Origin: Diacronema lutheri
Lineage: Eukaryota > Haptophyta > Pavlovophyceae > Pavlovales > Pavlovaceae
Assembly (NCBI GenBank): GCA_019448385.1
Contig: JAGTXO010000023.1
Span: forward strand, 62,001 to 126,000
Length of the DNA: 64,000 bases
Reading direction: 5' to 3'
Positions 1-64,000 of the stretch are shown piece after piece (position 1 is the first letter of the stretch; every line of letters begins with the position of its first letter). The translations under genes and the position numbers were made by a program. The notes below the pieces were generated by a model. The model was not told the origin of the DNA, ran no database searches, and saw nothing but the letters and a program-made list of their open reading frames with translations.

Positions 1-31
1 CTGGATTCAACACGGGAGCACGCTCGCAGGG

Positions 32-1307
32 ATGGACGCGGAGCTGCGCGAGGCGCACGAGCGCGCGCTCCGCGGCCTGACGCCGTCCAAGGAGTCAATC
101 CGCCGCGCCGTCGCCTTCATCTCCTCGCGCTCCGACGAGCGCCAGATGTTCCAGCTCGCGTCCGACGTGATTGCGCGCATGGCCGCGGCCGAGAGCGCGG
201 CGGCGCGGCTGCCGCTCTTCTGCGTGCTCGACTCGGTGTGCCAGAAGGCGAAGAGCGCCAAGCGCGCCGACTTTCTCGCCCTGATGCAGCCCAACCTCAC
301 CGTCGCCCTCTCCGTCGTGCTGCGGCGCGTCGACGGCGGCGACGAGCATGCGGACGAGCGCGCGACGCGCCAGCTCGTGGGCAGGGTTCTCGACAACTGG
401 CGCCGCCAGCGCGTCTTCGACGAGGACGCGCTGTGCCAGGCCGATGCGCAGCTCGGCGCCACGCGCGTCGACGGTGACGGCGACGACCGTGCCGGCGCGC
501 GCGCGCCGGACGCAGCTGGCGCCTCTCCTCTCGGCGCGGCGCTCGACGCGCTCGGCTCTTCTCCGCTCGACGCAGCGGGCGGCGGCGCGGGCGGCGAGTC
601 GGACGACTCGCAGCAGCAGCTGCTCGAGCTGCTCGGCGCGAGCGAAGACAACGGCGCCCTCACCGGCGCGAACGGCCGCGCGGCCGGCCGCGCACGCGCA
701 CGAGGCGACGGCGGTACCGGCGACGCCATCGTGAACGGTGGCTCCCCGCTCTCGCTCGGCTCGTCGCTGCAGTCGTCGCCCGAGGCGGTGGGCGGGCGCG
801 AGCTTGGCGGCGCGCGCGCGCCGCGCGCGCGGCGCGGCGCGGGCGGCAGCGCGGATGGCACGGACGCCACCGGCGCGCGGCGTGGTGGTGCCGGCGCCGC
901 CGGCCGTTACGCGGCGGCCGAATCGCTCAGCGCCGGACTGGACGCGCTGCACCAGCAGAGCAAGGCGGAGCGCGTGGAGCTGCGGCTGCGCACGGAGGGC
1001 GAGCCCCCCGACGCCGAATTCGACGAGTGGTGGCGCGAAATGGGCGCGCTACGCACCGAGCAGCTGCTCGCGCTCCTCGCGCTACGCTGCGCGGTCGCGG
1101 TGCGCCGGGACGGCCACGGCTGGGTGTGTGACCGTGGCGTCTTCCCGCACTGGGACCCCATCTTCTTCCCGCCGGCGCGCAGGGATCCCGCTGACCCGCC
1201 CGCCGAGTGGCCACGGCACTCGCCCAGTCCGCCGCCCGCCGGTGCGGCGGCGGCGGCGGAGGCGGCGGCGGACGCAGCGGCGGGGTTGTCGCCGCCGCCG
1301 CCGCGGC

Positions 1308-1343
<36 letters not shown>

Positions 1344-2509
1344 GGCCGCTGCCACCGCCGCCGCCGCCGCTTGCTGCCCGCGCGATCGGCGGCGGATCCG
1401 CGCGCGCCGCGGCAGCGGCGGAGGCGGCACGTGCGAACGGCGGCAATGGCGGTAACGGCTGCAATGGCGGTAACGGCTGCGATGGCAGCAATCACCGAAA
1501 TGGCGGCGCAGCGCGCGCTGCCGACGCGTCGCCTCCGCCGCCGCCGCGCCGCATCGGCGGCGGAGGCGGCGGCGACATTGGCCGCGAGCGCGCGCGGTGG
1601 ACGTGGACGCGCTCGCCTTCGCTCGCGCGCGGTCGCGGTCGCGCAGCTGATCGTGCCCAACCCGCAGGCCACGCCGCGGAGCGGCACGCGCGGCCCGTTG
1701 GCCCGCTCCCGCCGCGTGCGCGCGCGCGCGTCAGCCCAAGCGGCCGCAGCCGCAGCCGCAGCCGCAGCCGCGGCCGCGGCGCGCGCTCGCCACTGCCCGC
1801 TGCGCGCCGTCCGCGCTCGCCGCTCGGCGCGCGAAGAGTGAGCCGCAGCCGCAGCCGCAGCCGCAGTGCCAGCCGCAGCCGCAGCCGCAGTGCCAGCCGC
1901 AGCCGCAGCCGCAGTGCCAGCCGCAGCCGCAGCCGCAGTGCCAGCCGCAGCCGCAGCCGCAGTGCCAGCCGCAGCCGCAGCTTCTCCGGCAGCAGCCGCA
2001 GCGCCTCGCCGTCGCTTCGTCCGCCGCCCCTCTGCTCGCGCTCGCCGAGCGCGCGCGCGCGGGGCCGGGACGGCGGCGGCGCGGCCAGGCGGCGCGAACC
2101 AGGTGGTCGTAACCCGCCAGGTGGTCGTAACCCGCCATTGCGCAGCCCACTGTCGCGCCGGTTTGCGCCCGGCCGCTCGGTGAGCCCACGGCCACACGAC
2201 CGCAGCCGCAGCCGCTCGCGCACGGGCGCGCGCGGCGCCGGCGGCTGGCGCCCGCCGTCGCGTGCGCGCGCCGGGCCGCCGCCCCTGCTTCCGCGCCGCG
2301 GTCGCTCGCGCTCGCCCGTGCGCGCGCCCGGCTCGCCGCCACCGCGCGGCTACGGTGTCTGGCGGCCGCACCGGCCGATGCGCAGCCGCAGCCGCAGCCG
2401 CAGCCGCTCGCGTGGCCGCTCGCACGGCCGGCCGCCGCCTCCGCCGCGCGGCGGCTGGCCGCGCAGCCCGCCGCCGCCGCGCGACTCGCGGCCCTACCGC
2501 CGGCCGTAA
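32..2509 (+). CDS. CID-domain, RS-rich RNA polymerase II CTD-associated protein
   Basis: This is a single-exon protein of 825 residues starting at the ATG at 32. Residues about 15-140 read as a CTD-interaction domain (CID): helices with a core like LPLFCVLDSVCQKAK and a closing helix with LDNWRRQRVF, as in SCAF/RPRD/Pcf11/CHERP-type proteins. A second conserved-looking block rich in W and E (EFDEWWREMGALR) follows at about 330-385, then proline and Gly/Asn tracts. The last ~270 residues are an RS domain, including near-perfect SRSRSRSAS repeats at nt 1840-1990. Family knowledge suggests binding to the phosphorylated polymerase II tail and coupling of transcription to splicing or 3' end formation. 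The upstream region lies outside the window. The CID call is firm; the exact orthologue is not. Confidence 0.75.
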
Positions 2510-2818
2510 TGCGCGCATATTCTTTCGGGGCACCCCGCCATGGTGCCGGCTGACCCCTCCACTGCCTGGTGCGGCGCGCGCTGCCGACGGGGTCGCGCGC
2601 GCGGTGCTCTGACAACCTGACTGTCCGCGTGGCCGTGGAATGTGAAGCGCGCGCAGTTACGATCCACGCCATCATCCGCACGAGGGAGTGGAGAAAAGCG
2701 GGCTTGGGGTTGGACGGCCTTTCCGCCCTCTCTCTCCTTTCGAGGTGGGCACGCGGCGCCGGAGCGCAGCGCCCGCCACCCGCCGCGCCGCCGCCCTCTC
2801 CCATCGCCACCGAGCCCG
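2510..2818. other. intergenic, probable 5' region of the TBC gene
   Basis: These 309 bases separate the stop of the CID/RS gene from the chosen start of the TBC gene. The reading frame of the TBC gene stays open back to about 2642, but that part is proline/arginine-rich with no recognisable content. No TATA box, repeat or RNA gene is visible. Confidence 0.4.
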
Positions 2819-5113
2819 ATGGATGACGACTCGTGGACCTTCCGCCTCGTGCACAAGCTCGCGATCGCGATGGAGTCGTCGATGGAGTGGCTACTCGACG
2901 ACGACCAGCCGCCGCGCCCGGCCGCGCGAGCCGGCGGCGCGCGAGGCGCGCAGACGGCGCGCGCGGGATGCACGGCGGCGAGCGTGCGCGCACAGTCTGT
3001 ACCTGCGCCGACGCCCGCGCCCGCGCCCGCGCCTGCACCCGCGCCCACGCCCGCGCCCGCGCGCGCGCGCGGCGCGGGCGCGCCGCCGAGGGCGCACGCG
3101 CCCACGTCGCCGGCCGGCGGCGCGGCGTGCGAGGGCTCGGAAGTGGTGCTGCTCGCGCGCTGGCGCGCGCACTGGCGCACGCAGCCCCTCCCGCCCGACG
3201 GCCGCGTGCGCCGCACGCCCGAGCTCACCGCGCTCGTGCGCGCGGGCGTGCCGGCGACCGACCGCGTTGCGTTCTGGTGCGCGTGCACGGGCGCCGACGC
3301 GCTGCTGCGCGAGCCGGCGAACCGTGGCGAGTACGCGCGGCTGGTGGCGCTCGCGGGTGCGGGCGGCGCGCCGCGCTCCGCGTGCGTGCAGATCGAGAAG
3401 GACCTCAACCGCACCTTCGCCGGCATGAGCAGCGTGCGCATCCCGGAGGAGGAAGGCATGGCGGCCCTCCGCCGCCTCCTCTCAGCTTTCGCCGCGGCGG
3501 AGCCACAGATCGGGTACACGCAGTCGATGAACTTTGTCGCCGCGATGCTGCTGCTGCTGATGGACGAGGAGCGCGCCTTCTGGGTGCTGCGCGCTATGAT
3601 CAACGGCCGGGCGTTGCGTGGTTACTACGCGGATTCGATGGATGCCGCCGTTGCCGACCAGCTCGTCTTCAAGGACGCGCTCGCGTCGGCGCTGCCGAGC
3701 GTCTCGGCGCACCTGCACGCACTCGGCGTCGCCGTGCCCCTCGTCTCGACGGCGTGGTTCCTCTGCCTCTTCGTCTGCTGCCTGCCGCTGCCCGTCCTCC
3801 TGCCCGTCTGGGACCTTCTTCTCTTCTATGACGGATCTGAACCCGCGCACGGATCTGAAGCCGCGCACGCCAGAGCAACGCAGCCCGCGCCGCTCGCGCC
3901 ACACGCCGATGCGCCGCGCGACGCGCGAGCGTCGGCGCGCGCCAGCGCGCGCGCGCGCACCGCGCCCGCGGCTGCCGACCCAACTGGCGGCGCGCGCGTG
4001 CTGCTGCACGTGGGCATCGAGCTCGTGCGGCTGAACGCCGACGCGCTGCTGCGGTGCGAGAGTCTCGAGGCCGCGTACACCGTCCTCTCACGCGCGGGCA
4101 CATCCGTCGATCCCGCGCAGCTGCTGCACGCGACGTGCGATGCGCTCGACGGGCGGCCGGTCGATGGCCCGCCCCCGCTTGGTCTTGGCAGGCCGCTCGC
4201 CCAGCTGCGCGATGAGGCGGCGGCGAACCTGCCCGCCGCGCTCGCGCGCGCCGCGCCGCCGCGTGTGCGCGCGCCCGCGCCGCCATCGCCGCCGCCCACC
4301 GCCCACGCGCCGCTCGCGAGCGCAGCGCAGCCGCGGCACACGTCGCCGCCGCTGCCGCCGCGCGGCCGCTCCCGCTCGCCGCCCGCGCCCTCGGCCGCAG
4401 CGGACGGCGCGGTCGACAGCGGCGCGTGCCAAGGCGACGGCGGCGCGTGCGACGGCGCGTGCGGTGAATTCGAGTGCCTCGCCGCCGCGCGCCCGTCCGC
4501 GTGCGCACGCGGCTCGACCTGCGCCGAATGCACGCGCCCCGCGGGCACGCGCCGCGCGGACACGATGGCGGCGCACTGCGCCGACGGCGCGCCGAGCGGC
4601 CGGCTCGGCGGCGCGCTCGGCCGCTGGCGGCTGCGCTCTGCAGCGCCGCCCGCCGCCGCCGGCGCCGACGTGCAGTGCCGGCCATGCGCGCCCACCGGAT
4701 TGGCGCCCACAGGATTGGCGGACGCGCGCGCGGGCGGCGCAGCGGCCGCCGCCGGCGGCGGCGCGGCGGCTGCGCTCGGCGCGGGCGGCCTGGGCTGGCC
4801 AACGAGCGGCCTCTCGTACGTGATTCTGCAGCTCTCGCACCCCGAGCTCATTGAGGGCTACTTCCAGCAGGCCGGCCGTAAGCCGCCCGGGCCGGGGGAG
4901 CCGCGCGACGACGCGGCGCGCGGCGCGCCGGGCGGAGCACCCGGCCGGATGGGCGGCGCGGCAGTCGCGCGGCCGCCGGCGCGTGCTCCGGCGTTCCACT
5001 GCGGCGCCGCGCTCGCGAGTGTGCGGATGCGCCTCGACTCGCTGAGCGGCGCGGTGATCGAGGATTACCACCACGCAGCGTCTTTTGTTGATGGCGTGCA
5101 GGCGCTGGGCTGA
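2819..5113 (+). CDS. TBC-domain Rab GTPase-activating protein
   Basis: The protein has 764 residues from the ATG at 2819 (MDDDSW...). A TBC domain spans roughly residues 115-450. The arginine-finger motif IEKDLNRTF is near residue 190, the glutamine-finger motif IGYTQSMNF near 231-239, and WFLCLFVCCLP follows. Both catalytic fingers are present, so activity as a Rab GAP in membrane traffic is expected from the family. An unusual low-complexity insert of about 50 residues (337-390) splits the domain after VWDLLLFYDGS. It has no clear GT-AG pair, so I treat it as coding. The C-terminal ~300 residues are alanine/proline-rich. The frame is also open upstream to 2642, but the MDDD start gives an N-terminus free of low-complexity sequence. 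Confidence 0.8.
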   Translation: MDDDSWTFRLVHKLAIAMESSMEWLLDDDQPPRPAARAGGARGAQTARAGCTAASVRAQSVPAPTPAPAPAPAPAPTPAPARARGAGAPPRAHAPTSPAGGAACEGSEVVLLARWRAHWRTQPLPPDGRVRRTPELTALVRAGVPATDRVAFWCACTGADALLREPANRGEYARLVALAGAGGAPRSACVQIEKDLNRTFAGMSSVRIPEEEGMAALRRLLSAFAAAEPQIGYTQSMNFVAAMLLLLMDEERAFWVLRAMINGRALRGYYADSMDAAVADQLVFKDALASALPSVSAHLHALGVAVPLVSTAWFLCLFVCCLPLPVLLPVWDLLLFYDGSEPAHGSEAAHARATQPAPLAPHADAPRDARASARASARARTAPAAADPTGGARVLLHVGIELVRLNADALLRCESLEAAYTVLSRAGTSVDPAQLLHATCDALDGRPVDGPPPLGLGRPLAQLRDEAAANLPAALARAAPPRVRAPAPPSPPPTAHAPLASAAQPRHTSPPLPPRGRSRSPPAPSAAADGAVDSGACQGDGGACDGACGEFECLAAARPSACARGSTCAECTRPAGTRRADTMAAHCADGAPSGRLGGALGRWRLRSAAPPAAAGADVQCRPCAPTGLAPTGLADARAGGAAAAAGGGAAAALGAGGLGWPTSGLSYVILQLSHPELIEGYFQQAGRKPPGPGEPRDDAARGAPGGAPGRMGGAAVARPPARAPAFHCGAALASVRMRLDSLSGAVIEDYHHAASFVDGVQALG

Positions 5114-5434
5114 GCGGCGCGGGCGAGCGCGAGGCAATGGCGCGGGCGCATGCGCGCGCGCGTGTGCGGTGGCGGGGATGGGCGCAGGCAAGGAGAGGGT
5201 GAGACTGCGGGTGGGCCGTGTAGCGCGTGACTGTGGGCTGAGGCGGGGCGCCAGAGGGGAGGGGCGGCAGCCGGCAGGGCGAGGCTGTGGCAAAACAACG
5301 AGCGAGGAAAGAGTCTCAAAAAGACGTGGAAGCGGCTGAATTTGAGAAGTCGTCCTGACGTTAGTAAGATAAGCGCCGTTAGTATTTGAGAAGTCGGCCC
5401 TTCATCGCAGTTTCCATTTTCCTCTCGCCCGACG
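5114..5434. other. intergenic with small inserted repeat
   Basis: This gap of 321 bases lies between the TBC gene stop and the start of the secreted protein gene. It becomes AT-richer after 5280. The only structure seen is the 32-bp insertion at 5353-5384 with its flanking 12-bp direct repeats, listed separately. It ends about 38 bp before the next ATG, so it lies in the probable promoter or 5' leader. Confidence 0.45.
5353..5384 (+). mobile_element. 5'-truncated short interspersed repeat, 32-bp copy
   Basis: The 32 bp carry the 3' end shared with two longer copies at 28324-28403 and 49139-49234: TCCTGACGT, a short variable stretch, then AGCGCCGTTAGTA. The copy is flanked by the 12-bp direct repeat TTTGAGAAGTCG at 5341-5352 and 5385-5396, which reads as a target-site duplication. 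Relative to the other copies it has about 9 extra bases inside and lacks everything 5' of the TCCTGACG core. A shared 3' end with variable 5' truncation suggests target-primed reverse transcription, as for SINEs and LINEs; there is no poly(A) tail. Confidence 0.55.
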
Positions 5435-6139
5435 ATGGCGCACCATCGTCTACTCGCCGCCTGCGTGGTCCTGTGCGGGACGCTGGCTTTGAGCAGCGCT
5501 GCGAAGGAGGAGGAATGCACGCCTCCCACGGTCGCGCAAATCAACCAGAAAGTGGCCGCCTTCCTCCAGAAGCTCGAGTCGATCGAGCACGAGCCCCCGA
5601 TGAGGCGGTCGATCATGAATCACGCCGTGTGCAGCAAGCTCAACCCAAAGGAAAAGTTCGGGCCAGGCAAGGGCAAGGGCAGGGGCGGGGGGAAAGGGCA
5701 GAAGGACGACGGCCCAAACGTGTGCATGGACAAGGACGCCATCGGCGCGGCCGTCGCCGCGTGTGCGCAGCCTGACGCCGCGTCGAGCTGCTCAGGCGAC
5801 ATGTCGACCCTTCGTTCGGAGATGGGCAAGCTGTGCGCCGCGCTCACCGAGCTCGAGTGCACGCCCGCCTTCTGCTCGAGCCTTACCGTCAGTGGCGAGG
5901 CGACGGCCACACCCACGCCAACCAGCACGGTGATGAGTAGCTCGCACAGCCGCCACGGCCGCGGCCAGCACCTGCAGGCCGCGTCGCAGCCGCTTCGCCT
6001 CATCGACTCGTCGCGCGTCGCCGAGGCGCGCGCGGGCGCGACCGTCGCGCTCGCCGTGTGCGCCGGCCTCGTCGTGCTCGGCTTGGCCCTCGTCCGGATG
6101 CGTCGTTCGCCGCGCGATGACTCGCTCCCGCTCGCGTAG
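5435..6139 (+). CDS. secreted/type I membrane cysteine-containing protein, unknown function
   Basis: This single-exon gene encodes 234 residues. It starts with a clear signal peptide (MAHHRLLAACVVLCGTLALSSA, cleavage after about residue 23). An ectodomain with scattered cysteines follows, with a Gly/Lys-rich loop (GKGKGRGGGKG) at about 75-90 and a Thr/Pro/Ser stretch at about 155-170. A single membrane span lies at about 203-222 (VALAVCAGLVVLGLALV), with a short basic tail after it. The topology suggests a cell-surface or endomembrane protein with its Cys-rich part in the lumen. I recognise no family. Confidence 0.65.
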   Translation: MAHHRLLAACVVLCGTLALSSAAKEEECTPPTVAQINQKVAAFLQKLESIEHEPPMRRSIMNHAVCSKLNPKEKFGPGKGKGRGGGKGQKDDGPNVCMDKDAIGAAVAACAQPDAASSCSGDMSTLRSEMGKLCAALTELECTPAFCSSLTVSGEATATPTPTSTVMSSSHSRHGRGQHLQAASQPLRLIDSSRVAEARAGATVALAVCAGLVVLGLALVRMRRSPRDDSLPLA

Positions 6140-6513
6140 GCGCGCGTGAACTCCGCGCTGCGCGCCATCCGACACGCGTGGAGCCACGGGCCATGCGCAG
6201 CCACGGGCCATGGGCGCACTGGCGGGATTCACGCGCAGGACAAGGTGGCGTGTTGCGTGTGCCGTCTCTTCCGACGACCGCCAACGGGGGCGTGTCTGCC
6301 GTCCCTCGATCGACCGCGCTCAGCCCTCAGCGCGGCGTGCCGCGTGCCGTGCCGCGGCGCGCGCGAACGGCGGAAAGATCAAAGAGGCCTCCTCCTCGCG
6401 GGCAGCCGCGAGCTGCGAGCACGAGTTGCGGGAAACGATCGGGTGCTCGAACGGTGCAGTAGACCCCGAGGGAGGGAGGGGGGGGGGGGAGGGGAGGGGG
6501 GGGGGGGGGGGGG
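6140..6513. other. convergent intergenic with long G tract
   Basis: The region lies between two convergent stop codons. It holds a G run interrupted by a few A (about 6473-6513) that ends one base before the stop codon of the minus-strand gene. Two near repeats of CCACGGGCCATG occur at about 6184-6212. No gene is supported. Confidence 0.4.
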
Positions 6514-7930
6514 TCAGCTCCAGTGCTTGCGCGTGAACTCGATGTACTCGTCGACGAGCTTCTTGATCGACGCGGCGGTCGAGTCAGGGATCGCGAGCTT
6601 TGGCGGCGGCTTGCGGTGGTGCACGCGGTAGCCGCTCACGACCTTGTCCGCAACCTTCTTCAGGATGCCCTTGTACTCGTCGCGCGAGATGAGTCGCGCC
6701 TCGTACGGCCGGTTCAAAAAGGGGCGGGCAAATTCGACGATCGCGTTCTGCGCGCACAGGCGGCGGCGGAGCGCGCGCGGTGAGGCCGTCGCGCCAAGCG
6801 CACACAACTTGCGCGCAGGCGCTGAGCGGACCGACCCCCCCCCCCCCCCCTTCTTCCTCCCTTCCTCCCTTCCTCCATTGGCGCGCACCTTCCACCGCTT
6901 GAAGTCGTGCTCGGCGCGCTCGTTCGCGCCACCCGCGCCCGCGGCCGCGCTGTCGGCATCGGCGGGCGGCGCGCTCGGCGGCGGCGCGTCCGAAAGGTCA
7001 TCGACAAGGTGGCGCACGTCCGAAAGGTCATCGACAAGGTGGCGCGCGTCGCCACCGCCGTCTGCGCGCGCATCGACGCCGGCACCGTCGAGCGGGTCCG
7101 GTGGCTCAGAGTCCGGCCATTCTCTGCCGCCGCCGGCTGAGCGGGGCGCGTCGGGCGGCAGCGCGGACGCGTCGAAGGTGGCGGGCGGCGGCGGCGGGCG
7201 CGGCAGCGCGGGCGGCAGCGGCGCGCGCTGCGGCGGCTGCGACTGCGGCGTGGGAGAGAGAGAATTAGGTATGGCGGCCTCGCCCGCCCAGATCGCGGCG
7301 AGCGAAGGCACGCCAGGAGGGCAGCTCCCCATGGGCAGCTGCTGCGCGTGTGGCGGACACCACGCACCGCCGCCTCCTGCCACGCCCAGCGGCGCGGCGG
7401 GCCAGCACGCGCCGGGCGGCGCAGCGCACGGCTGCGGGAAGCCGGGCATCGGCGGCATTGGCGGCAGCGCCATCGAAAGGGCGAGGGGAAGTGTGGGCGG
7501 CAGCACAGGCTGCCCGGCCGCGGCCATAGCCGCAAGCAGGGGCGGCAGCGGCGGCGGCGGTGGTCCGCCGGCCGGTTCGGAGCCGTCGTCGGCCGCCATC
7601 CCGCGGGTGCGCTTGCTGAGTGGCAGGTCGGCCACGTGACGTTCGACCTCCTCCGCGGAGGAGCCGGCGGGCGCGACGGTCAGCGCATCGCGCGCCGCAG
7701 ATGCCATGCCGGCTTGATCAGGTGGAAGCCAGGCACCGAGCTTGCCGCTGCGCGGCGACGGCGCACGCGCGGCGCGCGCACGGGTGAGAGGCTGCGCGCA
7801 GAGGGCGCCGCGCGCGCGCGGGAGGGGCGCGCGCGTTCGAGGCGCGGCGCGCTCACGACGGCTGCTCGTAGCTGGCATCAAACACGTAGTGCGCGGGCAC
7901 GGCGGGCGGACGCACGGCCTCCGACGACAT
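6514..7930 (-). CDS. SFR19/PHRF1 C-terminal-domain-like protein
   Basis: Three exons read 7930-7857, 7747-6889 and 6747-6514, giving 388 residues with matching phases. Exon 1 (MSSEAV...ASYEQP) joins exon 2 to give an uninterrupted YVFDASYEQPSGKLG start. The middle is proline/glycine-rich. The last ~80 residues (IVEFARPFLNRPYEARL, then a DEYKGILKKVADKVV helix and a KKLVDEYIEF helix) match, from memory, the C-terminal helical domain of SCAF1/SFR19 and PHRF1, which are linked to RNA polymerase II and splicing. Intron 2 (141 nt) is a multiple of three with no stop, so retention would also stay in frame; it has a G tract after its GTGCGC donor. Upstream open sequence to 7971 lacks an ATG and is excluded. 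Confidence 0.65.
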
Positions 7931-8022
7931 GTCCGCGCCGCTGGCCCACCCGCCCTCCGTTGCGATGCCACGGCAAAGCTCCTCCGCTGGAGTGGTCAGC
8001 ACAATGGCGACCGCTCGTCGTC

Positions 8023-8049
8023 TGTTGACTGTTGACTGTTGACTGTTGT
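8023..8049. repeat. CTGTTGA heptamer array
   Basis: Almost four direct copies of the 7-mer CTGTTGA lie about 100 bp upstream of the start codon of the SFR19-like gene. The function is unknown; it may be simple slippage. Confidence 0.7.
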
Positions 8050-8188
8050 CCGCGATGCAGGGCGGGAGCACTGTTCACGGAATGCGAGCGTGGGACATTC
8101 GTCATGCGCGCCATGACACGCTTCGCCCGCGCTGGCCGCGCAGCTGCACATGCCGTCCGAGCACCTGCTGCAGTGGCGTAGGGTCCGT

Positions 8189-8236
8189 CATGAGTCATGA
8201 CTCGTGAGTCGTGAGTCGTGAGTCGTGACTCGTGAC
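8189..8236. repeat. CGTGAGT/ATGACTC heptamer array
   Basis: Repeated CGTGAGT units (at least three in a row) are flanked by the inverted form ATGACTCGTGA. The stretch can therefore pair with itself as a short hairpin. It lies about 180 bp downstream of the sulfotransferase stop codon. Confidence 0.65.
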
Positions 8237-8411
8237 GGCGTGCCCTCACGAGTCTCGGCCTCGTCATCGCCCGGCCTTTGTGAGCCCATTCGACAAGAAC
8301 CGACCTCGACTCACTCGCGCTCACGTGCGCGCGCCGCACCGCGCGCCACGCGCGCCCCTCGGGCCGCAGGTCAATCAATGTCAATGTCAAAGTGACAGTC
8401 ACACGCCAGCC

Positions 8412-9413
8412 TCAGCCATTCTCGCATTGCCGCTGGAATGCGGCAAGCCGCTCCTTCGCGGCGGCGTACACGAATGAATCGACGAGCAGCGCGTTCCGCA
8501 GCGCGCCCTCCGCCGCCTCCTTCTGCGCGCGGTTGGCCCACGACGGTCGCGTGTTGCCAAAGTCGAGGGCGGGCACGACCGGCACACCGGCGAACGTGCC
8601 GAACGCGTGCACCGACTCGCGGAAGAGCTCGGTGATGCCGACGAAGGCGAGCGTGTTTCGCACCACGCGCACCGCGCGGCCAATCAGGCGCTGGCTCTCC
8701 GCCGGCAGGGTTTCGAGCGGCGGCGCATGGCTGTCGTTGCGCAGCCGCGAGCCCAGCGCGCCGCGCTCGTCGCCGCAGCCGCCGGTGAGCAGCATGCGCG
8801 TGTGGCACGCGGCGACGCACGCGGCGTACTCGAGGAGCACGGGTATGCGCACGCCCGTCGGCCCGAAGACGCGCTCGCGCGCTGGCGCGTTGGAGAAGAG
8901 GCCGACGTCGTGCCATTCGTTGAAGCCGTACTTGCGCTGCAATCGGCGGCAATCGTGCAGGTTGTGGAAGTAGCCCGAGGCGACGCGCGCGACCGGATCG
9001 CGGAAGAGCGAGATGATCGCCACCCTCTGCCCCTTGAAGTTGCTCGGCAGCGGGCGATGGCCCGGCCGCACGTTTGCAATCTTGCCGTACCGTGCGCAGC
9101 CCTCCGCGTCGAGCAGCTTCGTGTTGGGCTCGCGCAGCTGCGCGCGCAGCTGGATGCCCGGGCAGGCCGCGCGCACGATGATGTTGCAGAATGTCGACGC
9201 CGTCTTGGGCGCGTGCAGCCACCACAGCGGCGCGCCGTCCCATCGGCACCTTGGCGTCGGCGATGACGACGCGTTGCGAGTTTGCGCGCCAGCGGCGCCG
9301 GCGCGGCTGCCAGCCGTGGCGCGCGTGAAAGGCTGCGCGCGCGATATGCGGCAGAGAAGGCTGATGAGAACGAGCGACGCGGCGGCGGCGCGCCACCCCA
9401 CGCCGCGAAGCAT
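8412..9413 (-). CDS. Golgi-type sulfotransferase
   Basis: The gene encodes 333 residues from the ATG at 9413. The start was chosen because it opens with a hydrophobic signal anchor (ASLVLISLLC, residues 12-21), typical of type II Golgi enzymes. The 5'-phosphosulfate-binding motif APKTAST is at 68-74 and the 3'-phosphate motif SLFRDPVARVASGYFH at about 135-150. These are the two PAPS-binding signatures of carbohydrate sulfotransferases such as the heparan 2-O-sulfotransferase group. It would move sulfate from PAPS to a glycan in the Golgi lumen; the acceptor cannot be read from the sequence. The frame is open upstream to 9521 but adds nothing family-like. An AT-rich strip (9445-9475) separates it from the bestrophin-like gene. 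Confidence 0.75.
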   Translation of the reverse strand: MLRGVGWRAAAASLVLISLLCRISRAQPFTRATAGSRAGAAGAQTRNASSSPTPRCRWDGAPLWWLHAPKTASTFCNIIVRAACPGIQLRAQLREPNTKLLDAEGCARYGKIANVRPGHRPLPSNFKGQRVAIISLFRDPVARVASGYFHNLHDCRRLQRKYGFNEWHDVGLFSNAPARERVFGPTGVRIPVLLEYAACVAACHTRMLLTGGCGDERGALGSRLRNDSHAPPLETLPAESQRLIGRAVRVVRNTLAFVGITELFRESVHAFGTFAGVPVVPALDFGNTRPSWANRAQKEAAEGALRNALLVDSFVYAAAKERLAAFQRQCENG

Positions 9414-9477
9414 GCGCGCGCGTCCCGCACGAAGTGATACGCAGGAGTATTTAAAATAAAAATAAAAAAATAGTGCC

Positions 9478-11160
9478 TCAGTGCCGCACCTGCAGCACCT
9501 GAATCGTTTCCACGCGGACACCGGGCGCCGTCGCGCCCAGTGTCAGCCTCGAACTTGACGACATCAGCTCGACAGGTCCGGCCTCGGCTGGCGCGGGGAT
9601 GCTCGGTGGATTGTTTCGCGCGGGTGGCGCGGGCGCGTTGAGCAGTTGGTTGCTCCGGCTGCTCAACCGGCCATTCAGCGACTCGAGCAGCTGGGCCTGC
9701 CGCCGGGTCGGCGCGCGCGGCAGGCGCGACGGCGGCGCAGCGCGGGTTGAGCAATTGCGCTCGCCAGCCGCTGCGCCGGCGCACACCGCCGGGCTGGGCG
9801 CCGCCGCGGCGCGCGCGCCCACCTGGAACTCCATGCACGTGGGGCTCGAGGCGATGTCCACCTCAAAGGGCTGCTGGTTGAAGATGCTGTGCAGAATCTC
9901 GTTGAATTCGCGATGAAAGTCGAGCAATGGCAGGTCGTTGGCGTCCTGCGCGCGCACACGGCCGCGCACGCACGGCGCCGTGAGCGCGCCGGCGCGCGGG
10001 CGGCCGCGCGCACGCGCGCCACGCGCGGCGCCGCGCGCAGGCCGCCGCGCAGCACCTCGCCGAAGGGGTCCTCGAGCTCCTCCGCCACCTCGATGAGCGA
10101 GACGAGGAAGAGGGCGGACAAGAAGCTGAACGAGTAGGCGACCGCGTGTATCGTCGTGAATGAGACGATGGCGAGGGGAACGGTCGCGACAAAGTACCAC
10201 TTAATCCAGCGCATCAGCTCGAAGAAGGGGTACGGGAAGCTCACCTGCGCGATCTTCTGCGCGCCCGTGCACTGCAAAATCCCTTCCGAAATGTCCGAGA
10301 AGATTCGCGCAACGATCGGCGGCGGCAGGTCGAGACCACCCGCGCGCACGCGCTCCGCTAGCACGCGATGCAGCCGCAGGCTGACGAGCTCGACCCACGC
10401 GTGGTCGCGCCGCGACTGGAAGGTGACGCGCTCCGACGGGTCGATGCCGCCGAGCACCTCGACGCGCAGCCGCTGTACGCGCTTGAGGCGGTAGCCATGC
10501 AGCGCCTGCACGAACGGGATGATCGCGCTCAGCGTGTCCACGCACGTCTGCTCGACGACCGGCGCGTCGTCCACGAAGCACGTCTCGTCCCAGCACTCCT
10601 TGATCTCGAGCACGGCCGCCTGCTCAACGCGGCCAGCCGATGCGCGCAGGCGTGCCGTGCGGGCGGTGCCACGTTCAGCGCGGAGGGCGCGGCGTCGCGG
10701 CGCGGCGCGTCGGGCGCCGGCGGCGCACTGCGTGAAGGAGAGAGAAGAGGTGCACCACGGTTGCTCGGAATGCGCGGTGGCCCCGTGCAGCGGCCGTGCT
10801 GGCCACGTGCGGCCGCACCCCCGACCATTTATCGTCAAACGCGACGATCGCGGTTGCCGCATTCCACCAGCGCGAGCGCATGCTCGTCACGGTCGTCGCC
10901 GCCTCCCAAAAGCGATTGTAGGCGAGGTTGACGCGGAACGCGACCACGAGACCGATTGAGATCATCGACACGTTGTGCACGTACGGCGAGTACATGGCGG
11001 GAAAGAAGGCCTCGGGCGTGTCGAGCGCGCGCCCCGTCGAGACGGTAATGATCACCCACGCAAGCAGGAGCGACACGAGTGCCTGCGGGACGGCGCGGGG
11101 CAGCACGGAGCCCATCAAGCGCGTCGACGCGAACCATTCGTTCTTGTTGTAGTCGATCAT
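9478..11160 (-). CDS. bestrophin-like anion channel
   Basis: Three exons (11160-10819, 10619-10056, 9945-9478) join in frame to 457 residues. The start MIDYNKNEWF, the helix with RVNLAYNRFWEA near residue 80, and the sequence ELEDPFG joined across intron 2 to DANDLPLLDFHREFN match the bestrophin/UPF0187 family from memory. The splice at EDPFGE|DANDLPL recreates a conserved stretch, which strongly supports it. Several hydrophobic helices are present, so an anion (chloride or bicarbonate) channel in an organelle or plasma membrane is expected. In some algae such channels feed bicarbonate to the thylakoid lumen, but I see no plastid presequence in this model. A protein-like stretch in another frame just upstream (about 11163-11400) could be a leader and is left out. 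Confidence 0.75.
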
Positions 11161-11399
11161 GCGGGCACCACGCCCAGCCCGCGCACCCGGGCAACTTTCG
11201 CCCTTCCAGCAACTTTTCTTTCACGTTGGCGAAACCGTTTGGGGGCAAGGGGCTTGGAAGCACCTGAACATCGGGGTCATGTCCGGCCGCCGCCGCCACG
11301 CTCGACATCGAACGCAGCGGCGCGCAACGGCGCGCCGGGGTCATCCACGCGCTCGCCACAGGCGTGACACCGTCAGCGGCCAAGACCATGCGCGCTGCT

Positions 11400-12167
11400 T
11401 CAGTCCGCCTTTTTCGACTTCCCGCCCTTCGCTGGGCCGCTTGCCGGCTTGGCGCCGCCCGCTCCTCCCGTGGCGCCCGGCGCGCTCGCGGCGTCGTACG
11501 CTTGCTTGCCGAGCAGCCCGAGGATGAGCACGATGAGCCAGAAGCCGTACCGTCGGAGAAGCGACTTTGGCCTGGCGCCCTGCTGCGCGGCGGCTGCCTG
11601 CGGCGCTTTCCGCACGCCCGCCCACGATTTGGTGACAATCGGGCTGTCTGCGTGCGCCGCGCCTGCGCGCGTGGCGACAAGCAGGAGGAAGGAGCTGGGC
11701 GAGGTGACAGCAAACGTCGTGCCCTTTTCCACGTCCTGCGCGCGCGCGCGCGAGGGTCTCGCACGCGTGTGCGATCGCGCGCGGGACGCGCGCGCGCCCG
11801 CGCCGCACGCGAAAACGGATGGCGCCGGCGCGCGCAGCGCGGAGCCGCTCGCCTGCGAGAGTTGAAGCGCGCCAGCGTGGTGTGCGGAGAAAGCGTACGT
11901 GAAGATGGTGCTGTTGTCCGCGCGCGCGAACCGCCCGCTCGCCGGCATCCCCTCGTCCGGCTCCACCGTGACGCTCAGCTCCTTGCCCGCGTGCACGTAC
12001 ACACCGGACAGGCCGCCGTGGCCGTCGCGCTGCATGCGGTATTCGGCGAGCGAGGGCGGCTGGCTCGGATCCACGACGTCCATCTGCCACTCGCCCGCGA
12101 AGAAGTCGACAAAGTCGAACGACGATGCGGACGGCACGAGCAGCGCGATGAGGACGACGGCGCGCAT
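11400..12167 (-). CDS. secretory-pathway membrane protein with FAGEW motif
   Basis: The start at 12167 gives a clean signal peptide (MRAVVLIALLVPSASS) followed by FDFVDFFAGEWQMDV. A lumenal beta-rich domain of about 150 residues and one C-terminal membrane span (FWLIVLILGLL) with a lysine-rich tail (GGKSKKAD) follow. I propose an intron 11852-11736 (117 nt, GC donor, CAG acceptor). It removes an arginine-rich low-complexity stretch and gives 216 residues; unspliced it also stays open. The F-x-G-x-W start resembles lipocalin-type barrels, but I do not assign a family. The basic tail could be an ER-retention signal. It is divergent from the DM10 gene, with 88 bp between start codons. Confidence 0.55.
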   Translation of the reverse strand: MRAVVLIALLVPSASSFDFVDFFAGEWQMDVVDPSQPPSLAEYRMQRDGHGGLSGVYVHAGKELSVTVEPDEGMPASGRFARADNSTIFTYAFSAHHAGALQLSQASGSALRAPAPSVFACGAGARASRARSHTRARPSRARAQDVEKGTTFAVTSPSSFLLLVATRAGAAHADSPIVTKSWAGVRKAPQAAAAQQGARPKSLLRRYGFWLIVLILGLLGKQAYDAASAPGATGGAGGAKPASGPAKGGKSKKAD

Positions 12168-12255
12168 GGCCCCCAGCGCCCTTTTCTCAAAAGCTCGCGA
12201 CCCCCTCTCAGCGCCGTTACGCCTTGCGCCACCTGCTCCAGCGCGAGCGTTGTGC

Positions 12256-13688
12256 ATGGCGCCGTCGACGCGCGTCCCCGGCGTGCCGCTGCAGCCGGGC
12301 ATGACCGTGCGCGACTACACGATCACCGACTTCCGGCGCAAGTCGCGCCTCGGCTACAGCCACGGCGTCATGACAATCCGCGAGAAGGCGAACACACAGC
12401 TCGCGCCGGTCGAGCTGCTGGCGCCCACCATGTCGATGAGCCTCTCGCGCGACGGCCGCGCATTCGGCAAGTCGGACGCGTACTCGCACCTGCCGCCACC
12501 CGAGCCACACGTGCCCGCGTACGTGCACCTCGACCGCGAGGTCCTCCGGTACGACGCCTACTTCAAGGAGGCGGTGCACGAGTCGCGGCTCGAGAACTAC
12601 CGCGTGCGGCGCGTGCTCATCTACTTTTACCTGCTCGACGGGACGTTGCAGATCTCGGAGCCCAAGGTGGAGAATTCGGGGATGCCGCAGGGCGAGTCGA
12701 AGGGCTCCGTCTTCCTCTCGCGCCAGGTCGTGCCCAAGGCGGGTGGCGGTGGCAATCTGACGGCCGCCGACCTGCTCGTCGGTTCAAACGTCGAGATCTT
12801 CGGCCGCACCTTTCGCCTCGCCGACGCGGACAGGCACACGCGCGAGCTGCTCGCGAGCCGCGGGATTGAGCTCGCGCCACCCGAGCCCCTCCCGCTCGAC
12901 CCGTACAACGCCAAGCGCCAGGCAGACAAGGAGCAGGTGCTGCGCACGCAGCGCTACTTTCGGCCGCGCGCGTACGAGGACGACCTCACGCGCTACGCGT
13001 CGGCCAAGTTTGGCGCGGCGGCGACGGCACTCGCGCCGGATCGGTTGCGCGAGTTTTTGCAGAACGACCGTAAGGTCCTCCGCTTCTTCCTCGCGTGGGA
13101 CGACCGTGCGTCGCTCTACGGCGAGCTGCGCCCCTTCATCCTGCACTACTACCTGCAGGACGACACGGCCGAGGTCCTCGAGGTCAGGCGCGCCAACTCG
13201 GGGCGCGACCCGTTCCCCGCCTTCGTCAAGAAGAGCAAGCTCGCGAAGGACATCGACACGCTCATCCGCACCGATGCTCCCACGACGCACACCACCCAGC
13301 TCATCGACCGCTCGGGTCGCGTCGACCCAGCGTCGATGCGCTACTTCTCGCCCGACGACTTTGCCGTCGGCGGCGAGATCGTCGTCTACGAGCGGCCCTT
13401 CTTCATCTACGGGTGCGACGAGTTTACGCGCGAGTGGTACGCGCAGCACAAGGGCAAGCACTTTGAGGACATCCCCGTCGAGTTTGAGCCCAACGAGAAG
13501 CGCGCGCAGATGGAGGTGCCGCCGCCCCTCCCGCTCGGGATGGGCGACGACGAGGACTCGCTCTCCTCCTTCATCTACCTGATGCCCAAGCCGCACCACA
13601 AGGACGCCAAGAAGATGATGGACAACGACCGGTGCGCGACGCTCCCCGCCCGCTCGCACGGCCCCGCCCGCGCTCGCGCGCTCACGCG

Positions 13689-13720
<32 letters not shown>

Positions 13721-14469
13721 CTGTGCGCGCCCCTCTCAGCAAGATTATGCGCTTCATGGCGCGGCTCGACTCGACCGAGCCCGAGGACAGCGAGCGCGTC
13801 TTCGTCATCAAAGTGTACCTGGCGGACGACACGATCGCCGTCTTTGAGCCGCCGCAGAAGAACTCGGGCCTCGTCGGCGGCAAGTTCCTCGAGCGTGGCG
13901 CCGTCAAGAATGCGCAGACGGGCGGCCGATTCGGCGCGGCCGACTTTTACACGGGCGCGCGCGTGCGCCTCAACGGCTTCGAGTTTGCGCTCTTCCAGGT
14001 GCGCACGCGCGCGCGCATAGGCGCATGCGCGTTAGCGGTTTCGGCGGTTTCGGCGGTTTCGGTGCCTCTCCACCCGGCCACGCGCCACGCGCGCCCGTCG
14101 CCGACCCTGCCCGCCGCCACGCGCGTCGCGTGCCGCGCGCAGGCGGACGAGTTCACGTTGGCGTACATGGAGGCCCACCCGGACATCTTCCCCATGTCCA
14201 ACCCGGAGTACGTGCTCGACGAGCTGCGGCAGGCCGTCGCGGCCGAGCCCGCCAAATTGGACGAGCTTGAGGCTGCGTTGGGCGCGGCCGACCTGGGCGG
14301 CGAGTTCAGCGGGTTTGCGCGCTACGAGCCTTTCCAGGCGGCCCTCTCGCACGCGGGCTTTGAACTGCACGAGCAACCGCTCATCACGCTGATGCGCTAC
14401 TTCCACATCGTGCACGACTCGGTGGGTGCCGTCGACTTCAAGGCGGTGCTGCGCGCGATCGCCGCCTGA
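12256..14469 (+). CDS. EFHC1/EFHC2-like triple DM10 axonemal protein
   Basis: Exons 12256-13631, 13740-13998 and 14143-14469 give 653 residues in frame. Three DM10 domains are visible: about 95-205 (VLRYDAYF...RVRRVLIYFYLLDGTL), about 265-375 (KVLRFFLAWDD...FILHYYLQDDTAEV) and about 460-565 (IMRFMARLD...VFVIKVYLADDTIAVFEPP). A helical C-terminus with a degenerate EF-hand-like end follows. This is the layout of EFHC1/EFHC2 and Chlamydomonas Rib72, doublet-microtubule inner proteins, so the organism makes motile flagella. Both introns are multiples of three without stops. Intron 1 (108 nt) has ~30 C before its acceptor; intron 2 (144 nt) contains GCGGTTTCG repeats. The 453 nt of exon between DM10-1 and -2 show no break. 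Confidence 0.88.
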
Positions 14470-14551
14470 GAGCAAAGGCCGCACTCGCAGCCTGTGAGCC
14501 TGCCTGAAGCCTGCCCAGCGTGGGGCGGCGCACGTGAGCGGGCCGTGGAAT

Positions 14552-15502
14552 TTGCCCAAACTGAGATATAGGCTGAAAAAAGGGGAATATGGTATGCGAA
14601 AATTGGGCCGTCGCGGGATCGCATATCTTGCACAGGCTCGGAATATGCGCAAGATATGCGGGGCATATGCGCTCTCCCTTCTTGCGCTGGGTGAAGTTGA
14701 TCAGTTTTTGCCTGTGCTTCTGCGTACGTATGTGCTGCGAGACCAGGTGCGCTGCATTGGTGACCTTGCAGCAGCAGGCCACGCAGAACAGCTCGCCCGT
14801 CACGGGGTCCGCGCGCAAAGACTGGCCCGTTGACAATGAGTCAATTCCGACACCGCCGCTGTAGCCGCCGTCTGCGCCGCTCGCCGCGCACAGCGGGCGA
14901 GGAGCGAAAAAATCGATCATCGCGGACTTGCGCTTGGCGGAAAGTTTGAGAGCGGGTTCGGGAGGGCGAGACGCACGCGAGAGATGACCCCACGTGCGCC
15001 AGCGTTCGCCATGTGACGAATTGTCAAAGCGCACCCTCGTGTGCCCGCCAGGGCCGCGGTAGCTTTCGTCGCTCGAGCAAAGCGACGTGACCAGGCCCGT
15101 GTCGAGGACCTCGTCGATCACTTGGTCACCGACGCGGAACGGGCAGCCGCCGGTCAACCGCGACCAAAGCGCCGGCTAGAACGGCAGGGATGGCCGATGA
15201 GTGCGGGTGCGCGCTGTCGCCGGCCAGCGCCGCGAAGAACTCCGGGTCGATCTCCTCCATCGTGCTTTCACTGGCGGCGATCTCCGCTTCAATTATTTTC
15301 CGAAAAATAATGTTTTTCGGAGGCGCTAACTTTAAATTCCTTTCTTGCACAGGCCACCTCGTGTCTTTGACAAGCGCCCACACTGACATTTCCGCGGCGA
15401 CCCCAGATATGCGGACGCATATGCGTCGCATACCCCCCCCCCCCCCCCCCCCCCCCCCCCCGATAGCCGAGAATTATATGCGCTATATCTCAGCTGGGGT
15501 AA
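14552..15502. mobile_element. hAT-like element, 951 bp, non-autonomous
   Basis: The ends are inverted repeats: TTGCCCAAACTGAGATATAG at 14552-14571 and, reversed, TTACCCCAGCTGAGATATAG at 15502-15483 (17 of 20 identical). The 8-bp direct repeat CGTGGAAT lies at 14544-14551 and 15503-15510, the duplication length of hAT transposons. The ends start TTGCCC/TTACCC, like the longer element at 42498-45753. Inside, the minus strand keeps only the N-terminal DNA-binding part of a transposase-like protein. A run of about 27 C (15435-15461) and copies of ATATGCG lie near the ends. It sits 82 bp after the DM10 gene stop and about 55 bp before the ferredoxin start. Confidence 0.8.
14580..15260 (-). pseudogene. 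N-terminal fragment of hAT-like transposase
   Basis: An ATG at 15260 opens a frame (MEEIDPEFFAALAG...) that continues in a second frame without an identified intron. The second frame holds VRFDNSSHGERWRTWGHL, closely similar to VRFDDMAQPSWRTWGHL in the full-length element at 42498-45753. It then has a zinc finger C-x2-C-x12-H-x5-H (FCVACCC...SQHIRTQKH), also shared. No catalytic region or dimerisation domain follows. It is therefore a deletion derivative. It might still make a DNA-binding protein, but this is inference. Confidence 0.6.
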
Positions 15503-15557
15503 CGTGGAATGGGGTTGACTCGGCTGACATCGTCGCAGTCGAGAGTAGTTTTCCACG

Positions 15558-15929
15558 ATGGCGGGCCAACGACATGTTGTACTGGCGCTCTTCACCGCGA
15601 CGGTGACGCACGTGCTCGCCTTCGACGCCGCGTGCGCGTATGGGCCGATTCGCCAACTCGCACGGCGAACAAGCAGCACGTTCGGGCCCAGCGCGCGCCA
15701 CGCCGCCATGATGACGACGGTGAACTTCCAGCCGAGCGGCAAAAGCGCCGAGGTGGAGGGCGGCGCCAAGCTCAGCCTCGCAGCGTACAGGGCGGGGGTG
15801 AGCATCGCATTCAACTGCAAGATGGGCACGTGTGCGACTTGTGAAGTCAAAATGAACGGGCGCAAGGTGCGGACGTGCGTGACGAACGTGCCTGCGCGGG
15901 GCAGCGTCACGGTTGTGACGCCACGCTGA
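15558..15929 (+). CDS. plant-type [2Fe-2S] ferredoxin, plastid-targeted
   Basis: This single exon encodes 123 residues. The C-terminal ~75 residues form a plant-type ferredoxin fold with cluster ligands C-x4-C-x2-C in CKMGTCATC and a fourth cysteine in VRTCV. The first ~50 residues start with a hydrophobic signal-like segment (VVLALFTATVTHVLAFDAA) followed by a basic Ser/Arg stretch. That is the bipartite presequence of secondary plastids, with phenylalanine at the expected cleavage point. It would carry electrons in the plastid stroma. The C-terminal end is slightly shorter than in photosynthetic PetF, so a specialised ferredoxin is possible. Confidence 0.8.
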   Translation: MAGQRHVVLALFTATVTHVLAFDAACAYGPIRQLARRTSSTFGPSARHAAMMTTVNFQPSGKSAEVEGGAKLSLAAYRAGVSIAFNCKMGTCATCEVKMNGRKVRTCVTNVPARGSVTVVTPR

Positions 15930-16122
15930 TCACGATCGGCGAGCCCATTCTGAGTGACCGTGAGCGCTGACTCGCACGCGCAGGCGGCAGTGGAGGACTG
16001 CAAGCCACTGCCGCCCATGTACCGCCGTGACGGCGCAGCCACCCAGCAAGCCTTTTGGCTTGATCTCTCAGCGGGCGGCCATGGGCCGCCTTCCTTTCTC
16101 TCCAGTACCGACGACATCAGGG

Positions 16123-17117
16123 TCACGCGTTGGCGCCTGCGCCGCCGCGGCCCTCGAAAAAGTTCTGCGTCGGAGCGTGGAGCAGGGCGCGGCAAGCGCA
16201 GCGGCGACGGTTGAGGCGGCGCCCAGCGAGCGTCGCGCGGGCGCGCGCGCGTTCGAGTCGCGCCGGGCGCGCGAGGCGTGCACATGGTCGATGAGAAGGC
16301 CCGCGCCGAGGACCAGCGAGGCGCGCGCGCCGTCGGCTCCCGTGGGCATGTCGACCTCGAACGTGTTGGCGAGGGTGCAGCACTCCTTGGTGATGCCGGT
16401 CCACACTTTGGTCAGCTTGCCAACGCGCGTCTCCTCGCCGCCGTCCGCCGGATATATGTAGAAGGGCGCGCGGAAGCACATGCAGCCCGCGCTGTCCGCG
16501 TCGCAGCAATTGACGCAAATGCCGGAGAGGCAAGTAGGCGGGTGCACATCGTAAACGGGCGTGCCCGTCGCGTCGCGGATTGTGTACGAAACGACGCAGC
16601 AGAAGAAGTTCTCGCGCACGCTGCCGAGCGCCTCGCCGGTCGTCGCATCGTGCGCGACCATTTCCTGCGCGCAGCAGCACTTGCATGGCCCGACGGCGCA
16701 GCGGAATGGGCGCGTATATACTGTTTCGCGGTCCGCCCCTTGCAGCAGCGGCAGGGGAAGCTCGCGTCCTCCTTGAGGTAGAGCCCGTCGTTCCCGTCGA
16801 GCGTCCAACCGCCGAGCTGCTTGCCGACGCCGAATTCGTTCTCCTGCGGGCGTGCGGACGGGCAGCGCGACGATCGATCGAGAACGATGCGCGCGACCCG
16901 CGCACCGCGCGCGCACGGCAGTCGCGCACACCTGCTGGCAACAGCATGCCTCGAGGAGGACGCCCTTGGGCTTTTGTTTGAGCCAAGAGCGGCCAATCGC
17001 GTAGTCGCGCAGCATCTCCAAGGGCGGAGCGGTTGGCGGATCGGCCCACGCGGCGGCGTCGCTCTGTACATCCGCGACGAGCACCTCCTCGGCCTTCTTG
17101 CGGCCCCAGCGCGGCAT
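16123..17117 (-). CDS. phospholipid scramblase family protein
   Basis: Exons 17117-16932, 16843-16284 and 16164-16123 fit the scramblase family. An N-terminal part is followed by FGVGKQLGGWTLDGNDGLY, the cysteine-rich core PCKCCCAQEM, ENFFCCVVSYTIRD, then FYIYPADG, VGKLTKVWTGITKECCT and LLIDH joined to NFFEG. The second exon changes frame around 16740, at the run of four G in the CCKGR codons. The summed coding length is exactly one base short of a multiple of three, so one missing G in the run (sequencing error or real mutation) would explain it. The family moves phospholipids between membrane leaflets in a calcium-dependent way. Introns are 88 and 119 nt. Confidence 0.75.
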
Positions 17118-17177
17118 TCGTATACGGAGATGAGTAATAACGTCTGGTCCGATGTGAGTACGAGGACGACTCTGTCG

Positions 17178-18989
17178 TCATCGATTCCCCGCGACTTTGA
17201 CCGCGCGCCTGCCGACGAGCTCGAGCAGGCGCACGCGGCCCTGCTTGGTCGCGTAGGCGTACGCGGCCGCGCCCGCGTGGCCGTGCGGGTGCGCGAGCGC
17301 CGCATTCGACTCGTCGACCGCCGACTCGAACGCGAGGACCTCGAGCCCGTCAAGAAGGACGAGCCGCGCGAGCACGGCCGCCGAGCAGTCGGGCGACCAC
17401 TCGGCCGTCGCCTCCACTTCGGCGAGCGCGCGCGGCCGCGCGTCCTCGCCATCGGTACGCTCCGCCAACCCGTTGTGCGCGCGCTCGAGCTCGCGCGCGC
17501 GTGCGCCGCCGTCGCGCGCAGCGCGCAGCGCGGGCAGCCGAAGGACGCGCACGACGGGCTGCGGCAGCGGCTGCGGCAGCGGCTGCGGCAGCGGCAGCGG
17601 CAGCGGCTGCGGCAGTAGCTCGGCGACGCGCGGCAGCTCGGGTGGCAGCTCGGGTGGCGCGAGGCCTGAATCCGTAGGGCGCCACCCGAGCTGCCGCCCG
17701 AGCTGCCGCCCGAGCTGCCGCCCGCGGCCCGAACCCGCAGGGCCCGTCGCCGCGCGCCCTTGGCGCTCAGCGGAGTTGCGCTCGCCGTCATCTCGTCTCG
17801 CCGCTTCCTCCGCCAAGCCGCGCGCGGCGGTCTGAGCGCGCAGCGCGGCAAAGGTGAGGCGCGGCTGGCGCTCGTGCGGCTCGCCGTGCCGCTGCGGCTG
17901 CGCCAAGTCGGTGCGCGCCGGCGCTGGCGGCGGGGGCGTGGCGCTCGAGCCGATCGGCTTACCGTAGCCAAGCAGCAGGTGGCTGAGGTTTGGGGAGCGG
18001 GAGGGGAGGGGGGGGGGGGGGGGGGGGGGGGGCAGCAGCAGCACACCGGGCAGGCGGGCGGACCGCTCAGCATGGGGGAGGCGAGGCGCGCAGCGGGGCG
18101 GCACACACTCTCACGCGCACTCTCGCGCGCAGAGCTGCGCACCTTGCGCCGCGCGAGAGCTGGAGTGACGTGAGGATGGCGTCGTGCGGCAGCCGGACTG
18201 CGCAGAGCGGTGCGCCCAGCCGGACTGCGCACAGCGAGCGCAGCACCGCAAAGATGGGCGAGCACGCGCCGGGTGCGAGCGCGTGGTGCACCTCGCAGCA
18301 CGCAAGCAGCTGCCCGCCATCGTGCGAGGACACATCAAAGCCCGCGTCCGAGTAGAGTGAGATGTGCGGCAACAGCAGCAGCGCACGCTCAGAGAGCGTG
18401 ACGCGTGACGTGATGCGTGACGCGCCCGCCGCGCCATCGAACGCCGCGCCATCGCGCGGCACGTGGACAGCGGAGGCCGCATCGGACCCCACCGCCGCGC
18501 AGTCCAACGCGCCGCCCTCGGCCAGCCGCGCGCACGCCGCCTGGTCCGCGCCCATCCGCTCCGCGCGCGGCGTGGGCGCGCGCGCGCGCGCGCCCACGCC
18601 CACGCCATCACCGCCCACGCCGCCATCACCGCCATCACCGCCATCACCACCATCGTGTCGCGCACTCGCGCGCAGCTGGCAGAGCCGCAGTCGGACAGTC
18701 TGCAAGCGGGGCGGATCGTGAAGCGCGGGACGCTGCCACGCGCGCGCGACGCCCGCGCCCGCGTTCTCGCCCAACGGGCCGGCGATGATTGGTCGGCCAA
18801 ACGGGCTGGCCCTGTCGGCGCGCGCGCCGCCACGCTCGGGCCCTGCGGCTGCCGTGTCAGCCGCATCGCCATCGTCGGCGGGCTCGCGCGCATCCGCGGC
18901 GCGATGCACGGCCGCAGCGCGTAGCGGCGCGCGCGCGCGCGCGCGCGCGCGCCCGGGCGCACGGCGCCGTCGGCGTCGCTGCGCGCGAC

Positions 18990-19025
<36 letters not shown>

Positions 19026-19724
19026 GCGCAGCGGCGCCGTCTCACACACGAAGATACACTCGCCAAGCGCGGTGCGGCGGAAGGAGACGCAACGGACCAT
19101 CGTCTCCACCGTCATGAGCAGCTCGGGCTCGCTCACCGCGAATGCGCTCATGTCAACGGAGCCGGCATGCGGCGCGGACGGCGCGCGGACGGCGTCGCCG
19201 CGCTCGCCATTGGCCGCGCGCGCGCCGTCCCCCCAAAGGAAGACGCTCTGCGCCGTCGAGATGGCGAGCGCGCAGCCTGACGAGTGGAACGAGATGGACG
19301 AGATTGCGCTCAGCGTCGAGCCAAGCCGGCGCGAGAAGAGGCAGGCGCCGCTCTGCGTCGCCCACACGCGGATCTCGGCGTCGAGCGCGCCCGACACGAC
19401 AATATGGTTGGAGTGCGGGTGGAACTTGACGGTCCAGGGCGTGCGCGAGTGGCCGACGAGCGTGCGCACGCATTCGCCGTGCGTCACGTTGAAGATGCGC
19501 ACGACGTGGTCGCCGTGCGTGCTCGCGAGCAGCGCGGCGTCGGGGCTCCACGCGAGCGCGATCGTCGAGCGCGCGGTCGGCGGCAGCCGGCAGTAAGTCG
19601 AGCGGAAGACGCCGTGCTCGGTGCACTCACGATCGACCCATTTGCACAACCGCCCGCGCACCGTGGGCGTGGCGCGCACCTCGCGCTCGCGCAGCAGCTG
19701 CGCGACGCTCGTCGCCCTGCCCAT
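17178..19724 (-). CDS. AMBRA1-like WD40 autophagy/ubiquitin adaptor
   Basis: The start at 19724 (MGRATSVAQLL) leads into WD40 repeats strongly resembling AMBRA1: ARSTIALAWSPDAALLASTH, then GECVRTLVGHSRTPWTVKFHPH and VSGALDAEIRVWA. The second half-propeller is in later exons (LPHISLYSDAGFDVS..., HLLLGYGKPIGS..., YATKQGRVRLLEL). AMBRA1 splits its propeller in the same way with a long disordered middle. The last intron, 18142-17983 (160 nt), is clear and carries ~25 C before its acceptor. Joins between about 18890 and 19060 lie in CG and CCG repeats and are not resolved. The final exon (17982-17178) contains a GCGGCA repeat and a long inverted repeat. Expected roles are Cullin-4 adaptor and autophagy start factor. 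It is divergent from the PsbP-like gene 57 bp away. Confidence 0.7.
17636..17722. repeat. inverted repeat inside AMBRA1-like last exon
   Basis: Two GCAGCTCGGGTG units are followed after an 18-base loop by three complementary CACCCGAGCTGC / GCCCGAGCTGC units. The arms are about 28 nt and would form a stable hairpin in the transcript. The adjacent stretch 17560-17625 is a GCGGCAGCGGCT tandem repeat. Confidence 0.7.
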
Positions 19725-19781
19725 CGCGCAAGCTGGCGCGCGCCAAACGGGGGAACAAACAGCTTCAAAAGACAATAAGCC

Positions 19782-20666
19782 ATGTCTTTGGAACGGCGCG
19801 TCGGCGTCGTCATCACCGCCGCGCTCGTCGTGGTATTGGCTGAGGGCGTGAGCGGGCGACCGCCGCTCGGCCTCTCCGCGCCCGATGCGCTTTGCCACGC
19901 ACCGCCGGCGCGGTGCGCGGCGCTCTCGCGCCGGCGGCTTGCGCTCGGCGTCGCGGGCGCGTTGTCGTGCTCGGTGTCGGCACGGCCGACCCGCGCGGCG
20001 GAGGGCAGCGTGCCCTTCGCAGAGCCCGCGCGGTCTGCGCGCGCGCCGCGCGGCGCCGCGGCGCTTCTCCGGGAGCGCGCAAAGACAGGCGTCACGCGCA
20101 CGGGCATGATCCCGGAGGGGCAGGCGGTCGCGTCGCCCGGCATCTTCTCGGACGAGCTGCGCGGCGCGGGCGACCCGTCGGCGATCGTCGGTGTCACGTT
20201 CACCTTCCCAAAGGCGTGGACGCCGGCGCGCGGGCAGAATGTCGACGTGCGCAACATCCGCACGTCCGATGGTGCCTTCCTCCTCGCGCTCCGCGCGCCG
20301 GACGGCGCGCAGTCGGTGCGCGCGCTGCCCGACGCCTTCTTCACGCGCGCGCTGTTCGCGCCGGACGGCAAATTTGGGCAGTACGGCGCGGTGGACGACT
20401 TCCGCGTGCTCAGCTCGCGCGTCGTCGAGCGCGACGGCGTGCCGTACGCGACGCTCGACGTGCGCTTCTCTGCGCTCTCGTTCAACTACAACCTCGTCGA
20501 GCGCAGGCTGCTGCTCAGCGCGGTCGTCGTCGGTGACTCGGTGTACATGCTCGCGGCGAGCGCGTTCGCCACCCGCTTCAAGACCGTTTCGGCGCAGCTG
20601 CGCGACGTGGTCGAAAGCTACCGCGCGCGGCCGATTCGCGCGGCGCGCGGCGCGGCCGCGACGTAG
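19782..20666 (+). CDS. PsbP-domain thylakoid lumen protein
   Basis: The protein has 294 residues in a single exon. The presequence has three parts: a hydrophobic signal (VVITAALVVVLAEG), an intermediate transit region, and a twin-arginine lumen signal SRRRLALGVAGALSC at about 48-62 ending in an A-x-A-like site near RPTRAA. The mature part is a PsbP fold (VTFTFPKAWTPARGQNVDVRN, then AFLLALRAPDG and YATLDVRFSAL). PsbP-like proteins assist photosystem II or NDH assembly in the lumen; which one this is cannot be told. The layered presequence implies a plastid within the secretory route, as in red secondary plastids. Confidence 0.8.
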   Translation: MSLERRVGVVITAALVVVLAEGVSGRPPLGLSAPDALCHAPPARCAALSRRRLALGVAGALSCSVSARPTRAAEGSVPFAEPARSARAPRGAAALLRERAKTGVTRTGMIPEGQAVASPGIFSDELRGAGDPSAIVGVTFTFPKAWTPARGQNVDVRNIRTSDGAFLLALRAPDGAQSVRALPDAFFTRALFAPDGKFGQYGAVDDFRVLSSRVVERDGVPYATLDVRFSALSFNYNLVERRLLLSAVVVGDSVYMLAASAFATRFKTVSAQLRDVVESYRARPIRAARGAAAT

Positions 20667-20866
20667 GGCGCGGAGCGCGCGCGTTCCACGTGTGGACGAC
20701 GCCGGTGCGCCGGGGAGCGTCGTTGGGGCGCTCGTAGAGCCCGTTGTCCATTCTTGCCCCTCCGCTCGTGCAGCGCATCCAACAGGTGGCCCGGTGTCGT
20801 GTCACCGCTCAACTGCCCGTGTTGCCGAGTAGTGGCTGCCAGGTTCGGGCGGGAACGGCACGGGTG

Positions 20867-22048
20867 ATGGGCGGGGTGGCCTCGAAGGAGCTGCTCGTGG
20901 CGCAGAGCGAGGTGAAGCTGCTCACCTCGCAGCTGCGGCAGTCGTCGAACGCGCTCAATTCGGCGAAGAAGGAGCTTGCCGCTGCGCAGACCGGCGCGTC
21001 GCAGCGGCTCGTCGCCGCGAAGGAGGCGGAGGCGGCCGAGCTCGCCGAGGCGCGGCGCAAGCTCGAGCTGCTCACGGGCGAGCTCAAGGTGAGCGGGCAG
21101 GAGCGGCGCGCGGTCGAGCGGCTGCGTGGCGAGCTGCAGGGCGCTAAGGCCGAGATCGAGGCCGAGCGCCGCGAGAAGGAGCGCCTCAACGCGCAGGTCA
21201 TCGCCGCGGCCAACCTACGACTCCGCCCGGAGGAGCACCCGATCTTTGGCCGGCTGCTGCACGACGGTGGCGACAAGAAGGTGTACTGCGCGTCGCCGCT
21301 CACGGTGTGGGCGGCGACGCCGATCTGGGAGAAGCAGCGCGCCTTCCGCACGGAGCGCGCCGAGGCGATCGCCAAGGCGAAGGCGCAGGCCAAGGTGCCC
21401 GGCTGGCCCGGCACCATTTCCGTCTGCGAGATCACCGATCACGCGCACGGCGCGCACGCGCAGGCGCACGCGCACGCGCCGGGCGCCGAGCCGGACGGGC
21501 TCGACGCGGCGGCATCGTGTTTCGTCATCGACGGGCAACACCGCCTCGGAGCCGCGCATCTGCTCGCGCGCAGGTCTGCGCTCAGCGATGATCTGAGTCG
21601 AATTACCGTTGAGCTCTATCCGGCAGTGCGCGCGTGCCCGCGCGACGGCGCGCGCTGAGCGTCCGCGCGCGTCTCGCGCATCGCGCCCAACGCGCGCATG
21701 GTGCCCCGCCCCGCCTCCCGCCCCGCCCCGCCTCCCGCCTCGCCTCGCCTCCCGCCCCGCCTCGCCCGCTCAGATGAGCAGCGTGATGGCGCAGGCGCTC
21801 TTCACGGAGATCAACAAGGTGCAGCCCGTCAAACTCGTCGACCTGCCAGGCGCAGGCGCGTCCGCTGCGGAGAACGCCATCCTCACCGGCGCCGTCAGCG
21901 AGCTGAGCACGTGCGGCGCGCGCGCGCACGGCAGCGCGGCCGCGCGCGTCCGTCGGTCGTGGCGGCCATCGTGTGTCGGAAGGGTGACGCGTGACGAGGC
22001 CCCTCGGCGCCGTTTGCCCTCCGCCGGTCCCTCAGCAACCCCCCTACC

Positions 22049-22084
<36 letters not shown>

Positions 22085-22407
22085 TTAACAGCATGTACAA
22101 GGACATGTTCAAGCCGTCGCAAAACTGCCGCGCGCCGCACCTCAACGTGGACACGCTGCGCGATGAGCTGCACCGAGCGCGCGTCGTCGCGCGCACGGGC
22201 GCATCGAGCGCGGACGAGCTGCTCCGTTGGTTGCTGCGCGAGAACGAGCGACTGCGCGCGCGGCCGGCAGAGGGGTGGGTCGGCAAGGGCGACAAGGCCC
22301 TCGCCAAGGCGACGCAGCACCGCTTCTTCCTCGGGATGGACGGCGCGTGGATCCACGAGGGCGCGCTCCTGCCCGCCGGCGACGAGCGCGCACGCGACGA
22401 CGAGTGA
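20867..22407 (+). CDS. DGQHR-motif protein with N-terminal coiled coil
   Basis: Exons 20867-21625, 21774-21910 and 22092-22407 join to 403 residues. The start MGGVASKE matches an N-myristoylation signal (Gly2, Ser6). Residues about 10-115 are a charged coiled coil. A domain with CFVIDGQHRLGAAHLL at about 218-234 follows, then LFTEINKVQPVKLVD and MFKPSQNCRAPHLNVDTLRDEL. DGQHR is the signature of ParB/DndB-like nuclease-fold proteins. The downstream blocks look conserved to me, but I cannot name the eukaryotic family. The upstream frame to 20744 lacks supporting content. Intron 2 (181 nt) has ~35 C before TTAACAG. No catalytic activity should be assumed. Confidence 0.6.
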
Positions 22408-22676
22408 CGTCGCGAGTGGTCTCGGCAACGTCGGGCAGGGAGCCAGGGACCAGTCATTGTCAACTTGTCGCCCGATTCGGTTGCTGACTTTGCTCCGACT
22501 CCGTCACTCGCAGAAGTCAGCGTCACTTTCACACCCAGACACTGAGACACAGTGTCAAACGCCATGCTCGGCGCAGCGGCCAGCCGGGCGCGCCACGCGC
22601 GCGCGCGCGCACACCGGCCGAAGGGCTAGCGGAGCTAGGGCTAGCGGGGGGGGGGGGGGGGGGGGAGGCCCGCGCG
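22408..22676. other. convergent intergenic region with G tract
   Basis: The region lies between two convergent stops. It has AT-richer sequence with repeated GTCACT/CACTGAGACACAGTG motifs (about 22500-22558), then a CG-rich strip, a duplicated GAGCTAGGGCTAGCGG-like stretch and a run of about 18 G (22648-22665) just after the protease gene's stop. Confidence 0.4.
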
Positions 22677-24314
22677 CTAGGCCTCGGGGTATGTGCAGAT
22701 GCCGACGCCGCCCTGGAGCGGCTGGCAGCTCATGCTCGCGCCGCACATGCCGTGGCTCTCGTCGGTGATCGGCTCGCCGACCTTTGCGCAGATGAGCGCG
22801 CAGTAGGAGACGCCGTGCGCCTGGTCGGTGAGGGCGCACATGGGCATCGCGAGTACGCCGGAGGGCTTGTCGCGCGGGCACGGGTGGAAGAGCGGTGTGC
22901 ACTTGGATGAGCAGAAGTCACCCGGCGCGCCCTGCACCTCGACCGCAAGCTCGCTCGGCAGGCAGCCCGCCGACGGGTTACCGTAGTGCGTCTTCTTGGC
23001 GGGCGACGGGGCGGGCGACGGCGGCGCGGCGGCCGGCGCCGACGGCGGCGCGTGCGCGCCGGGCGGCGACGGCGCGGGCGGCGCGGGCGCGGGCGCGGGC
23101 GCGGCGCCGGTCGGGTACGACGCCTGCATCGCGATGCCGCACAGGTCCTCGCCCCGCTGAATCCGGATGTACCCCTCCTCGCCCCACTTTGGGCCCCACG
23201 AGTTCTTCACCTTCCAGTAGTCGAGTGGGCCCGACTCGGCGCTCGCGCTCGCGTCCGTGCCGTAACCGACGACGAGGACGCCATGGTCGAGCTGCGTGCC
23301 GCACGTGACCGACGTGAACACGCCGCCCTTGTACAGCTGGAAGGACGAGCGGTCCGCCTCGATCGCGACGGAGACGGGCTGGCGCGCGACCGCCGCCTTG
23401 AGCGCCGCCTCGTCCTTGCCCGGCACGTCGGTGAAGCCGGAGATGGTGACGGACGGCGCGCACCGGCGCTGGTCGGGCGTGCAGCGCGGCGCGTGCCCGC
23501 CACCCGACACGTACGGGTCCTCCGCCTCGGTGCAGATCCCGTTCTCCTCGACGAACTTGAAGGCCTGGTCCATCAGCCCACCGCCGCACCCGTACTCCGA
23601 ACCATCGCACGAGACGAGCTCCTGCTCGGAGAGCGAGACGAGCGTGCCCGTCGCGACGCAGTAGGCGCCCTCGACCGCGCCCGTCGCCGAGAAGGCCCAG
23701 CACGAGCCGCACGCGCCCTGGTCCTTGACCGGCGTCACGCAGCCCTTGGCCACCCAGTCGACATCCGTTGGCAGCCCGTCGTCGGCCGCGGCGGCCGCGG
23801 CGGCGGTGACCACGCGCACGCGGCGCTGCTTGGGGCCGGCGGGCAGCTCGAGGCCGCGCAGGTGCTTGGCGGCGAACTCCTCCCACGCCATGTCCGAGAA
23901 CTGGTTGTGCCCGAGAGTGTACGGGTGCGCCTGCGCATTGTGCGCCGCGATGATGTTGTCGTTCTCGACAAACCGCGCGAGCGCGACCGCCTCGGAGTCG
24001 GGGCTTGCGTACACCTTGCCGTACTCGGCCTTGTACTGCTCGAACGCGCGCTTGTAGTAGTGCGCGTCGCGCGCCAGCGCCGTCGGCAGCGCGCGCTCGA
24101 CCGGCACGAGCGACGCCGTGTCGATCGGCGCCCCATCGGCCTGCGCGCGCGCGCGAGACAGACCGCGCGGATGGGCGAGGGGACGGTGAGCGCCAAAGCG
24201 GAAGGGTTGAGGGCATACTTTCGCGTGCGCTGCGGCGCGCGCGCGCGCGCGCGCGCGCGCGCGCACCACGCCGGCGATGAGCGCGGCAAACGCCGCGAGC
24301 GGCCGGAGACCCAT
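22677..24314 (-). CDS. papain-family cysteine protease with C-terminal Cys-rich domain
   Basis: Exons 24314-24267 and 24140-22677 give 503 residues. The order is a signal peptide, an inhibitor I29-type prodomain (about 45-120, with [14 protein letters not shown] and [13 protein letters not shown]), and a C1A domain. In it the catalytic Cys lies in [11 protein letters not shown] near 160, the His in [11 protein letters not shown] near 301 and the Asn in [15 protein letters not shown] near 327. All catalytic residues are present. A Pro/Ala linker and a cysteine-rich C-terminal domain of about 95 residues (ten or so Cys) follow. Plant granulin-type proteases have the same plan, but this domain does not show the granulin CC-pair spacing. 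It is probably a vacuolar/lysosomal or secreted protease. The intron (126 nt) is 3n and stop-free. Confidence 0.85.
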
Positions 24315-24657
24315 GTGTGGCGAAGAGGCGCACGAGTGGCGGCCGGGTAGGACACAAGAATGGCGCCGGGTTTCAATCCCGCATGCGGGCCCGACGAAAC
24401 GCTTGCTGGATGGCGAGCGGCAGGGGCCTGGCGCGCCGAGACGCGGCGACCGCGCTGCCGCGGCGATCCACCACCCTGGGCCGCATCAGCACGTGCGTGT
24501 CGCCCAACCCGTTCGCGCAGCGCGCGCCGCCCCCACGCGCCGCCACTGAACGCCGGCGGCCGGTGACCCGCGCCCAAATTGAAAGGGAGCTTTTGGAGAG
24601 ATTTCCAGTTCAACGGGGCCGGCGCACGACGTGCGGTTGGTCGGGTGCTGCTTTGCG
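24315..24657. promoter_or_regulatory. divergent promoter region, protease and three-module gene
   Basis: This 343-base region lies between divergent start codons, so both promoters must lie here. No TATA box is visible. Composition is less extreme than in the genes, with an A-rich stretch (AAATTGAAAGGG) at about 24576-24590 near the plus-strand start. Confidence 0.35.
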
Positions 24658-25875
24658 ATGGGGAAGGATGAGCTCATCTCCGTCCTGCACGGCGTCAACA
24701 TCGCAAATATGTCGGCGACTGACGTGTCGACCATGTGCGACGAGATCTGCAAGGTCACCGGCCAGACGAAGCCGTCCAACGTTGGCAAGAAGCGCCTCAT
24801 GATCGACAACTTTTACCAAGATTTCAAGGGGCTCGTCGGCGTCGACACGTCCGCGCCGTCGTCGCGCGGCGGCGGCGGCGGCGGCGGCGTCGGCGGCGGC
24901 GGTGGTGGGCCACCCGTCGCGTCAGGACCCCCGACGCTCGACGCCTCGTCGCTCGAGACCACCGAGCAGATCATCGGCGAGATCGCGGTGCGCGCGGCCG
25001 CCGGGCCGATCAGCGCCAACGACATCTCGCAGCTCTCGTCGGCGATCACGAAGGTGACGGGCTCCAAGCCGCCGGGCTCGCTCGCGCAAAAGCGCGTCTT
25101 TGTCGACGACTTCTTCGTCGCCAAGGGCGGCATGCATAGCGCCACCGCGCAGGCCGCGCTCGCGCGCGCGGCGTCCGCACCCCATCGCGCGGCGGCCGTG
25201 GCGAGCGACGGCGGCGGCGGCGGCGGGATCGCGGGCGCGGGCACGCACCTGGCCGCGCCAACGGGCGTGCCGAGGATGCCCGACTTCGACTCGCCCGGCC
25301 ACCCCACCGCGCTCCCGCCCGCCGTGCCGCGCGGGCCGCCCACGCGCGCCGAGTTGTTTGCGCTCTGCCACCGCGCGATCAAGGTGGGCCACGGCTGGGT
25401 GCGCGCGGACACGGAGGCCAAGCAGCTGGCCACGGCAATCTACGAGCTGACGACGATGCCCGTCGGCCCCGACCCCGCGCAGTACGTCGCCGATTGGTAC
25501 AACTGGATGCGATGGCAGACGGGCGCACCCGCTGAGCCGCGCGCCTTCCGCGTGCGACCAAAGCCACGCGCCGCGCTGCACGAGGACATGGCGGCGCAGC
25601 AGATGCTCTACGCGCAGCAGCTGCAGCAGCAGCAGCTGCAGCAGCACATGTACCAGCAGCACCTCTACCAGCAGCAGCAGCAGCAGCAGCACATGTTCCC
25701 CCATCCGCTCATGCCGCAGCCGCAGCAGATGGCCAACGCCATGCTCGGCGTCGGCGGCGCGGCCGGCGGCGGGTACACCGACCCGATGCACGCGCAGATG
25801 CTCGCGCAGATGCACGCGCAGCAGCTCGGCGGGCAGAACCAGATGATGGGCGCCATGTATGGCGCGCAGAGGTGA
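24658..25875 (+). CDS. unknown protein with three related ~55-residue modules and Q-rich tail
   Basis: The gene encodes 405 residues from the ATG at 24658. Three stretches look like diverged copies of one helical module: residues about 3-57 (MCDEICKVTGQTKPSNVGKK then MIDNFY), about 100-157 (QLSSAITKVTGSKPPGSLAQ then FVDDFF) and about 232-285 (QLATAIYELTTMPVGPDPAQ then VADWYNWM). The shared pattern is L..AI..(V/L)T....P......(hydrophobic)xDxxY/F. Glycine-rich linkers separate them. The tail is Q/M/H-rich (repeated QQLQ, HAQM), suggesting condensate-forming or transcription-coactivator behaviour. I know of no named family. No introns. Confidence 0.6.
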   Translation: MGKDELISVLHGVNIANMSATDVSTMCDEICKVTGQTKPSNVGKKRLMIDNFYQDFKGLVGVDTSAPSSRGGGGGGGVGGGGGGPPVASGPPTLDASSLETTEQIIGEIAVRAAAGPISANDISQLSSAITKVTGSKPPGSLAQKRVFVDDFFVAKGGMHSATAQAALARAASAPHRAAAVASDGGGGGGIAGAGTHLAAPTGVPRMPDFDSPGHPTALPPAVPRGPPTRAELFALCHRAIKVGHGWVRADTEAKQLATAIYELTTMPVGPDPAQYVADWYNWMRWQTGAPAEPRAFRVRPKPRAALHEDMAAQQMLYAQQLQQQQLQQHMYQQHLYQQQQQQQHMFPHPLMPQPQQMANAMLGVGGAAGGGYTDPMHAQMLAQMHAQQLGGQNQMMGAMYGAQR

Positions 25876-26211
25876 GGCGCACACGCAGGCGCGCGGGGGG
25901 AGCGCTGCGTGACGCAGCTTCACGCGCGTGCCCGTGCGGCGCGCGCGCTTGCGCTCCTCGTAGGCGATGAGCTCGGCCTGGCGAACAGCCGCTCGCCACG
26001 CGGCGCACGGCACGTCGCTCGACGACGCGATGACGACGAGCCGAGCCGTTTGCTCCGTTTTGCTGCACACGCCGTTGTGATGAGCACGGAGTGGCGACGA
26101 CGTGCCACTCCGCTTTCCAGCCAGGACCACGTTCAGACACCCGTCGGCCGTCGCACCGTTGAATGAGAGCATTTGATCAATTGCGGATCCATCCGAGCGG
26201 ATGACAAACGC
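25876..26211. other. convergent intergenic region, no gene seen
   Basis: These 336 bases lie between convergent stops. No repeat, RNA gene or convincing reading frame was found. Sequence becomes AT-richer from 26160 (ATTTGATCAATTGCGGATCC), probably the 3' end region of the TIR-like gene. Confidence 0.35.
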
Positions 26212-28281
26212 TCATTCGGCGCGCTCGGCCTCGGAGGCCGCGGCGACAACGGCCGCGTGCTGCGCCGCGCTGGGCAGCGATGCGAAGAGCACGCCCGCAC
26301 GGCTGGACTCATCAATGTGCGCGCCGCGCTCGGTGCTGCTCGGCACGGCGAAGAGCGACACGTGCGGCGGCCTTGCGGTCGGCGTCGGCGGCGGCGACTG
26401 CGCGCGCGACAGGCGGGGCGGTGGCTGCGGCGGCGGCTCCTGCGCGTTGGGGTGACCGAGCGCGTGCCACGCATCCTCCCTGCCGCCGGTCGCCGGTGCG
26501 CGCGCACCGCTGGCCGCGTGCAGCGCCTGGGCGATCATCGCGGGCAGCTTCCGGTTGAAGAGCTCGATCCCGCCCGGGGACGCGTCGAGGAGCGCAAGGA
26601 GCTGCTCCTTGTCGCTCGGCACGACGCACTCGGCGTCGCGCACGTCGAAGTAGCGCTCGGCGCGCTCGGCGCGCTCGGCGCGCGCGAGCTCGGCCGTCGC
26701 GTCCGGGCACGGCGCCACCGCCACGCTCGCCATGCGCCACGGGCGGCCGCGCGCCGCGGCCGGTGGCTCGCGCGAGAGGCGGAGCGGCGGCGCGGTCGCG
26801 TTGGCCAGCGAGCGCACGTGCACGGCGCCGCCATGGCGCGCTGCTGTCGAGAGGAAGAAGCCAAACTCGACGACGCACCACAGCCGTGAGAGGTACGTGT
26901 CGTCGTAGAGCACGAGCAGCGAGTTGCACGACGCGATGATCACGGGGAGGCACATCACCACCGCGACCGCATCGTGCGCATCGACGCAGTAACGGTCAAA
27001 CCAAAGCAGCGGCCAGCGGCCATGCTCGGCGCGGAATTCGTCGCACCATGCGTTGAGCGCGGCGAGCTTTGCGACCGGGTCCGCGCGCCACGAGTGCGAC
27101 ACGAACGCGTCCACCTCGCCCAGCTGCGCGGCGCGCGAGCGCTCAGCGGTGTCGTGCGGGATCACATCGGTCGCAATGTCTTCGAGCCGCAGCAGGTTGC
27201 CCGGCACGCAGCGCAGCCGCTCCTGCGCCGCGCGCAGCACGTCCGCCGGCGTGCCCGCGCCGAGCAGGTGCGAGATGGACGCGCCCGACGCGCTCGCCTC
27301 GCCGCGCACTGCGAGTCGGCCAATGAGCCATGCACGCGCGCGCGGTGCGAGGCCAAGACCGCCGAAGAGGAACAGGAGGACGACGGGCCCGCGCGCCGCC
27401 TGCGCCCACGGCTCGCCGCTGCCGTCGGGCGCGCCGAGCGCGTCGGCGAGCAGCTGTGCGCGGCGCGCGCGCGCGCGGCGCACGTCGGCGATCGAGAGGG
27501 TGGGCAGGCGAGGCGCGATATGATTACATTATGATTACGATCAAACGGCGCGCCGCGCGCGCTCCACGAGGCGCGCGGCGCGCGGCGCGCGGCGCGCGCG
27601 CACCTGCGCAGATGCATTGGCAATGACGGGGCAGCCGACGGCGCGCCAGACCGAATCGAGCAGCCCGCGGCTGGACTTTGCGCGCGCGAGCGCCGCCGCG
27701 AGGTGCGCGGCCGCGGCCGCCCAAACAGCCGCGCACGCCGCGAAAGCGGCCATGTTGGCCACGTGCGCCCAGCAGCGGCCGTCGAACGGCGTGTCGTACG
27801 TGCATCGCGAGACGACGTCGGGCAGCCGCGAATACTGCGCGACGTAATTGGCATTGTTGTAGGTGCCGAGGGCGAGCATGCCGAGCACAATCCACGAGAC
27901 CACGCGCACGAGCCGCCGCTCGGTCGGCAGCACGGAGAGGAGGAGAAAGCCAATGCCGCAGATGACGAAGACGATCCACATGGCGCGGTACTCTCGCGGC
28001 GCGAATAGATCGTTTACGCCCACCACGCTGATGACGAGCACGAGCACGCCGAGCGAGATCATCGGCACCTTCACGCGCAACCGGCGCAAGCGGCCCTAGC
28101 GTCGCGCGCGCGGACGCCAGGACGCGGCGCGCGCGGTGAGCAGGTGTGATGCAAACGCAAATGCAGCGCGGCCACACACAGCGCGCAACGGCTTCGCTCT
28201 CACCTCCTTCTCGCCTCTCTCGAGGAGGATGCCGATGACCCTTGCCCTCGATGTGCGCGGTGCGGTGGCGTTCGCCTCCAT
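26212..28281 (-). CDS. multi-pass membrane protein with cytosolic TIR-like domain
   Basis: Exons 28281-28204, 28095-27604 and 27453-26212 join in phase to 603 residues (MEANATAPRTSR...). Hydrophobic spans lie at about 36-55, 62-82, 88-108, 145-165 and 213-230. A TIR-like domain spans about 304-395: VDAFVSHSWRADPVAKL, LWFDRYCVDAHDAVAV, CLPVIIASCNSLLVLYDDTYL and SRLWCVVEFGFFL. This is the variant common in algal and protist proteins (SHSW...W.D...C......Y..RLWC.xE). The C-terminal ~200 residues are alanine/proline-rich. The layout suggests a membrane-anchored signalling or NAD-processing protein; a catalytic glutamate (CVVEF) is in the usual place, but enzyme activity is inference. Intron 2 contains an in-frame stop, so splicing is required. 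Confidence 0.65.
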
Positions 28282-28323
28282 AGTGCGGTCGGTCGCCTCG
28301 GTCCTCCAATAGTAAATAGTAAT

Positions 28324-28403
28324 ACACTAACGGCGCTCACGTCAGGACAGCGGGGTCAGCACCAGCTGCGGGGGAATCGAGTAGCCACCAATGTCGTCGA
28401 TTC
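28324..28403 (-). mobile_element. 5'-truncated short interspersed repeat, 80-bp copy
   Basis: Read on the minus strand, this copy matches the element at 49139-49234 over its whole length with few differences: a GACGACATTGGTGGCTACTC core, then GCAGCTGGTGCTGACCCC, TCCTGACGTGAGCGCCGTTA and GTGT. It is flanked by the 13-bp direct repeat AGTAAATAGTAAT at 28311-28323 and 28404-28416. It is 16 bp shorter at the 5' end than the 96-bp copy. It lies about 40 bp upstream of the TIR-like gene's start codon. Confidence 0.75.
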
Positions 28404-28416
28404 AGTAAATAGTAAT

Positions 28417-29400
28417 TACTTTTCGCGAAGCGGAGGACCGACTTTTCACTTTTATGTTCTCCGAGGTGCGCAGCCGGCGCTCCAACCGGCAGCGAGCAAA
28501 AGGCGTGGCGCCGGCAACCGCTTGCGGCTCCTCGCCGCCAGCCGCGCGCGCGCGCACGGCTGCAGACGTTCCGCCAAGCGCGGCGTCGCGCCGACGTGCC
28601 GCGCGCCCCGCCGCACGCCGCACCGCACGCGGCAAGGCCGGGCGGCGTGCCCACCGCGGCACCACACCCATTGCCTGCGAGCGCCTTCGCGATCACCACG
28701 CATGACAAGCGTTCCCTCCTCTCCTTGACCGGCGCCTCTTGCCTTCGTTGGCCTTCGACCTGACGCCAAACCCTCCACGACGCTTCCCGCGCGCGCGCGA
28801 CGGTATGCGCTGTCACGCGCACGAGGACCCCCCCCCCCCCCCCCCCCCAGACACACACACACACAACACACGACGACGACCGAGCGCGCCCGCCCTCCCA
28901 AGCGTGCGCGCCGCGACCTGCGCATGGCCGCGCCGCATTGGTCGCCGCCGGCTCACGCGTGCCCTGTCATGCAACGTTCGGTGGACGCGGCGCACGCGCG
29001 CTCGGCGGTGCCATGCCGGCGAAGGCGCACTCACCCGCCGCGCCACTACACTACTGTGGGCGTCTGTAAAAAAAACTGTGCGGCGTCGAAGTGTGGGTGC
29101 GCCCGCGCGCATGCACACACGGTGTTCGCGGCCGGGGCCAGCCTCGTCGGCCATGCTCGATGCGCCGGGCGCGCGACGCAACGAAGCGCGGGATGCCCGG
29201 CGGCCACCGCGACAATGGCTGCTTGCACATGTGTGAATGTGCCCGGCGGCTCGTCGCCCGGCGGCTCGTCGGTCGTCGCCGTCTCTCCGACGCTACGGCG
29301 GGTGGTCCCCGCCTGTAACGGCCGTAGTCAGCCGGATTTGCACCGGACACGGTATCGCGGCCCGTGCACGCTGCTGATTACACCAGGGCTCCCGAACACG
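28417..29400. promoter_or_regulatory. long 5' region of the plastid GAPDH gene
   Basis: This is the longest gene-free stretch in the left half. It holds a run of 21 C (28828-28848) followed directly by a CA microsatellite (28851-28866). Around 29230-29330 there are repeated CGGCTCGTCG and GGCGGTG units. The reading frame of GAPDH is open through the last ~470 bases, but the content is low-complexity and the signal peptide starts at 29401. No RNA gene seen. Confidence 0.4.
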
Positions 29401-30579
29401 ATGCTGCGCCAGATCGTCACGCTCTTCGCGCTCCTCGCCGCGGCGTCGGCGTTCAACGCGCCGGCGGCGGTGTCGCGCGCGGGCCGCTCGGCCGTGCGCA
29501 TGAGCACGAACCCGAACGCGCCGATCAAGATCGGGATCAACGGCTTTGGCCGCATCGGCCGCCTTGTGTTCCGCATCGCGATGGCCCGCGACAACATGGT
29601 CGTCAAGCACATCAACAGCCCTATGGCGCCCGAGTACATGAAGTACCTGCTCTCGTACGACTCGGCGCACGGCCGCTACAAGGGCACCGTCGAGGTCGAC
29701 GCCAAGGGCAGCCTCATCGTCGACGGCCTCGAGGTGACGCTGACGGCGACGCGTGACCCGACCGAGATCCCGTGGGGCAAGCGCGACGTCGCGTACGTGT
29801 GCGAGTCGACGGGCGCGTTCACGTCGACCGAGTCGTGCATGCTGCACGTGACGTCGGCCAACCCGGCGAAGAAGGTCGTCATCTCCGCGCCCGCCAAGGA
29901 CGCCGAGACCCCGACGCTCGTCGTCGGCGTGAACGCCGCCGAGGACTACAAGACGTCGATGAACGTCGTCTCGTGCGCGTCGTGCACGACCAACGGCCTG
30001 GCGCCGCTCGTGAAGCACATTGACCAGACGTACGGCATCGCCGAGGGCCTCATGACCACCGTGCACGCCACCACCGCCTCGCAGCTCACCGTCGACGGCT
30101 CGATGAAGGGCTCCGACTGGCGCGCGGGCCGCGCGGCCGCGGCCAACATCATCCCGTCGTCGACCGGCGCCGCCAAGGCCGTCGCCAAGTGCTACCCGGC
30201 GTCCAAGGGCAAGCTGACGGGCATGGCGTTCCGCGTGCCCACGATCGACGTCTCCGTCGTCGACCTCACCTGCCGCCTCGTCAAGTCGACGACGTACGAC
30301 GAGCTGAAGGCGTCGGTCAAGGCGGCGTCGGAGGGCTCGATGAAGGGCATCCTTGGCTACACCGAGGACCAGGTCGTCTCGCAGGACTTTGTCGGCTCGG
30401 AGATGTCGACCACCTTCGACGCGGGCGCGGGCATCATGCTCAACCCCAACTTCGTCAAGCTCATCTCGTGGTACGACAACGAATGGGGCTATTCGACCCG
30501 CCTCGTCGACCTGATCCAGATCATGGCCGTCACCGACGGCGTGCTGAGCAAGTCGGCCGAGATGGTCGGCTTTGCGTAA
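29401..30579 (+). CDS. plastid glyceraldehyde-3-phosphate dehydrogenase, GapC1-type
   Basis: The intronless gene encodes 392 residues. It starts with a signal peptide and plastid motif ([13 protein letters not shown] then [11 protein letters not shown]), the bipartite presequence of red secondary plastids. The mature enzyme has the dinucleotide fold [15 protein letters not shown], the catalytic cysteine in [12 protein letters not shown] near residue 195, the [10 protein letters not shown] loop, [13 protein letters not shown] and the C-terminal [12 protein letters not shown]. It interconverts glyceraldehyde-3-phosphate and 1,3-bisphosphoglycerate in the stroma for the Calvin cycle and plastid glycolysis. 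GapC1-type duplication with plastid retargeting is a known marker of algae with red secondary plastids. The lack of introns and strong codon bias fit a highly expressed gene. Confidence 0.93.
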
Positions 30580-30843
30580 ACGCGCTAGGCTTCCGCCTGC
30601 CGCGCGGGCGTGGCCCGCCGCCCCCGGCCCTGCGCCCACCGTCGCGCGCGCGAGGCGACGCAGGTCGGAGCGGCGCCGGCGGCGCGCGGCCCCCGCACGC
30701 GGGGCCGCGCGCGAGCGAGCTCGTCCCACCCTTTGGCCGGGACGTGCGGGATGTGGGTATTTGCGCGTGAGGGGTCCAATCCGTTGCAGACCACAGTGTT
30801 CGGCTTGAGTCACGGCCGAGCAAAACCAGAACACAGTGTGCTC
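30580..30843. other. convergent intergenic region
   Basis: The region lies between the stop codons of GAPDH and the chorein-like gene. An inverted pair of AACACAGTGT / ACACTGTGTT-like motifs around 30790-30840 lies just after the minus-strand stop. Otherwise nothing is recognised. Confidence 0.35.
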
Positions 30844-32958
30844 CTAGACAAAGTTGCCGACGTCCTCTGCGCGCGAGAAGCGCTCGAGGAACGCGCCAAC
30901 GTCGACGAGCGCGCGCTCGCGCGCGCCCTGCTGAGCGAGCGCGTACTCGAGCGCATCCGCGGCGAGTATTATCTCATACTTGTGCAAAAGCGCGACGAAC
31001 GCGTTGATGGGCATGGGTTTGCCCGCCGCGCGCTCGGGCGAGCGCCAAAGCAGCGCGCCCGCACGCGCCTGCGTGTCGAGTGCGCGCGCGCCGGCCGCCA
31101 CGCCACCACGCCGCGCCCCGCGCGCCGCCGCCTTGTGCTCGCGCGCAACGATGAGCAGCGTGCGCCTGCTGACGTAGCGCTCAAGGCACGCACGCACGTG
31201 CGCGTCGAAGGGTGAGAGGGTGCTCGGCCCCTTGACGAGCAGTGCGGCTACGTGCGCGCGCCAGCGCACAAGCTCGTCGCGCGCGGGCGCGCCGTCCGCG
31301 CCGTCGCGCGCTGCCACGCCAAGCGCGCCGCTGCGGTGCGGGCGCGCGCGCGCATCGAGCGGCGACGGCTCTGTGCGCATGCGCATGCGGCCGTGCAGCT
31401 GCGCCGCCGAATCGATGAGCCAGCCAAGCGACGCGTCCGGGAGGACACAGTCGACATCGACGCCGAGGAGCTTGCCCGTGCGCTTCCACCGCGCCGCGTG
31501 CACGAGAATGGCAAGCTCGATCGGCTGCACAACGGGCACGCGCACGCCGTGCGTTGTGGTCACGGCGTGCACGTGGACCTTGCGCACGATCAGTCGCTTG
31601 AAGATGTGCAGCTGCGCGCCATGGTCGGCGGTCTCGTGTGCGGGCGGCTTGCCCACGCCAAAGAGGCCGCCGAACAGGCCGCCGTCGCGCGCGCGCTGCA
31701 CCGTCTGTGTGACGAGCCGATGTGACTGCGAGAAGTCGGGCTTGCAGTTCTGCAGCTCGACGTCCTCGAGCTTGATGACCGTGCAGACCGAGTGGCGCAC
31801 CTCGACCGGCTGCTCCGCCGCGCCGTCGCCGCCGCGCGCCGTCAGCCGGCGCGCCTGCGCCGCGACGGCGCTCACCGCGCGCCGCGCCGATAGCCAGCGC
31901 GGCCAGCGCACGGTGCAGCTCACGCAGCCGAGCGTGCACGACGACGTGGGCAGCGGCGGCGGAGGCGATGGCAGCGCGAACGACCTCGCCATGCGCAAAC
32001 GCCCAAACGCCTGCCGCGCCGTCGTGCGCGGCGTCGCCACACTGCCAGCCGGCGTGCGGTCGCCGCCGAGCAGAGGCGCTGACTCTGAGGGCGTGGGCTT
32101 GTCGGCGAACGCCGCGCGGTCGGGCGCGCCCTGCAAAACGGTGAGCTCAATGGAGCGGATGCGCGCATACACGCCGTCCGTCGCCCGGTTGATCGCACCG
32201 TAATCGTCGTCGCGCGTCGCGTTGTCATCGGTGGCGGCGGCGGCCGACGGAGCCTGCTTGGCAGCCGTGTCCTTTGGCTTCATGCTGTTGATCAGCTTTT
32301 CGAGCTCGGCCTTGCGCGCTGCGGAGAGCATACGTGGCATCGACGTAATTGTCGCACGCACCTCGTCCAGGTGTACCTCGAGCCGGTTGTGCAGCATCGG
32401 CAGTCGCAGCCGCACGCTCGAGATGAACACCTGCGGGGCCGGGGGGGAGGAGATGCGCGCGCATGCGCGAGAGAGCGCCGGGCCGCGTCAGCGCTCGGCT
32501 TGCTGCCCGCCGCGCCACGCAGCGCGAGGCGCGCGCTTCGCGCCTCGCGCCATCCACACCCCGCACGGCCGCGCCCGCGAAGCGCGCACGTTCGAGCACA
32601 GCGACATCCCGTCCATCAGCACGGCGAGCGCCTCGTCGTCGAGGTGGAGGCCCTCAGGCCCCCCAATCTCGATGCCGGCCGATGAGGTCTTGATCGGGAT
32701 GGGCTTGCTTTTTGAGTATCCCTTCACGAAGATGCTCAACATGTTGCCGAGCAGCGCGTTGATGAGCGTTTCGGAGGCCATGTTCACGGGAGCCAGGAGC
32801 ACGTTGTCGATCAGGCCGCCGATCACGCCGCCGATGCGCGCGGACAAGCTCTTGGCAAGGCTGGTTATCGACGAGTCACGCTTTGCGCGCAAGGCCTTGC
32901 GCACAGCCAGCCCGCGATGCCAGCGTTGCACCAAGAGAGTGGCTTCAATCCTCTGCAT
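30844..32958 (-). CDS. chorein/VPS13-N-like membrane lipid-transfer protein, tentative
   Basis: Exons 32958-32590 and 32430-30844 give 651 residues. An IQ-like motif (LLVQRWHRGLAVRKALR) lies near the start. Residues about 60-150 (LSIFVKGYSKSKPI, LHLDDEALAVLMDGM, then after the splice VFISSVRLRLPM and LEVHLDEV) resemble the N-terminal chorein start of VPS13/BLTP proteins. Further beta-rich blocks are VELQNCKPDF, IFKRLIVRKVHVHAVTT and LAILVHAARWKRTGKLLGVDVDCVLPDASLGWLIDSA. The C-terminus is helical. The protein is much smaller than VPS13, so it may be a short relative or an unrelated peripheral protein. Intron 32589-32431 (159 nt) is 3n. A 271-bp MITE lies 110 bp upstream of the start. Confidence 0.45.
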
Positions 32959-33570
32959 GGCGGCTCACGAGCGCCACGGCGCTCACGTTTCCTCGCGATT
33001 TATCGACTCCAACGCTTGCAAAATTTGCGAGAGGTTTATCACCACCATGGGTATGTCATCACCACTACAGGTAATCGCGGGCATTAAGAAACCGTACCAT
33101 TAAGAAACTGGGGCCGAATTTTTGGCGATCGGTCGAAGAAACTGAGGCTGCCCGGTGGCGCGCAGGGGCTTGGCGAAGGCCGGGGCCGCTACTCTGACGT
33201 TATCCTTGCTGTCCCCTCACCATCCTTTAGAAATTGCACACAAGAAACTGTGGCTGCCCACTGAGAAGGCTTGTGAAACAGCGAAGAAACTGAGGCCCAA
33301 CCCCAAATCCCTGCTTTCTTAATGCCCGCGATTACCTGTATAGACAGGCGCTTTAACGTTTTTCCTGAGGCAGCCCCCCCTTCGCCCCCTCGCCCGAGCA
33401 ACGTAGACGTGCAGACCGGTTGTCTCTGGGAACGCGCGCGTACATGCCCAAATGTAGGCATACCGAGACGAGGCGCTGCGCAGGAGCGCGCCAGAAAGGG
33501 CTCGCAACGCAGCAGTTGTCTCTGGAAGACCAACTCGAAGCTAGAGGCCATGCCGACGCGCGGGGCGCTC
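32959..33570. other. intergenic region carrying a MITE
   Basis: The region lies between the chorein-like gene's start and the stop of the small membrane protein gene. Besides the MITE at 33068-33338, the stretch 33341-33570 shows short-range repetition (GTTGTCTCTGG-AACGCGC and CAGTTGTCTCTGGAAGA at about 33420 and 33512). No gene is supported. Confidence 0.4.
33068..33338. mobile_element. MITE with perfect 24-bp terminal inverted repeats, TA flanks
   Basis: The ends are perfect 24-bp inverted repeats: CAGGTAATCGCGGGCATTAA plus GAAA at 33068-33091, and the reverse complement at 33315-33338. TA dinucleotides flank both sides (33066-33067, 33339-33340), as expected of Tc1/mariner-type insertion. 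The 271-bp body has no coding potential, but GAAGAAACTGAGGCTG-like 16-mers occur four times. Perfect ends imply recent movement. It sits in the upstream region of the chorein-like gene. The family assignment from TA alone is tentative. Confidence 0.75.
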
Positions 33571-34080
33571 TCACGTCGCAGCGCTCGCACCGCCGGCCTC
33601 GGGACGTCCGCCGGCCTCGCCTGACGCGCGCACGGCCGGGTTTGCTGGCTTGCCCGCGCCGAGGACCTGCGCCATGAGGAAGGCGAGGCCGGCCGCGCCC
33701 ACAAAGGCTGCATGGCGTCGCGCCGCGATGAGCGCATGGCGCGGGCGCATTTGAGGGGCGCGGCAAAAGCGCGCGGAAGAGGCCGGTGGTCACGACGAAT
33801 GACGCTTGCAAACGCGTGCAACGAGCGCACAGCTCGCGCGCGTCATGGCGGCGCGTGCCTCCCCACGCGTAGCCGGTGAGGCGCGAGTACTCCTTCAGGT
33901 TGATCTCGAACGCACCCTGCGCACGCACCCCGCGAGAGCGACGCCCGCGTGAGAGGCGCGCGGAGAGGCGCGCGCAGGCGACCTTGCGCATGCCGGCACC
34001 TTCGCAGCTTTCTTCACCATCTCCTTCACCTTGTCGTCCGGAGGTGTCGGTGGGAGACTGGCGGGCGGCGTTTCCACCAT
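33571..34080 (-). CDS. 91-residue single-span membrane protein, unknown
   Basis: This is a small gene found only by splicing: exons 34080-34000, 33916-33859 and 33707-33571 total 276 nt. The product begins MVETPPASLPPTPPDDKVKE. Exon 2 gives GAFEINLKEYSRLTGYAWG, and exon 3 a membrane span (FVGAAGLAFLMAQVLGAG) and a short polar tail. Intron 1 (83 nt) is GT-AG; intron 2 (151 nt) needs a GC donor (GAG|GCACGC). The exon-2 frame is open on its own, but only this splice gives a membrane helix and a stop. It could be a small organelle membrane protein. I recognise no family. It is tandem with Arp3, whose stop is 77 bp from this start codon. Confidence 0.5.
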
Positions 34081-34156
34081 CGTGGACGGACGTCACTCAG
34101 TCTGCGCGGCTGCGCCACGTCACTCACTGTCGTCAGGCGGTCAGCGGCCCGGGACG

Positions 34157-36200
34157 TCACATCGTGATCGCGTCAAAGACGGCGTTGTGCCTGCAGATGG
34201 CCGGGCCGTACTCCTCGTACTGCGCGCGCGAGTGACACACCTTGTAAAATTCGGGCGTCGACGCGAGCATTGAGCCGCCAAACCACACGGCGAAGCGCTG
34301 CATGTGGTGCGAGATCACGTTCACGTCGATCGTGCTCGCCTTGAGCGAGCCGCCGCTCAGCGCCTCCGAGAGCCTGCGCGCGCGCGCGCACGCCGCGAGC
34401 AGTAGGTCGACGCGAGACGCGCGCGGCGCGAGCACGACGCGCGCTCGGCGCGCGGCACCCTGCGATTCTCGCACCTCTCCCCTCCCGCCCTGTCCCGTCC
34501 CCTTGACCCCCCCCCCCCCCCCCCCCCCTCCCCTTCCCGCGAGCGCACCGTATCCGCTCGTCGACTCTGCGCTTGATATCGCGCTGTAACCGCCTGCCAA
34601 AGTCCTTAAACATGGTCGAGCCGCCCGAGAGCACGACCGCGCCGTAGAGCCCGCGCCGCACGTCGATGGGGCACTGCTGCACGGTCGAGTCGATCACGGT
34701 GGGCAGGGGCGTGGTGAACTCGCTCGAGAAGATCTCGGGGTTGAAGAAGATCTCGGGGCCGAGGAAGCGCTCGGGTCCCACGTCGCACCGCCACAGCTGC
34801 TGCGTGCGCGGGTGCGTGCCCTCGTACGTCCTGAGCCAGCGCGATGGCTCCTGCTCGTATTTGGCAAACTCGCGCGCTATGTCGGGGCACACGTAGCAAT
34901 ACTGCGCAAAAAGGGCGGGAACCGACGGGGGAAGGGGGGGGGGGGGGGGGGGGCGGGGGGGGGGGGGGCGGACCTGTGAGGCGCGGCGTGGCGAGGAGCC
35001 GCTGCCGCGCGCGTGCGGCTGGTGCTGGTGCTGGTGCTGGTGCTGGTGCTGGTGCTGGTGCTGCGCGCGCGCCTTCTCCTTGATGCGCTTGGCGGCGTCC
35101 ATCGCGCCCTCGGGCGGCACCGACGCCTCGCGCTCGCGCAGCAGCTGCTGGATAAAGTCGGTGATGTCGCGCCCGGCGAGCGGGATCGAGCGGATGCACG
35201 AGCCGATCACGTAACCCTCCGCCACCGGTATGACGTGCGTCACACCGTCACCCGCATCGACGACCGTGCCGGTCAACGTCTTGCCGCTCACCTGCGCGGA
35301 CGTCCACGACGCGGCGAGCGCGAGCACCGCCTGGACGGCGATGTACAACCCACGCACCTGCGCCGGGGAGACGGAGGGGGCAGAGGAAAGGGAAAGGGAC
35401 GCGCGCGCATTTGCCAGCGCTCAGAGGCTGCGCGCTCGCCGCCGCCGCCAGCCTCGGCGCGCGGCGAAGGCTCGGCTGGCCGCAGCCAAGCCGGAATGGC
35501 GCGCCGCGCGGAGTGCGGGTCAAAGGGAAGCCAGCTTCTGCACTCGTCACGTGACGTCGCCCGCTCGGTCCCCCGAGCGGTGGCTCTGCGAGCTGTGGAA
35601 ATCATCCCCGCACGCGCGCGCGTGCCGCCGGCGCGTGCGCACGCGCGTGCGCGGCGGCTGCGCCGCACGTTGAAGGTTTCAAACATGATCTCGGCGGTGA
35701 GCTCGCGGTTCTCGGGCGTGTTCATCGGCGGCTCGGTGAGAAGAAAGGCGTGCTCGGCCGGGTCGCAGCGCAAATAGCTGAAGATGGAGCGCTGCCAGAA
35801 GCGCTCCATGTTGTCCCAATTCTCGACCATCCCGTGCCGCACCGGGTAGTTGATGTTGTACGCGTTTGCACCCGCGAGCGCGTCGTCGCCGACGACAAAG
35901 TCGAGATCATCGATGGAGCCGGCGGCCTTGCCCGCATTGCGCGCCAAATTGCCGTCGCGCGTGCCGATCACCGTCGGCACGATGAACGACGGCTCGCAGT
36001 TGCCCGCGTACCCCATCTTGGTGTAGCTGCGCGCGCACGAGCGCGAGAGACGATCGCGGCGCGTGAGGCGACGGTGCGGCGAGCGGTGGGAGACGATCAA
36101 GGCGCATCGCGGTGGGAGACGAGCGCGCGCGCACGCACCCGGTGCCGTTGTCAATCACCACTGCCGGACGCCGAGGGTCGTATCCGTCGAGCTCCGCCAT
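34157..36200 (-). CDS. ARP3: actin-related protein 3 (Arp2/3 complex)
   Basis: Five exons (36200-36139, 36026-35669, 35357-35073, 34901-34549, 34373-34157) total 1275 nt and give 424 residues, against about 418 for other Arp3. Highly conserved blocks run across the splices: [117 protein letters not shown] and [21 protein letters not shown]. It nucleates branched actin filaments with Arp2. Intron 3 (171 nt) needs a GC donor (AAG|GCGCGC) and contains a CAGCAC repeat and a long C tract. Intron 4 has a G tract after its donor. It is divergent from the CHIP-like gene. Confidence 0.95.
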
Positions 36201-36287
36201 CGCCACGCCGCGCCCCTCGGCGGCGATGAGCGAGCCCCCGCCCCCAGTCGGCGCGCCGGGCGCGTCGACCGCGAAGCGAGGGCGGCA
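36201..36287. promoter_or_regulatory. 87-bp divergent promoter, Arp3 / CHIP
   Basis: Only 87 bases separate the two start codons. The strip is about 80% GC, with a CCCCCGCCCCC motif at about 36235-36245 and no TATA box. Both transcripts must have very short leaders or overlapping promoters. Confidence 0.5.
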
Positions 36288-37234
36288 ATGGCGTCGGCCC
36301 GGCAATCGGCGGAGGACCTGCGGGAGTTTGGGAACGTGTGCTTGGCGAAGGGGAAGCTGGACGCGGCGATTGCGGCCTACTCCGAGGCCATATGCCTGTC
36401 GCCGAACGCCGCCTACTACACCAACCGCGCGCAAGCCCACAAGCGGAAGGGCGTCGCGGGGTGGGCGCGACTCGTGATCGACGACTGCGAGAGCGCGCTC
36501 GCGCTCGACGACAAGTCGATCAAGGCGCATTACCTGCTGGGCGGCGCGCTTTCCGACGTGGGCGACTTTGTGCGCGCCACGGAACACCTCCGCCGCGCGC
36601 TCGGCCTCACCGCGCAGACCTCCGTCCTCTACGAGGCCGACATTCGGGCGGCGATGCTCCGAGCAAACAAGCGCGTGCGCGCGGCAGGCCGCGGCTGGTG
36701 GCGCGTGGCGCGCGCGCGTGCCGACGCGCCGCGCCGCGAATTTGCCGCCCTCTCGCCGCGCCGCCGTGCGCACAGCGCTGGGAGGACGAGACGGCCGCGG
36801 CAGTTGAGTCGCTTGACGCCGCGATGCCGCTGCTGCACGAGCTGGCAGAGCAGCTCGATGCCGCCGCGATGCCGCTGCACGCGCGAGCCTCGTCGCCGGT
36901 CGGTGCGGGCGAGGCTAAGCGGCAGCAGCGCATGCATCTCTCGACCGTCCGCCGCGCGCTCGACGCGCACCGCGCGAGCCTCGTCGCACCGCGCGCGCCC
37001 GAGTACCTGCAGTGCGCCATTTCTCTCGAGCTGCTGCGCGAGCCGGTGATCACGCCGTGCGGGCACACGTTCGAGCGCAGCTGCATCGAGGACCACCTAC
37101 GCCGCGGCCACCACTTCAATCCCGTGAGCCGCGCGCCCCTCGCGCTCGAGCAGCTCGTGCCAAACCTCGCAGTCAAGGCGGCGGTCGAGGCCTTCCTCGC
37201 CGCACACCCCGGGGCGTACGAGTCGCTCGAATGA
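36288..37234 (+). CDS. STUB1: CHIP-type TPR/U-box E3 ubiquitin ligase
   Basis: Exons 36288-36674 and 36776-37234 give 281 residues, close to the ~300 of CHIP. Three TPR repeats fill residues 1-115 (LREFGNVCLAKGKLDAAIAA, AAYYTNRAQAHKR, AHYLLGGALSDVGDFVRATE); their groove binds the EEVD tails of Hsp70/Hsp90. A helical linker follows (KR|RWEDETAA). The U-box spans about 205-275: YLQCAISLELLREPVITPCG, HTFERSCIEDHLRR, HHFNPVSRAPL and LVPNLAVKAAVEAFL. It would ubiquitinate chaperone-bound misfolded proteins. The intron is 101 nt with a GTGCGC donor. Confidence 0.92.
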
Positions 37235-37387
37235 CGCATTGCCGGCCGCGTCTCGCCTAGAGCCGCGCGGCCGGCCGGCCCGCCGGGCGCGGGTGAGTCC
37301 GTGATCAGCCACTGTCCCACTGATCAAGTCGTGATCACAGTGATCACGGCGCGACATCTTTGACCCGCGAAAGCTGGAGCCGTGAGG

Positions 37388-40300
37388 ATGGAGAAGCACG
37401 ACGGCGAGGTCGGCGAACTGGTCGACCTCGGTGACGTGGCATCCCCTCCGGGCAACGCCGCGCCGCCGCCCACGCCGACTACGCAGCCCGCGAAGAAGCC
37501 GGCCTCGCGCTTCGGGCTCGGCAACTTTGTGACTGGGCTCGGGAGCTTTGCCGACTCGCTCGCAGAGTCGGTCGTCGCGGGCACGCCGCCCGCGGGCTCG
37601 GCGGGGGGCGCAGAACGCGCGCCGTCGACGACGCCAACGGTGTCCGCACCGTTCGGGCTCGGCGTGCTCACCGGCTCGGACGAGCAGGGCGGCGGCGCAG
37701 GCGGCGGCGCGCGTTCGCTGCTCGCGCCAACCACGCCCGCCGCCGACCGGCCGCCGGGCGCGCCGCCGCCGACGCCCGCGTCGGCGGGCGGGGGCGGGCG
37801 CTTCGGCGGGCTGGGCGCCGAGGCGCTGCTCGGCGCCGCCGCGAGCGCGCTCGCCCTTCCCGGCTCGGTCACCGCCGGCCGCTCCGGCACCGACGACGAC
37901 GGCTCGCTGAGCGGCGCGGAGGTGGCGGAGCTCAAGGCGGCGATGCGCGCCATGTACGCGGCGCACACGGCCGAGCTGGAGAAGCGGCTACAGAGCGAGG
38001 CGGCGAAGGCGGCCAAATGGGAGGCGGTCGGGCAGAAGGCGATGGGCACTCTCCAGGCGCTCACCAAGACGCGCGAGGCCGACGCCGCCCGCGCCGCGCG
38101 CGCCGAGGCCGATGCGGCCGCGATGCGCGAGCGCCTCGCCGCCAGCGCCGGCGGCCGCGGCGAAGCGGACGGCGGCGAGGCCGAGGCCGCACGCGTCGCG
38201 TGCCGCGAGGCCGAGGCCGCGCGCGACGACGCCCTCGCAGACGCGGCCGCCGCGCGCGCGCGCGCCGAGCGTGCCGAGGAAGCCGCGCGCGACGCGGACA
38301 ATGCGCGCGACCGCGCGGAGCGGCGCGCGTCGGCCGCGGCGGACGGCGCGGCGGCGACGGACGCGGAGAAGCGCGCGGCCGCGCTCGCGGGTGCCGAGGC
38401 CGCCGCGGAGCTCGAGATGCGCGACGCCGCGCTCGCCTCAGCTCGCCTCGAGGCAACCGCCTCCGCGCAGGCCGCCGAGGCCGCGCGCGAGCGCGCGGCG
38501 GGGGCGGAGCGGCGAGCGGCCGAGGCGTCGACGGCCGCCGATGCGCTCCGTGCTGAGCGTGACGGGGCGCTGGCGCGCGCGGCAGCGGCCGAGCGCGAGC
38601 GCGCGCGCGCCGAGCGCGATGGCGCCGATGCCGCCGCCTCCGCCTTGGCGGGCGACGCAGCCGCCGCGCAGCTCCGCACCGCGCTGCTCGCCGCCGAGGG
38701 CCGCGCGGCGGCCGCGGATGCGCGCGCCGCGAGCGCCGAGGCGTCCGCGCGCACGACGGGCGCGGAGGCAGAGGCGGCGCGCGGTGCGGCGGCCGTCGAG
38801 TTGCGCGCCGCGCTCGACGCGGCGCGTGCCGCCGAAGGTGCGCTCAGCGCCGCGCGCCACGAGCTGGCGTCCGCCGGCGAGCGCGCGGCCGAGGCGGCGG
38901 CAGACGCGGCGCGCGCGCGCGCCGATGCGGACGGCGCGCGCGCGCGCGAGCGCGAGGCGGGCGCGGCGGCGTCGGCGGCGGAGGCGCGCGCGCGCGAGGC
39001 GCAGGCCGACGGCGAGGCGGCGCTCGCCGCCGAGCGGCTGCGCGCCGCCGACGCCGCCGACGCCGCCGAGCAGCGCGCCCTCGCCGCCGCCGCGGCGGAG
39101 GCGGACAAGGCGCAGCAGCAGGCGGAGCGCTACCAGCAGGCGGCGAGCGCCCTTATTGAAAAGGTGCGCGCTCAGAAGGCGGAGGCGGAGGCTCGGGCCG
39201 AGGCGCTGCACGCGCAGCTCGCCGCCGCGCTCGCCGCCGCCGCCGCCGTCGACGCCGTCGCCGTCGCTGGAGGCGCCGGCGCGGCCGCGCCCGCGGCCAC
39301 GGGCCCACTCTCGCCGCCCGCGGCCGGTGGCGGCAGCGGCAAGGGGAAGGGCAAGGCGAGGGCGAAGAAGGGCAAGGGTGGCGGCGCCGCCGCCGCCGCC
39401 GCTGGCGCGACCGAGCCAAGCGCCGACGCCGTCGCCGCCACCACCGCCACCGCCGCCATGGACGACGACGGTGTGACGGGCGGTAACGGTGTGACGGGCG
39501 GTAACGGTGTGACGGGCGGTAACGGTGTGACGGGCGGTGCGGTGGTCGACGCGGGCGCGGCGGTGGCGGACGCGGCCGCGCAACTCGCGGAGCAGGAGGC
39601 ACGGATCCGCACGCTCGAGACGGAGCTGCGCGAGACCGTCGCGCGGCTCGACGACGCGTCGGTCGCCGCCGAGGTGCGCGCGAGCGCCGAGGCCGCGGCC
39701 GCCTCCGCCGCGGCGCGCGCCGCCGCCGACGACGAGCGCGCAGCGTCGAGCCGCGCGGCGGCGGCGGCGCTCGGCGCGGCGGAGGCGCGCGCCGCGAGCT
39801 GCGCGCGCGAGCGGGACGATGCGGAGCGCAGCGCGCGCGCCCTTTCGGAGGCGCTCGCCACCGCGCGCGACGAGCGCGCCGCGGCGGACGGCCGTGCGGA
39901 GCGCGCCGAGCGCGCCGCGGCGGACGCCCGCGCCGCCGTCGAAGCGGCGGACGCGGCCGCGCACGCGGCGGCCGAGGCGGCGGCGGAGGCACGTGGGACT
40001 CGCGCGGCGCTCGAGCGCGCCGCCGCCGACTCGGCCGCGCGCGCCGATGCGACCGACGCGCGTGCGACCGCCGCCGCGCGCGAGCTCGCCGACGCGCGCA
40101 CGGCGGCGGCGGACGCGGACGCGCGCGCGTCGGCGGCCGAGGCGACTGCGTCGGCGCTGCAGGCGCGCGCGCTCAGGGCGGAGGAGGAGGGCGCGACCTT
40201 TGCCGCCGCGCTCGCCGATGCCGAGCGTGCCGTCGCTTCGGCGACGGGTGCGGCGGCCGCGGCGGAGCAGCGCGCGGCCGACGCCGAGCGCGCCGTTGCC

Positions 40301-42484
40301 GACGCCGGCATGCGCGCGGCGGAGGTGGAGGCGACGTGCGAGGCGCTGCGCGCGCAGCTCGCCGACGCGCTCGCGGCGGCCGACGCGGCGAGCAGCGCAA
40401 CGAGCGCGATGCGCGACAAGGCGCGCATCAAGATGGGCGCGCTTACCGAGTCGGCGAACGCGCGCATCGCCCTGGCGGAGGCGCAGCTCGAGCGCTCGCT
40501 CGCCGCCGCGGCCGCCGCCGAGGAGCGCGCCGTCGCCGCCGAGGACGCGGGCGCGGACGAGGCGGCGAGGCTGCGCGCCCACGCGACGGAGAGCGAGGCG
40601 CGCGCCGCGCAGATGGACGAGGCGGTCGCCTTCTTCACCTCCAAGGCGGAGGGTGCGGAGGCGCGCGCCGAGGCGGCGGAGCGCGAGGCCGCGCGTGCGG
40701 CGCAGGCCGCGGCCGACGACGCCGAGCGCGCGGAGGGCGAGCGCACGCGTGCGGCCGCGGACGCAGCACAGGCGCGCGAGGCGCTCGCCGCGTGCCGCGC
40801 GGAGGCGGAGGCGCGCGCGCGCGAGGCGGAGGCGGCGCTCGCCGAACTGCGCGATCGCCTCGACGCGGTGGCCGCGACCGCCGGCGATCAGGCCGCCGAC
40901 GCCATCGACGCGGCGCGGCGCGCGCAGGCCGACGCCGAGGCGCGCGCGGGCGAGGCGGCAGGCGCGCTCGCCGAAGCGCGCGCGCAGGCGGCGGACGCCG
41001 TTGCGCGCGCTGAGGCGGCCGACGCTGAGCGCGCCGCCGCCGAGGAGCGCGCGGCGCACGCGGCGGACGAGGCGGCGCGCGCGGCGCTCGCCGACGCCGA
41101 GCGCGCCGAAGCCCTCGCCGCCGCCCGCGCCGCCGCCGCCGCCGCCGTCGCTGCAGCCGAGGCTGCCCGCGACGAGGCGCTCGCGCGCGCCGCCGACGAC
41201 GCGGCGGCGGCGGAGGCCGCCGCCGACGCGGCGACCGCGCGCGAGGCCGAGCTGCGCGACGCGCTCGCGGCGGCGGGCAAGGCGCAGGCCGCCGCCAAGC
41301 GCGCCGCGCTCGACGCGGCGCAACGCGCGGACAAGCTCGAGCGCGAGCTCGCGGCGGGCGCGAGGGCGGGCGGCGGTGGTGGTGGCGTCGGCGGCGCTGG
41401 CGATCGCGACGGCGGCGACGGCGGTGCAGCGGACGCGCCCGCCGTTTCTGACGAGCTGGGCGCGGCGCTCGGCGCGGCAGCAGCGGCGCAGCGCGCGGCG
41501 GACGCGGCGCGCGCGGACGCGGCCGCCGCGCACGCGCGCGCCGATGCGGCCGAAGCCACGGCTGCGGCCGCGACGGCGGCCACGGCTGCGCCCACGGCTG
41601 CGCCCACGATGGCGCCCGGCTCGCCGCCGCGCGCGGCACGCCCCACATCGCCAGCCGCGCCCGCGCCCGCGCCCGTGCCCGCGCAGCACTCCGGCCTCGC
41701 GCTCGGGCTGCAGCTGCGCGTGGCCAAGTCGCTGCAGCAGTCCCTCGCCCTCTCGCACAAACTCCTCCTCGCCGCGCGCGCGCGCGAGCGCAAGCGGCAG
41801 CGCGGCGCGACGCTCGCGGCGCTTGGCGCGCTCGCACGCGGGCAGCGCGGCGATGCGGTCGAGCGCGACGCGGAGGCGGACCGGCTGGCGCAGGTGTGGC
41901 GCGGCGCCGCGCGCAGCGCACTGCGCCGCGCGGCACGCCGCCAACGCCGCGCGCGCGCCGCGCGCGGCGCCCGCCTCCTTCCCGCCTCCTCCCCGCCCGA
42001 GCAGTTCTCGGGACAAGTCACCGCCGAGCTGCTCGTGCTCTGCGCCGAGCGGCTGGGCACGCATCTCGGCACGCTCGACGCGCTCGCACGCGCCGATGGA
42101 GCCGACATGCCCGCCGACGCCAGCGACGCGGACGGGATTGGCGCGGGCAGCGGCGGCGGCGGCGCGGACGGCGGCGAGCTGCGCTGCGCGGCCGCGCTAC
42201 CGCCATCCGTGCGCCGGCTGCTGCACGCGGCGATGTTCTACCTCGCAGCCGCGCGGGGCGGCAGCGGCGGTGACACCGACGGCGCAAGTGCGCGCGACGG
42301 CGGCGACGAGCCGCTCCGCGGCTCGCCGTCGCGCGGCGCGGGCGAGCGCATTGCCCTGCAGCGCGCGCCGTCGATTGGCGTGGAGCCGGCGGGCGGTAGT
42401 GGCGGCGTTGGCGCGTCGCCAAGCAGCAGCTTCTTCGAGGTGTCCGTCGGCTCGACCTCGAAGAAGCCGCTCCTTGGGCGCTAG
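37388..42484 (+). CDS. giant alanine-rich coiled-coil protein, golgin-like
   Basis: A single exon of 5,097 nt encodes 1,698 residues. After a disordered N-terminus (EKHDGEVGELVDLGDVASPP, then FGLGNFVTGLGSFADSLAES), residues about 170-1430 are an almost continuous Ala/Glu/Arg/Asp coiled coil. It is interrupted near 690-730 by a Gly/Lys linker and an 18-bp tandem repeat. The C-terminal ~250 residues are helical and basic (LRVAKSLQQSLALSHKLLLAARARERKRQR), then Gly-rich, ending SSSFFEVSVGSTSKKPLLGR. The plan suits a tethering or scaffold protein such as a golgin or TMF-type protein, but I see no GRIP domain. Alanine use follows GCG/GCC bias, so part of the composition reflects GC pressure. A hAT element inserted 13 bp after the stop. 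Confidence 0.6.
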   Translation: MEKHDGEVGELVDLGDVASPPGNAAPPPTPTTQPAKKPASRFGLGNFVTGLGSFADSLAESVVAGTPPAGSAGGAERAPSTTPTVSAPFGLGVLTGSDEQGGGAGGGARSLLAPTTPAADRPPGAPPPTPASAGGGGRFGGLGAEALLGAAASALALPGSVTAGRSGTDDDGSLSGAEVAELKAAMRAMYAAHTAELEKRLQSEAAKAAKWEAVGQKAMGTLQALTKTREADAARAARAEADAAAMRERLAASAGGRGEADGGEAEAARVACREAEAARDDALADAAAARARAERAEEAARDADNARDRAERRASAAADGAAATDAEKRAAALAGAEAAAELEMRDAALASARLEATASAQAAEAARERAAGAERRAAEASTAADALRAERDGALARAAAAERERARAERDGADAAASALAGDAAAAQLRTALLAAEGRAAAADARAASAEASARTTGAEAEAARGAAAVELRAALDAARAAEGALSAARHELASAGERAAEAAADAARARADADGARAREREAGAAASAAEARAREAQADGEAALAAERLRAADAADAAEQRALAAAAAEADKAQQQAERYQQAASALIEKVRAQKAEAEARAEALHAQLAAALAAAAAVDAVAVAGGAGAAAPAATGPLSPPAAGGGSGKGKGKARAKKGKGGGAAAAAAGATEPSADAVAATTATAAMDDDGVTGGNGVTGGNGVTGGNGVTGGAVVDAGAAVADAAAQLAEQEARIRTLETELRETVARLDDASVAAEVRASAEAAAASAAARAAADDERAASSRAAAAALGAAEARAASCARERDDAERSARALSEALATARDERAAADGRAERAERAAADARAAVEAADAAAHAAAEAAAEARGTRAALERAAADSAARADATDARATAAARELADARTAAADADARASAAEATASALQARALRAEEEGATFAAALADAERAVASATGAAAAAEQRAADAERAVADAGMRAAEVEATCEALRAQLADALAAADAASSATSAMRDKARIKMGALTESANARIALAEAQLERSLAAAAAAEERAVAAEDAGADEAARLRAHATESEARAAQMDEAVAFFTSKAEGAEARAEAAEREAARAAQAAADDAERAEGERTRAAADAAQAREALAACRAEAEARAREAEAALAELRDRLDAVAATAGDQAADAIDAARRAQADAEARAGEAAGALAEARAQAADAVARAEAADAERAAAEERAAHAADEAARAALADAERAEALAAARAAAAAAVAAAEAARDEALARAADDAAAAEAAADAATAREAELRDALAAAGKAQAAAKRAALDAAQRADKLERELAAGARAGGGGGGVGGAGDRDGGDGGAADAPAVSDELGAALGAAAAAQRAADAARADAAAAHARADAAEATAAAATAATAAPTAAPTMAPGSPPRAARPTSPAAPAPAPVPAQHSGLALGLQLRVAKSLQQSLALSHKLLLAARARERKRQRGATLAALGALARGQRGDAVERDAEADRLAQVWRGAARSALRRAARRQRRARAARGARLLPASSPPEQFSGQVTAELLVLCAERLGTHLGTLDALARADGADMPADASDADGIGAGSGGGGADGGELRCAAALPPSVRRLLHAAMFYLAAARGGSGGDTDGASARDGGDEPLRGSPSRGAGERIALQRAPSIGVEPAGGSGGVGASPSSSFFEVSVGSTSKKPLLGR
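39471..39538. repeat. 18-bp in-frame tandem repeat
   Basis: Almost four copies of GTGTGACGGGCGGTAACG encode repeated VTGGNG in the linker between the two coiled-coil halves of the large protein. Copies are nearly identical, so expansion is recent. Confidence 0.8.
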
Positions 42485-42497
42485 ACCAGGAAATCGT

Positions 42498-45400
42498 TTG
42501 CCCTAGGCCAAATAGGCACCTCCCGGAGGGTCAATAGGCGGGGCGATTGCCTACGCCCAAGGGGTCAATAGGCGCAGTTGCCCCCGTCAATAGGCGCAAA
42601 AAAAGGCGCGCCTAGGCCATCGCGCGCGCGCCAAAATTCGCCTATTTTTGCGTCTGTGCGCAGTGCGCTGCGCGTGAGAGCGCGCGCCCTGCTACCAGCC
42701 AGTCATCTGACTCACGTGGCTCTCCCTTAGCCAACAGGGCGTTTGTTGTAGCGCAGCATGAGGGAGCCTTGCAGCAGGTCGGCGAGCGCGGACTTCTGGT
42801 TGTCACCAAACATCACCGCGAGCAGTGAAAAGACGCGCTCGCACGACGCAGAGTTTGGGCTCAGGGCAAAGACGATGCGCGCCGCCTCTGCGAAGGCGAG
42901 CAAATCGCGACGGTGCGCGCGCCAAAACACGAGGACCTGGTCGGTGAATTGTTGCACATCGGCGCGAGGAGATCTCCACGCTGGCGGCTGCAGCCACACA
43001 TGAGTCGACCTCGGATCTCATCCGGTCAATGAGCTCGCGCGAGAGGCAGCGGAGTACAGCGAGGTTCTCCACCATGCCTGCGTCAGCGCGCATCTCGCGC
43101 GCGACGGACGGGTCAAAGATGCGCACCGCCTTGAATACCGCGTACTCTTGCGACAGGTAGTAGGAGGAGCTCGCGCAAGTGTCGGTGAGGCGCGCCTCGA
43201 GGTATTCAAAGCCGGGCTTGAACGAGGCGATCACCTTCTTGCGCACCTGCAAATCCAGCAGCAGCGAAGCGCAAGGGCACAGCCAATGAGCTCCCAATCA
43301 AGCAACCCTGTGAAGTAGTGAGGGCGCGTGCACACCTGCATGTCTGCGATCATGATCAGCGGCCGGATCTCCTCCTCCTCCAGCTCCTCCTCCGTGTTGT
43401 CCGCGGGGTAGCGCACCTTGTAAACCTTGCGCTCGGATCCGTCATGGTGGACTGTTGTCTGCGCGTACGACGAGCCGACAACGACGCCCTCGTACATGCC
43501 GCCGTGCATGGGGAAGTTCTTTTGAATCTTGACGCCAACCACGATCTGCACGCCCCGCCGCAGCAGCGCGTCGACGTTCGGGAGCGAGCCTGCGTCGCCA
43601 CTCGCCACGCGTCTCCCGAGACTACGCAGCGCCTCGATGCGCTCGTACGCAAGGAGGATCTCGAGCCGGTCGCCCTCGAGCTCATACGTCGTCGCGACGA
43701 GGCGGCGCATGTCCAGGATTGCAGCGAGCGAGACCTTGAGCTCGGCGAGCGACGTCGCGTAGATCTCGAGCATCTTCTTGGTTGTCGCCTCGCCGATCTC
43801 GCGCTCGCGCAGCTCCTCGAGCAGCTTGGGCACCTTGTCGAAGTGCTGCGCGATCTGCATCATGATCTCTGCGCGGCAGTACCACCTCACATTGGAGAAC
43901 CCCTTGACCGATTCGCCGATCATGGAGTGCCAGAGCTGCCCCGCCATCGTGTTGCTGTACAAAAGCGTGTACCACGGCGTCATGAACGTGTCGAGCAGCT
44001 CGAAGCGAAACGCTTCACCGACGTGCGTGAGCGTGTGCGAGATGCACGGAAGGTCGACCGAAGACGGGAAAACGGTGCTCAGCGTCTGCATCGCCTTGCC
44101 GTTGGCAGCGACAGAGTCGCGGCTGAAGCCGACCACATTGGCCAAGCTGATGTTGTGCTGCTGCAAAAGGATCGTCGTGAGCATCCCCGCGATCGCATTG
44201 CCGCTGAGTGACTTGGCGACAGTGACAAACGCGATCAGCCGCATCTCAAGTTGAAATGTGGGTGAGCAGAAGCGGCACGTCACATTGACCGCCTCGCCCA
44301 GCCGCCGTGTGCCGTCAAACGCGATGTTGACGAGCTGGCCGCTGAGATCGGCGCGGATCCGCTCGAGCTCGTGCTTCTCCACCATTGGCACGAGCGTGCG
44401 CAGATGCGAGGAATCGGTCGACGCGCAGCCGCAGCGCTGGAGGAGCGCGCGGAGGTGGTCGGCCTTCGTCAGCTCGATGCCGGCAAACATGAAGCTCTCG
44501 ACGATGCGGTAGCGCATGTGCTGCTCATCCAGCGAGAGGGTGCCGCCGACCGCGGTCGGGTTCTGCACAAAATGCGCGTAAATGTCGTCCTTGATGCTCT
44601 GGTCGCTCACCGCCCGACGCTTAAGCTTTTCGACGGCAGTGACGTGCTTGGCGGTCGCAAGGTGCTGCACCACGTGGTTCTTCTTCGCGCACGACACCTC
44701 GACGCGGCAGGCAGTGCAGCGGAGCTCGTCGCCACGCACGACGAGCTCGCATTCCGCGAACTCGGGAGGACGTGGGTTCGCCGATTCCGGCTTGCGCTTG
44801 GGCGCGCGCTGCCGCTCGATGGAGGCCACCATCGGCATGGCCTGCGCGGCTGAGGCGGGGCGTGCACCTGCAGGTGCGCCGCTTGCGGCGGCGATCAAGG
44901 GCCCGCTGGATGCCGCTCGGCGCCAGAAGCTGCTGAGCGTGATCGGCTCGGGCGCGTGCCTGAGCGTGATCGGCTCGGGCGCGTGCGGAGGCGGCGGCGG
45001 CGGCGGCGGGGCGGCGTGCGCACCGTCATCGCCGCCGGCGGCGCGGCACGCAGGCAGCGCCGGCGGCAGCTGCGCCGTCGAATGCGACGGCGGTCGCGGC
45101 GGCAGCGGTGGCAGCGGTGACGGCACCAGCTGCGCGCGAGTCTGCGACGAAAACGGCGACGGCAGCCGCACGCGCACGTTGAGATGGCCCCACGTCCGCC
45201 AGCTCGGTTGCGCCATGTCGTCAAACCTAACCAGTGCTTTCCCGCGGCGCTCGTCGTGGGACTCGTACGACTCGAGCGGCAGCCCGATGATCACGCCCGA
45301 GCCAAGGACGTTGTCATTGACGCGGTCGTTCAGCTTGACCTCGCACCCGAGCTGCACGGCGCCATCCGGCTGCGCGTAGGCCAGCAGCGCGTCGAGGCTC

Positions 45401-45753
45401 GCGTCGGCGTGCGCCGGCAGCGTCGTGCGGTCCGTCGGCGTCGGGCAGGCTTGCGGCAGCGATGACTGCGCGCCCTCGTCCTCCTCCCCCGAGCTTGACG
45501 CGTCGCCGTACACCTCTGCGAGCCCACGCATCTGTGCGCGCACCTTCCGCGCAGGTGACGTTGCGTCCCATTTTTGGCTTTTTGCATGATGCAATAATTA
45601 TGTCCGACGTGAGGTCCTGACAGTGGCCCATTGTCCCTGACTCAAAAGGCACGCTCTGGGGGGTCAATAGGCCTCAAATAGGCGCGCCTAGGCGCCTCAC
45701 TTCAGACCCCCTCAATAGGAGGCAGCCTACGCAGCCTTTTTGGCCTAGGCCAA
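42498..45753. mobile_element. hAT-like DNA transposon, 3,256 bp, ends resolved
   Basis: Terminal inverted repeats TTGCCCTAGGCCAAATAGGC (42498-42517) and, reversed, TTGGCCTAGGCCAAAAAGGC (45753-45734) match at 18 of 20 bases. The 8-bp duplication GAAATCGT lies at 42490-42497 and 45754-45761, diagnostic of hAT. Subterminal GTCAATAGGC-type repeats occur at 42528, 42561, 42585, 45661 and 45711; such repeats bind transposase in this superfamily. A transposase gene runs on the minus strand inside. The element sits between the stop of the coiled-coil gene (13 bp away) and the villin start (98 bp away), so it probably inserted into a combined terminator/promoter gap. Confidence 0.88.
42727..45531 (-). 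pseudogene. hAT-like transposase, one frame break
   Basis: Exon 1 runs from the first ATG (45531) to 43336, the intron is 43335-43247 (89 nt, GTGTGC donor), and exon 2 starts at 43246. From the N-terminus it has an acidic start, the module with VRFDDMAQPSWRTWGHL, a zinc finger C-x2-C-x12-H-x5-H (LRCTACR...VQHLATAKH), and an RNase H-like core with candidate acids in NIAFDGTRRLG and VGFSRDSVAANG. The C-terminal dimerisation domain is LSPNSASCERVFSLLAVMFGD. Near 42990-43010 the frame shifts by one base between EVDSCVAAAASVEIS and PRADVQQFTDQ, with no intron there. It is otherwise complete, so the break is recent or a sequencing error. Confidence 0.75.
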
Positions 45754-45851
45754 GAAATCGTCCATTTTTCAAACCGACCCGAAATGAAACGGCCCACGAA
45801 CAATTTTCTTGCGACCAACCGCCCGTGGTCGTCACACCGCGCCAGCACACA

Positions 45852-48800
45852 ATGTTCGAGGCGCATCGCGCGCAGGCGGGCACGTTTGTGTGGCGGATCG
45901 AGCAGTTCGAGGCCAAGCCGTACCCGAAGGAGCAGTACGGCAAGTTTTACACAGGTGTGCGCGGCTGCGACGCCCCGGCCGCGCGTGCGCGACGCGGCTG
46001 CGCGCGCGCGCTCGTGGCGCGCGCGGCGTCTCGCGCACACGGCTGCGCACCGCACTCGCCGCGCGCGCGGCGACGGGGCGCGTGCGCAGGCGACTGCTAC
46101 ATCGTGCTGCACTCGGTGCAGAAGGCGAGCAGCTCGGCCCTCGAGCACACCGCTTACTACTGGCTCGGCGCCGAGAGCTCGCAGGACGAGCGCGGCGCGG
46201 CCGCGCTGCTCACGGTCACGCTCGACGAGGAGTGCACGGGCGGCGCGGCGACGCAGGTACGCGAGGTGGGCGGTTCGGAGTCGGCGAGCTTTCTTGCGCT
46301 CTTCCCGCGCGTCCAATTCCTCACTGGCGGCGTCGCCTCCGGCTTCACCAAGGTGGACCGCGACGCGCACGAGGCGCGGCTTTTTCGGCTCAAGGGCTCG
46401 CGCATCGTCACAATGTCGCAGGTGCCGCTCAGCGCGGCGTCGCTCAACTCGGGCGACGTGTTTGTGCTCGACCTGAAGGACGTCATCTACCAGGTAACCC
46501 GAGCGCCGCTCGCGTGGCGCCACGCCGCGCGCGCCGACCGCTGACCGCGCGCGCGCCGGCCGCCTGCCCGCCGCCCGCGCCACCGGCCAGTGGAACGGCC
46601 GCTCGTCCAACCGCAAGGAGAAGGCCAAGGCGGTGGACATCTGTCTGGACCTGCGCGCCGAAGAGCATGGCGGGCAGGCGCGCATCGAGGTGCTCGACGA
46701 GGGCTCGGAGACGGTCGCCTTTTGGGAGGGGCTCGGCGGAGAGGGTCCGGTCGGTGCCGCGCAGCCGGACGATGAGGGGGCTGTCAAGGCGGTGCAGCCC
46801 AAGCTCTTCCGCTGCGAGGACGCGGCGGGCGCGCTCAAGGTGCGCGCGTGCCGAGCCGCGCGACGCACGCGCAGCGCCCGCCATGCGCTCGAGATCCCCG
46901 ACCGCCAACCCAACACTCCCTCTTCCCCCCCCCCCCCCCCCCCCCCTTCCGCCCCTTCGCCCCTTCCCCCCCCCCCCCCCCCCCCCCCCCCGCCCCTCCG
47001 CCCCTCCGCGCGCAGGTGAGCGCCGTGCCCTACTCGGGCGCGCTGCCGTCCAAGGCGCTGCTGCTGAGTGGCGACGTGTTCATCGTCGACTGCGGCTCGG
47101 AGATCTTCTGCTGGGTCGGGCGCGATGCATCCGCCGAGGAGCGCGCCGTCTCCATCAATGCCGTCGACAAGTACCTCGACGGCAAGGGCAGGCCGGCCGT
47201 GCGCGCGCTCAAGGTGGTCGAGGGCGCGGAGGCGGTCGCGTTCAAGCACAAGTTTGTCGACTTTTTTGAGCCGCCCGCGCCGCCCTCGTTTGGCCGCGAC
47301 CAGCGCGGCTCCGTCGCGAGCGCGCCGTCGCACCGCTCGTCGGGCGAGCTGGCGGCGGAGATGGTCGCAGCAGCGGCGCAGCCGCACACGCGCGCGCAGG
47401 ACTTTGACGACGGGCTGGGGCAGGCCAAGGTGTACCGCGTGGTCGACTTTGGGCGCGAGGCGGTCGCCGCCTCCGACTTTGGCCAGCTGTACGAGGGCGA
47501 CTCGTACGTGGTGCACTACTCGTATGAGCAAAATGGGCGGGAGCAGCACATCGTCTATTTTTGGCAGGGCAGGGAGAGCTCGCAGGACGAGAAGGGCGCG
47601 TCCGCGCTGCTCACCAAGGAGTTGGACGACGAGCTGGGAGGCGCGGCGACGCAGGTGCGTGTCGAGCAGGGCCACGAGCCCGAGCATTTCTTGCGCATCT
47701 TCCGCGGCAAGCTCGTCGTGCGCGCGGGCGGGCACGCGTCCGGCTTCCGCACGGCGCCCGCCGAGGACGCGACGGCGGACGACGGCGTGCAGCTGTACCA
47801 CGTCAAGGGGTACGGCCGGACGAGCACGTACGGCGCGCAGGTCGACGCGCGCGCCTCGTCGCTCAACTCGGGCGACTGCTTCGTGCTCGTCGCGCACGAC
47901 TCGGCGTACATGTGGCACGGCTCGGGCAGCAATGGCGACGAGCGCGAGGTGGCGGGCACGATCGCGCAGATGCTCGCGGCGAGCAGGCCGCTCACGGTGG
48001 CGGAGGAGGGCACCGAGGGCGATGCGTTCTGGCAGCTGCTTGGCGGCAAGGCCGAGTACGCGCGCGTCAAGGTGCCAATGGGCGGCGAGGCGCCTCCAAG
48101 GCTCTTTGAGGTGTCCAACCGCACGGGTGCGCTCGATGTCGAGGAGATCTTCGGCTTCGCGCAGACGGACCTGCTCGCGGAGGAGAGCTACCTGCTCGAC
48201 ACGCACAACGTGCTCTTCGTGTGGATTGGCGGCCAGGCCAACGAGACGGAGAAGGCCGGCGTGCTTGGCCTCGCAGACGTGCGCCGCGCAGCGCTGCACC
48301 GCCGCGCGACTGCGCCGCTGCATCGCACCCACCGCACGTGCGCACCGCTGCGCCGCTTCCGCGCGCGCTGCGCCGCAGGGGTACCTCAAGGCCGCCGGCC
48401 GGCCAAAGACGCCCGTCGTGAAGGTGCGCGCTGGATTTGAGCCCGCGCTCTTCACTGCGCACTTTCGCGGCTGGGATTACGACGCGCCGCCCGCGTTTGT
48501 CGACCCGTACGAGGCCAAGCTCGCGGCGCTGCAGGCGCGGGAGGCGGCGCCGCCCGCCGAGCCCGAGTGGGCCGCCGCGGCCAAGGGCAAGGCGCTCGCC
48601 ACCGCCGAGAAGCCCGCGGTCGAGGCGCTGCGCCCCGAGCGCGCGTCTTCGTCGGTTGGCTCGCTGCGCGACGGCCCGCCCGGCACGTCGGCAAGCGGTT
48701 GGAAGAGCGCGCTCAAGCCGTCGCCGGCCAAGCCCAGCGACTTTGAGCACGATCGGCTCATGACCACGCGGCCGACGGGTGGCTTCGCACCGGCCGGTTC

Positions 48801-48981
48801 GATGACGCTGAGCGTTGACGCGCTCAAGAAGGGCGGCGATCCGCGCGTCGACCCATTGGCCAAGGAGCAGTATTTGAGCGACGCCGACTTCAAGGCCACG
48901 TTCGGCGTGACCAAGGCTGAGTTCGCCGCGATGAAGGCATGGAAGCAGGCCGAGCTCAAGAAGAAAGCTGGCCTCTTCTAG
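45852..48981 (+). CDS. villin, six gelsolin repeats plus headpiece
   Basis: Exons 45852-45954, 46090-46493, 46591-46839, 47016-48278 and 48379-48981 give 873 residues. Six gelsolin-like repeats are visible: G1 (FVWRIEQFEAKPYP, FYT|GDCYIVLHS), G2 (LFRLKGSRIVTM, DVIYQ|WNGRSSNRKEKAKAVD), G3 (LFRCEDAAGALK|VSAVPY, FCWVG), G4 (VYRVVDFGREAVAA, YEGDSYVVHYSY), G5 (LYHVKGYG, YMWHGSGSNGDERE) and G6 (LFEVSNRTGALDVEEI, LFVWIGGQANETEK). A long linker ends in a villin headpiece (YLSDADFKATFGVTKAEFA...KKKAGLF). It should cap, sever and bundle actin under calcium. Intron 3 (176 nt) has two C tracts before its acceptor. The start is only 90 bp from the hAT insertion. Confidence 0.93.
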
Positions 48982-49138
48982 GCCGTGCGCCGCGCATGCC
49001 GCACGGCCCTCCGTCGCACCGCCGCCCACGGATGGTGCCGAGGGCGCACCGGCGGCCACGCGCACCGGCGCGGCGGCGCCGGGTGGGGACTTGGGGAGCC
49101 GCCTGCCGCCCGCCCCTCGCCGAGCACAAAATAAAGAC

Positions 49139-49234
49139 GTGACCGGGATGCGCGGGGATCGACGACATTGGTGGCTACTCGATCCCCCGCAGCTGGTGCT
49201 GACCCCGGTGTCCTGACGTAAGCGCCGTTAGTAT
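49139..49234 (+). mobile_element. short interspersed repeat, 96-bp copy (longest)
   Basis: The element begins GTGACCGGGATGCG and ends TCCTGACGTAAGCGCCGTTA then GTAT. It is bracketed by the 13-bp direct repeat ACAAAATAAAGAC at 49126-49138 and 49235-49247. It shares 80 bp with the inverted copy at 28324-28403 and its 3' end with 5353-5384. It lies in the gap between the villin stop and the glycosyltransferase start, 36 bp before that ATG. Confidence 0.75.
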
Positions 49235-49270
49235 ACAAAATAAAGACATAAAATCGGCTGATGATTAACG

Positions 49271-50744
49271 ATGGAGCGCCGCAAAGTGGCGCCACGCAAC
49301 GTCGTCCTCCTGGCGATCGGTTCGCGAGGCGACGTACAGCCGTCGTGCGTGCTCGGCGTCGCACTGCGCGCGCGGGGGCACAGCGTGCACATGGCCACGC
49401 AGGTGCGCCTCAAGCCGCTCGTCGATGAGTTTGGCCTGCCGTGGCGCCGGCTTGAGGGCGACCATTCGGGCGTGCTGCACGAGCCGGCGGCGCAGGTCGC
49501 GCTGCGCGAGGGCTCGCTCTTCCGGCTGATGCGGCTGACGCAGGCGTGGGAGAGGCGGTTCGACAAATCCAAGATATTTGCCTCGTTCGTTGCCGCCGTC
49601 GATGGCGCGGACGTGATCATCGCGAGCGCGCTCACGGTCACCGAGGCGCTGTGCGTCGCGCAGGCGCGGCGCGCTGTGCGTCGCGCAGGCGCGGCGCGCC
49701 GCGCTGGTCGCGCTGCTGCCCGGGCCGACGTGGCCGACGAGCGAGTTCCCGCTGTGGGCGTTGCCCGTTCCGTGCCGCTGCCTCTACCGCTGGAGCTACA
49801 CGGCTGCCTTCGACGCATTGTGGGCGCAGGAGAGGGGGGCCGTGCAGCCATGGCGCGCCTCGCTCGGCCTGCCGCCGCTGCAGCACGGCGTGCTCGCAGA
49901 GTACGCGCGCGCGGCGGTGCCTACGCTGATCGCCGCGTCCGAGCTGATGTGCGGTCCGCGCGGCAAGGCGCCCTCCGACTTCCCCGCCCACGTGTACGTC
50001 GGGGGCTTCCTCTTCGCCCAGAGCGCCGAGCGCGCGCGCGCCGTGCCCGCGCGCGCGGTCGCCTGCAGCGGCGGTGGTAGCGGCGGCGGCGGCGCATGCG
50101 CCGCGCCAGCCGCCGAGCCGCGCCGCGACAGCGGCGGCGCGGACGAGCTGCTCGCCTTCCTCACGGCGCGCGCCGCGCCGGCCGCCTACTTTGGCTTCGG
50201 CTCGATGCCCGCACCCGACTCTGTCGAGTTGCTACGGCTGGTGCTGGGCACGTGCGCGGCTGCGCGCTGCCGCGCGCTGCTCGTCGCCGGCTGGACGTCG
50301 CTCTCGACGGACGCGGCGTGCGTGGCGCTCGTGGCGGAGGCGACGGCGGCGGGCACTCTCATCGTGCGCCAGTCCGTCGACCACGCCGCCATCTTGCCCC
50401 TGTGCAGCGCGATTGTCCACCACTGCGGCGTCGGCACGTTTGCGGCCGCGCTGCGCTCGGGCGTTCCGCAGGTGCCGTCGCCCTTCATGCTCGACCAGCC
50501 GTACAACGCGCAGCTCGCGGTGCGGCTCGGCGTCGCGCCCGAGGTCGTGCCCTTCGACACCAAGATCAGCGCCGCCAAGCTCGCGCGCGCGTTGCGCACC
50601 ATTTTGGATGAGGAGGGCGGCGGCCCGCTCTGCGAGCGCGCGCGCGCAGTCGCCGAGCAGGTGCGCGCGGAGAGCGCGCACACCGTCGAGCACTTCGTAG
50701 CCGCGGTCGAGGGGGCCGGACTGCTCACACCCTCCGACGTGTGA
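49271..50744 (+). CDS. UGT/sterol-glucosyltransferase-like enzyme, frame broken by 25-bp duplication
   Basis: The protein is GT-B fold. The N-terminal part has NVVLLAIGSRGDVQPSCVLG (the GSRGDVQP motif of sterol glucosyltransferases), and the C-terminal part has FGFGSMPAPD and IVHHCGVGTFAAALRSGVPQ followed by PSPFMLDQPYNAQ, the UDP-sugar site. The reading frame shifts at an exact 25-bp tandem duplication (49646-49670 and 49671-49695). The length 1,474 nt becomes a multiple of three when one copy is discounted (483 codons). No intron of ordinary size accounts for it. The gene is therefore either a recent null allele or mis-assembled here; the rest of the sequence shows no decay. It would transfer a sugar, probably glucose, to a sterol or lipid at membranes. 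Confidence 0.75.
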
Positions 50745-50847
50745 CTTGAACAGTTTTGATGGAGGCAGCAATGATGAGCATTGGAGTGGTCGAGGGGCAG
50801 CTGACATTTCTCGATATGCAGGTGGGTCACAGTCAGACTCACTGATG

Positions 50848-52080
50848 TCAATTGGGTGGTGTCCATTCAGCACGTGTCACAGTCAGTGATCTCAGTGCCT
50901 CGTCGAGTGCGCGAGCATCGCGAGATCTGCGCGCACGCGCGGGGCACGAGGCGATAACGCGCGTACCGGATGACGGCCGCGCGCAAAGGGCGCACGGCAC
51001 TGCGCGCGCTTCGGCGCGCGCGCGCGCGCTCATGCAGGCGGTGCGTCCGGCCGTGCGCACACAAGTGTTGAAGAAGAGGGTGAAGGTGTTGTCCACGATG
51101 GGCTGCAGCCACCAGAAGGGCATCGCAAAGACCACGACGTGCGCCGCGCTCCAGAAGAGCACGCCGTCGCACCAGCACTTGAAGAACTTGTGCCGCAGCT
51201 CGGTGAGCACGCCATTCCAGCCCATCCCGCGGAAGGCCGCCTGTAGCGCGAGGTAGAGCGCGTTGGACGCGCTCTCGTACACCACCTGCGTGACGATCAT
51301 CTTGCCCACCGAGACGGTCAGCCGGTTCGTCAAGAAGGCGACGAGCCGCGGCGAGAGCGAGCGCGACGCGCGCAGCCGGTGCGCGAGGCGTTCGGTAACG
51401 ACCCACAGCGCGCGCGACCAGAGGAGGAACGGAAAGTCATCAGAGATGAGCGAGACGGAGGTTGAGCGAAGCACGCGCCGCCAGTCGAGCTCGAAGGGGC
51501 TGCGCGGCGCGCCCGCCTCGAACGCCTGCGCGGTGATGTCCGCCGACACATCCGTGATCACCTCGTGCGCGAGCAGGCAGGGTAGCATGTGCCGCTGCCG
51601 AGCGTGGTACACGCCGCTCGCGCCCGCCATCAGCGCGGCGCCGACGGGCGGCGGGAGGCGGAGCGTGGAGACGAGCGACTGCACGTGCCGTGGCTCCCAC
51701 AGCGGCATGAGCACCGCCGTGCACCCCGCGTAGAAGCCGGCGGTCCGCCTGTGAACGCCGCGCGGCGTGAGCGCAGACGCTCGCCGCCGGCTCGTGCCAC
51801 CCGCGCGCGGCGCATCGCACGCCCCGCCGGCCGCGGGCTGCACGGGCGGCGGCTCAACGTCCGAGTCCGCGTCGCGTACCGGCGCCGGCTGCTCCGCCTC
51901 ACCTGACTCGTCGTCCGCGACGCGCAGCTCGCCCGGCGGCGCCGCCTCGCCGTCGGCCCCAGCCGCGCCGGCCGCCGCGACTGGCGGCTCAGCAGGGCGC
52001 GCCGCGTCGTGCGGCGCGGGCTGCTGCGCGACCACGGCCGTCGCGAGCAGCGCGAACAGCAGCGAGGCGCGCATGTTCAT
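50848..52080 (-). CDS. Mpv17/PMP22-family membrane protein with signal peptide
   Basis: The gene encodes 410 residues from the ATG at 52080. A signal-like start (MNMRASLLFALLATAVVA) is followed by an acidic, Ala/Pro-rich region to about 110. A four-helix part follows: GFYAGCTAVLMPLWEPRHVQ, LLAHEVITDVSADI, LVAFLTNRLTVSVGKMIVTQ and, as the clearest family match, CDGVLFWSAAHVVVFAMPFW with FFNTC. The last ~65 residues are arginine-rich and may be intronic or 3' untranslated, since GTGTGCGC occurs right after FFNTC. Mpv17 relatives sit in peroxisome, mitochondrial or plastid inner membranes; the signal peptide here suggests ER or plastid. It is weaker than textbook members. Confidence 0.5.
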   Translation of the reverse strand: MNMRASLLFALLATAVVAQQPAPHDAARPAEPPVAAAGAAGADGEAAPPGELRVADDESGEAEQPAPVRDADSDVEPPPVQPAAGGACDAPRAGGTSRRRASALTPRGVHRRTAGFYAGCTAVLMPLWEPRHVQSLVSTLRLPPPVGAALMAGASGVYHARQRHMLPCLLAHEVITDVSADITAQAFEAGAPRSPFELDWRRVLRSTSVSLISDDFPFLLWSRALWVVTERLAHRLRASRSLSPRLVAFLTNRLTVSVGKMIVTQVVYESASNALYLALQAAFRGMGWNGVLTELRHKFFKCWCDGVLFWSAAHVVVFAMPFWWLQPIVDNTFTLFFNTCVRTAGRTACMSARARAEARAVPCALCARPSSGTRVIASCPARARRSRDARALDEALRSLTVTRAEWTPPN

Positions 52081-52207
52081 CGGCTCGGCGCACGCGCAAC
52101 AGCGACGCCGACGGCCTCGGGGCCGACCACGCGGCGTCAGGCTCCCACTGAAACGTCACAGACGCCGACAGTGAGAAAACGGCGGTACACGGCGCTTCGA
52201 CCGATGA

Positions 52208-53414
52208 CTAACGCCGTGAGCGCACGCGCACACTGGCAGCGCCTTCCGAGCCGCGCTCACGCTTGCGCCCGCTCGCCGTCCCGACCGGCGCGGGCGACTC
52301 GTGCCGGCCGGCCGGCGGCTGCGGTTGCCCGCCGCTCGCGCCGTCCGCGTCTGCGCCGCGCGCCGCGCTCGGCACGGCGAGCGGGCTGGGGCCGTCGGGC
52401 GGCTCGTCGGCGACGCGCGCAGCCGCGCTCGCCTCGTCTCCCGCCGCATCGTGCGCCTCGCCACCGCCCGCGCCGCCCGCCGGCGCGGCGCCGTCCGCCG
52501 GATGCGCCGAGCGAAGGCGCGTCGACGCCGACTTCAGCTCTGCCGGGCTGACGCCGGCACCGCGCAGCAGCTCGCTCGCCTCGGGCGAGAGATGCGAGGC
52601 GCTTGCTGTCTCGGCGAGCAGCCGCTGCATCTCAAGCGCCGCATGCTGCTGCAGCGACGCCGCCATCTTGGAGTAGTCGGAGGCGGTCGAGTTGTACAGC
52701 TGCGCGTTGGAGAAGACGAGGGCAAGGTCATCGCGCAGACTGCCGAGCGTGCTCACCTGGCCTGCCTCGATGCGCTTGCGAATCGTCGAAAAGTCCTGCC
52801 ACGCGCCGCGGCGGCGTGGCGCACGCGCGGCCGCCGCCGGTGAGGCGGCGCGCGTCGTGGCGCGCGCGCGCGCGCGCGCTCGCGCGCGCCATCGGCTGCT
52901 TGATGATGTCCTTGTAGTCGGGCGCCTCCTTGTCGGTGACGGGCCGCTTGAAGGGGTATGCCCACTTGTGCTTCGCGATCGCGTTGAGCATCTTGAGCAG
53001 CTGCGCCGTCGCTGCCTTGCTCGGCGGCTCGCCGCCGGCCGGCGCGGCGGGCGGCGCGACGAGCGGCGCGCCGGGCGGCAGCATGGCGAGGAGGGTGGCG
53101 ATATCGTCGCGCTCGCCCGCGTCGAGCGCGGCAAGATCGCGCACGAGCCGCTCGGCCTGCACCTCGAGCGCCGCCGCTTCGGCGCGCAGCTCCGCCATGC
53201 GCTGCACGCGAAGGCCGCGTATCGTCTCGTCGAGCGGCGCGTCGGCGGGCCCGCGCGCGCGCACGGCCTGGAAGAGGACGCGGCACTCATCGGGCGAGCG
53301 CACTCGGAGCTGCATCTTCTCGATGATCGGCCGCACCGCCTCGGCGACCGCGGCCCAGCTCGTCCCTCCGTGCTCGCGCACCGCGATGCAGACGAGCAGC
53401 TCGACCGCCGCCAT
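52208..53414 (-). CDS. BRD8-like bromodomain protein (NuA4/TIP60-type)
   Basis: Exons 53414-52890 and 52795-52208 give 370 residues. The N-terminus has a SANT-like helix set (VELLVCIAVREHGGTSWAAV then AEAVRP) and a coiled coil (RMAELRAEAAALEVQAERLV), the start seen in BRD8. A bromodomain follows: LLKMLNAIAKHKWAYPFKRP, YKDIIKQPM joined to DFSTIRKRIEAGQV, and LALVFSNAQLYNSTASDYSK. The acetyl-lysine-contacting Asn in QLYN is present. The splice within the bromodomain needs a GC donor (ATG|GCGCGC), intron 52889-52796, 94 nt. The tail is disordered and ends in a basic KRERGSEG...RSRR. The role is reader subunit of a histone acetyltransferase complex. It is divergent from the EF-hand gene 55 bp away. 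Confidence 0.78.
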
Positions 53415-53469
53415 GCTGGTTAAAGACCGCTCGCTTGCCTCTCCTGACCGTTGAAGGCGGCGGCCACGC

Positions 53470-54837
53470 ATGCGCCGGCAGGGCGCGGCGCGCGGGGCGC
53501 AGCCTGGGAGCTGGGACAGCGGCTTCCACCTCGCGTGCTCGCTCGGCACGCGCTCCGTCTACAAGCGCGACGCGCCCCTTCTCAAGGTGCCGCGCGCGCG
53601 CGCGCGCTCGGCGCGGTGCGCCGCGCCCGCGCTTGCGCTCATGCCGAGCGCGCACGCGCGCCACGCGCCGCGCGCCGCCGAGCAGGATGGCTCGGCCTCG
53701 GCGCCGAGCTACGCGCAGCCACCGACACGTTCGCGCCGGCCCGCTACAGCCGGCGCCCAATCGACCCGCGCCGGCGCCGCCAGCGCGTCGCTGGTGCCGC
53801 TCGACTCGATCGCGCTCCTCCAGCGCGCGGCCAGCACACACGTGGCCGCGGTCGCCGCGGCGAATGCGGCGGGCGTCGGCGCGCTGAGCGCGTGTGGTCC
53901 CCCGGCCGGCACCCTCGTGCAGTCGCTGCCGATCGAGCGCGTCGGCTCGGCGCCTGCTGGCCGAGCTGCGCTTCGTGCGCACGGCCAGCGGCCGCCTTTG
54001 CCCCCGCCGCGTGCGGCCGGCGGCGCTTCGCGCGGTGCGGCGCTTGGCGAGGAGGAGGAGGATGCGGAGGAGCGACAGGACGCGTGGCAAGAGCAGCGCG
54101 CGCAGGCCGGCGGCGCTGGTCCCGCTGGCTCTCGGCCGCTCGCTGCCGGCGGCGCAGGCGCGCGCGGCCGCTTTGGCAACTCGGCGGCCGTCGGCGGCTG
54201 CGGTGAAGGCTGCGGCGGGGCGGGCGGCGCGCTCGGCGGCAGCGCGAGCTCGGATTCGTGCCTTGGCAGCTCGCTCCGCCTCGTTGGCAGCGCCTCCGCT
54301 GGCGCGCGTGACTCCTTCTCGCGCGACAGCGAGCTGCTGCGCGCACAGCTCGCGCAGCTGCAGCAGCAGGCGGCCGCCGTCCGCGCTGAGAGCGAGCAGC
54401 TGAGCGCGCGGCTGCGGATGCACGCGCACGCGGCCGTCGAGGTGGACTCGCACACGGCCATGCTGCGCACGGCACTCGCGACGCTCGGCGTCGACGTGCG
54501 TGCGCTCGCCGAGCGCCGCGCCGCCGAGCGAGCGCGCGCTCTGCGCGCGGCGCGGCACGCAGAAGCGGTGGCCGCGCCGGGCGGCGCGGCGGCCGTCGCC
54601 GCCGCCGCGTACGAAGCGGCGCGCCGCGAGAAGGCGTACGTTGCGATTCGGCGCCTCGGGCCGGCGGTTGGCGCCTTTGTCGCGCGCGCCTCCGACGCGG
54701 AGCTCGCTGACGGCGCCGACGGCGACCTCGCGGCGCTCGTTCGCGAGTCGCGCGCCGCGCTTGTCGAGGTCGACGCACTGCTGCGCGCCGTCTCGCACGC
54801 CGAGCGGCAGCGCGCGCGCGAGGCCGCCGTCGCGAGC

Positions 54838-54879
<42 letters not shown>

Positions 54880-56468
54880 AATTTGGTCGTGCTCACGCCC
54901 GAGGGGCGCGCCGTCTCGGCGTCGCGGCTGCTTGTACATACGCCGCTCGCCGCCGCTGCCGCGCGGCCGCACGCGCAGCGCGCCGCGCGCGCGCCGGCCG
55001 AGCACCCGCGACGGCCGCTCCGAGCGCCGGCCGCGCCCGGCGGGGCCGAGGACGGCGCCGACGACGTTGCTGCGCTCTGCGCGCCAGACGCGCGAGCAGC
55101 GCAGCCGCCGCCCTCGTGCGCGCCCACGCCGCTACCGGCCGTGCTCGCCGGCGTGCGCGCGCTGGGCGAGGAGGCGGCGCTGCTCGGCGCGCACGTCGCC
55201 GCGCTCGCCGCGCGCAGGGCGGCGCTCGACGTGGGCCGCTCCTTCCGCGCGCTCGACCGCGATCGCGACGGCGTGCTCTGCGGCGACGGTGCGCGCCAAG
55301 TGCGGAGCGTGCCCGCCCCCGCCGTGCACACCCGTTGCACCGTTGCACGGCGTGCCCCACCGATGCGGGCAGTGAGGTTGCGGGCAGTGAGCGCGCGCCC
55401 GCCGTGCGCGCCACCACACCCACCGCGCCTCACGCCGCGCGCCCGCTCGTCGGCTGGCTCGCGCCCGCTCTCGCCGTCACCCTCGCGCCGCCCGCCGCGC
55501 AGAGCTCCTCGGGCTGCGCACCCTCGGCGTCCCGCCCTTCGTGATGCTCCGGCTGAGCCGTGGCGCCCTAGGCCTCGGCCAAGGAGGCGGCGGCGTGTGC
55601 TCGGTGGCGGGCGTTGGCGACGGTGCGGCGGCGAGTGGCACGGGCGGGCAAGGCGCGAGTGCGGATGCGATGGCAGGCGCGCTCGAGCTCGCCGCTGCCG
55701 CCGCGCGGCGCGACGCGCTGCTCGCGGACATGGGGGCGCCCGCGCGGCGCGCGCCGGCCAACGGTGAGCAGCGCGCGGGTGGCGGCGGAGGAAACAACGC
55801 GGGCGACGGCGGCGTGCGATTGCGAGAGGCCGAGCTGGGCTTGCTGCTCGGCTGGCTGCACGGCTCGCCCCTCGCCGCCGGCCACCTCGTCCTCTGGTTT
55901 CAGCTTCTCGACATGGTGCGGCATGCGTGCAACGACCAACCAACCAACCAACCAACCAACCAACCAACCAACCAACCGGCGTGGGGTGGCAGGGCGGCAG
56001 GGCGGTCGCCTGCGCGCTCGCGCGCTCGCTCACGCGCGCGACGCACGCGCCTCACCGTCCGCTTTGCTCGCCGCGCCTGCGCCGCAGGATGGTGATGGCG
56101 TGCTGACGAGTGGTGACCTCCTCGCGGCCTTTGAGAGCGCGGCGAGCACGGCCGTCGACGGGTCGACGGCGGGCGCCGAGTGGAAGGCTGCGGCGGAGGG
56201 CGCGCTGCGCTGCCTGCTGCGCGCGCGCGTTGAGGCGGCGGCCGCAGCGTCCGGCGCCGCGTCGCGGCCGGCCGGCGGCTCGCGCGGGGGCGTGCGTGGC
56301 CGGCTGTTCCTGGCGCTGCCGGAGCTGCTTCGCTCCCGACCGATCGCCATCGCATTTTGCGACGAGGCGATCGGCGCGCTGCTCGCGCTCATGCGCGCCG
56401 GTGAGCAGGGAGGGCTGGGCTCTGCGGAGGCGGCGGGCGCGCAGAGCTTGGTGGACCCCGCGCGCTGA
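53470..56468 (+). CDS. EF-hand coiled-coil protein, probably ciliary
   Basis: Proposed exons 53470-53586, 53686-55299, 55505-55915 and 56088-56468 sum to 2,523 nt (840 residues). The N-terminal part is disordered with QPPTRSRRPATAG, a motif type common in axonemal proteins. A coiled coil follows (SELLRAQLAQLQQQAAAVRA then ESEQLS) and an acidic run of 11 Asp. Two EF-hand loops are present: ALDRDRDGVLCGDGARQ and, created exactly by the third splice, LLDM|DGDGVLTSGDLL. The second loop has all calcium ligands. Intron 1 (99 nt) is 3n and optional; intron 3 contains an ACCA microsatellite. The function is unknown; calcium-regulated structural protein is the best guess. Confidence 0.6.
55935..55977. 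repeat. (ACCA)n microsatellite in intron
   Basis: About ten copies of ACCA/CAAC lie at the 5' side of the third intron of the EF-hand gene, 20 bp after the donor. AT-richer tetranucleotide repeats are rare elsewhere in this window. Confidence 0.9.
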
Positions 56469-56533
56469 GCCGCGAGTCAGACGCTCACACTCACTGACAC
56501 ATCGCCGTTATAGCTGCACGCCACGTCGCAACG

Positions 56534-58324
56534 ATGGCGCTGCGCCACCGAGCGGCGATGACGGTCGCGCTCCTCCTAGCGGCGTCGGCGGCGAGGCCGC
56601 GCAAGGACGTGGTCGAGGAGGCGCTGCTCAATGGGAACGAGCTCTATTCGTCGGGCGATTTGGCCGGCGCCCGCGCCGCATACGAGTCGTGCATGCAGAT
56701 GGACGCGTCCAATGGGCTGTGCATGACCAACCTCGCGTCTGTTCTGCTCGACCAGGCGCCCGACTCGCCCGACGCGCGCGCGCTGGCGGAGCGGCTGTAC
56801 CGGCGCGTGGTGAGCGAGAGCGGGATCGTCGATGGCGGGCTCGGCGCCGACGCCGCGTACAACCTCGCCCTCCTCCTCCAGGACGCGCGCACGCCGGCGG
56901 GCACGGCCGAGGCGTGCGAGCTCTACGAGTCGATTGTTGGCGCGCAGCTCAAGGCGCGCACGGAGCCGCGATGGGACGTGATCGCCAACTTGGCGAGCTG
57001 CACGCACGACCTGCGCGCCGCGCCCGAGCGCGCCTTCGAGCTCCTCGCCGTCGCGATCGTGCAGGGCGAGGCGCTCGAGGAGGCGGCCGTGGCCGAGGCG
57101 ACGCGCACGGGCGACGCGTCGGCCTTCCCCGCCGGCTCGAGCGAGGCGGCGAGCGGCGCGCTCGCAGTGCTCTACCGCGGGCTGGGCACGCTTCTTGCCG
57201 ACGCGGATGACGCGCTCTGCGCCGCGATCGTCAAGCTCGACGCTGAGCCCAGCGGGCCGCACGTGCTGCTCCGGCCCGACGAGGACGACGAGGACGATGG
57301 CGGCGACGGCGGCGGCGGCGGCGTCGAGGGCGACGACGGTGAGCGCGCGACGCGCGACCGCGTGGCCGAGCAGCGGCCGCTCTCGCCGGCCGCCGCGGTT
57401 GAGACGTGCGTCACCTCGGCGCGCAACGCGCTGCAGCGCGCGCTCGAGCTGCGGCCCGACGATGCGCAGGCCGCGCACGCACTCGCCGCGCTCGCCGCGC
57501 GCGCTGGCGGTGGCGCCGCCGGCGCGGATGCTCGCGCGCGCGTCGTGCCCGAGCGCGCGAGCCCGGCGTTCGTGCGCGCGCTTTTCGACGATTTTGCGCC
57601 CACGTTCGACGCGCAGCTCCGGTCGCTGCGCTACGCGGTGCCCGAGCTCGTAGGCGGTGCGGTCGCGCGGCTCGTGCGCGCCGAGCGCGGCGGCGCGCCG
57701 TTCGCCAACGCGCTCGACGCGGGCTGCGGCACCGGGCTGCTCGGCCCGTGGCTGCGGCCGAGCGTGAGCGGCGCGCTCGTCGGCGTCGACCTGTCGCCAA
57801 AGATGCTGCAGCGCGCGGCGCAGCTTGCGCGCGACGGCGATGGCGGCGAGGGAGGCGCGCGCGTGTACGATGCGCTGGTCGCCGCCGACTTGCTCGCGCT
57901 CGGCGGCGGCGCGGGTGGCGCGCCGCTGCCGCTCGGGCTGGGCGACGAGCGCGTGCAGCTCGTCGTGGCGGGCGACGTGCTCGTCTACTTTGGCGAGCTG
58001 TACGCGCTGCTGCGCGCGCTCGGCGCGCTGCTCGAGCCGGTGGGCGGGCGGCTCGTCTTCACCGTCGAGGCGCTCGAGCACGCGCCGCTCGATGACGGCG
58101 CGGAGCGCGCCGCGCGCGCGGCCGGCTGGGCGCTCACGCCGTCCGGCCGGTACGCGCACTCGGCGGAGCACGTTGCGGACGCAGCGCGTGCAGCGCGGCT
58201 CGAGGTGCTCGCCGCCGCCGAGATCGTGCCGCGCGTCGACAAGGGGCGCGACGTGCGCGGACACCTCTTCGTCCTCGGGCGCGGCGGCACGGCCGGTGGA
58301 CAACGCTCCACTCCTGAGTCGTGA
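56534..58324 (+). CDS. TPR-containing SAM-dependent methyltransferase
   Basis: This single exon encodes 596 residues. A short hydrophobic start (MTVALLLAASAA) could be a signal peptide. TPR-like helices follow (ALLNGNELYSSGDLAGARAA, AAYNLALLLQDARTPAG, and again near 300 NALQRALELRPDDAQAAHAL). A class I methyltransferase domain covers residues about 340-580. Motif I is NALDAGCGTGLLGPWL near 393-408, motif II VGVDLSPKMLQRA, and DVLVYFGELYALLRAL follows. The region before it, FVRALFDDFAPTFDAQLRSL, is the usual start of TPR-linked methyltransferases of the UbiE/DREV type. The substrate is unknown. A low-complexity acidic/glycine loop lies at 255-280. The gene has no intron. Confidence 0.78.
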   Translation: MALRHRAAMTVALLLAASAARPRKDVVEEALLNGNELYSSGDLAGARAAYESCMQMDASNGLCMTNLASVLLDQAPDSPDARALAERLYRRVVSESGIVDGGLGADAAYNLALLLQDARTPAGTAEACELYESIVGAQLKARTEPRWDVIANLASCTHDLRAAPERAFELLAVAIVQGEALEEAAVAEATRTGDASAFPAGSSEAASGALAVLYRGLGTLLADADDALCAAIVKLDAEPSGPHVLLRPDEDDEDDGGDGGGGGVEGDDGERATRDRVAEQRPLSPAAAVETCVTSARNALQRALELRPDDAQAAHALAALAARAGGGAAGADARARVVPERASPAFVRALFDDFAPTFDAQLRSLRYAVPELVGGAVARLVRAERGGAPFANALDAGCGTGLLGPWLRPSVSGALVGVDLSPKMLQRAAQLARDGDGGEGGARVYDALVAADLLALGGGAGGAPLPLGLGDERVQLVVAGDVLVYFGELYALLRALGALLEPVGGRLVFTVEALEHAPLDDGAERAARAAGWALTPSGRYAHSAEHVADAARAARLEVLAAAEIVPRVDKGRDVRGHLFVLGRGGTAGGQRSTPES

Positions 58325-58564
58325 GTCTCCTGACCCGTCACTGGAGTACTGGACCCATCACTGGGTCAGGACTTAAAACTCTCAGGAGGGTAGAGAAAAA
58401 GTCCAGCGTTCTCCAGTCACTAAAATCTTCGCGACGATCTTCGCTGCTCGCGTCCAGTGACGGTCGCGACTGCCCGTCACAGCGTGAGACAGTGACGGTG
58501 GCGACGACGACGATTTCGTCACTTGCAGCGCGACGGTCGCGACGAAGTCGCGACGAAAGCGACG
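58325..58564. other. AT-richer gap with GTCACTGG inverted motifs
   Basis: Directly after the methyltransferase stop are GTCACTGGAGTACTGGACCC and ATCACTGGGTCAGGAC, partly complementary to each other. Then GACGGTCGCGACTG-type repeats run up to the transposase start (58452-58560). These could be the left end of the hAT-like element whose coding region starts at 58565, but I found no matching right end. Confidence 0.4.
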
Positions 58565-61221
58565 ATGCGCGCTCACCTCATCGGGCGGGCCGCAGCGCCG
58601 GCAGCGGCGGCGGCGGCGACGGCGGCGGCGGCGACAGCGCCGGCGGCAGCGGCGGATGCGCCGCTGCCCGAGCGCAATGGTCCACCCGTCCCATCGCTCT
58701 ACGTCCATGCGCCGCCGCCGGGCGTCAAATCCAAGGTGTGGGACGACGTCAACCTGCTCGCCGACGATGCGCCGAAGTCGTGGCACAAAGTGGGCAATTG
58801 CATTTGCAACGTGGTCGTCGGGCTCGACAAGAGGTGCAACACAATCGTGCGTTGCTCGTTTGACAAGAAGAACAAACGCCTCGTCACCTCGGCCGCCGGT
58901 CAGCACCTGCGCGAGTTCCACTCGGCCACGACGGACGGGGGCGCGGCGGGCGCAGCGCGCTTTGACGCCAAGAGAGCGAGGCTCACGTCGGACATGGAGG
59001 CGCTCGGGAGCGCGGGCGCACGTGCGGACGGCGCGGCTGTCTCCAGCCTCACCGCGCTAGGCAAGCGCTCCCAGGGAAAGCTTGACGCGCACTTTGCGGC
59101 GGACCGCGCGCGCAAGCAGCTCGCGGGGCAGGCGCGATTCTACATATACACGCCGCAGCTCATCTCGAAGCGCACGTTCGACGCCGAGGAGTATAAGACG
59201 ATGCTCTCGCTGTTCAGTACCGACGAGCACAAACCTGCCTTGCTCACGTCCAAGCAGCTCACTGACTACGTGAACGCTGAGTTCGTGTGCTTCGAAGCGT
59301 ACCTCATCTTCCTCATTAAGAAGATGCACGCGGAGGCTAAGGGCAATCCGTTCATGCAGCTCATCCACGACGGCGGCACTCTCGCCAACCACGTCAAGTA
59401 TCAGGCGGCCGGCTTGCAGTTCATCCCGCCCGACTTCGACAGCAACATGGTCGTCGCGATCGTGTTCGTCCGGCACGACAGGGACAACACCAACGTGACC
59501 GTCGCGGACACGCTGCAGTCGCGCATCGAGGCGCTCGCCGGAATCGAGCTCAGCGAGCTCATTGGCGTCGTCACGTCCGACCGAGCAGCTGCAGGAGTTG
59601 GCAACGAGCTCGATGTCCTCGACAGCAACGTGTGCCTGATGCACGACGGCGACAAGGTTGGCAAGTCGGCCATCGGCGACCTCGTGCGCTCCAAGAAGGG
59701 CAGAGTCGTCAATCCCTTTAAGGAGGGGCAGGTGCTCATCAACCGGATCCACAAGCTCGCCGTGTGGTTCAGCTACAGCAGCCGCCTCTCGGTCCTCCAC
59801 GACATGGCGCGCGTACTGAAGGTGCGGCGCGCTCCCAGCAAAGGCCGCGCGCGCGACGCGACGTGTGCGGCGTGAATTGATTTGCGACCAATTGCCCCTT
59901 ACTATCCCTCTAGGCGCCCGAAATCAAGCTGGCGGTCGACCTCAACACGACGCGAGTCGCCTCACGCCTCATGCTCCTCAACTCAGTCGTGCGGATGGAG
60001 CGCCCGCTCGCGACGCACATGAGCCAGTTTGACCAGGTCAAGGACACGTGCCCGCAGCTGACTGACGTACAGTGGCAGACTGCTCGCGAGTTCGAGGCCG
60101 TCCTCAACCAGACCAAGCACCTGACCACGCTCGCGCAGAAGGAGAAGATGTTTGTGGGCCCGTACGTCCCCCTCGTGCTTCTCAAGCTCGAGGCAGCGCT
60201 GAAAAGCGACCAGCGTGCGCGCGCGCTGATTGCGCCCCGGGCGTTTGCGTGCTGGCTTGACCACCTGGCGTGCGCTTTTGTCGCCCGTCGCGCCGTTGCG
60301 ATCATCAAGAGGGACAAGGTGTCTGCCGGTTCTTCGGTTGAGCACGCGCGCGAGATGTGCGACGTCGCGGACATGACGCCGCTTGGCAGGGAGTGCCTGA
60401 AGCGCGCACTCGTCGAATTTCAGCGCCGGTTTTGCGGCAAGGACATCGAGGAGCCAGTCTTCGACGCGCGGATCACCATCACGCCGCGCGAGCAGCTCGC
60501 CACTGTGCTGGACGTGCGCACCAAGGGCTGCAGTCATTTCTCCGTCAGCGAGCGAAAAGCTGCGCGCGCGCTCCTCATCAATGAGATGATCAAGTTCGAG
60601 AAGCAGGTCGACAGGTTTAACGCGGAAGCGGCCGCTGCCGCTGCTGCGCCCCTTCCAGCAGCTGCTGCCTTCCCAGCAGCCGCGAGCGTGCCGCTCACGC
60701 CAACGCGCGGCGCGCCGCATGCGCTCGAGAGTAGCTGGACGCCGCTCGCGCAGGCGCAGCTGTCCGACGAGCAGACCAACCACGCCGCGCTCGAGCACGC
60801 GCTGCGCGAGCGGGTGACGACGCAGGCCGATGCCTGGCTGCGCACGCAAATCAACCTCGCCGTCGAGTTTCCCGGCTGCGAGATTCCGCAGCGCCCCGAT
60901 GTGGTCGACGATCTCGTCGGCCTGCCGCTCGGCAGATTCTACCGCGGCAAGCTGCTCAACAACGGCACCATCGACAAGCATCCGACCTTTGGCTACATCC
61001 CGCTGATGGCGAGCCGCTCGTGGGGCCAGGTCGGCTCGCTCATGGCTGAGAGCTTCTGCGAGCGCATGCTGTCGTGCGCCAACACCGTGCTGACGGACGG
61101 CAACTCGCTCCTTGGCCACGAGGAGCTCGAAAGGCTTGTCATCCTACGCATGAACAAGCGCTTCATGTGCTACATGCGACGCACCTACCCCGAGGTCGGA
61201 AAGAGCATCGTCATTAGTTAG
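58565..61221 (+). CDS. hAT-like transposase, open reading frame intact
   Basis: Exons 58565-59821 and 59914-61221 give 854 residues with no frame break. The intron (92 nt, GTGCGG...CCCTCTAG) fits the host pattern. The N-terminus is alanine-rich, then a BED-like region (VGNCICNVVVG...QHLREFHS). The RNase H-like core has candidate acids in MQLIHDGGTLAN or PPDFDSN and in GVVTSDRAAAGVGNEL. The helical insertion follows (CLMHDGDKVGKSAIGDLV, LNTTRVASRLMLLN), and the C-terminal dimerisation region is YIPLMASRSWGQVGSLMAES then CERMLSCANTVLTD. It is only distantly related to the element at 42498-45753 and lacks the VRFD...WRTWGHL module. Ends and duplication were not found, so it may be an active element or a domesticated gene. 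Confidence 0.7.
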
Positions 61222-62014
61222 ATTCGGTGACTCCTCGCTCTGCGCACGTGCTCCTGTTCCCGCTGTCCAGTCGGATGCGTCGTCGTCTCAAATCACTATA
61301 TAGGGCGCGGTCCGGGCTGGTCCGGCCAGTGTAAGGCTGAGAGTACGACCCGGGTCGTACAATCAAGGGTTAAAAGCCAGCCAATGAGCGCTCGAGGGGT
61401 CGGGGCGAGGCTTATGACGAGCCTAGGACCGAGACACCCTCCTGACCGGCCGATTTGGAGTAGAATTCGGGGTCGAGCGGGCGCGGCGGACGGAGGGCCC
61501 GAGCCGGGCCGACGGAGGGTCCGACCCCGGAATGCGGGCGACCGGAAGGGCTTGGGTGATTTACGCCTAGTAGAATAGAATGGCGGATTCCGGGGGGGCT
61601 CGCAACTGGCATCGCGCAAGCTGAGGCCCCCTGACTGACCGGACCGCGCCGAGTGCGCGTGCACCCCGTGGAGGGCGCGGCCAGTCGGACACTCTTCGCG
61701 ACTGAGCTCGCCGCGGCATACCGTGCGCTGCGCCGGCGCGCTACTTGCCGTTGGCCGAGCTGCGGGTGTTGCGCACCGCCGTGTTGCGCAGCCAGCGGCT
61801 GGATGCGCCGGTGGCCGGAACCTTGGCGCGCTTTGGCTAAGCGACCTCGGCCTGCACAGACTCGAACGCGCGCGTAAACTCGAGGCGTTGCAGGTGGCGA
61901 GCACGTGAGTTCGCGTAGGAGGTCTTGTACTCGGTGGCCTGACTGTCGACCGACGAGAGCTTGGGCGAGTTCGGCGGCACGTTGGCTCACTTGGGCTCGG
62001 TGCGCGGCTCTGCC

Positions 62015-62047
<33 letters not shown>

Positions 62048-62466
62048 CTTCGGACTCGCTGCCCGGCTCTGCCTGTGCGGGCGCGATGCACTCGGACTCG
62101 ATGCCCGGCTCTGCCTTCGTGGGCGCGGTCGCGGGCACGGGCGCGCCCTCGACCCCGTCGCGGTTGAAGACATCGAACTCGACGCACACGCCGTGGTCCT
62201 TGAAGTCGGTGGCCTCGCTGTCGTTCGCGTAAGCCTCGGGCGAACTCGCAACGAGCGACGACATCTCGGCGTGGAGCCAGCACATCTCATGCTGCACCGC
62301 GTGTTCAGGTTCTCGAGCGCTCCGTTGAAAGAGTCACTCTCACCGAGGCGCTCGCTGCACCACACCAGATAGCCATCGAGCTTGTGAGCGTGCTCGTGCG
62401 CCCGTGCGAGGTCCTTGGAGAGCGCGTCGGCGCGCGCGCACATGCCGTCGCATGACTTGGCCGGTG
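61222..62466. other. decayed coding region and unassigned sequence
   Basis: 61222-61420 holds a TATATAGGG motif and the palindrome GTACGACCCGGGTCGTAC (61346-61363). From about 61900 to 62466 short minus-strand stretches look protein-like and helical (for example DALSKDLARAHEHAHKLDGY and MSSLVASSPEAYANDSEATD), but they lie in different frames without convincing splice sites. With the segment to the right this looks like one decayed gene of unknown identity. A GGGCGC hexamer repeat occurs at 62019-62043. Confidence 0.35.
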
Positions 62467-62880
62467 TCATGCTGTGCTTCCAAGGCCTGGTGCTCGGCGT
62501 TGAGCGTGTCGTGATCCTCGCGAACGAGCTGCAACCAGCTGCAGCAGCCGCGCGACGCCGCTGTCGCCGACGATGCGCTGGAGCATGTGGCCCATGAGGT
62601 GTGCGCGGCACATGGCGAGCGCCACATTTTTGCGCAGCAGCGCGAGGATCCGGGCGCCGCGGACGAGCCGGCCCATGCACTTGAGCGCGTAGATTCGGCC
62701 GCACATGCACGCGCCGACGACCGAGTCGGCGGGCCCGCCGTCGAGCCAAAAGTTGGCCTCGGCCGCATCGCGGCGGCGGGCGACGCGCTGAAGGATGCGC
62801 ACGCGGTAGTGCCGGTCGACGAGCAGCTCGTCGCCGAAGATCTCGTCGGGCAGCAGCTCGGAGACGTTCTGGGGGTACAT
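62467..62880 (-). pseudogene. unknown protein fragment, start of a decayed gene
   Basis: An ATG at 62880 opens a 137-residue frame beginning MYPQNVSELLPDEIFGDELL. The first ~115 residues look like a real helical protein (YRVRILQRVARRRDAAEANF, SVVGACMCGRIYALKCMGRL, NVALAMCRAHLMGHMLQRIV). After that the protein-like signal moves to other frames further left. I cannot name a family. The fragment lies between the transposase gene and the terminal palindrome. Confidence 0.3.
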
Positions 62881-62966
62881 GCTGTGCGAGCGTGCACGCG
62901 ACGAGATCTCGTCGGGCGTGCCGTCCGTTCGTTCAGAGCAGAGCGCGTCGGACCGGCAGACAGACG

Positions 62967-63170
62967 ATGCAGCGCGCGAAGGCACCTGCGGCGCGCGGCG
63001 TGGCCTCGCGTGCCGTCACGAAGCCGCCTGCGCGCACTGCGGAGGCGGCGAGCGCGACGAGGGCGGGCGCGGACGAGGTGCTGAGCGGCGTCACGTACGC
63101 GCCCTCGCTCGCCGAGCTCGACGCCGCGGCGCTGACGATGCGCGCGGCGTACCACACCGACCGCCCCTGA
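62967..63170 (+). CDS. possible 67-residue protein, weak
   Basis: A short frame starts at 62967 (MQRAKAPAARGVASRAVTKP) and ends with VTYAPSLAELDAAALTMRAA then YHTDRP. The second half has a non-repetitive composition, but nothing else supports expression. It could be an exon of a gene extending either way. Confidence 0.2.
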   Translation: MQRAKAPAARGVASRAVTKPPARTAEAASATRAGADEVLSGVTYAPSLAELDAAALTMRAAYHTDRP

Positions 63171-63294
63171 GACGATGCGCGGCGCCCGCGGAGGACTGGT
63201 CCGTTGGCGCGCAAACCGTGGGCGAAAGGGCGCGAAGCCAACGGCCGTCCGCGCACGTTCAAACGCGCGCATACGGGTGGCATCCTCCCACCTT

Positions 63295-63383
63295 CGGCGC
63301 CGCTTTCTAAAAGGGTGTAGGGTGTAGGGTGTAGGATGCAAAACAAGCCCTCCCCACATTTGGGCCCGACGTCATTCCTTCTT
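63295..63383 (+). repeat. terminal repeat unit, copy A, with TGTAGGG heptamers
   Basis: The unit reads CGGCGCCGCTTTCTAAAAGG, three TGTAGGG heptamers, then GATGCAAAACAAGCCCTCCC and CACATTTGGGCCCGACGTCA TTCCTTCTT. It recurs inverted at 63526-63617 (copy B) and direct at 63847-63938 (copy C), each over about 90 bp with very few differences. Confidence 0.85.
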
Positions 63384-63460
63384 CGAAGCCGTGACGTTAC
63401 TCACATACAAGTACCTTTACTTAGTGTAGGATGTATCTATTCTCTAGGTATTTGCATAGT

Positions 63461-64000
63461 GTAGGGTGTAGGATAAGTACGGTTATGAAAGTCCCATAGG
63501 GGGGAGAAGGAATGACGCTGTGACGAAAGAAGGAATGACGTCGGGCCCAAATGTGGGGAGGGCTTGTTTTGCATCCTACACCCTACACCCTACACCCTTT
63601 TAGAAAGCGGCGGCGCCTCGGAGCATGGCGGCTCGACAGCATGGCGCCTATACAGCATGGCGTCGTCCAGCGTGGCGTCCAGGATGGCGACTGCGCCCGG
63701 GCCGTGACGCCGCGACGTCGTTCGGCTGCGTCACGGAGGAGCGCCATCCGTGCGCCACGGAGGAGCGGCAGGACCACGACGCGGCGTGACGCTGGACGAC
63801 GCCATGCTGTATAGGCGCCATGCTGTCGAGCCGCCATGCTCTGAGGCGCCGCCGCTTTTCAAAAGGGTGTAGGGTGTAGGGTGTAGGATGCAAAACAAGC
63901 CCTCCCCACATCTGGGCCCGACGTCATTCCTTCTTTCGTCACAGCGTCATTCCTTCACTCCCTGTAGGACTTTCGTAACCGTACTTATCCTACACCCTAC
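63461..64000. repeat. long palindrome (about 212-bp arms, 115-bp spacer)
   Basis: The left arm 63461-63673 is the reverse complement of the right arm 63789-64000 at more than 90% identity, centred near 63731. The arms contain copies B and C of the TGTAGGG unit. Outside them are matching GATAAGTACGGTTA and GGAATGACGCTGTGACG blocks, and inside them three AGCATGGCG units. The right arm runs to the end of the window and may continue. No coding sequence lies in it. Confidence 0.85.

What the first reader, a model, noticed from the sequence alone, without database searches (positions are those of the whole stretch)
5341..5396. Tiny retro-style repeat: shared 3' end, variable 5' truncation, 12-13 bp target duplications (copy 1 of 3)
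Seen: the 32 bp at 5353-5384 share TCCTGACGT...AGCGCCGTTAGTA with the 80-bp copy at 28324-28403 and the 96-bp copy at 49139-49234. Each copy has its own perfect flanking direct repeat (TTTGAGAAGTCG, AGTAAATAGTAAT, ACAAAATAAAGAC). Known: a fixed 3' end, variable 5' end and 7-20 bp duplications are hallmarks of LINE-machinery target-primed insertion. Inference: this is a SINE-like family whose members can be as short as 32 bp and which lacks a poly(A) tail. The target flanks are all AT-rich for this genome, which suggests site choice.
Basis: partly seen in the sequence, partly recalled or inferred. Interest (0 to 1): 0.8.

Follow-up and report, generated by a model that had tools for sequence, protein, structure and literature searches.

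The report
Crumbs of a TATA-seeking LINE retrotransposon
The three short repeats are severely 5'-cut copies of a LINE retrotransposon of a marine alga, which copies itself into AT-rich TATA-like spots, mostly outside coding DNA, and usually stops copying within about 100 letters, often near a hairpin close to its own end.

Summary
The three copies share a 3' end and each has a perfect 12-13 bp duplication. The assembly (43.49 Mb, 103 contigs) fits Diacronema lutheri. The tail GCGCCGTTAGTA occurs 259 times against 7 for the reversed control.

They are not an independent SINE but 5'-truncated ends of a ~4.65 kb LINE that carries the same 3' end about 2.6 kb after the start of its RT match. Its protein is nearest to R2 by sequence and Foldseek; motif and fold suggest a C-terminal restriction-like nuclease.

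Of 50 copies taken in contig order, 41 measure under 100 nt (two of these are longer copies with internal deletions). Twelve 5' ends fall 69-82 nt from the 3' end, over the 5' arm of a predicted hairpin. Targets are AT-rich, with A at -2 (82%) and T at -1 (76%) of 38 sites, matching the element's terminal AT. Only 2 of 53 sites lie in coding-like DNA. Insertions reuse sites (9 of 29 same-locus pairs, 0 of 3045 between loci). Sister families share the tail (653 sites).

The parts
5341..5352 (+). target site duplication, left copy (TTTGAGAAGTCG), copy 1
   Evidence: identical to 5385-5396
5353..5384 (+). copy 1: extremely truncated LINE 3' end, 32 bp, with 9 extra bases (TAGTAAGAT) inside a 23-nt core; probably an RT jump or slip (inference). 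50 bp upstream of an ATG at 5435 whose frame is open over the 155 codons read
5385..5396 (+). target site duplication, right copy, copy 1
28311..28323 (-). target site duplication (AGTAAATAGTAAT on + strand), copy 2, at the element's 3' end
28324..28403 (-). copy 2: 80-bp LINE 3' end; unbroken homology starts 77 nt before the end of the tail 12-mer, inside the 69-82 nt zone of frequent 5' ends
28404..28416 (-). target site duplication, copy 2, at the element's 5' end
49126..49138 (+). target site duplication, left copy (ACAAAATAAAGAC), copy 3
49139..49234 (+). copy 3: 96-bp LINE 3' end holding the whole predicted terminal hairpin; 36 bp upstream of the ATG (49271) of a frame with a family 28 glycosyltransferase N-terminal domain
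49235..49247 (+). target site duplication, right copy, copy 3

Best explanation
The three repeats are dead-on-arrival, 5'-truncated copies of one autonomous non-LTR retrotransposon (LINE 'A', about 4.65 kb, one long open frame seen) of the haptophyte Diacronema lutheri. Shown: fixed 3' end GTTAGTAT without poly(A), scattered 5' ends, private duplications (7-16 bp found, most often 12), an RT frame upstream of the same tail, AT-rich mostly non-coding targets, and repeated use of single sites. Inferred: an R2-like protein nicks one strand at a TATA-like site with its C-terminal nuclease; the freed 3' end pairs by 2-3 nt with the RNA's terminal (U)AU; the RT copies the RNA from its structured 3' end and mostly lets go within about 100 nt, often in the 5' arm of the terminal hairpin, where the new cDNA can fold back on itself; the other strand is cut some 12 bp away and repair leaves the duplication. 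Occasional jumps between RNAs give chimeras; copy 1's extra bases fit such a jump or slip.
For: Tail 259 sites vs 7 reversed control. Of the 6 RVT_1 hits on contigs C1-C34, 5 have the A 3' end about 2.6 kb after the RT match begins, on the same strand; so do the three at C71 and the one at C36: 9 of the 10 that my listings allow me to judge, the other 6 of 16 not judged. Full-length-like 5' boundary: 6 copies at 99-100% identity and one at 79% begin at query position 37-42. Exact flanking repeats of 8 bp or more: 22 of 55 copies, 0.28% with flanks re-paired at random. Length: 41 of 50 measure under 100 nt. Hot zone: 12 of 22 ends between 40 and 150 nt, P 3e-6 if uniform, 0.0002 for any 14-nt window; it overlaps the hairpin's 5' arm. 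Hairpin variants keep pairing. Target bases A -2 82%, T -1 76% of 38; GC 0.32 and 0.39 in the first 10 bp beside the element against about 0.70 from 100 bp out. Outside coding-like DNA in 51 of 53. Site reuse 9 of 29 vs 0 of 3045 pairs. R2 is the best PDB sequence match of the profile and fills the seven best Foldseek rows; R2 chains align through model residue ~1070, L1 chains stop at 756-842.
Against: 33 of 55 copies show no exact repeat of 8 bp or more beside the computed 5' break; internal deletions, jumps and nesting misplace the break in part of these, but I did not resolve every case. By VIA-align Z, L1 chains rank above R2 (22.9 vs 20.1), so the clade is not fixed by fold, and that call warns that residues beyond 798 are barely tested. 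No Pfam model names the nuclease, and its motif is not among the invariant columns of the 11-sequence alignment. The hairpin fold is only modestly better than shuffles (z -1.83, 8 of 200 as good). Several raw lengths under 21 nt are copies with internal deletions or insertions or chimeras (L045, L046, L047, L048, L058, L086, L088, L090, L093; by eye), so truly tiny copies are fewer than the raw list. 5' ends are uncertain by about 3 nt because of a GGGAATC variant and chance matches.
Confidence: 0.88

Rival explanations
1. A discrete short RNA (about 70-80 nt, cut or transcribed from the LINE 3' end) is mobilised in trans by the LINE, so the short copies form a nascent SINE family and are not failed LINE copies.
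For: 12 of 50 copies end 69-82 nt from the 3' end and none at 60-68; 14-mers at about 33-46, 56-69 and 76-88 nt occur 248, 205 and 62 times, though the last misses a common GGGAATC variant.
Against: 5' ends are ragged: in 72 copies, 40 of them picked for lacking the longer 14-mer, 10 end at 77 nt and 5 each at 71, 72, 78 and 82; no sequence difference from the LINE end was seen by eye in the short copies; many copies are shorter or longer; no tRNA and no Rfam family in the window.
Confidence: 0.1
2. A miniature DNA transposon or introner-like element with defined ends at both sides.
For: Short, dispersed, with target duplications.
Against: Only the 3' end is fixed; 5' ends run from about 14 nt to near full length; duplications vary from 7 to 16 bp (7 was the smallest looked for); an RT frame sits upstream of the same tail.
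Confidence: 0.02
3. The AT-rich, non-coding distribution is mere survival after selection in a 73% GC gene-dense genome, not site choice.
For: Insertions in coding DNA would be lost; non-coding DNA is richer in AT, and a shoulder of lower GC reaches 60-100 bp from the sites.
Against: The AT dip is sharpest in the first 10-20 bp; single positions are strongly biased; the same site is hit repeatedly by families A, B1 and B2.
Confidence: 0.1

Closest known systems
R2 non-LTR retrotransposons (PDB 8gh6, 9nl3, 9dou)
   Same: Best sequence-profile match (9nl3, E 3.9e-14) and best Foldseek match (8gh6, E 3.1e-15); alignment extends past the RT into the C-terminal part; structured 3' end instead of poly(A); template jumps (recalled for R2).
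   Different: R2 inserts into 28S rRNA genes (start of abstract of PMC2718515 seen in a listing); this one goes to dispersed AT-rich sites with duplications of mostly 9-13 bp. Non-site-specific R2-like elements are reported in the cockroach (PMC7650587: title, start of abstract and passages seen).
LINE-1
   Different: No poly(A); no APE endonuclease domain found by Pfam in the frames scanned; copies far shorter.
Stringent-type LINE/SINE tails (Ohshima 2013, PMC3747384, passages seen), including Chlamydomonas RandI/Dualen
   Same: Specific 3' end with stem-loop; other families share the tail.
   Different: All 8 green-algal RandI families in its table end in short repeats such as (ATT)n; here the end is a single GTTAGTAT.
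Short internally deleted elements (SIDEs, PMC6740152, search listing and start of abstract seen)
   Same: Short derivatives of a LINE; a few copies here carry internal deletions.
   Different: Most copies here are 5' truncations that keep only the 3' end.

Membership tests
Non-LTR retrotransposon (LINE) | reverse transcriptase frame in the long copies | tested here: met
   RVT_1 E 1e-9, 16 genome matches
Non-LTR retrotransposon (LINE) | fixed 3' end, variable 5' end | tested here: met
Non-LTR retrotransposon (LINE) | variable-length target duplications | tested here: met
   22 of 55 copies with 8 bp or more
R2 clade | RT nearest to R2 | tested here: inconclusive
   and Foldseek favour R2; VIA Z ranks L1 first; no tree made
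R2 clade | C-terminal restriction-like endonuclease | tested here: inconclusive
   D912 and K927 of a D...(E/D)xK motif invariant in 3 sequences but not listed in the 11-sequence alignment; R2 chains align to residue ~1070; no Pfam hit; domain not folded alone
R2 clade | insertion in 28S rDNA | tested here: not met
   copies dispersed over many contigs, one just upstream of a glycosyltransferase frame; no rRNA found in the window
R2 clade | N-terminal zinc fingers and Myb domain (recalled) | tested here: inconclusive
   no Pfam hit in the N-terminal 302 aa of the C11 frame, and RVT_1 alone in the frame of L075
SINE | own 5' head unrelated to the LINE | tested here: not met
   copies are nested LINE ends; no tRNA or Rfam match in the window
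SINE | internal Pol III promoter | not tested
   no scan for A and B boxes was run
SINE | fixed 5' end | tested here: not met

The most novel reading that the evidence does not exclude
The terminal hairpin works as a built-in brake: nascent cDNA that has copied both arms snaps back and is released, so this LINE mostly emits 15-80 bp, duplication-flanked inserts into TATA-like sites upstream of genes. It would be a natural generator of micro-insertions in regulatory DNA, and the 69-82 nt class may be a SINE in the making.
Probability: 0.2. Interest if true: 0.7.

Novelty: new variant of a known kind. Interest (0 to 1): 0.45.

Why it matters
It shows that a LINE can leave traces of 15-80 bp, short enough to escape ordinary repeat annotation, some of them just upstream of genes. 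The hundreds of copies in one 43 Mb genome act as a run-off assay: they give the positions where reverse transcription ended, the base pairing used for priming and the nick-site preference. That makes two open questions, why LINE copies are truncated and how R2-like enzymes choose non-rDNA sites, testable with one purified protein.

Tried and rejected
SINE with a tRNA or other known RNA head: ARAGORN and Rfam (gathering scores) gave nothing in the window. LINE with a Fanzor-like ORF1: a Cas12f1-like_TNB frame lies just upstream of the LINE at C27 and, weakly (E 0.003), at C11, but the C11 upstream DNA matches other places while LINE copies start at a constant boundary after it, so I dropped the idea. 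Tree of RT clades: not made. Copy-number fall between 69 and 88 nt by exact 14-mers (205 to 62) overstates the drop, because many longer copies carry GGGAATC; I therefore rely on the 50 copies taken in contig order. The sample L101-L140 was chosen for lacking that 14-mer and is not used for proportions. The Fisher test treats neighbouring control positions as independent, so its P is too small and I do not quote it. In one search the rule of taking the longest match favours T at -1 (not A at -2), and three rows (L046, L082, L096), whose base after GTTAGTA is not T, are shifted by one. L081's length (242) is capped by the stretch fetched. Papers: the listings (one search found none) showed no title or abstract start describing this family; I did not read those papers in full. 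The D. lutheri genome paper (PMC8379373, passages seen) gives LINEs only as 3.8% of masked bases. The library holds open-licence papers only.

Full report
Source. The window is C40:62001-126000 of a 43,492,796-base assembly in 103 contigs. Diacronema lutheri NIVA-4/92 has 43,502,671 bp in 103 contigs, 73.25% GC and a longest contig of 3.042 Mb (PMC8379373, passages seen); the longest contig seen here has 3,042,068 bases, and a search with the LINE alignment finds KFE25_013602 of D. lutheri at 99% identity over 32% of the first query sequence. The species is an inference from these matches.

Observation. All three copies and their perfect duplications are as stated, and the shared tail is well above chance in the window. 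Copy 1 is more complex than described: its 32 bp hold a 23-nt core plus 9 extra bases.

Family. The 12-mer tail occurs 125+134 times in the genome, the reversed control 5+2. I aligned 61 copies and the window to longer copies. The base after GTTAGTA is T in 97% of them, so the element ends GTTAGTAT. 5' ends scatter. For an even sample I used places 1-50 of the 259 in contig order (L037-L066, L081-L100): raw lengths are under 60 nt in 25, 60-68 in none, 69-82 in 12, 83-99 in 4, 100-149 in 1, 150-1400 in 6, and 1400 or more in 2 (L081 is capped at 242 by its stretch). So 41 of 50 measure under 100 nt. Raw lengths under 21 nt include copies with internal deletions or insertions (L046, L047, L048, L058, L090, L093) and probable chimeras (L045, L086, L088), as read by eye; L047 and L048 in truth exceed 100 nt. 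Clear tiny inserts with good duplications are copy 1, L063 (21 nt, 14 bp), L082 (24 nt, 14 bp), and a 15-16 bp insert of the sister family inside L049 between two copies of TAAAATTCACAT.

Partner LINE. RVT_1 rings at 16 places. Of the six on contigs C1-C34, five have the A 3' end about 2.6 kb after the RT match begins, on the same strand, and one (C5, a partial match) has none; the three at C71 and the one at C36 have it too. The remaining six could not be judged from lists that stop at 100 rows or a 14-mer that misses variants. At C27 the open frame runs to 258634 and the tail ends at 258782, so the 3' UTR is about 146 nt. Six copies at 99-100% identity and one at 79% begin at the same point within 5 bases, which with the C11 copy's 3' end gives about 4.65 kb; the boundary of the C11 copy itself is not shown, since it was the query.

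Protein. The profile of 11 sequences matches R2 first (E 3.9e-14) and L1 weakly (best 0.005) in the PDB. The predicted model (mean pLDDT 73.9, pTM 0.72) gives R2 chains as the seven best Foldseek rows. By VIA-align, L1 has the highest Z (22.9, 586 residues, 4.4 A) and R2 follows (20.1, 728 residues, 6.2 A), but of the 50 rows shown only R2 alignments run past residue 842, to about 1070; the call warns that residues beyond 798 are barely tested. A D...(E/D)xK motif at 912-927 is kept in three sequences and is not among the invariant columns of the 11-sequence alignment; calling it a restriction-like nuclease rests on this, on the fold and on my recall of the motif.

Target. In 38 copies with a flanking repeat of 7 bp or more, the empty site shows A at -2 (82%), T at -1 (76%) and mostly A/T at 0 to +3. 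The A and T equal the last two bases of the element, so a 2-nt pairing between nicked target and RNA end is the natural reading. GC is 0.32 in the first 10 bases downstream and 0.39 upstream, with a shoulder, returning to about 0.70 within roughly 100 bases. By a rough GC3 and open-frame test, 2 of 53 sites fall in coding-like DNA against 53% of 1001 control positions in the same loci. Copies 1 and 3 lie 50 and 36 bp upstream of start codons; copy 2 lies about 520 bp before a frame with a glyceraldehyde 3-phosphate dehydrogenase.

Site reuse. Among 79 distinct junctions of families A and B, 9 of 29 pairs in the same locus and strand share at least 8 bases of target, at seven loci; none of 3045 pairs between loci do. 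Example: L037 carries three tails (B2, A, B1), each followed by TATAGTACG.

5' end zone. Between 40 and 150 nt, 12 of 22 ends fall in 69-82 nt (P 3e-6 if uniform; 0.0002 for any 14-nt window). The predicted hairpin's 5' arm lies about 72-86 nt from the end. The fold's z-score is only -1.83 (8 of 200 shuffles as good), but natural variants keep the pairing: of 22 copies read by a motif search, GGGGATCGA goes with TCGATTCCC in 8 (a G-U pair) and with TCGATCCCC in 5, GGGAATCGA with TCGATTCCC in 5; four others differ. The cDNA snap-back is my inference.

Sisters. GCGTCGTTAGTA occurs 653 times against 1 control, with at least two upstream sequences (B1, B2). Shared tails fit stringent 3' end recognition (PMC3747384, passages seen).

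Verdict. A LINE with ordinary logic and an unusual output: mostly very short copies, a zone of frequent 5' ends at its own hairpin, and TATA-like, reused sites.

Noticed in passing
G000, genome-wide; e.g. C27:254647-254874, C40:153239-153478: About 150 scored (306 first-look) matches to Cas12f1-like_TNB (TnpB/Fanzor-type), many with a ~1015-aa open frame; six lie 670-860 bp from contig starts on the minus strand.
   Followed up: partly
G000:C71:996101-1011779: Three RT copies of the LINE in tandem, 7.5 kb apart, each with its 3' end: tandem duplication or concatemer.
   Followed up: no
L088, L045, L037, L086: Apparent chimeric insertions joining A, B1 or B2 tails, as expected from RT template jumps; read by eye.
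   Followed up: partly
L020 and L023 (C36, C29): The same insertion with the same flanks over ~870 bp at 99% identity: segmental duplication after insertion.
   Followed up: no
G000:C75:816615-816692 and C86:1024669-1025149: Diverged relatives of the LINE 5' region (79-87%), so older lineages exist.
   Followed up: no
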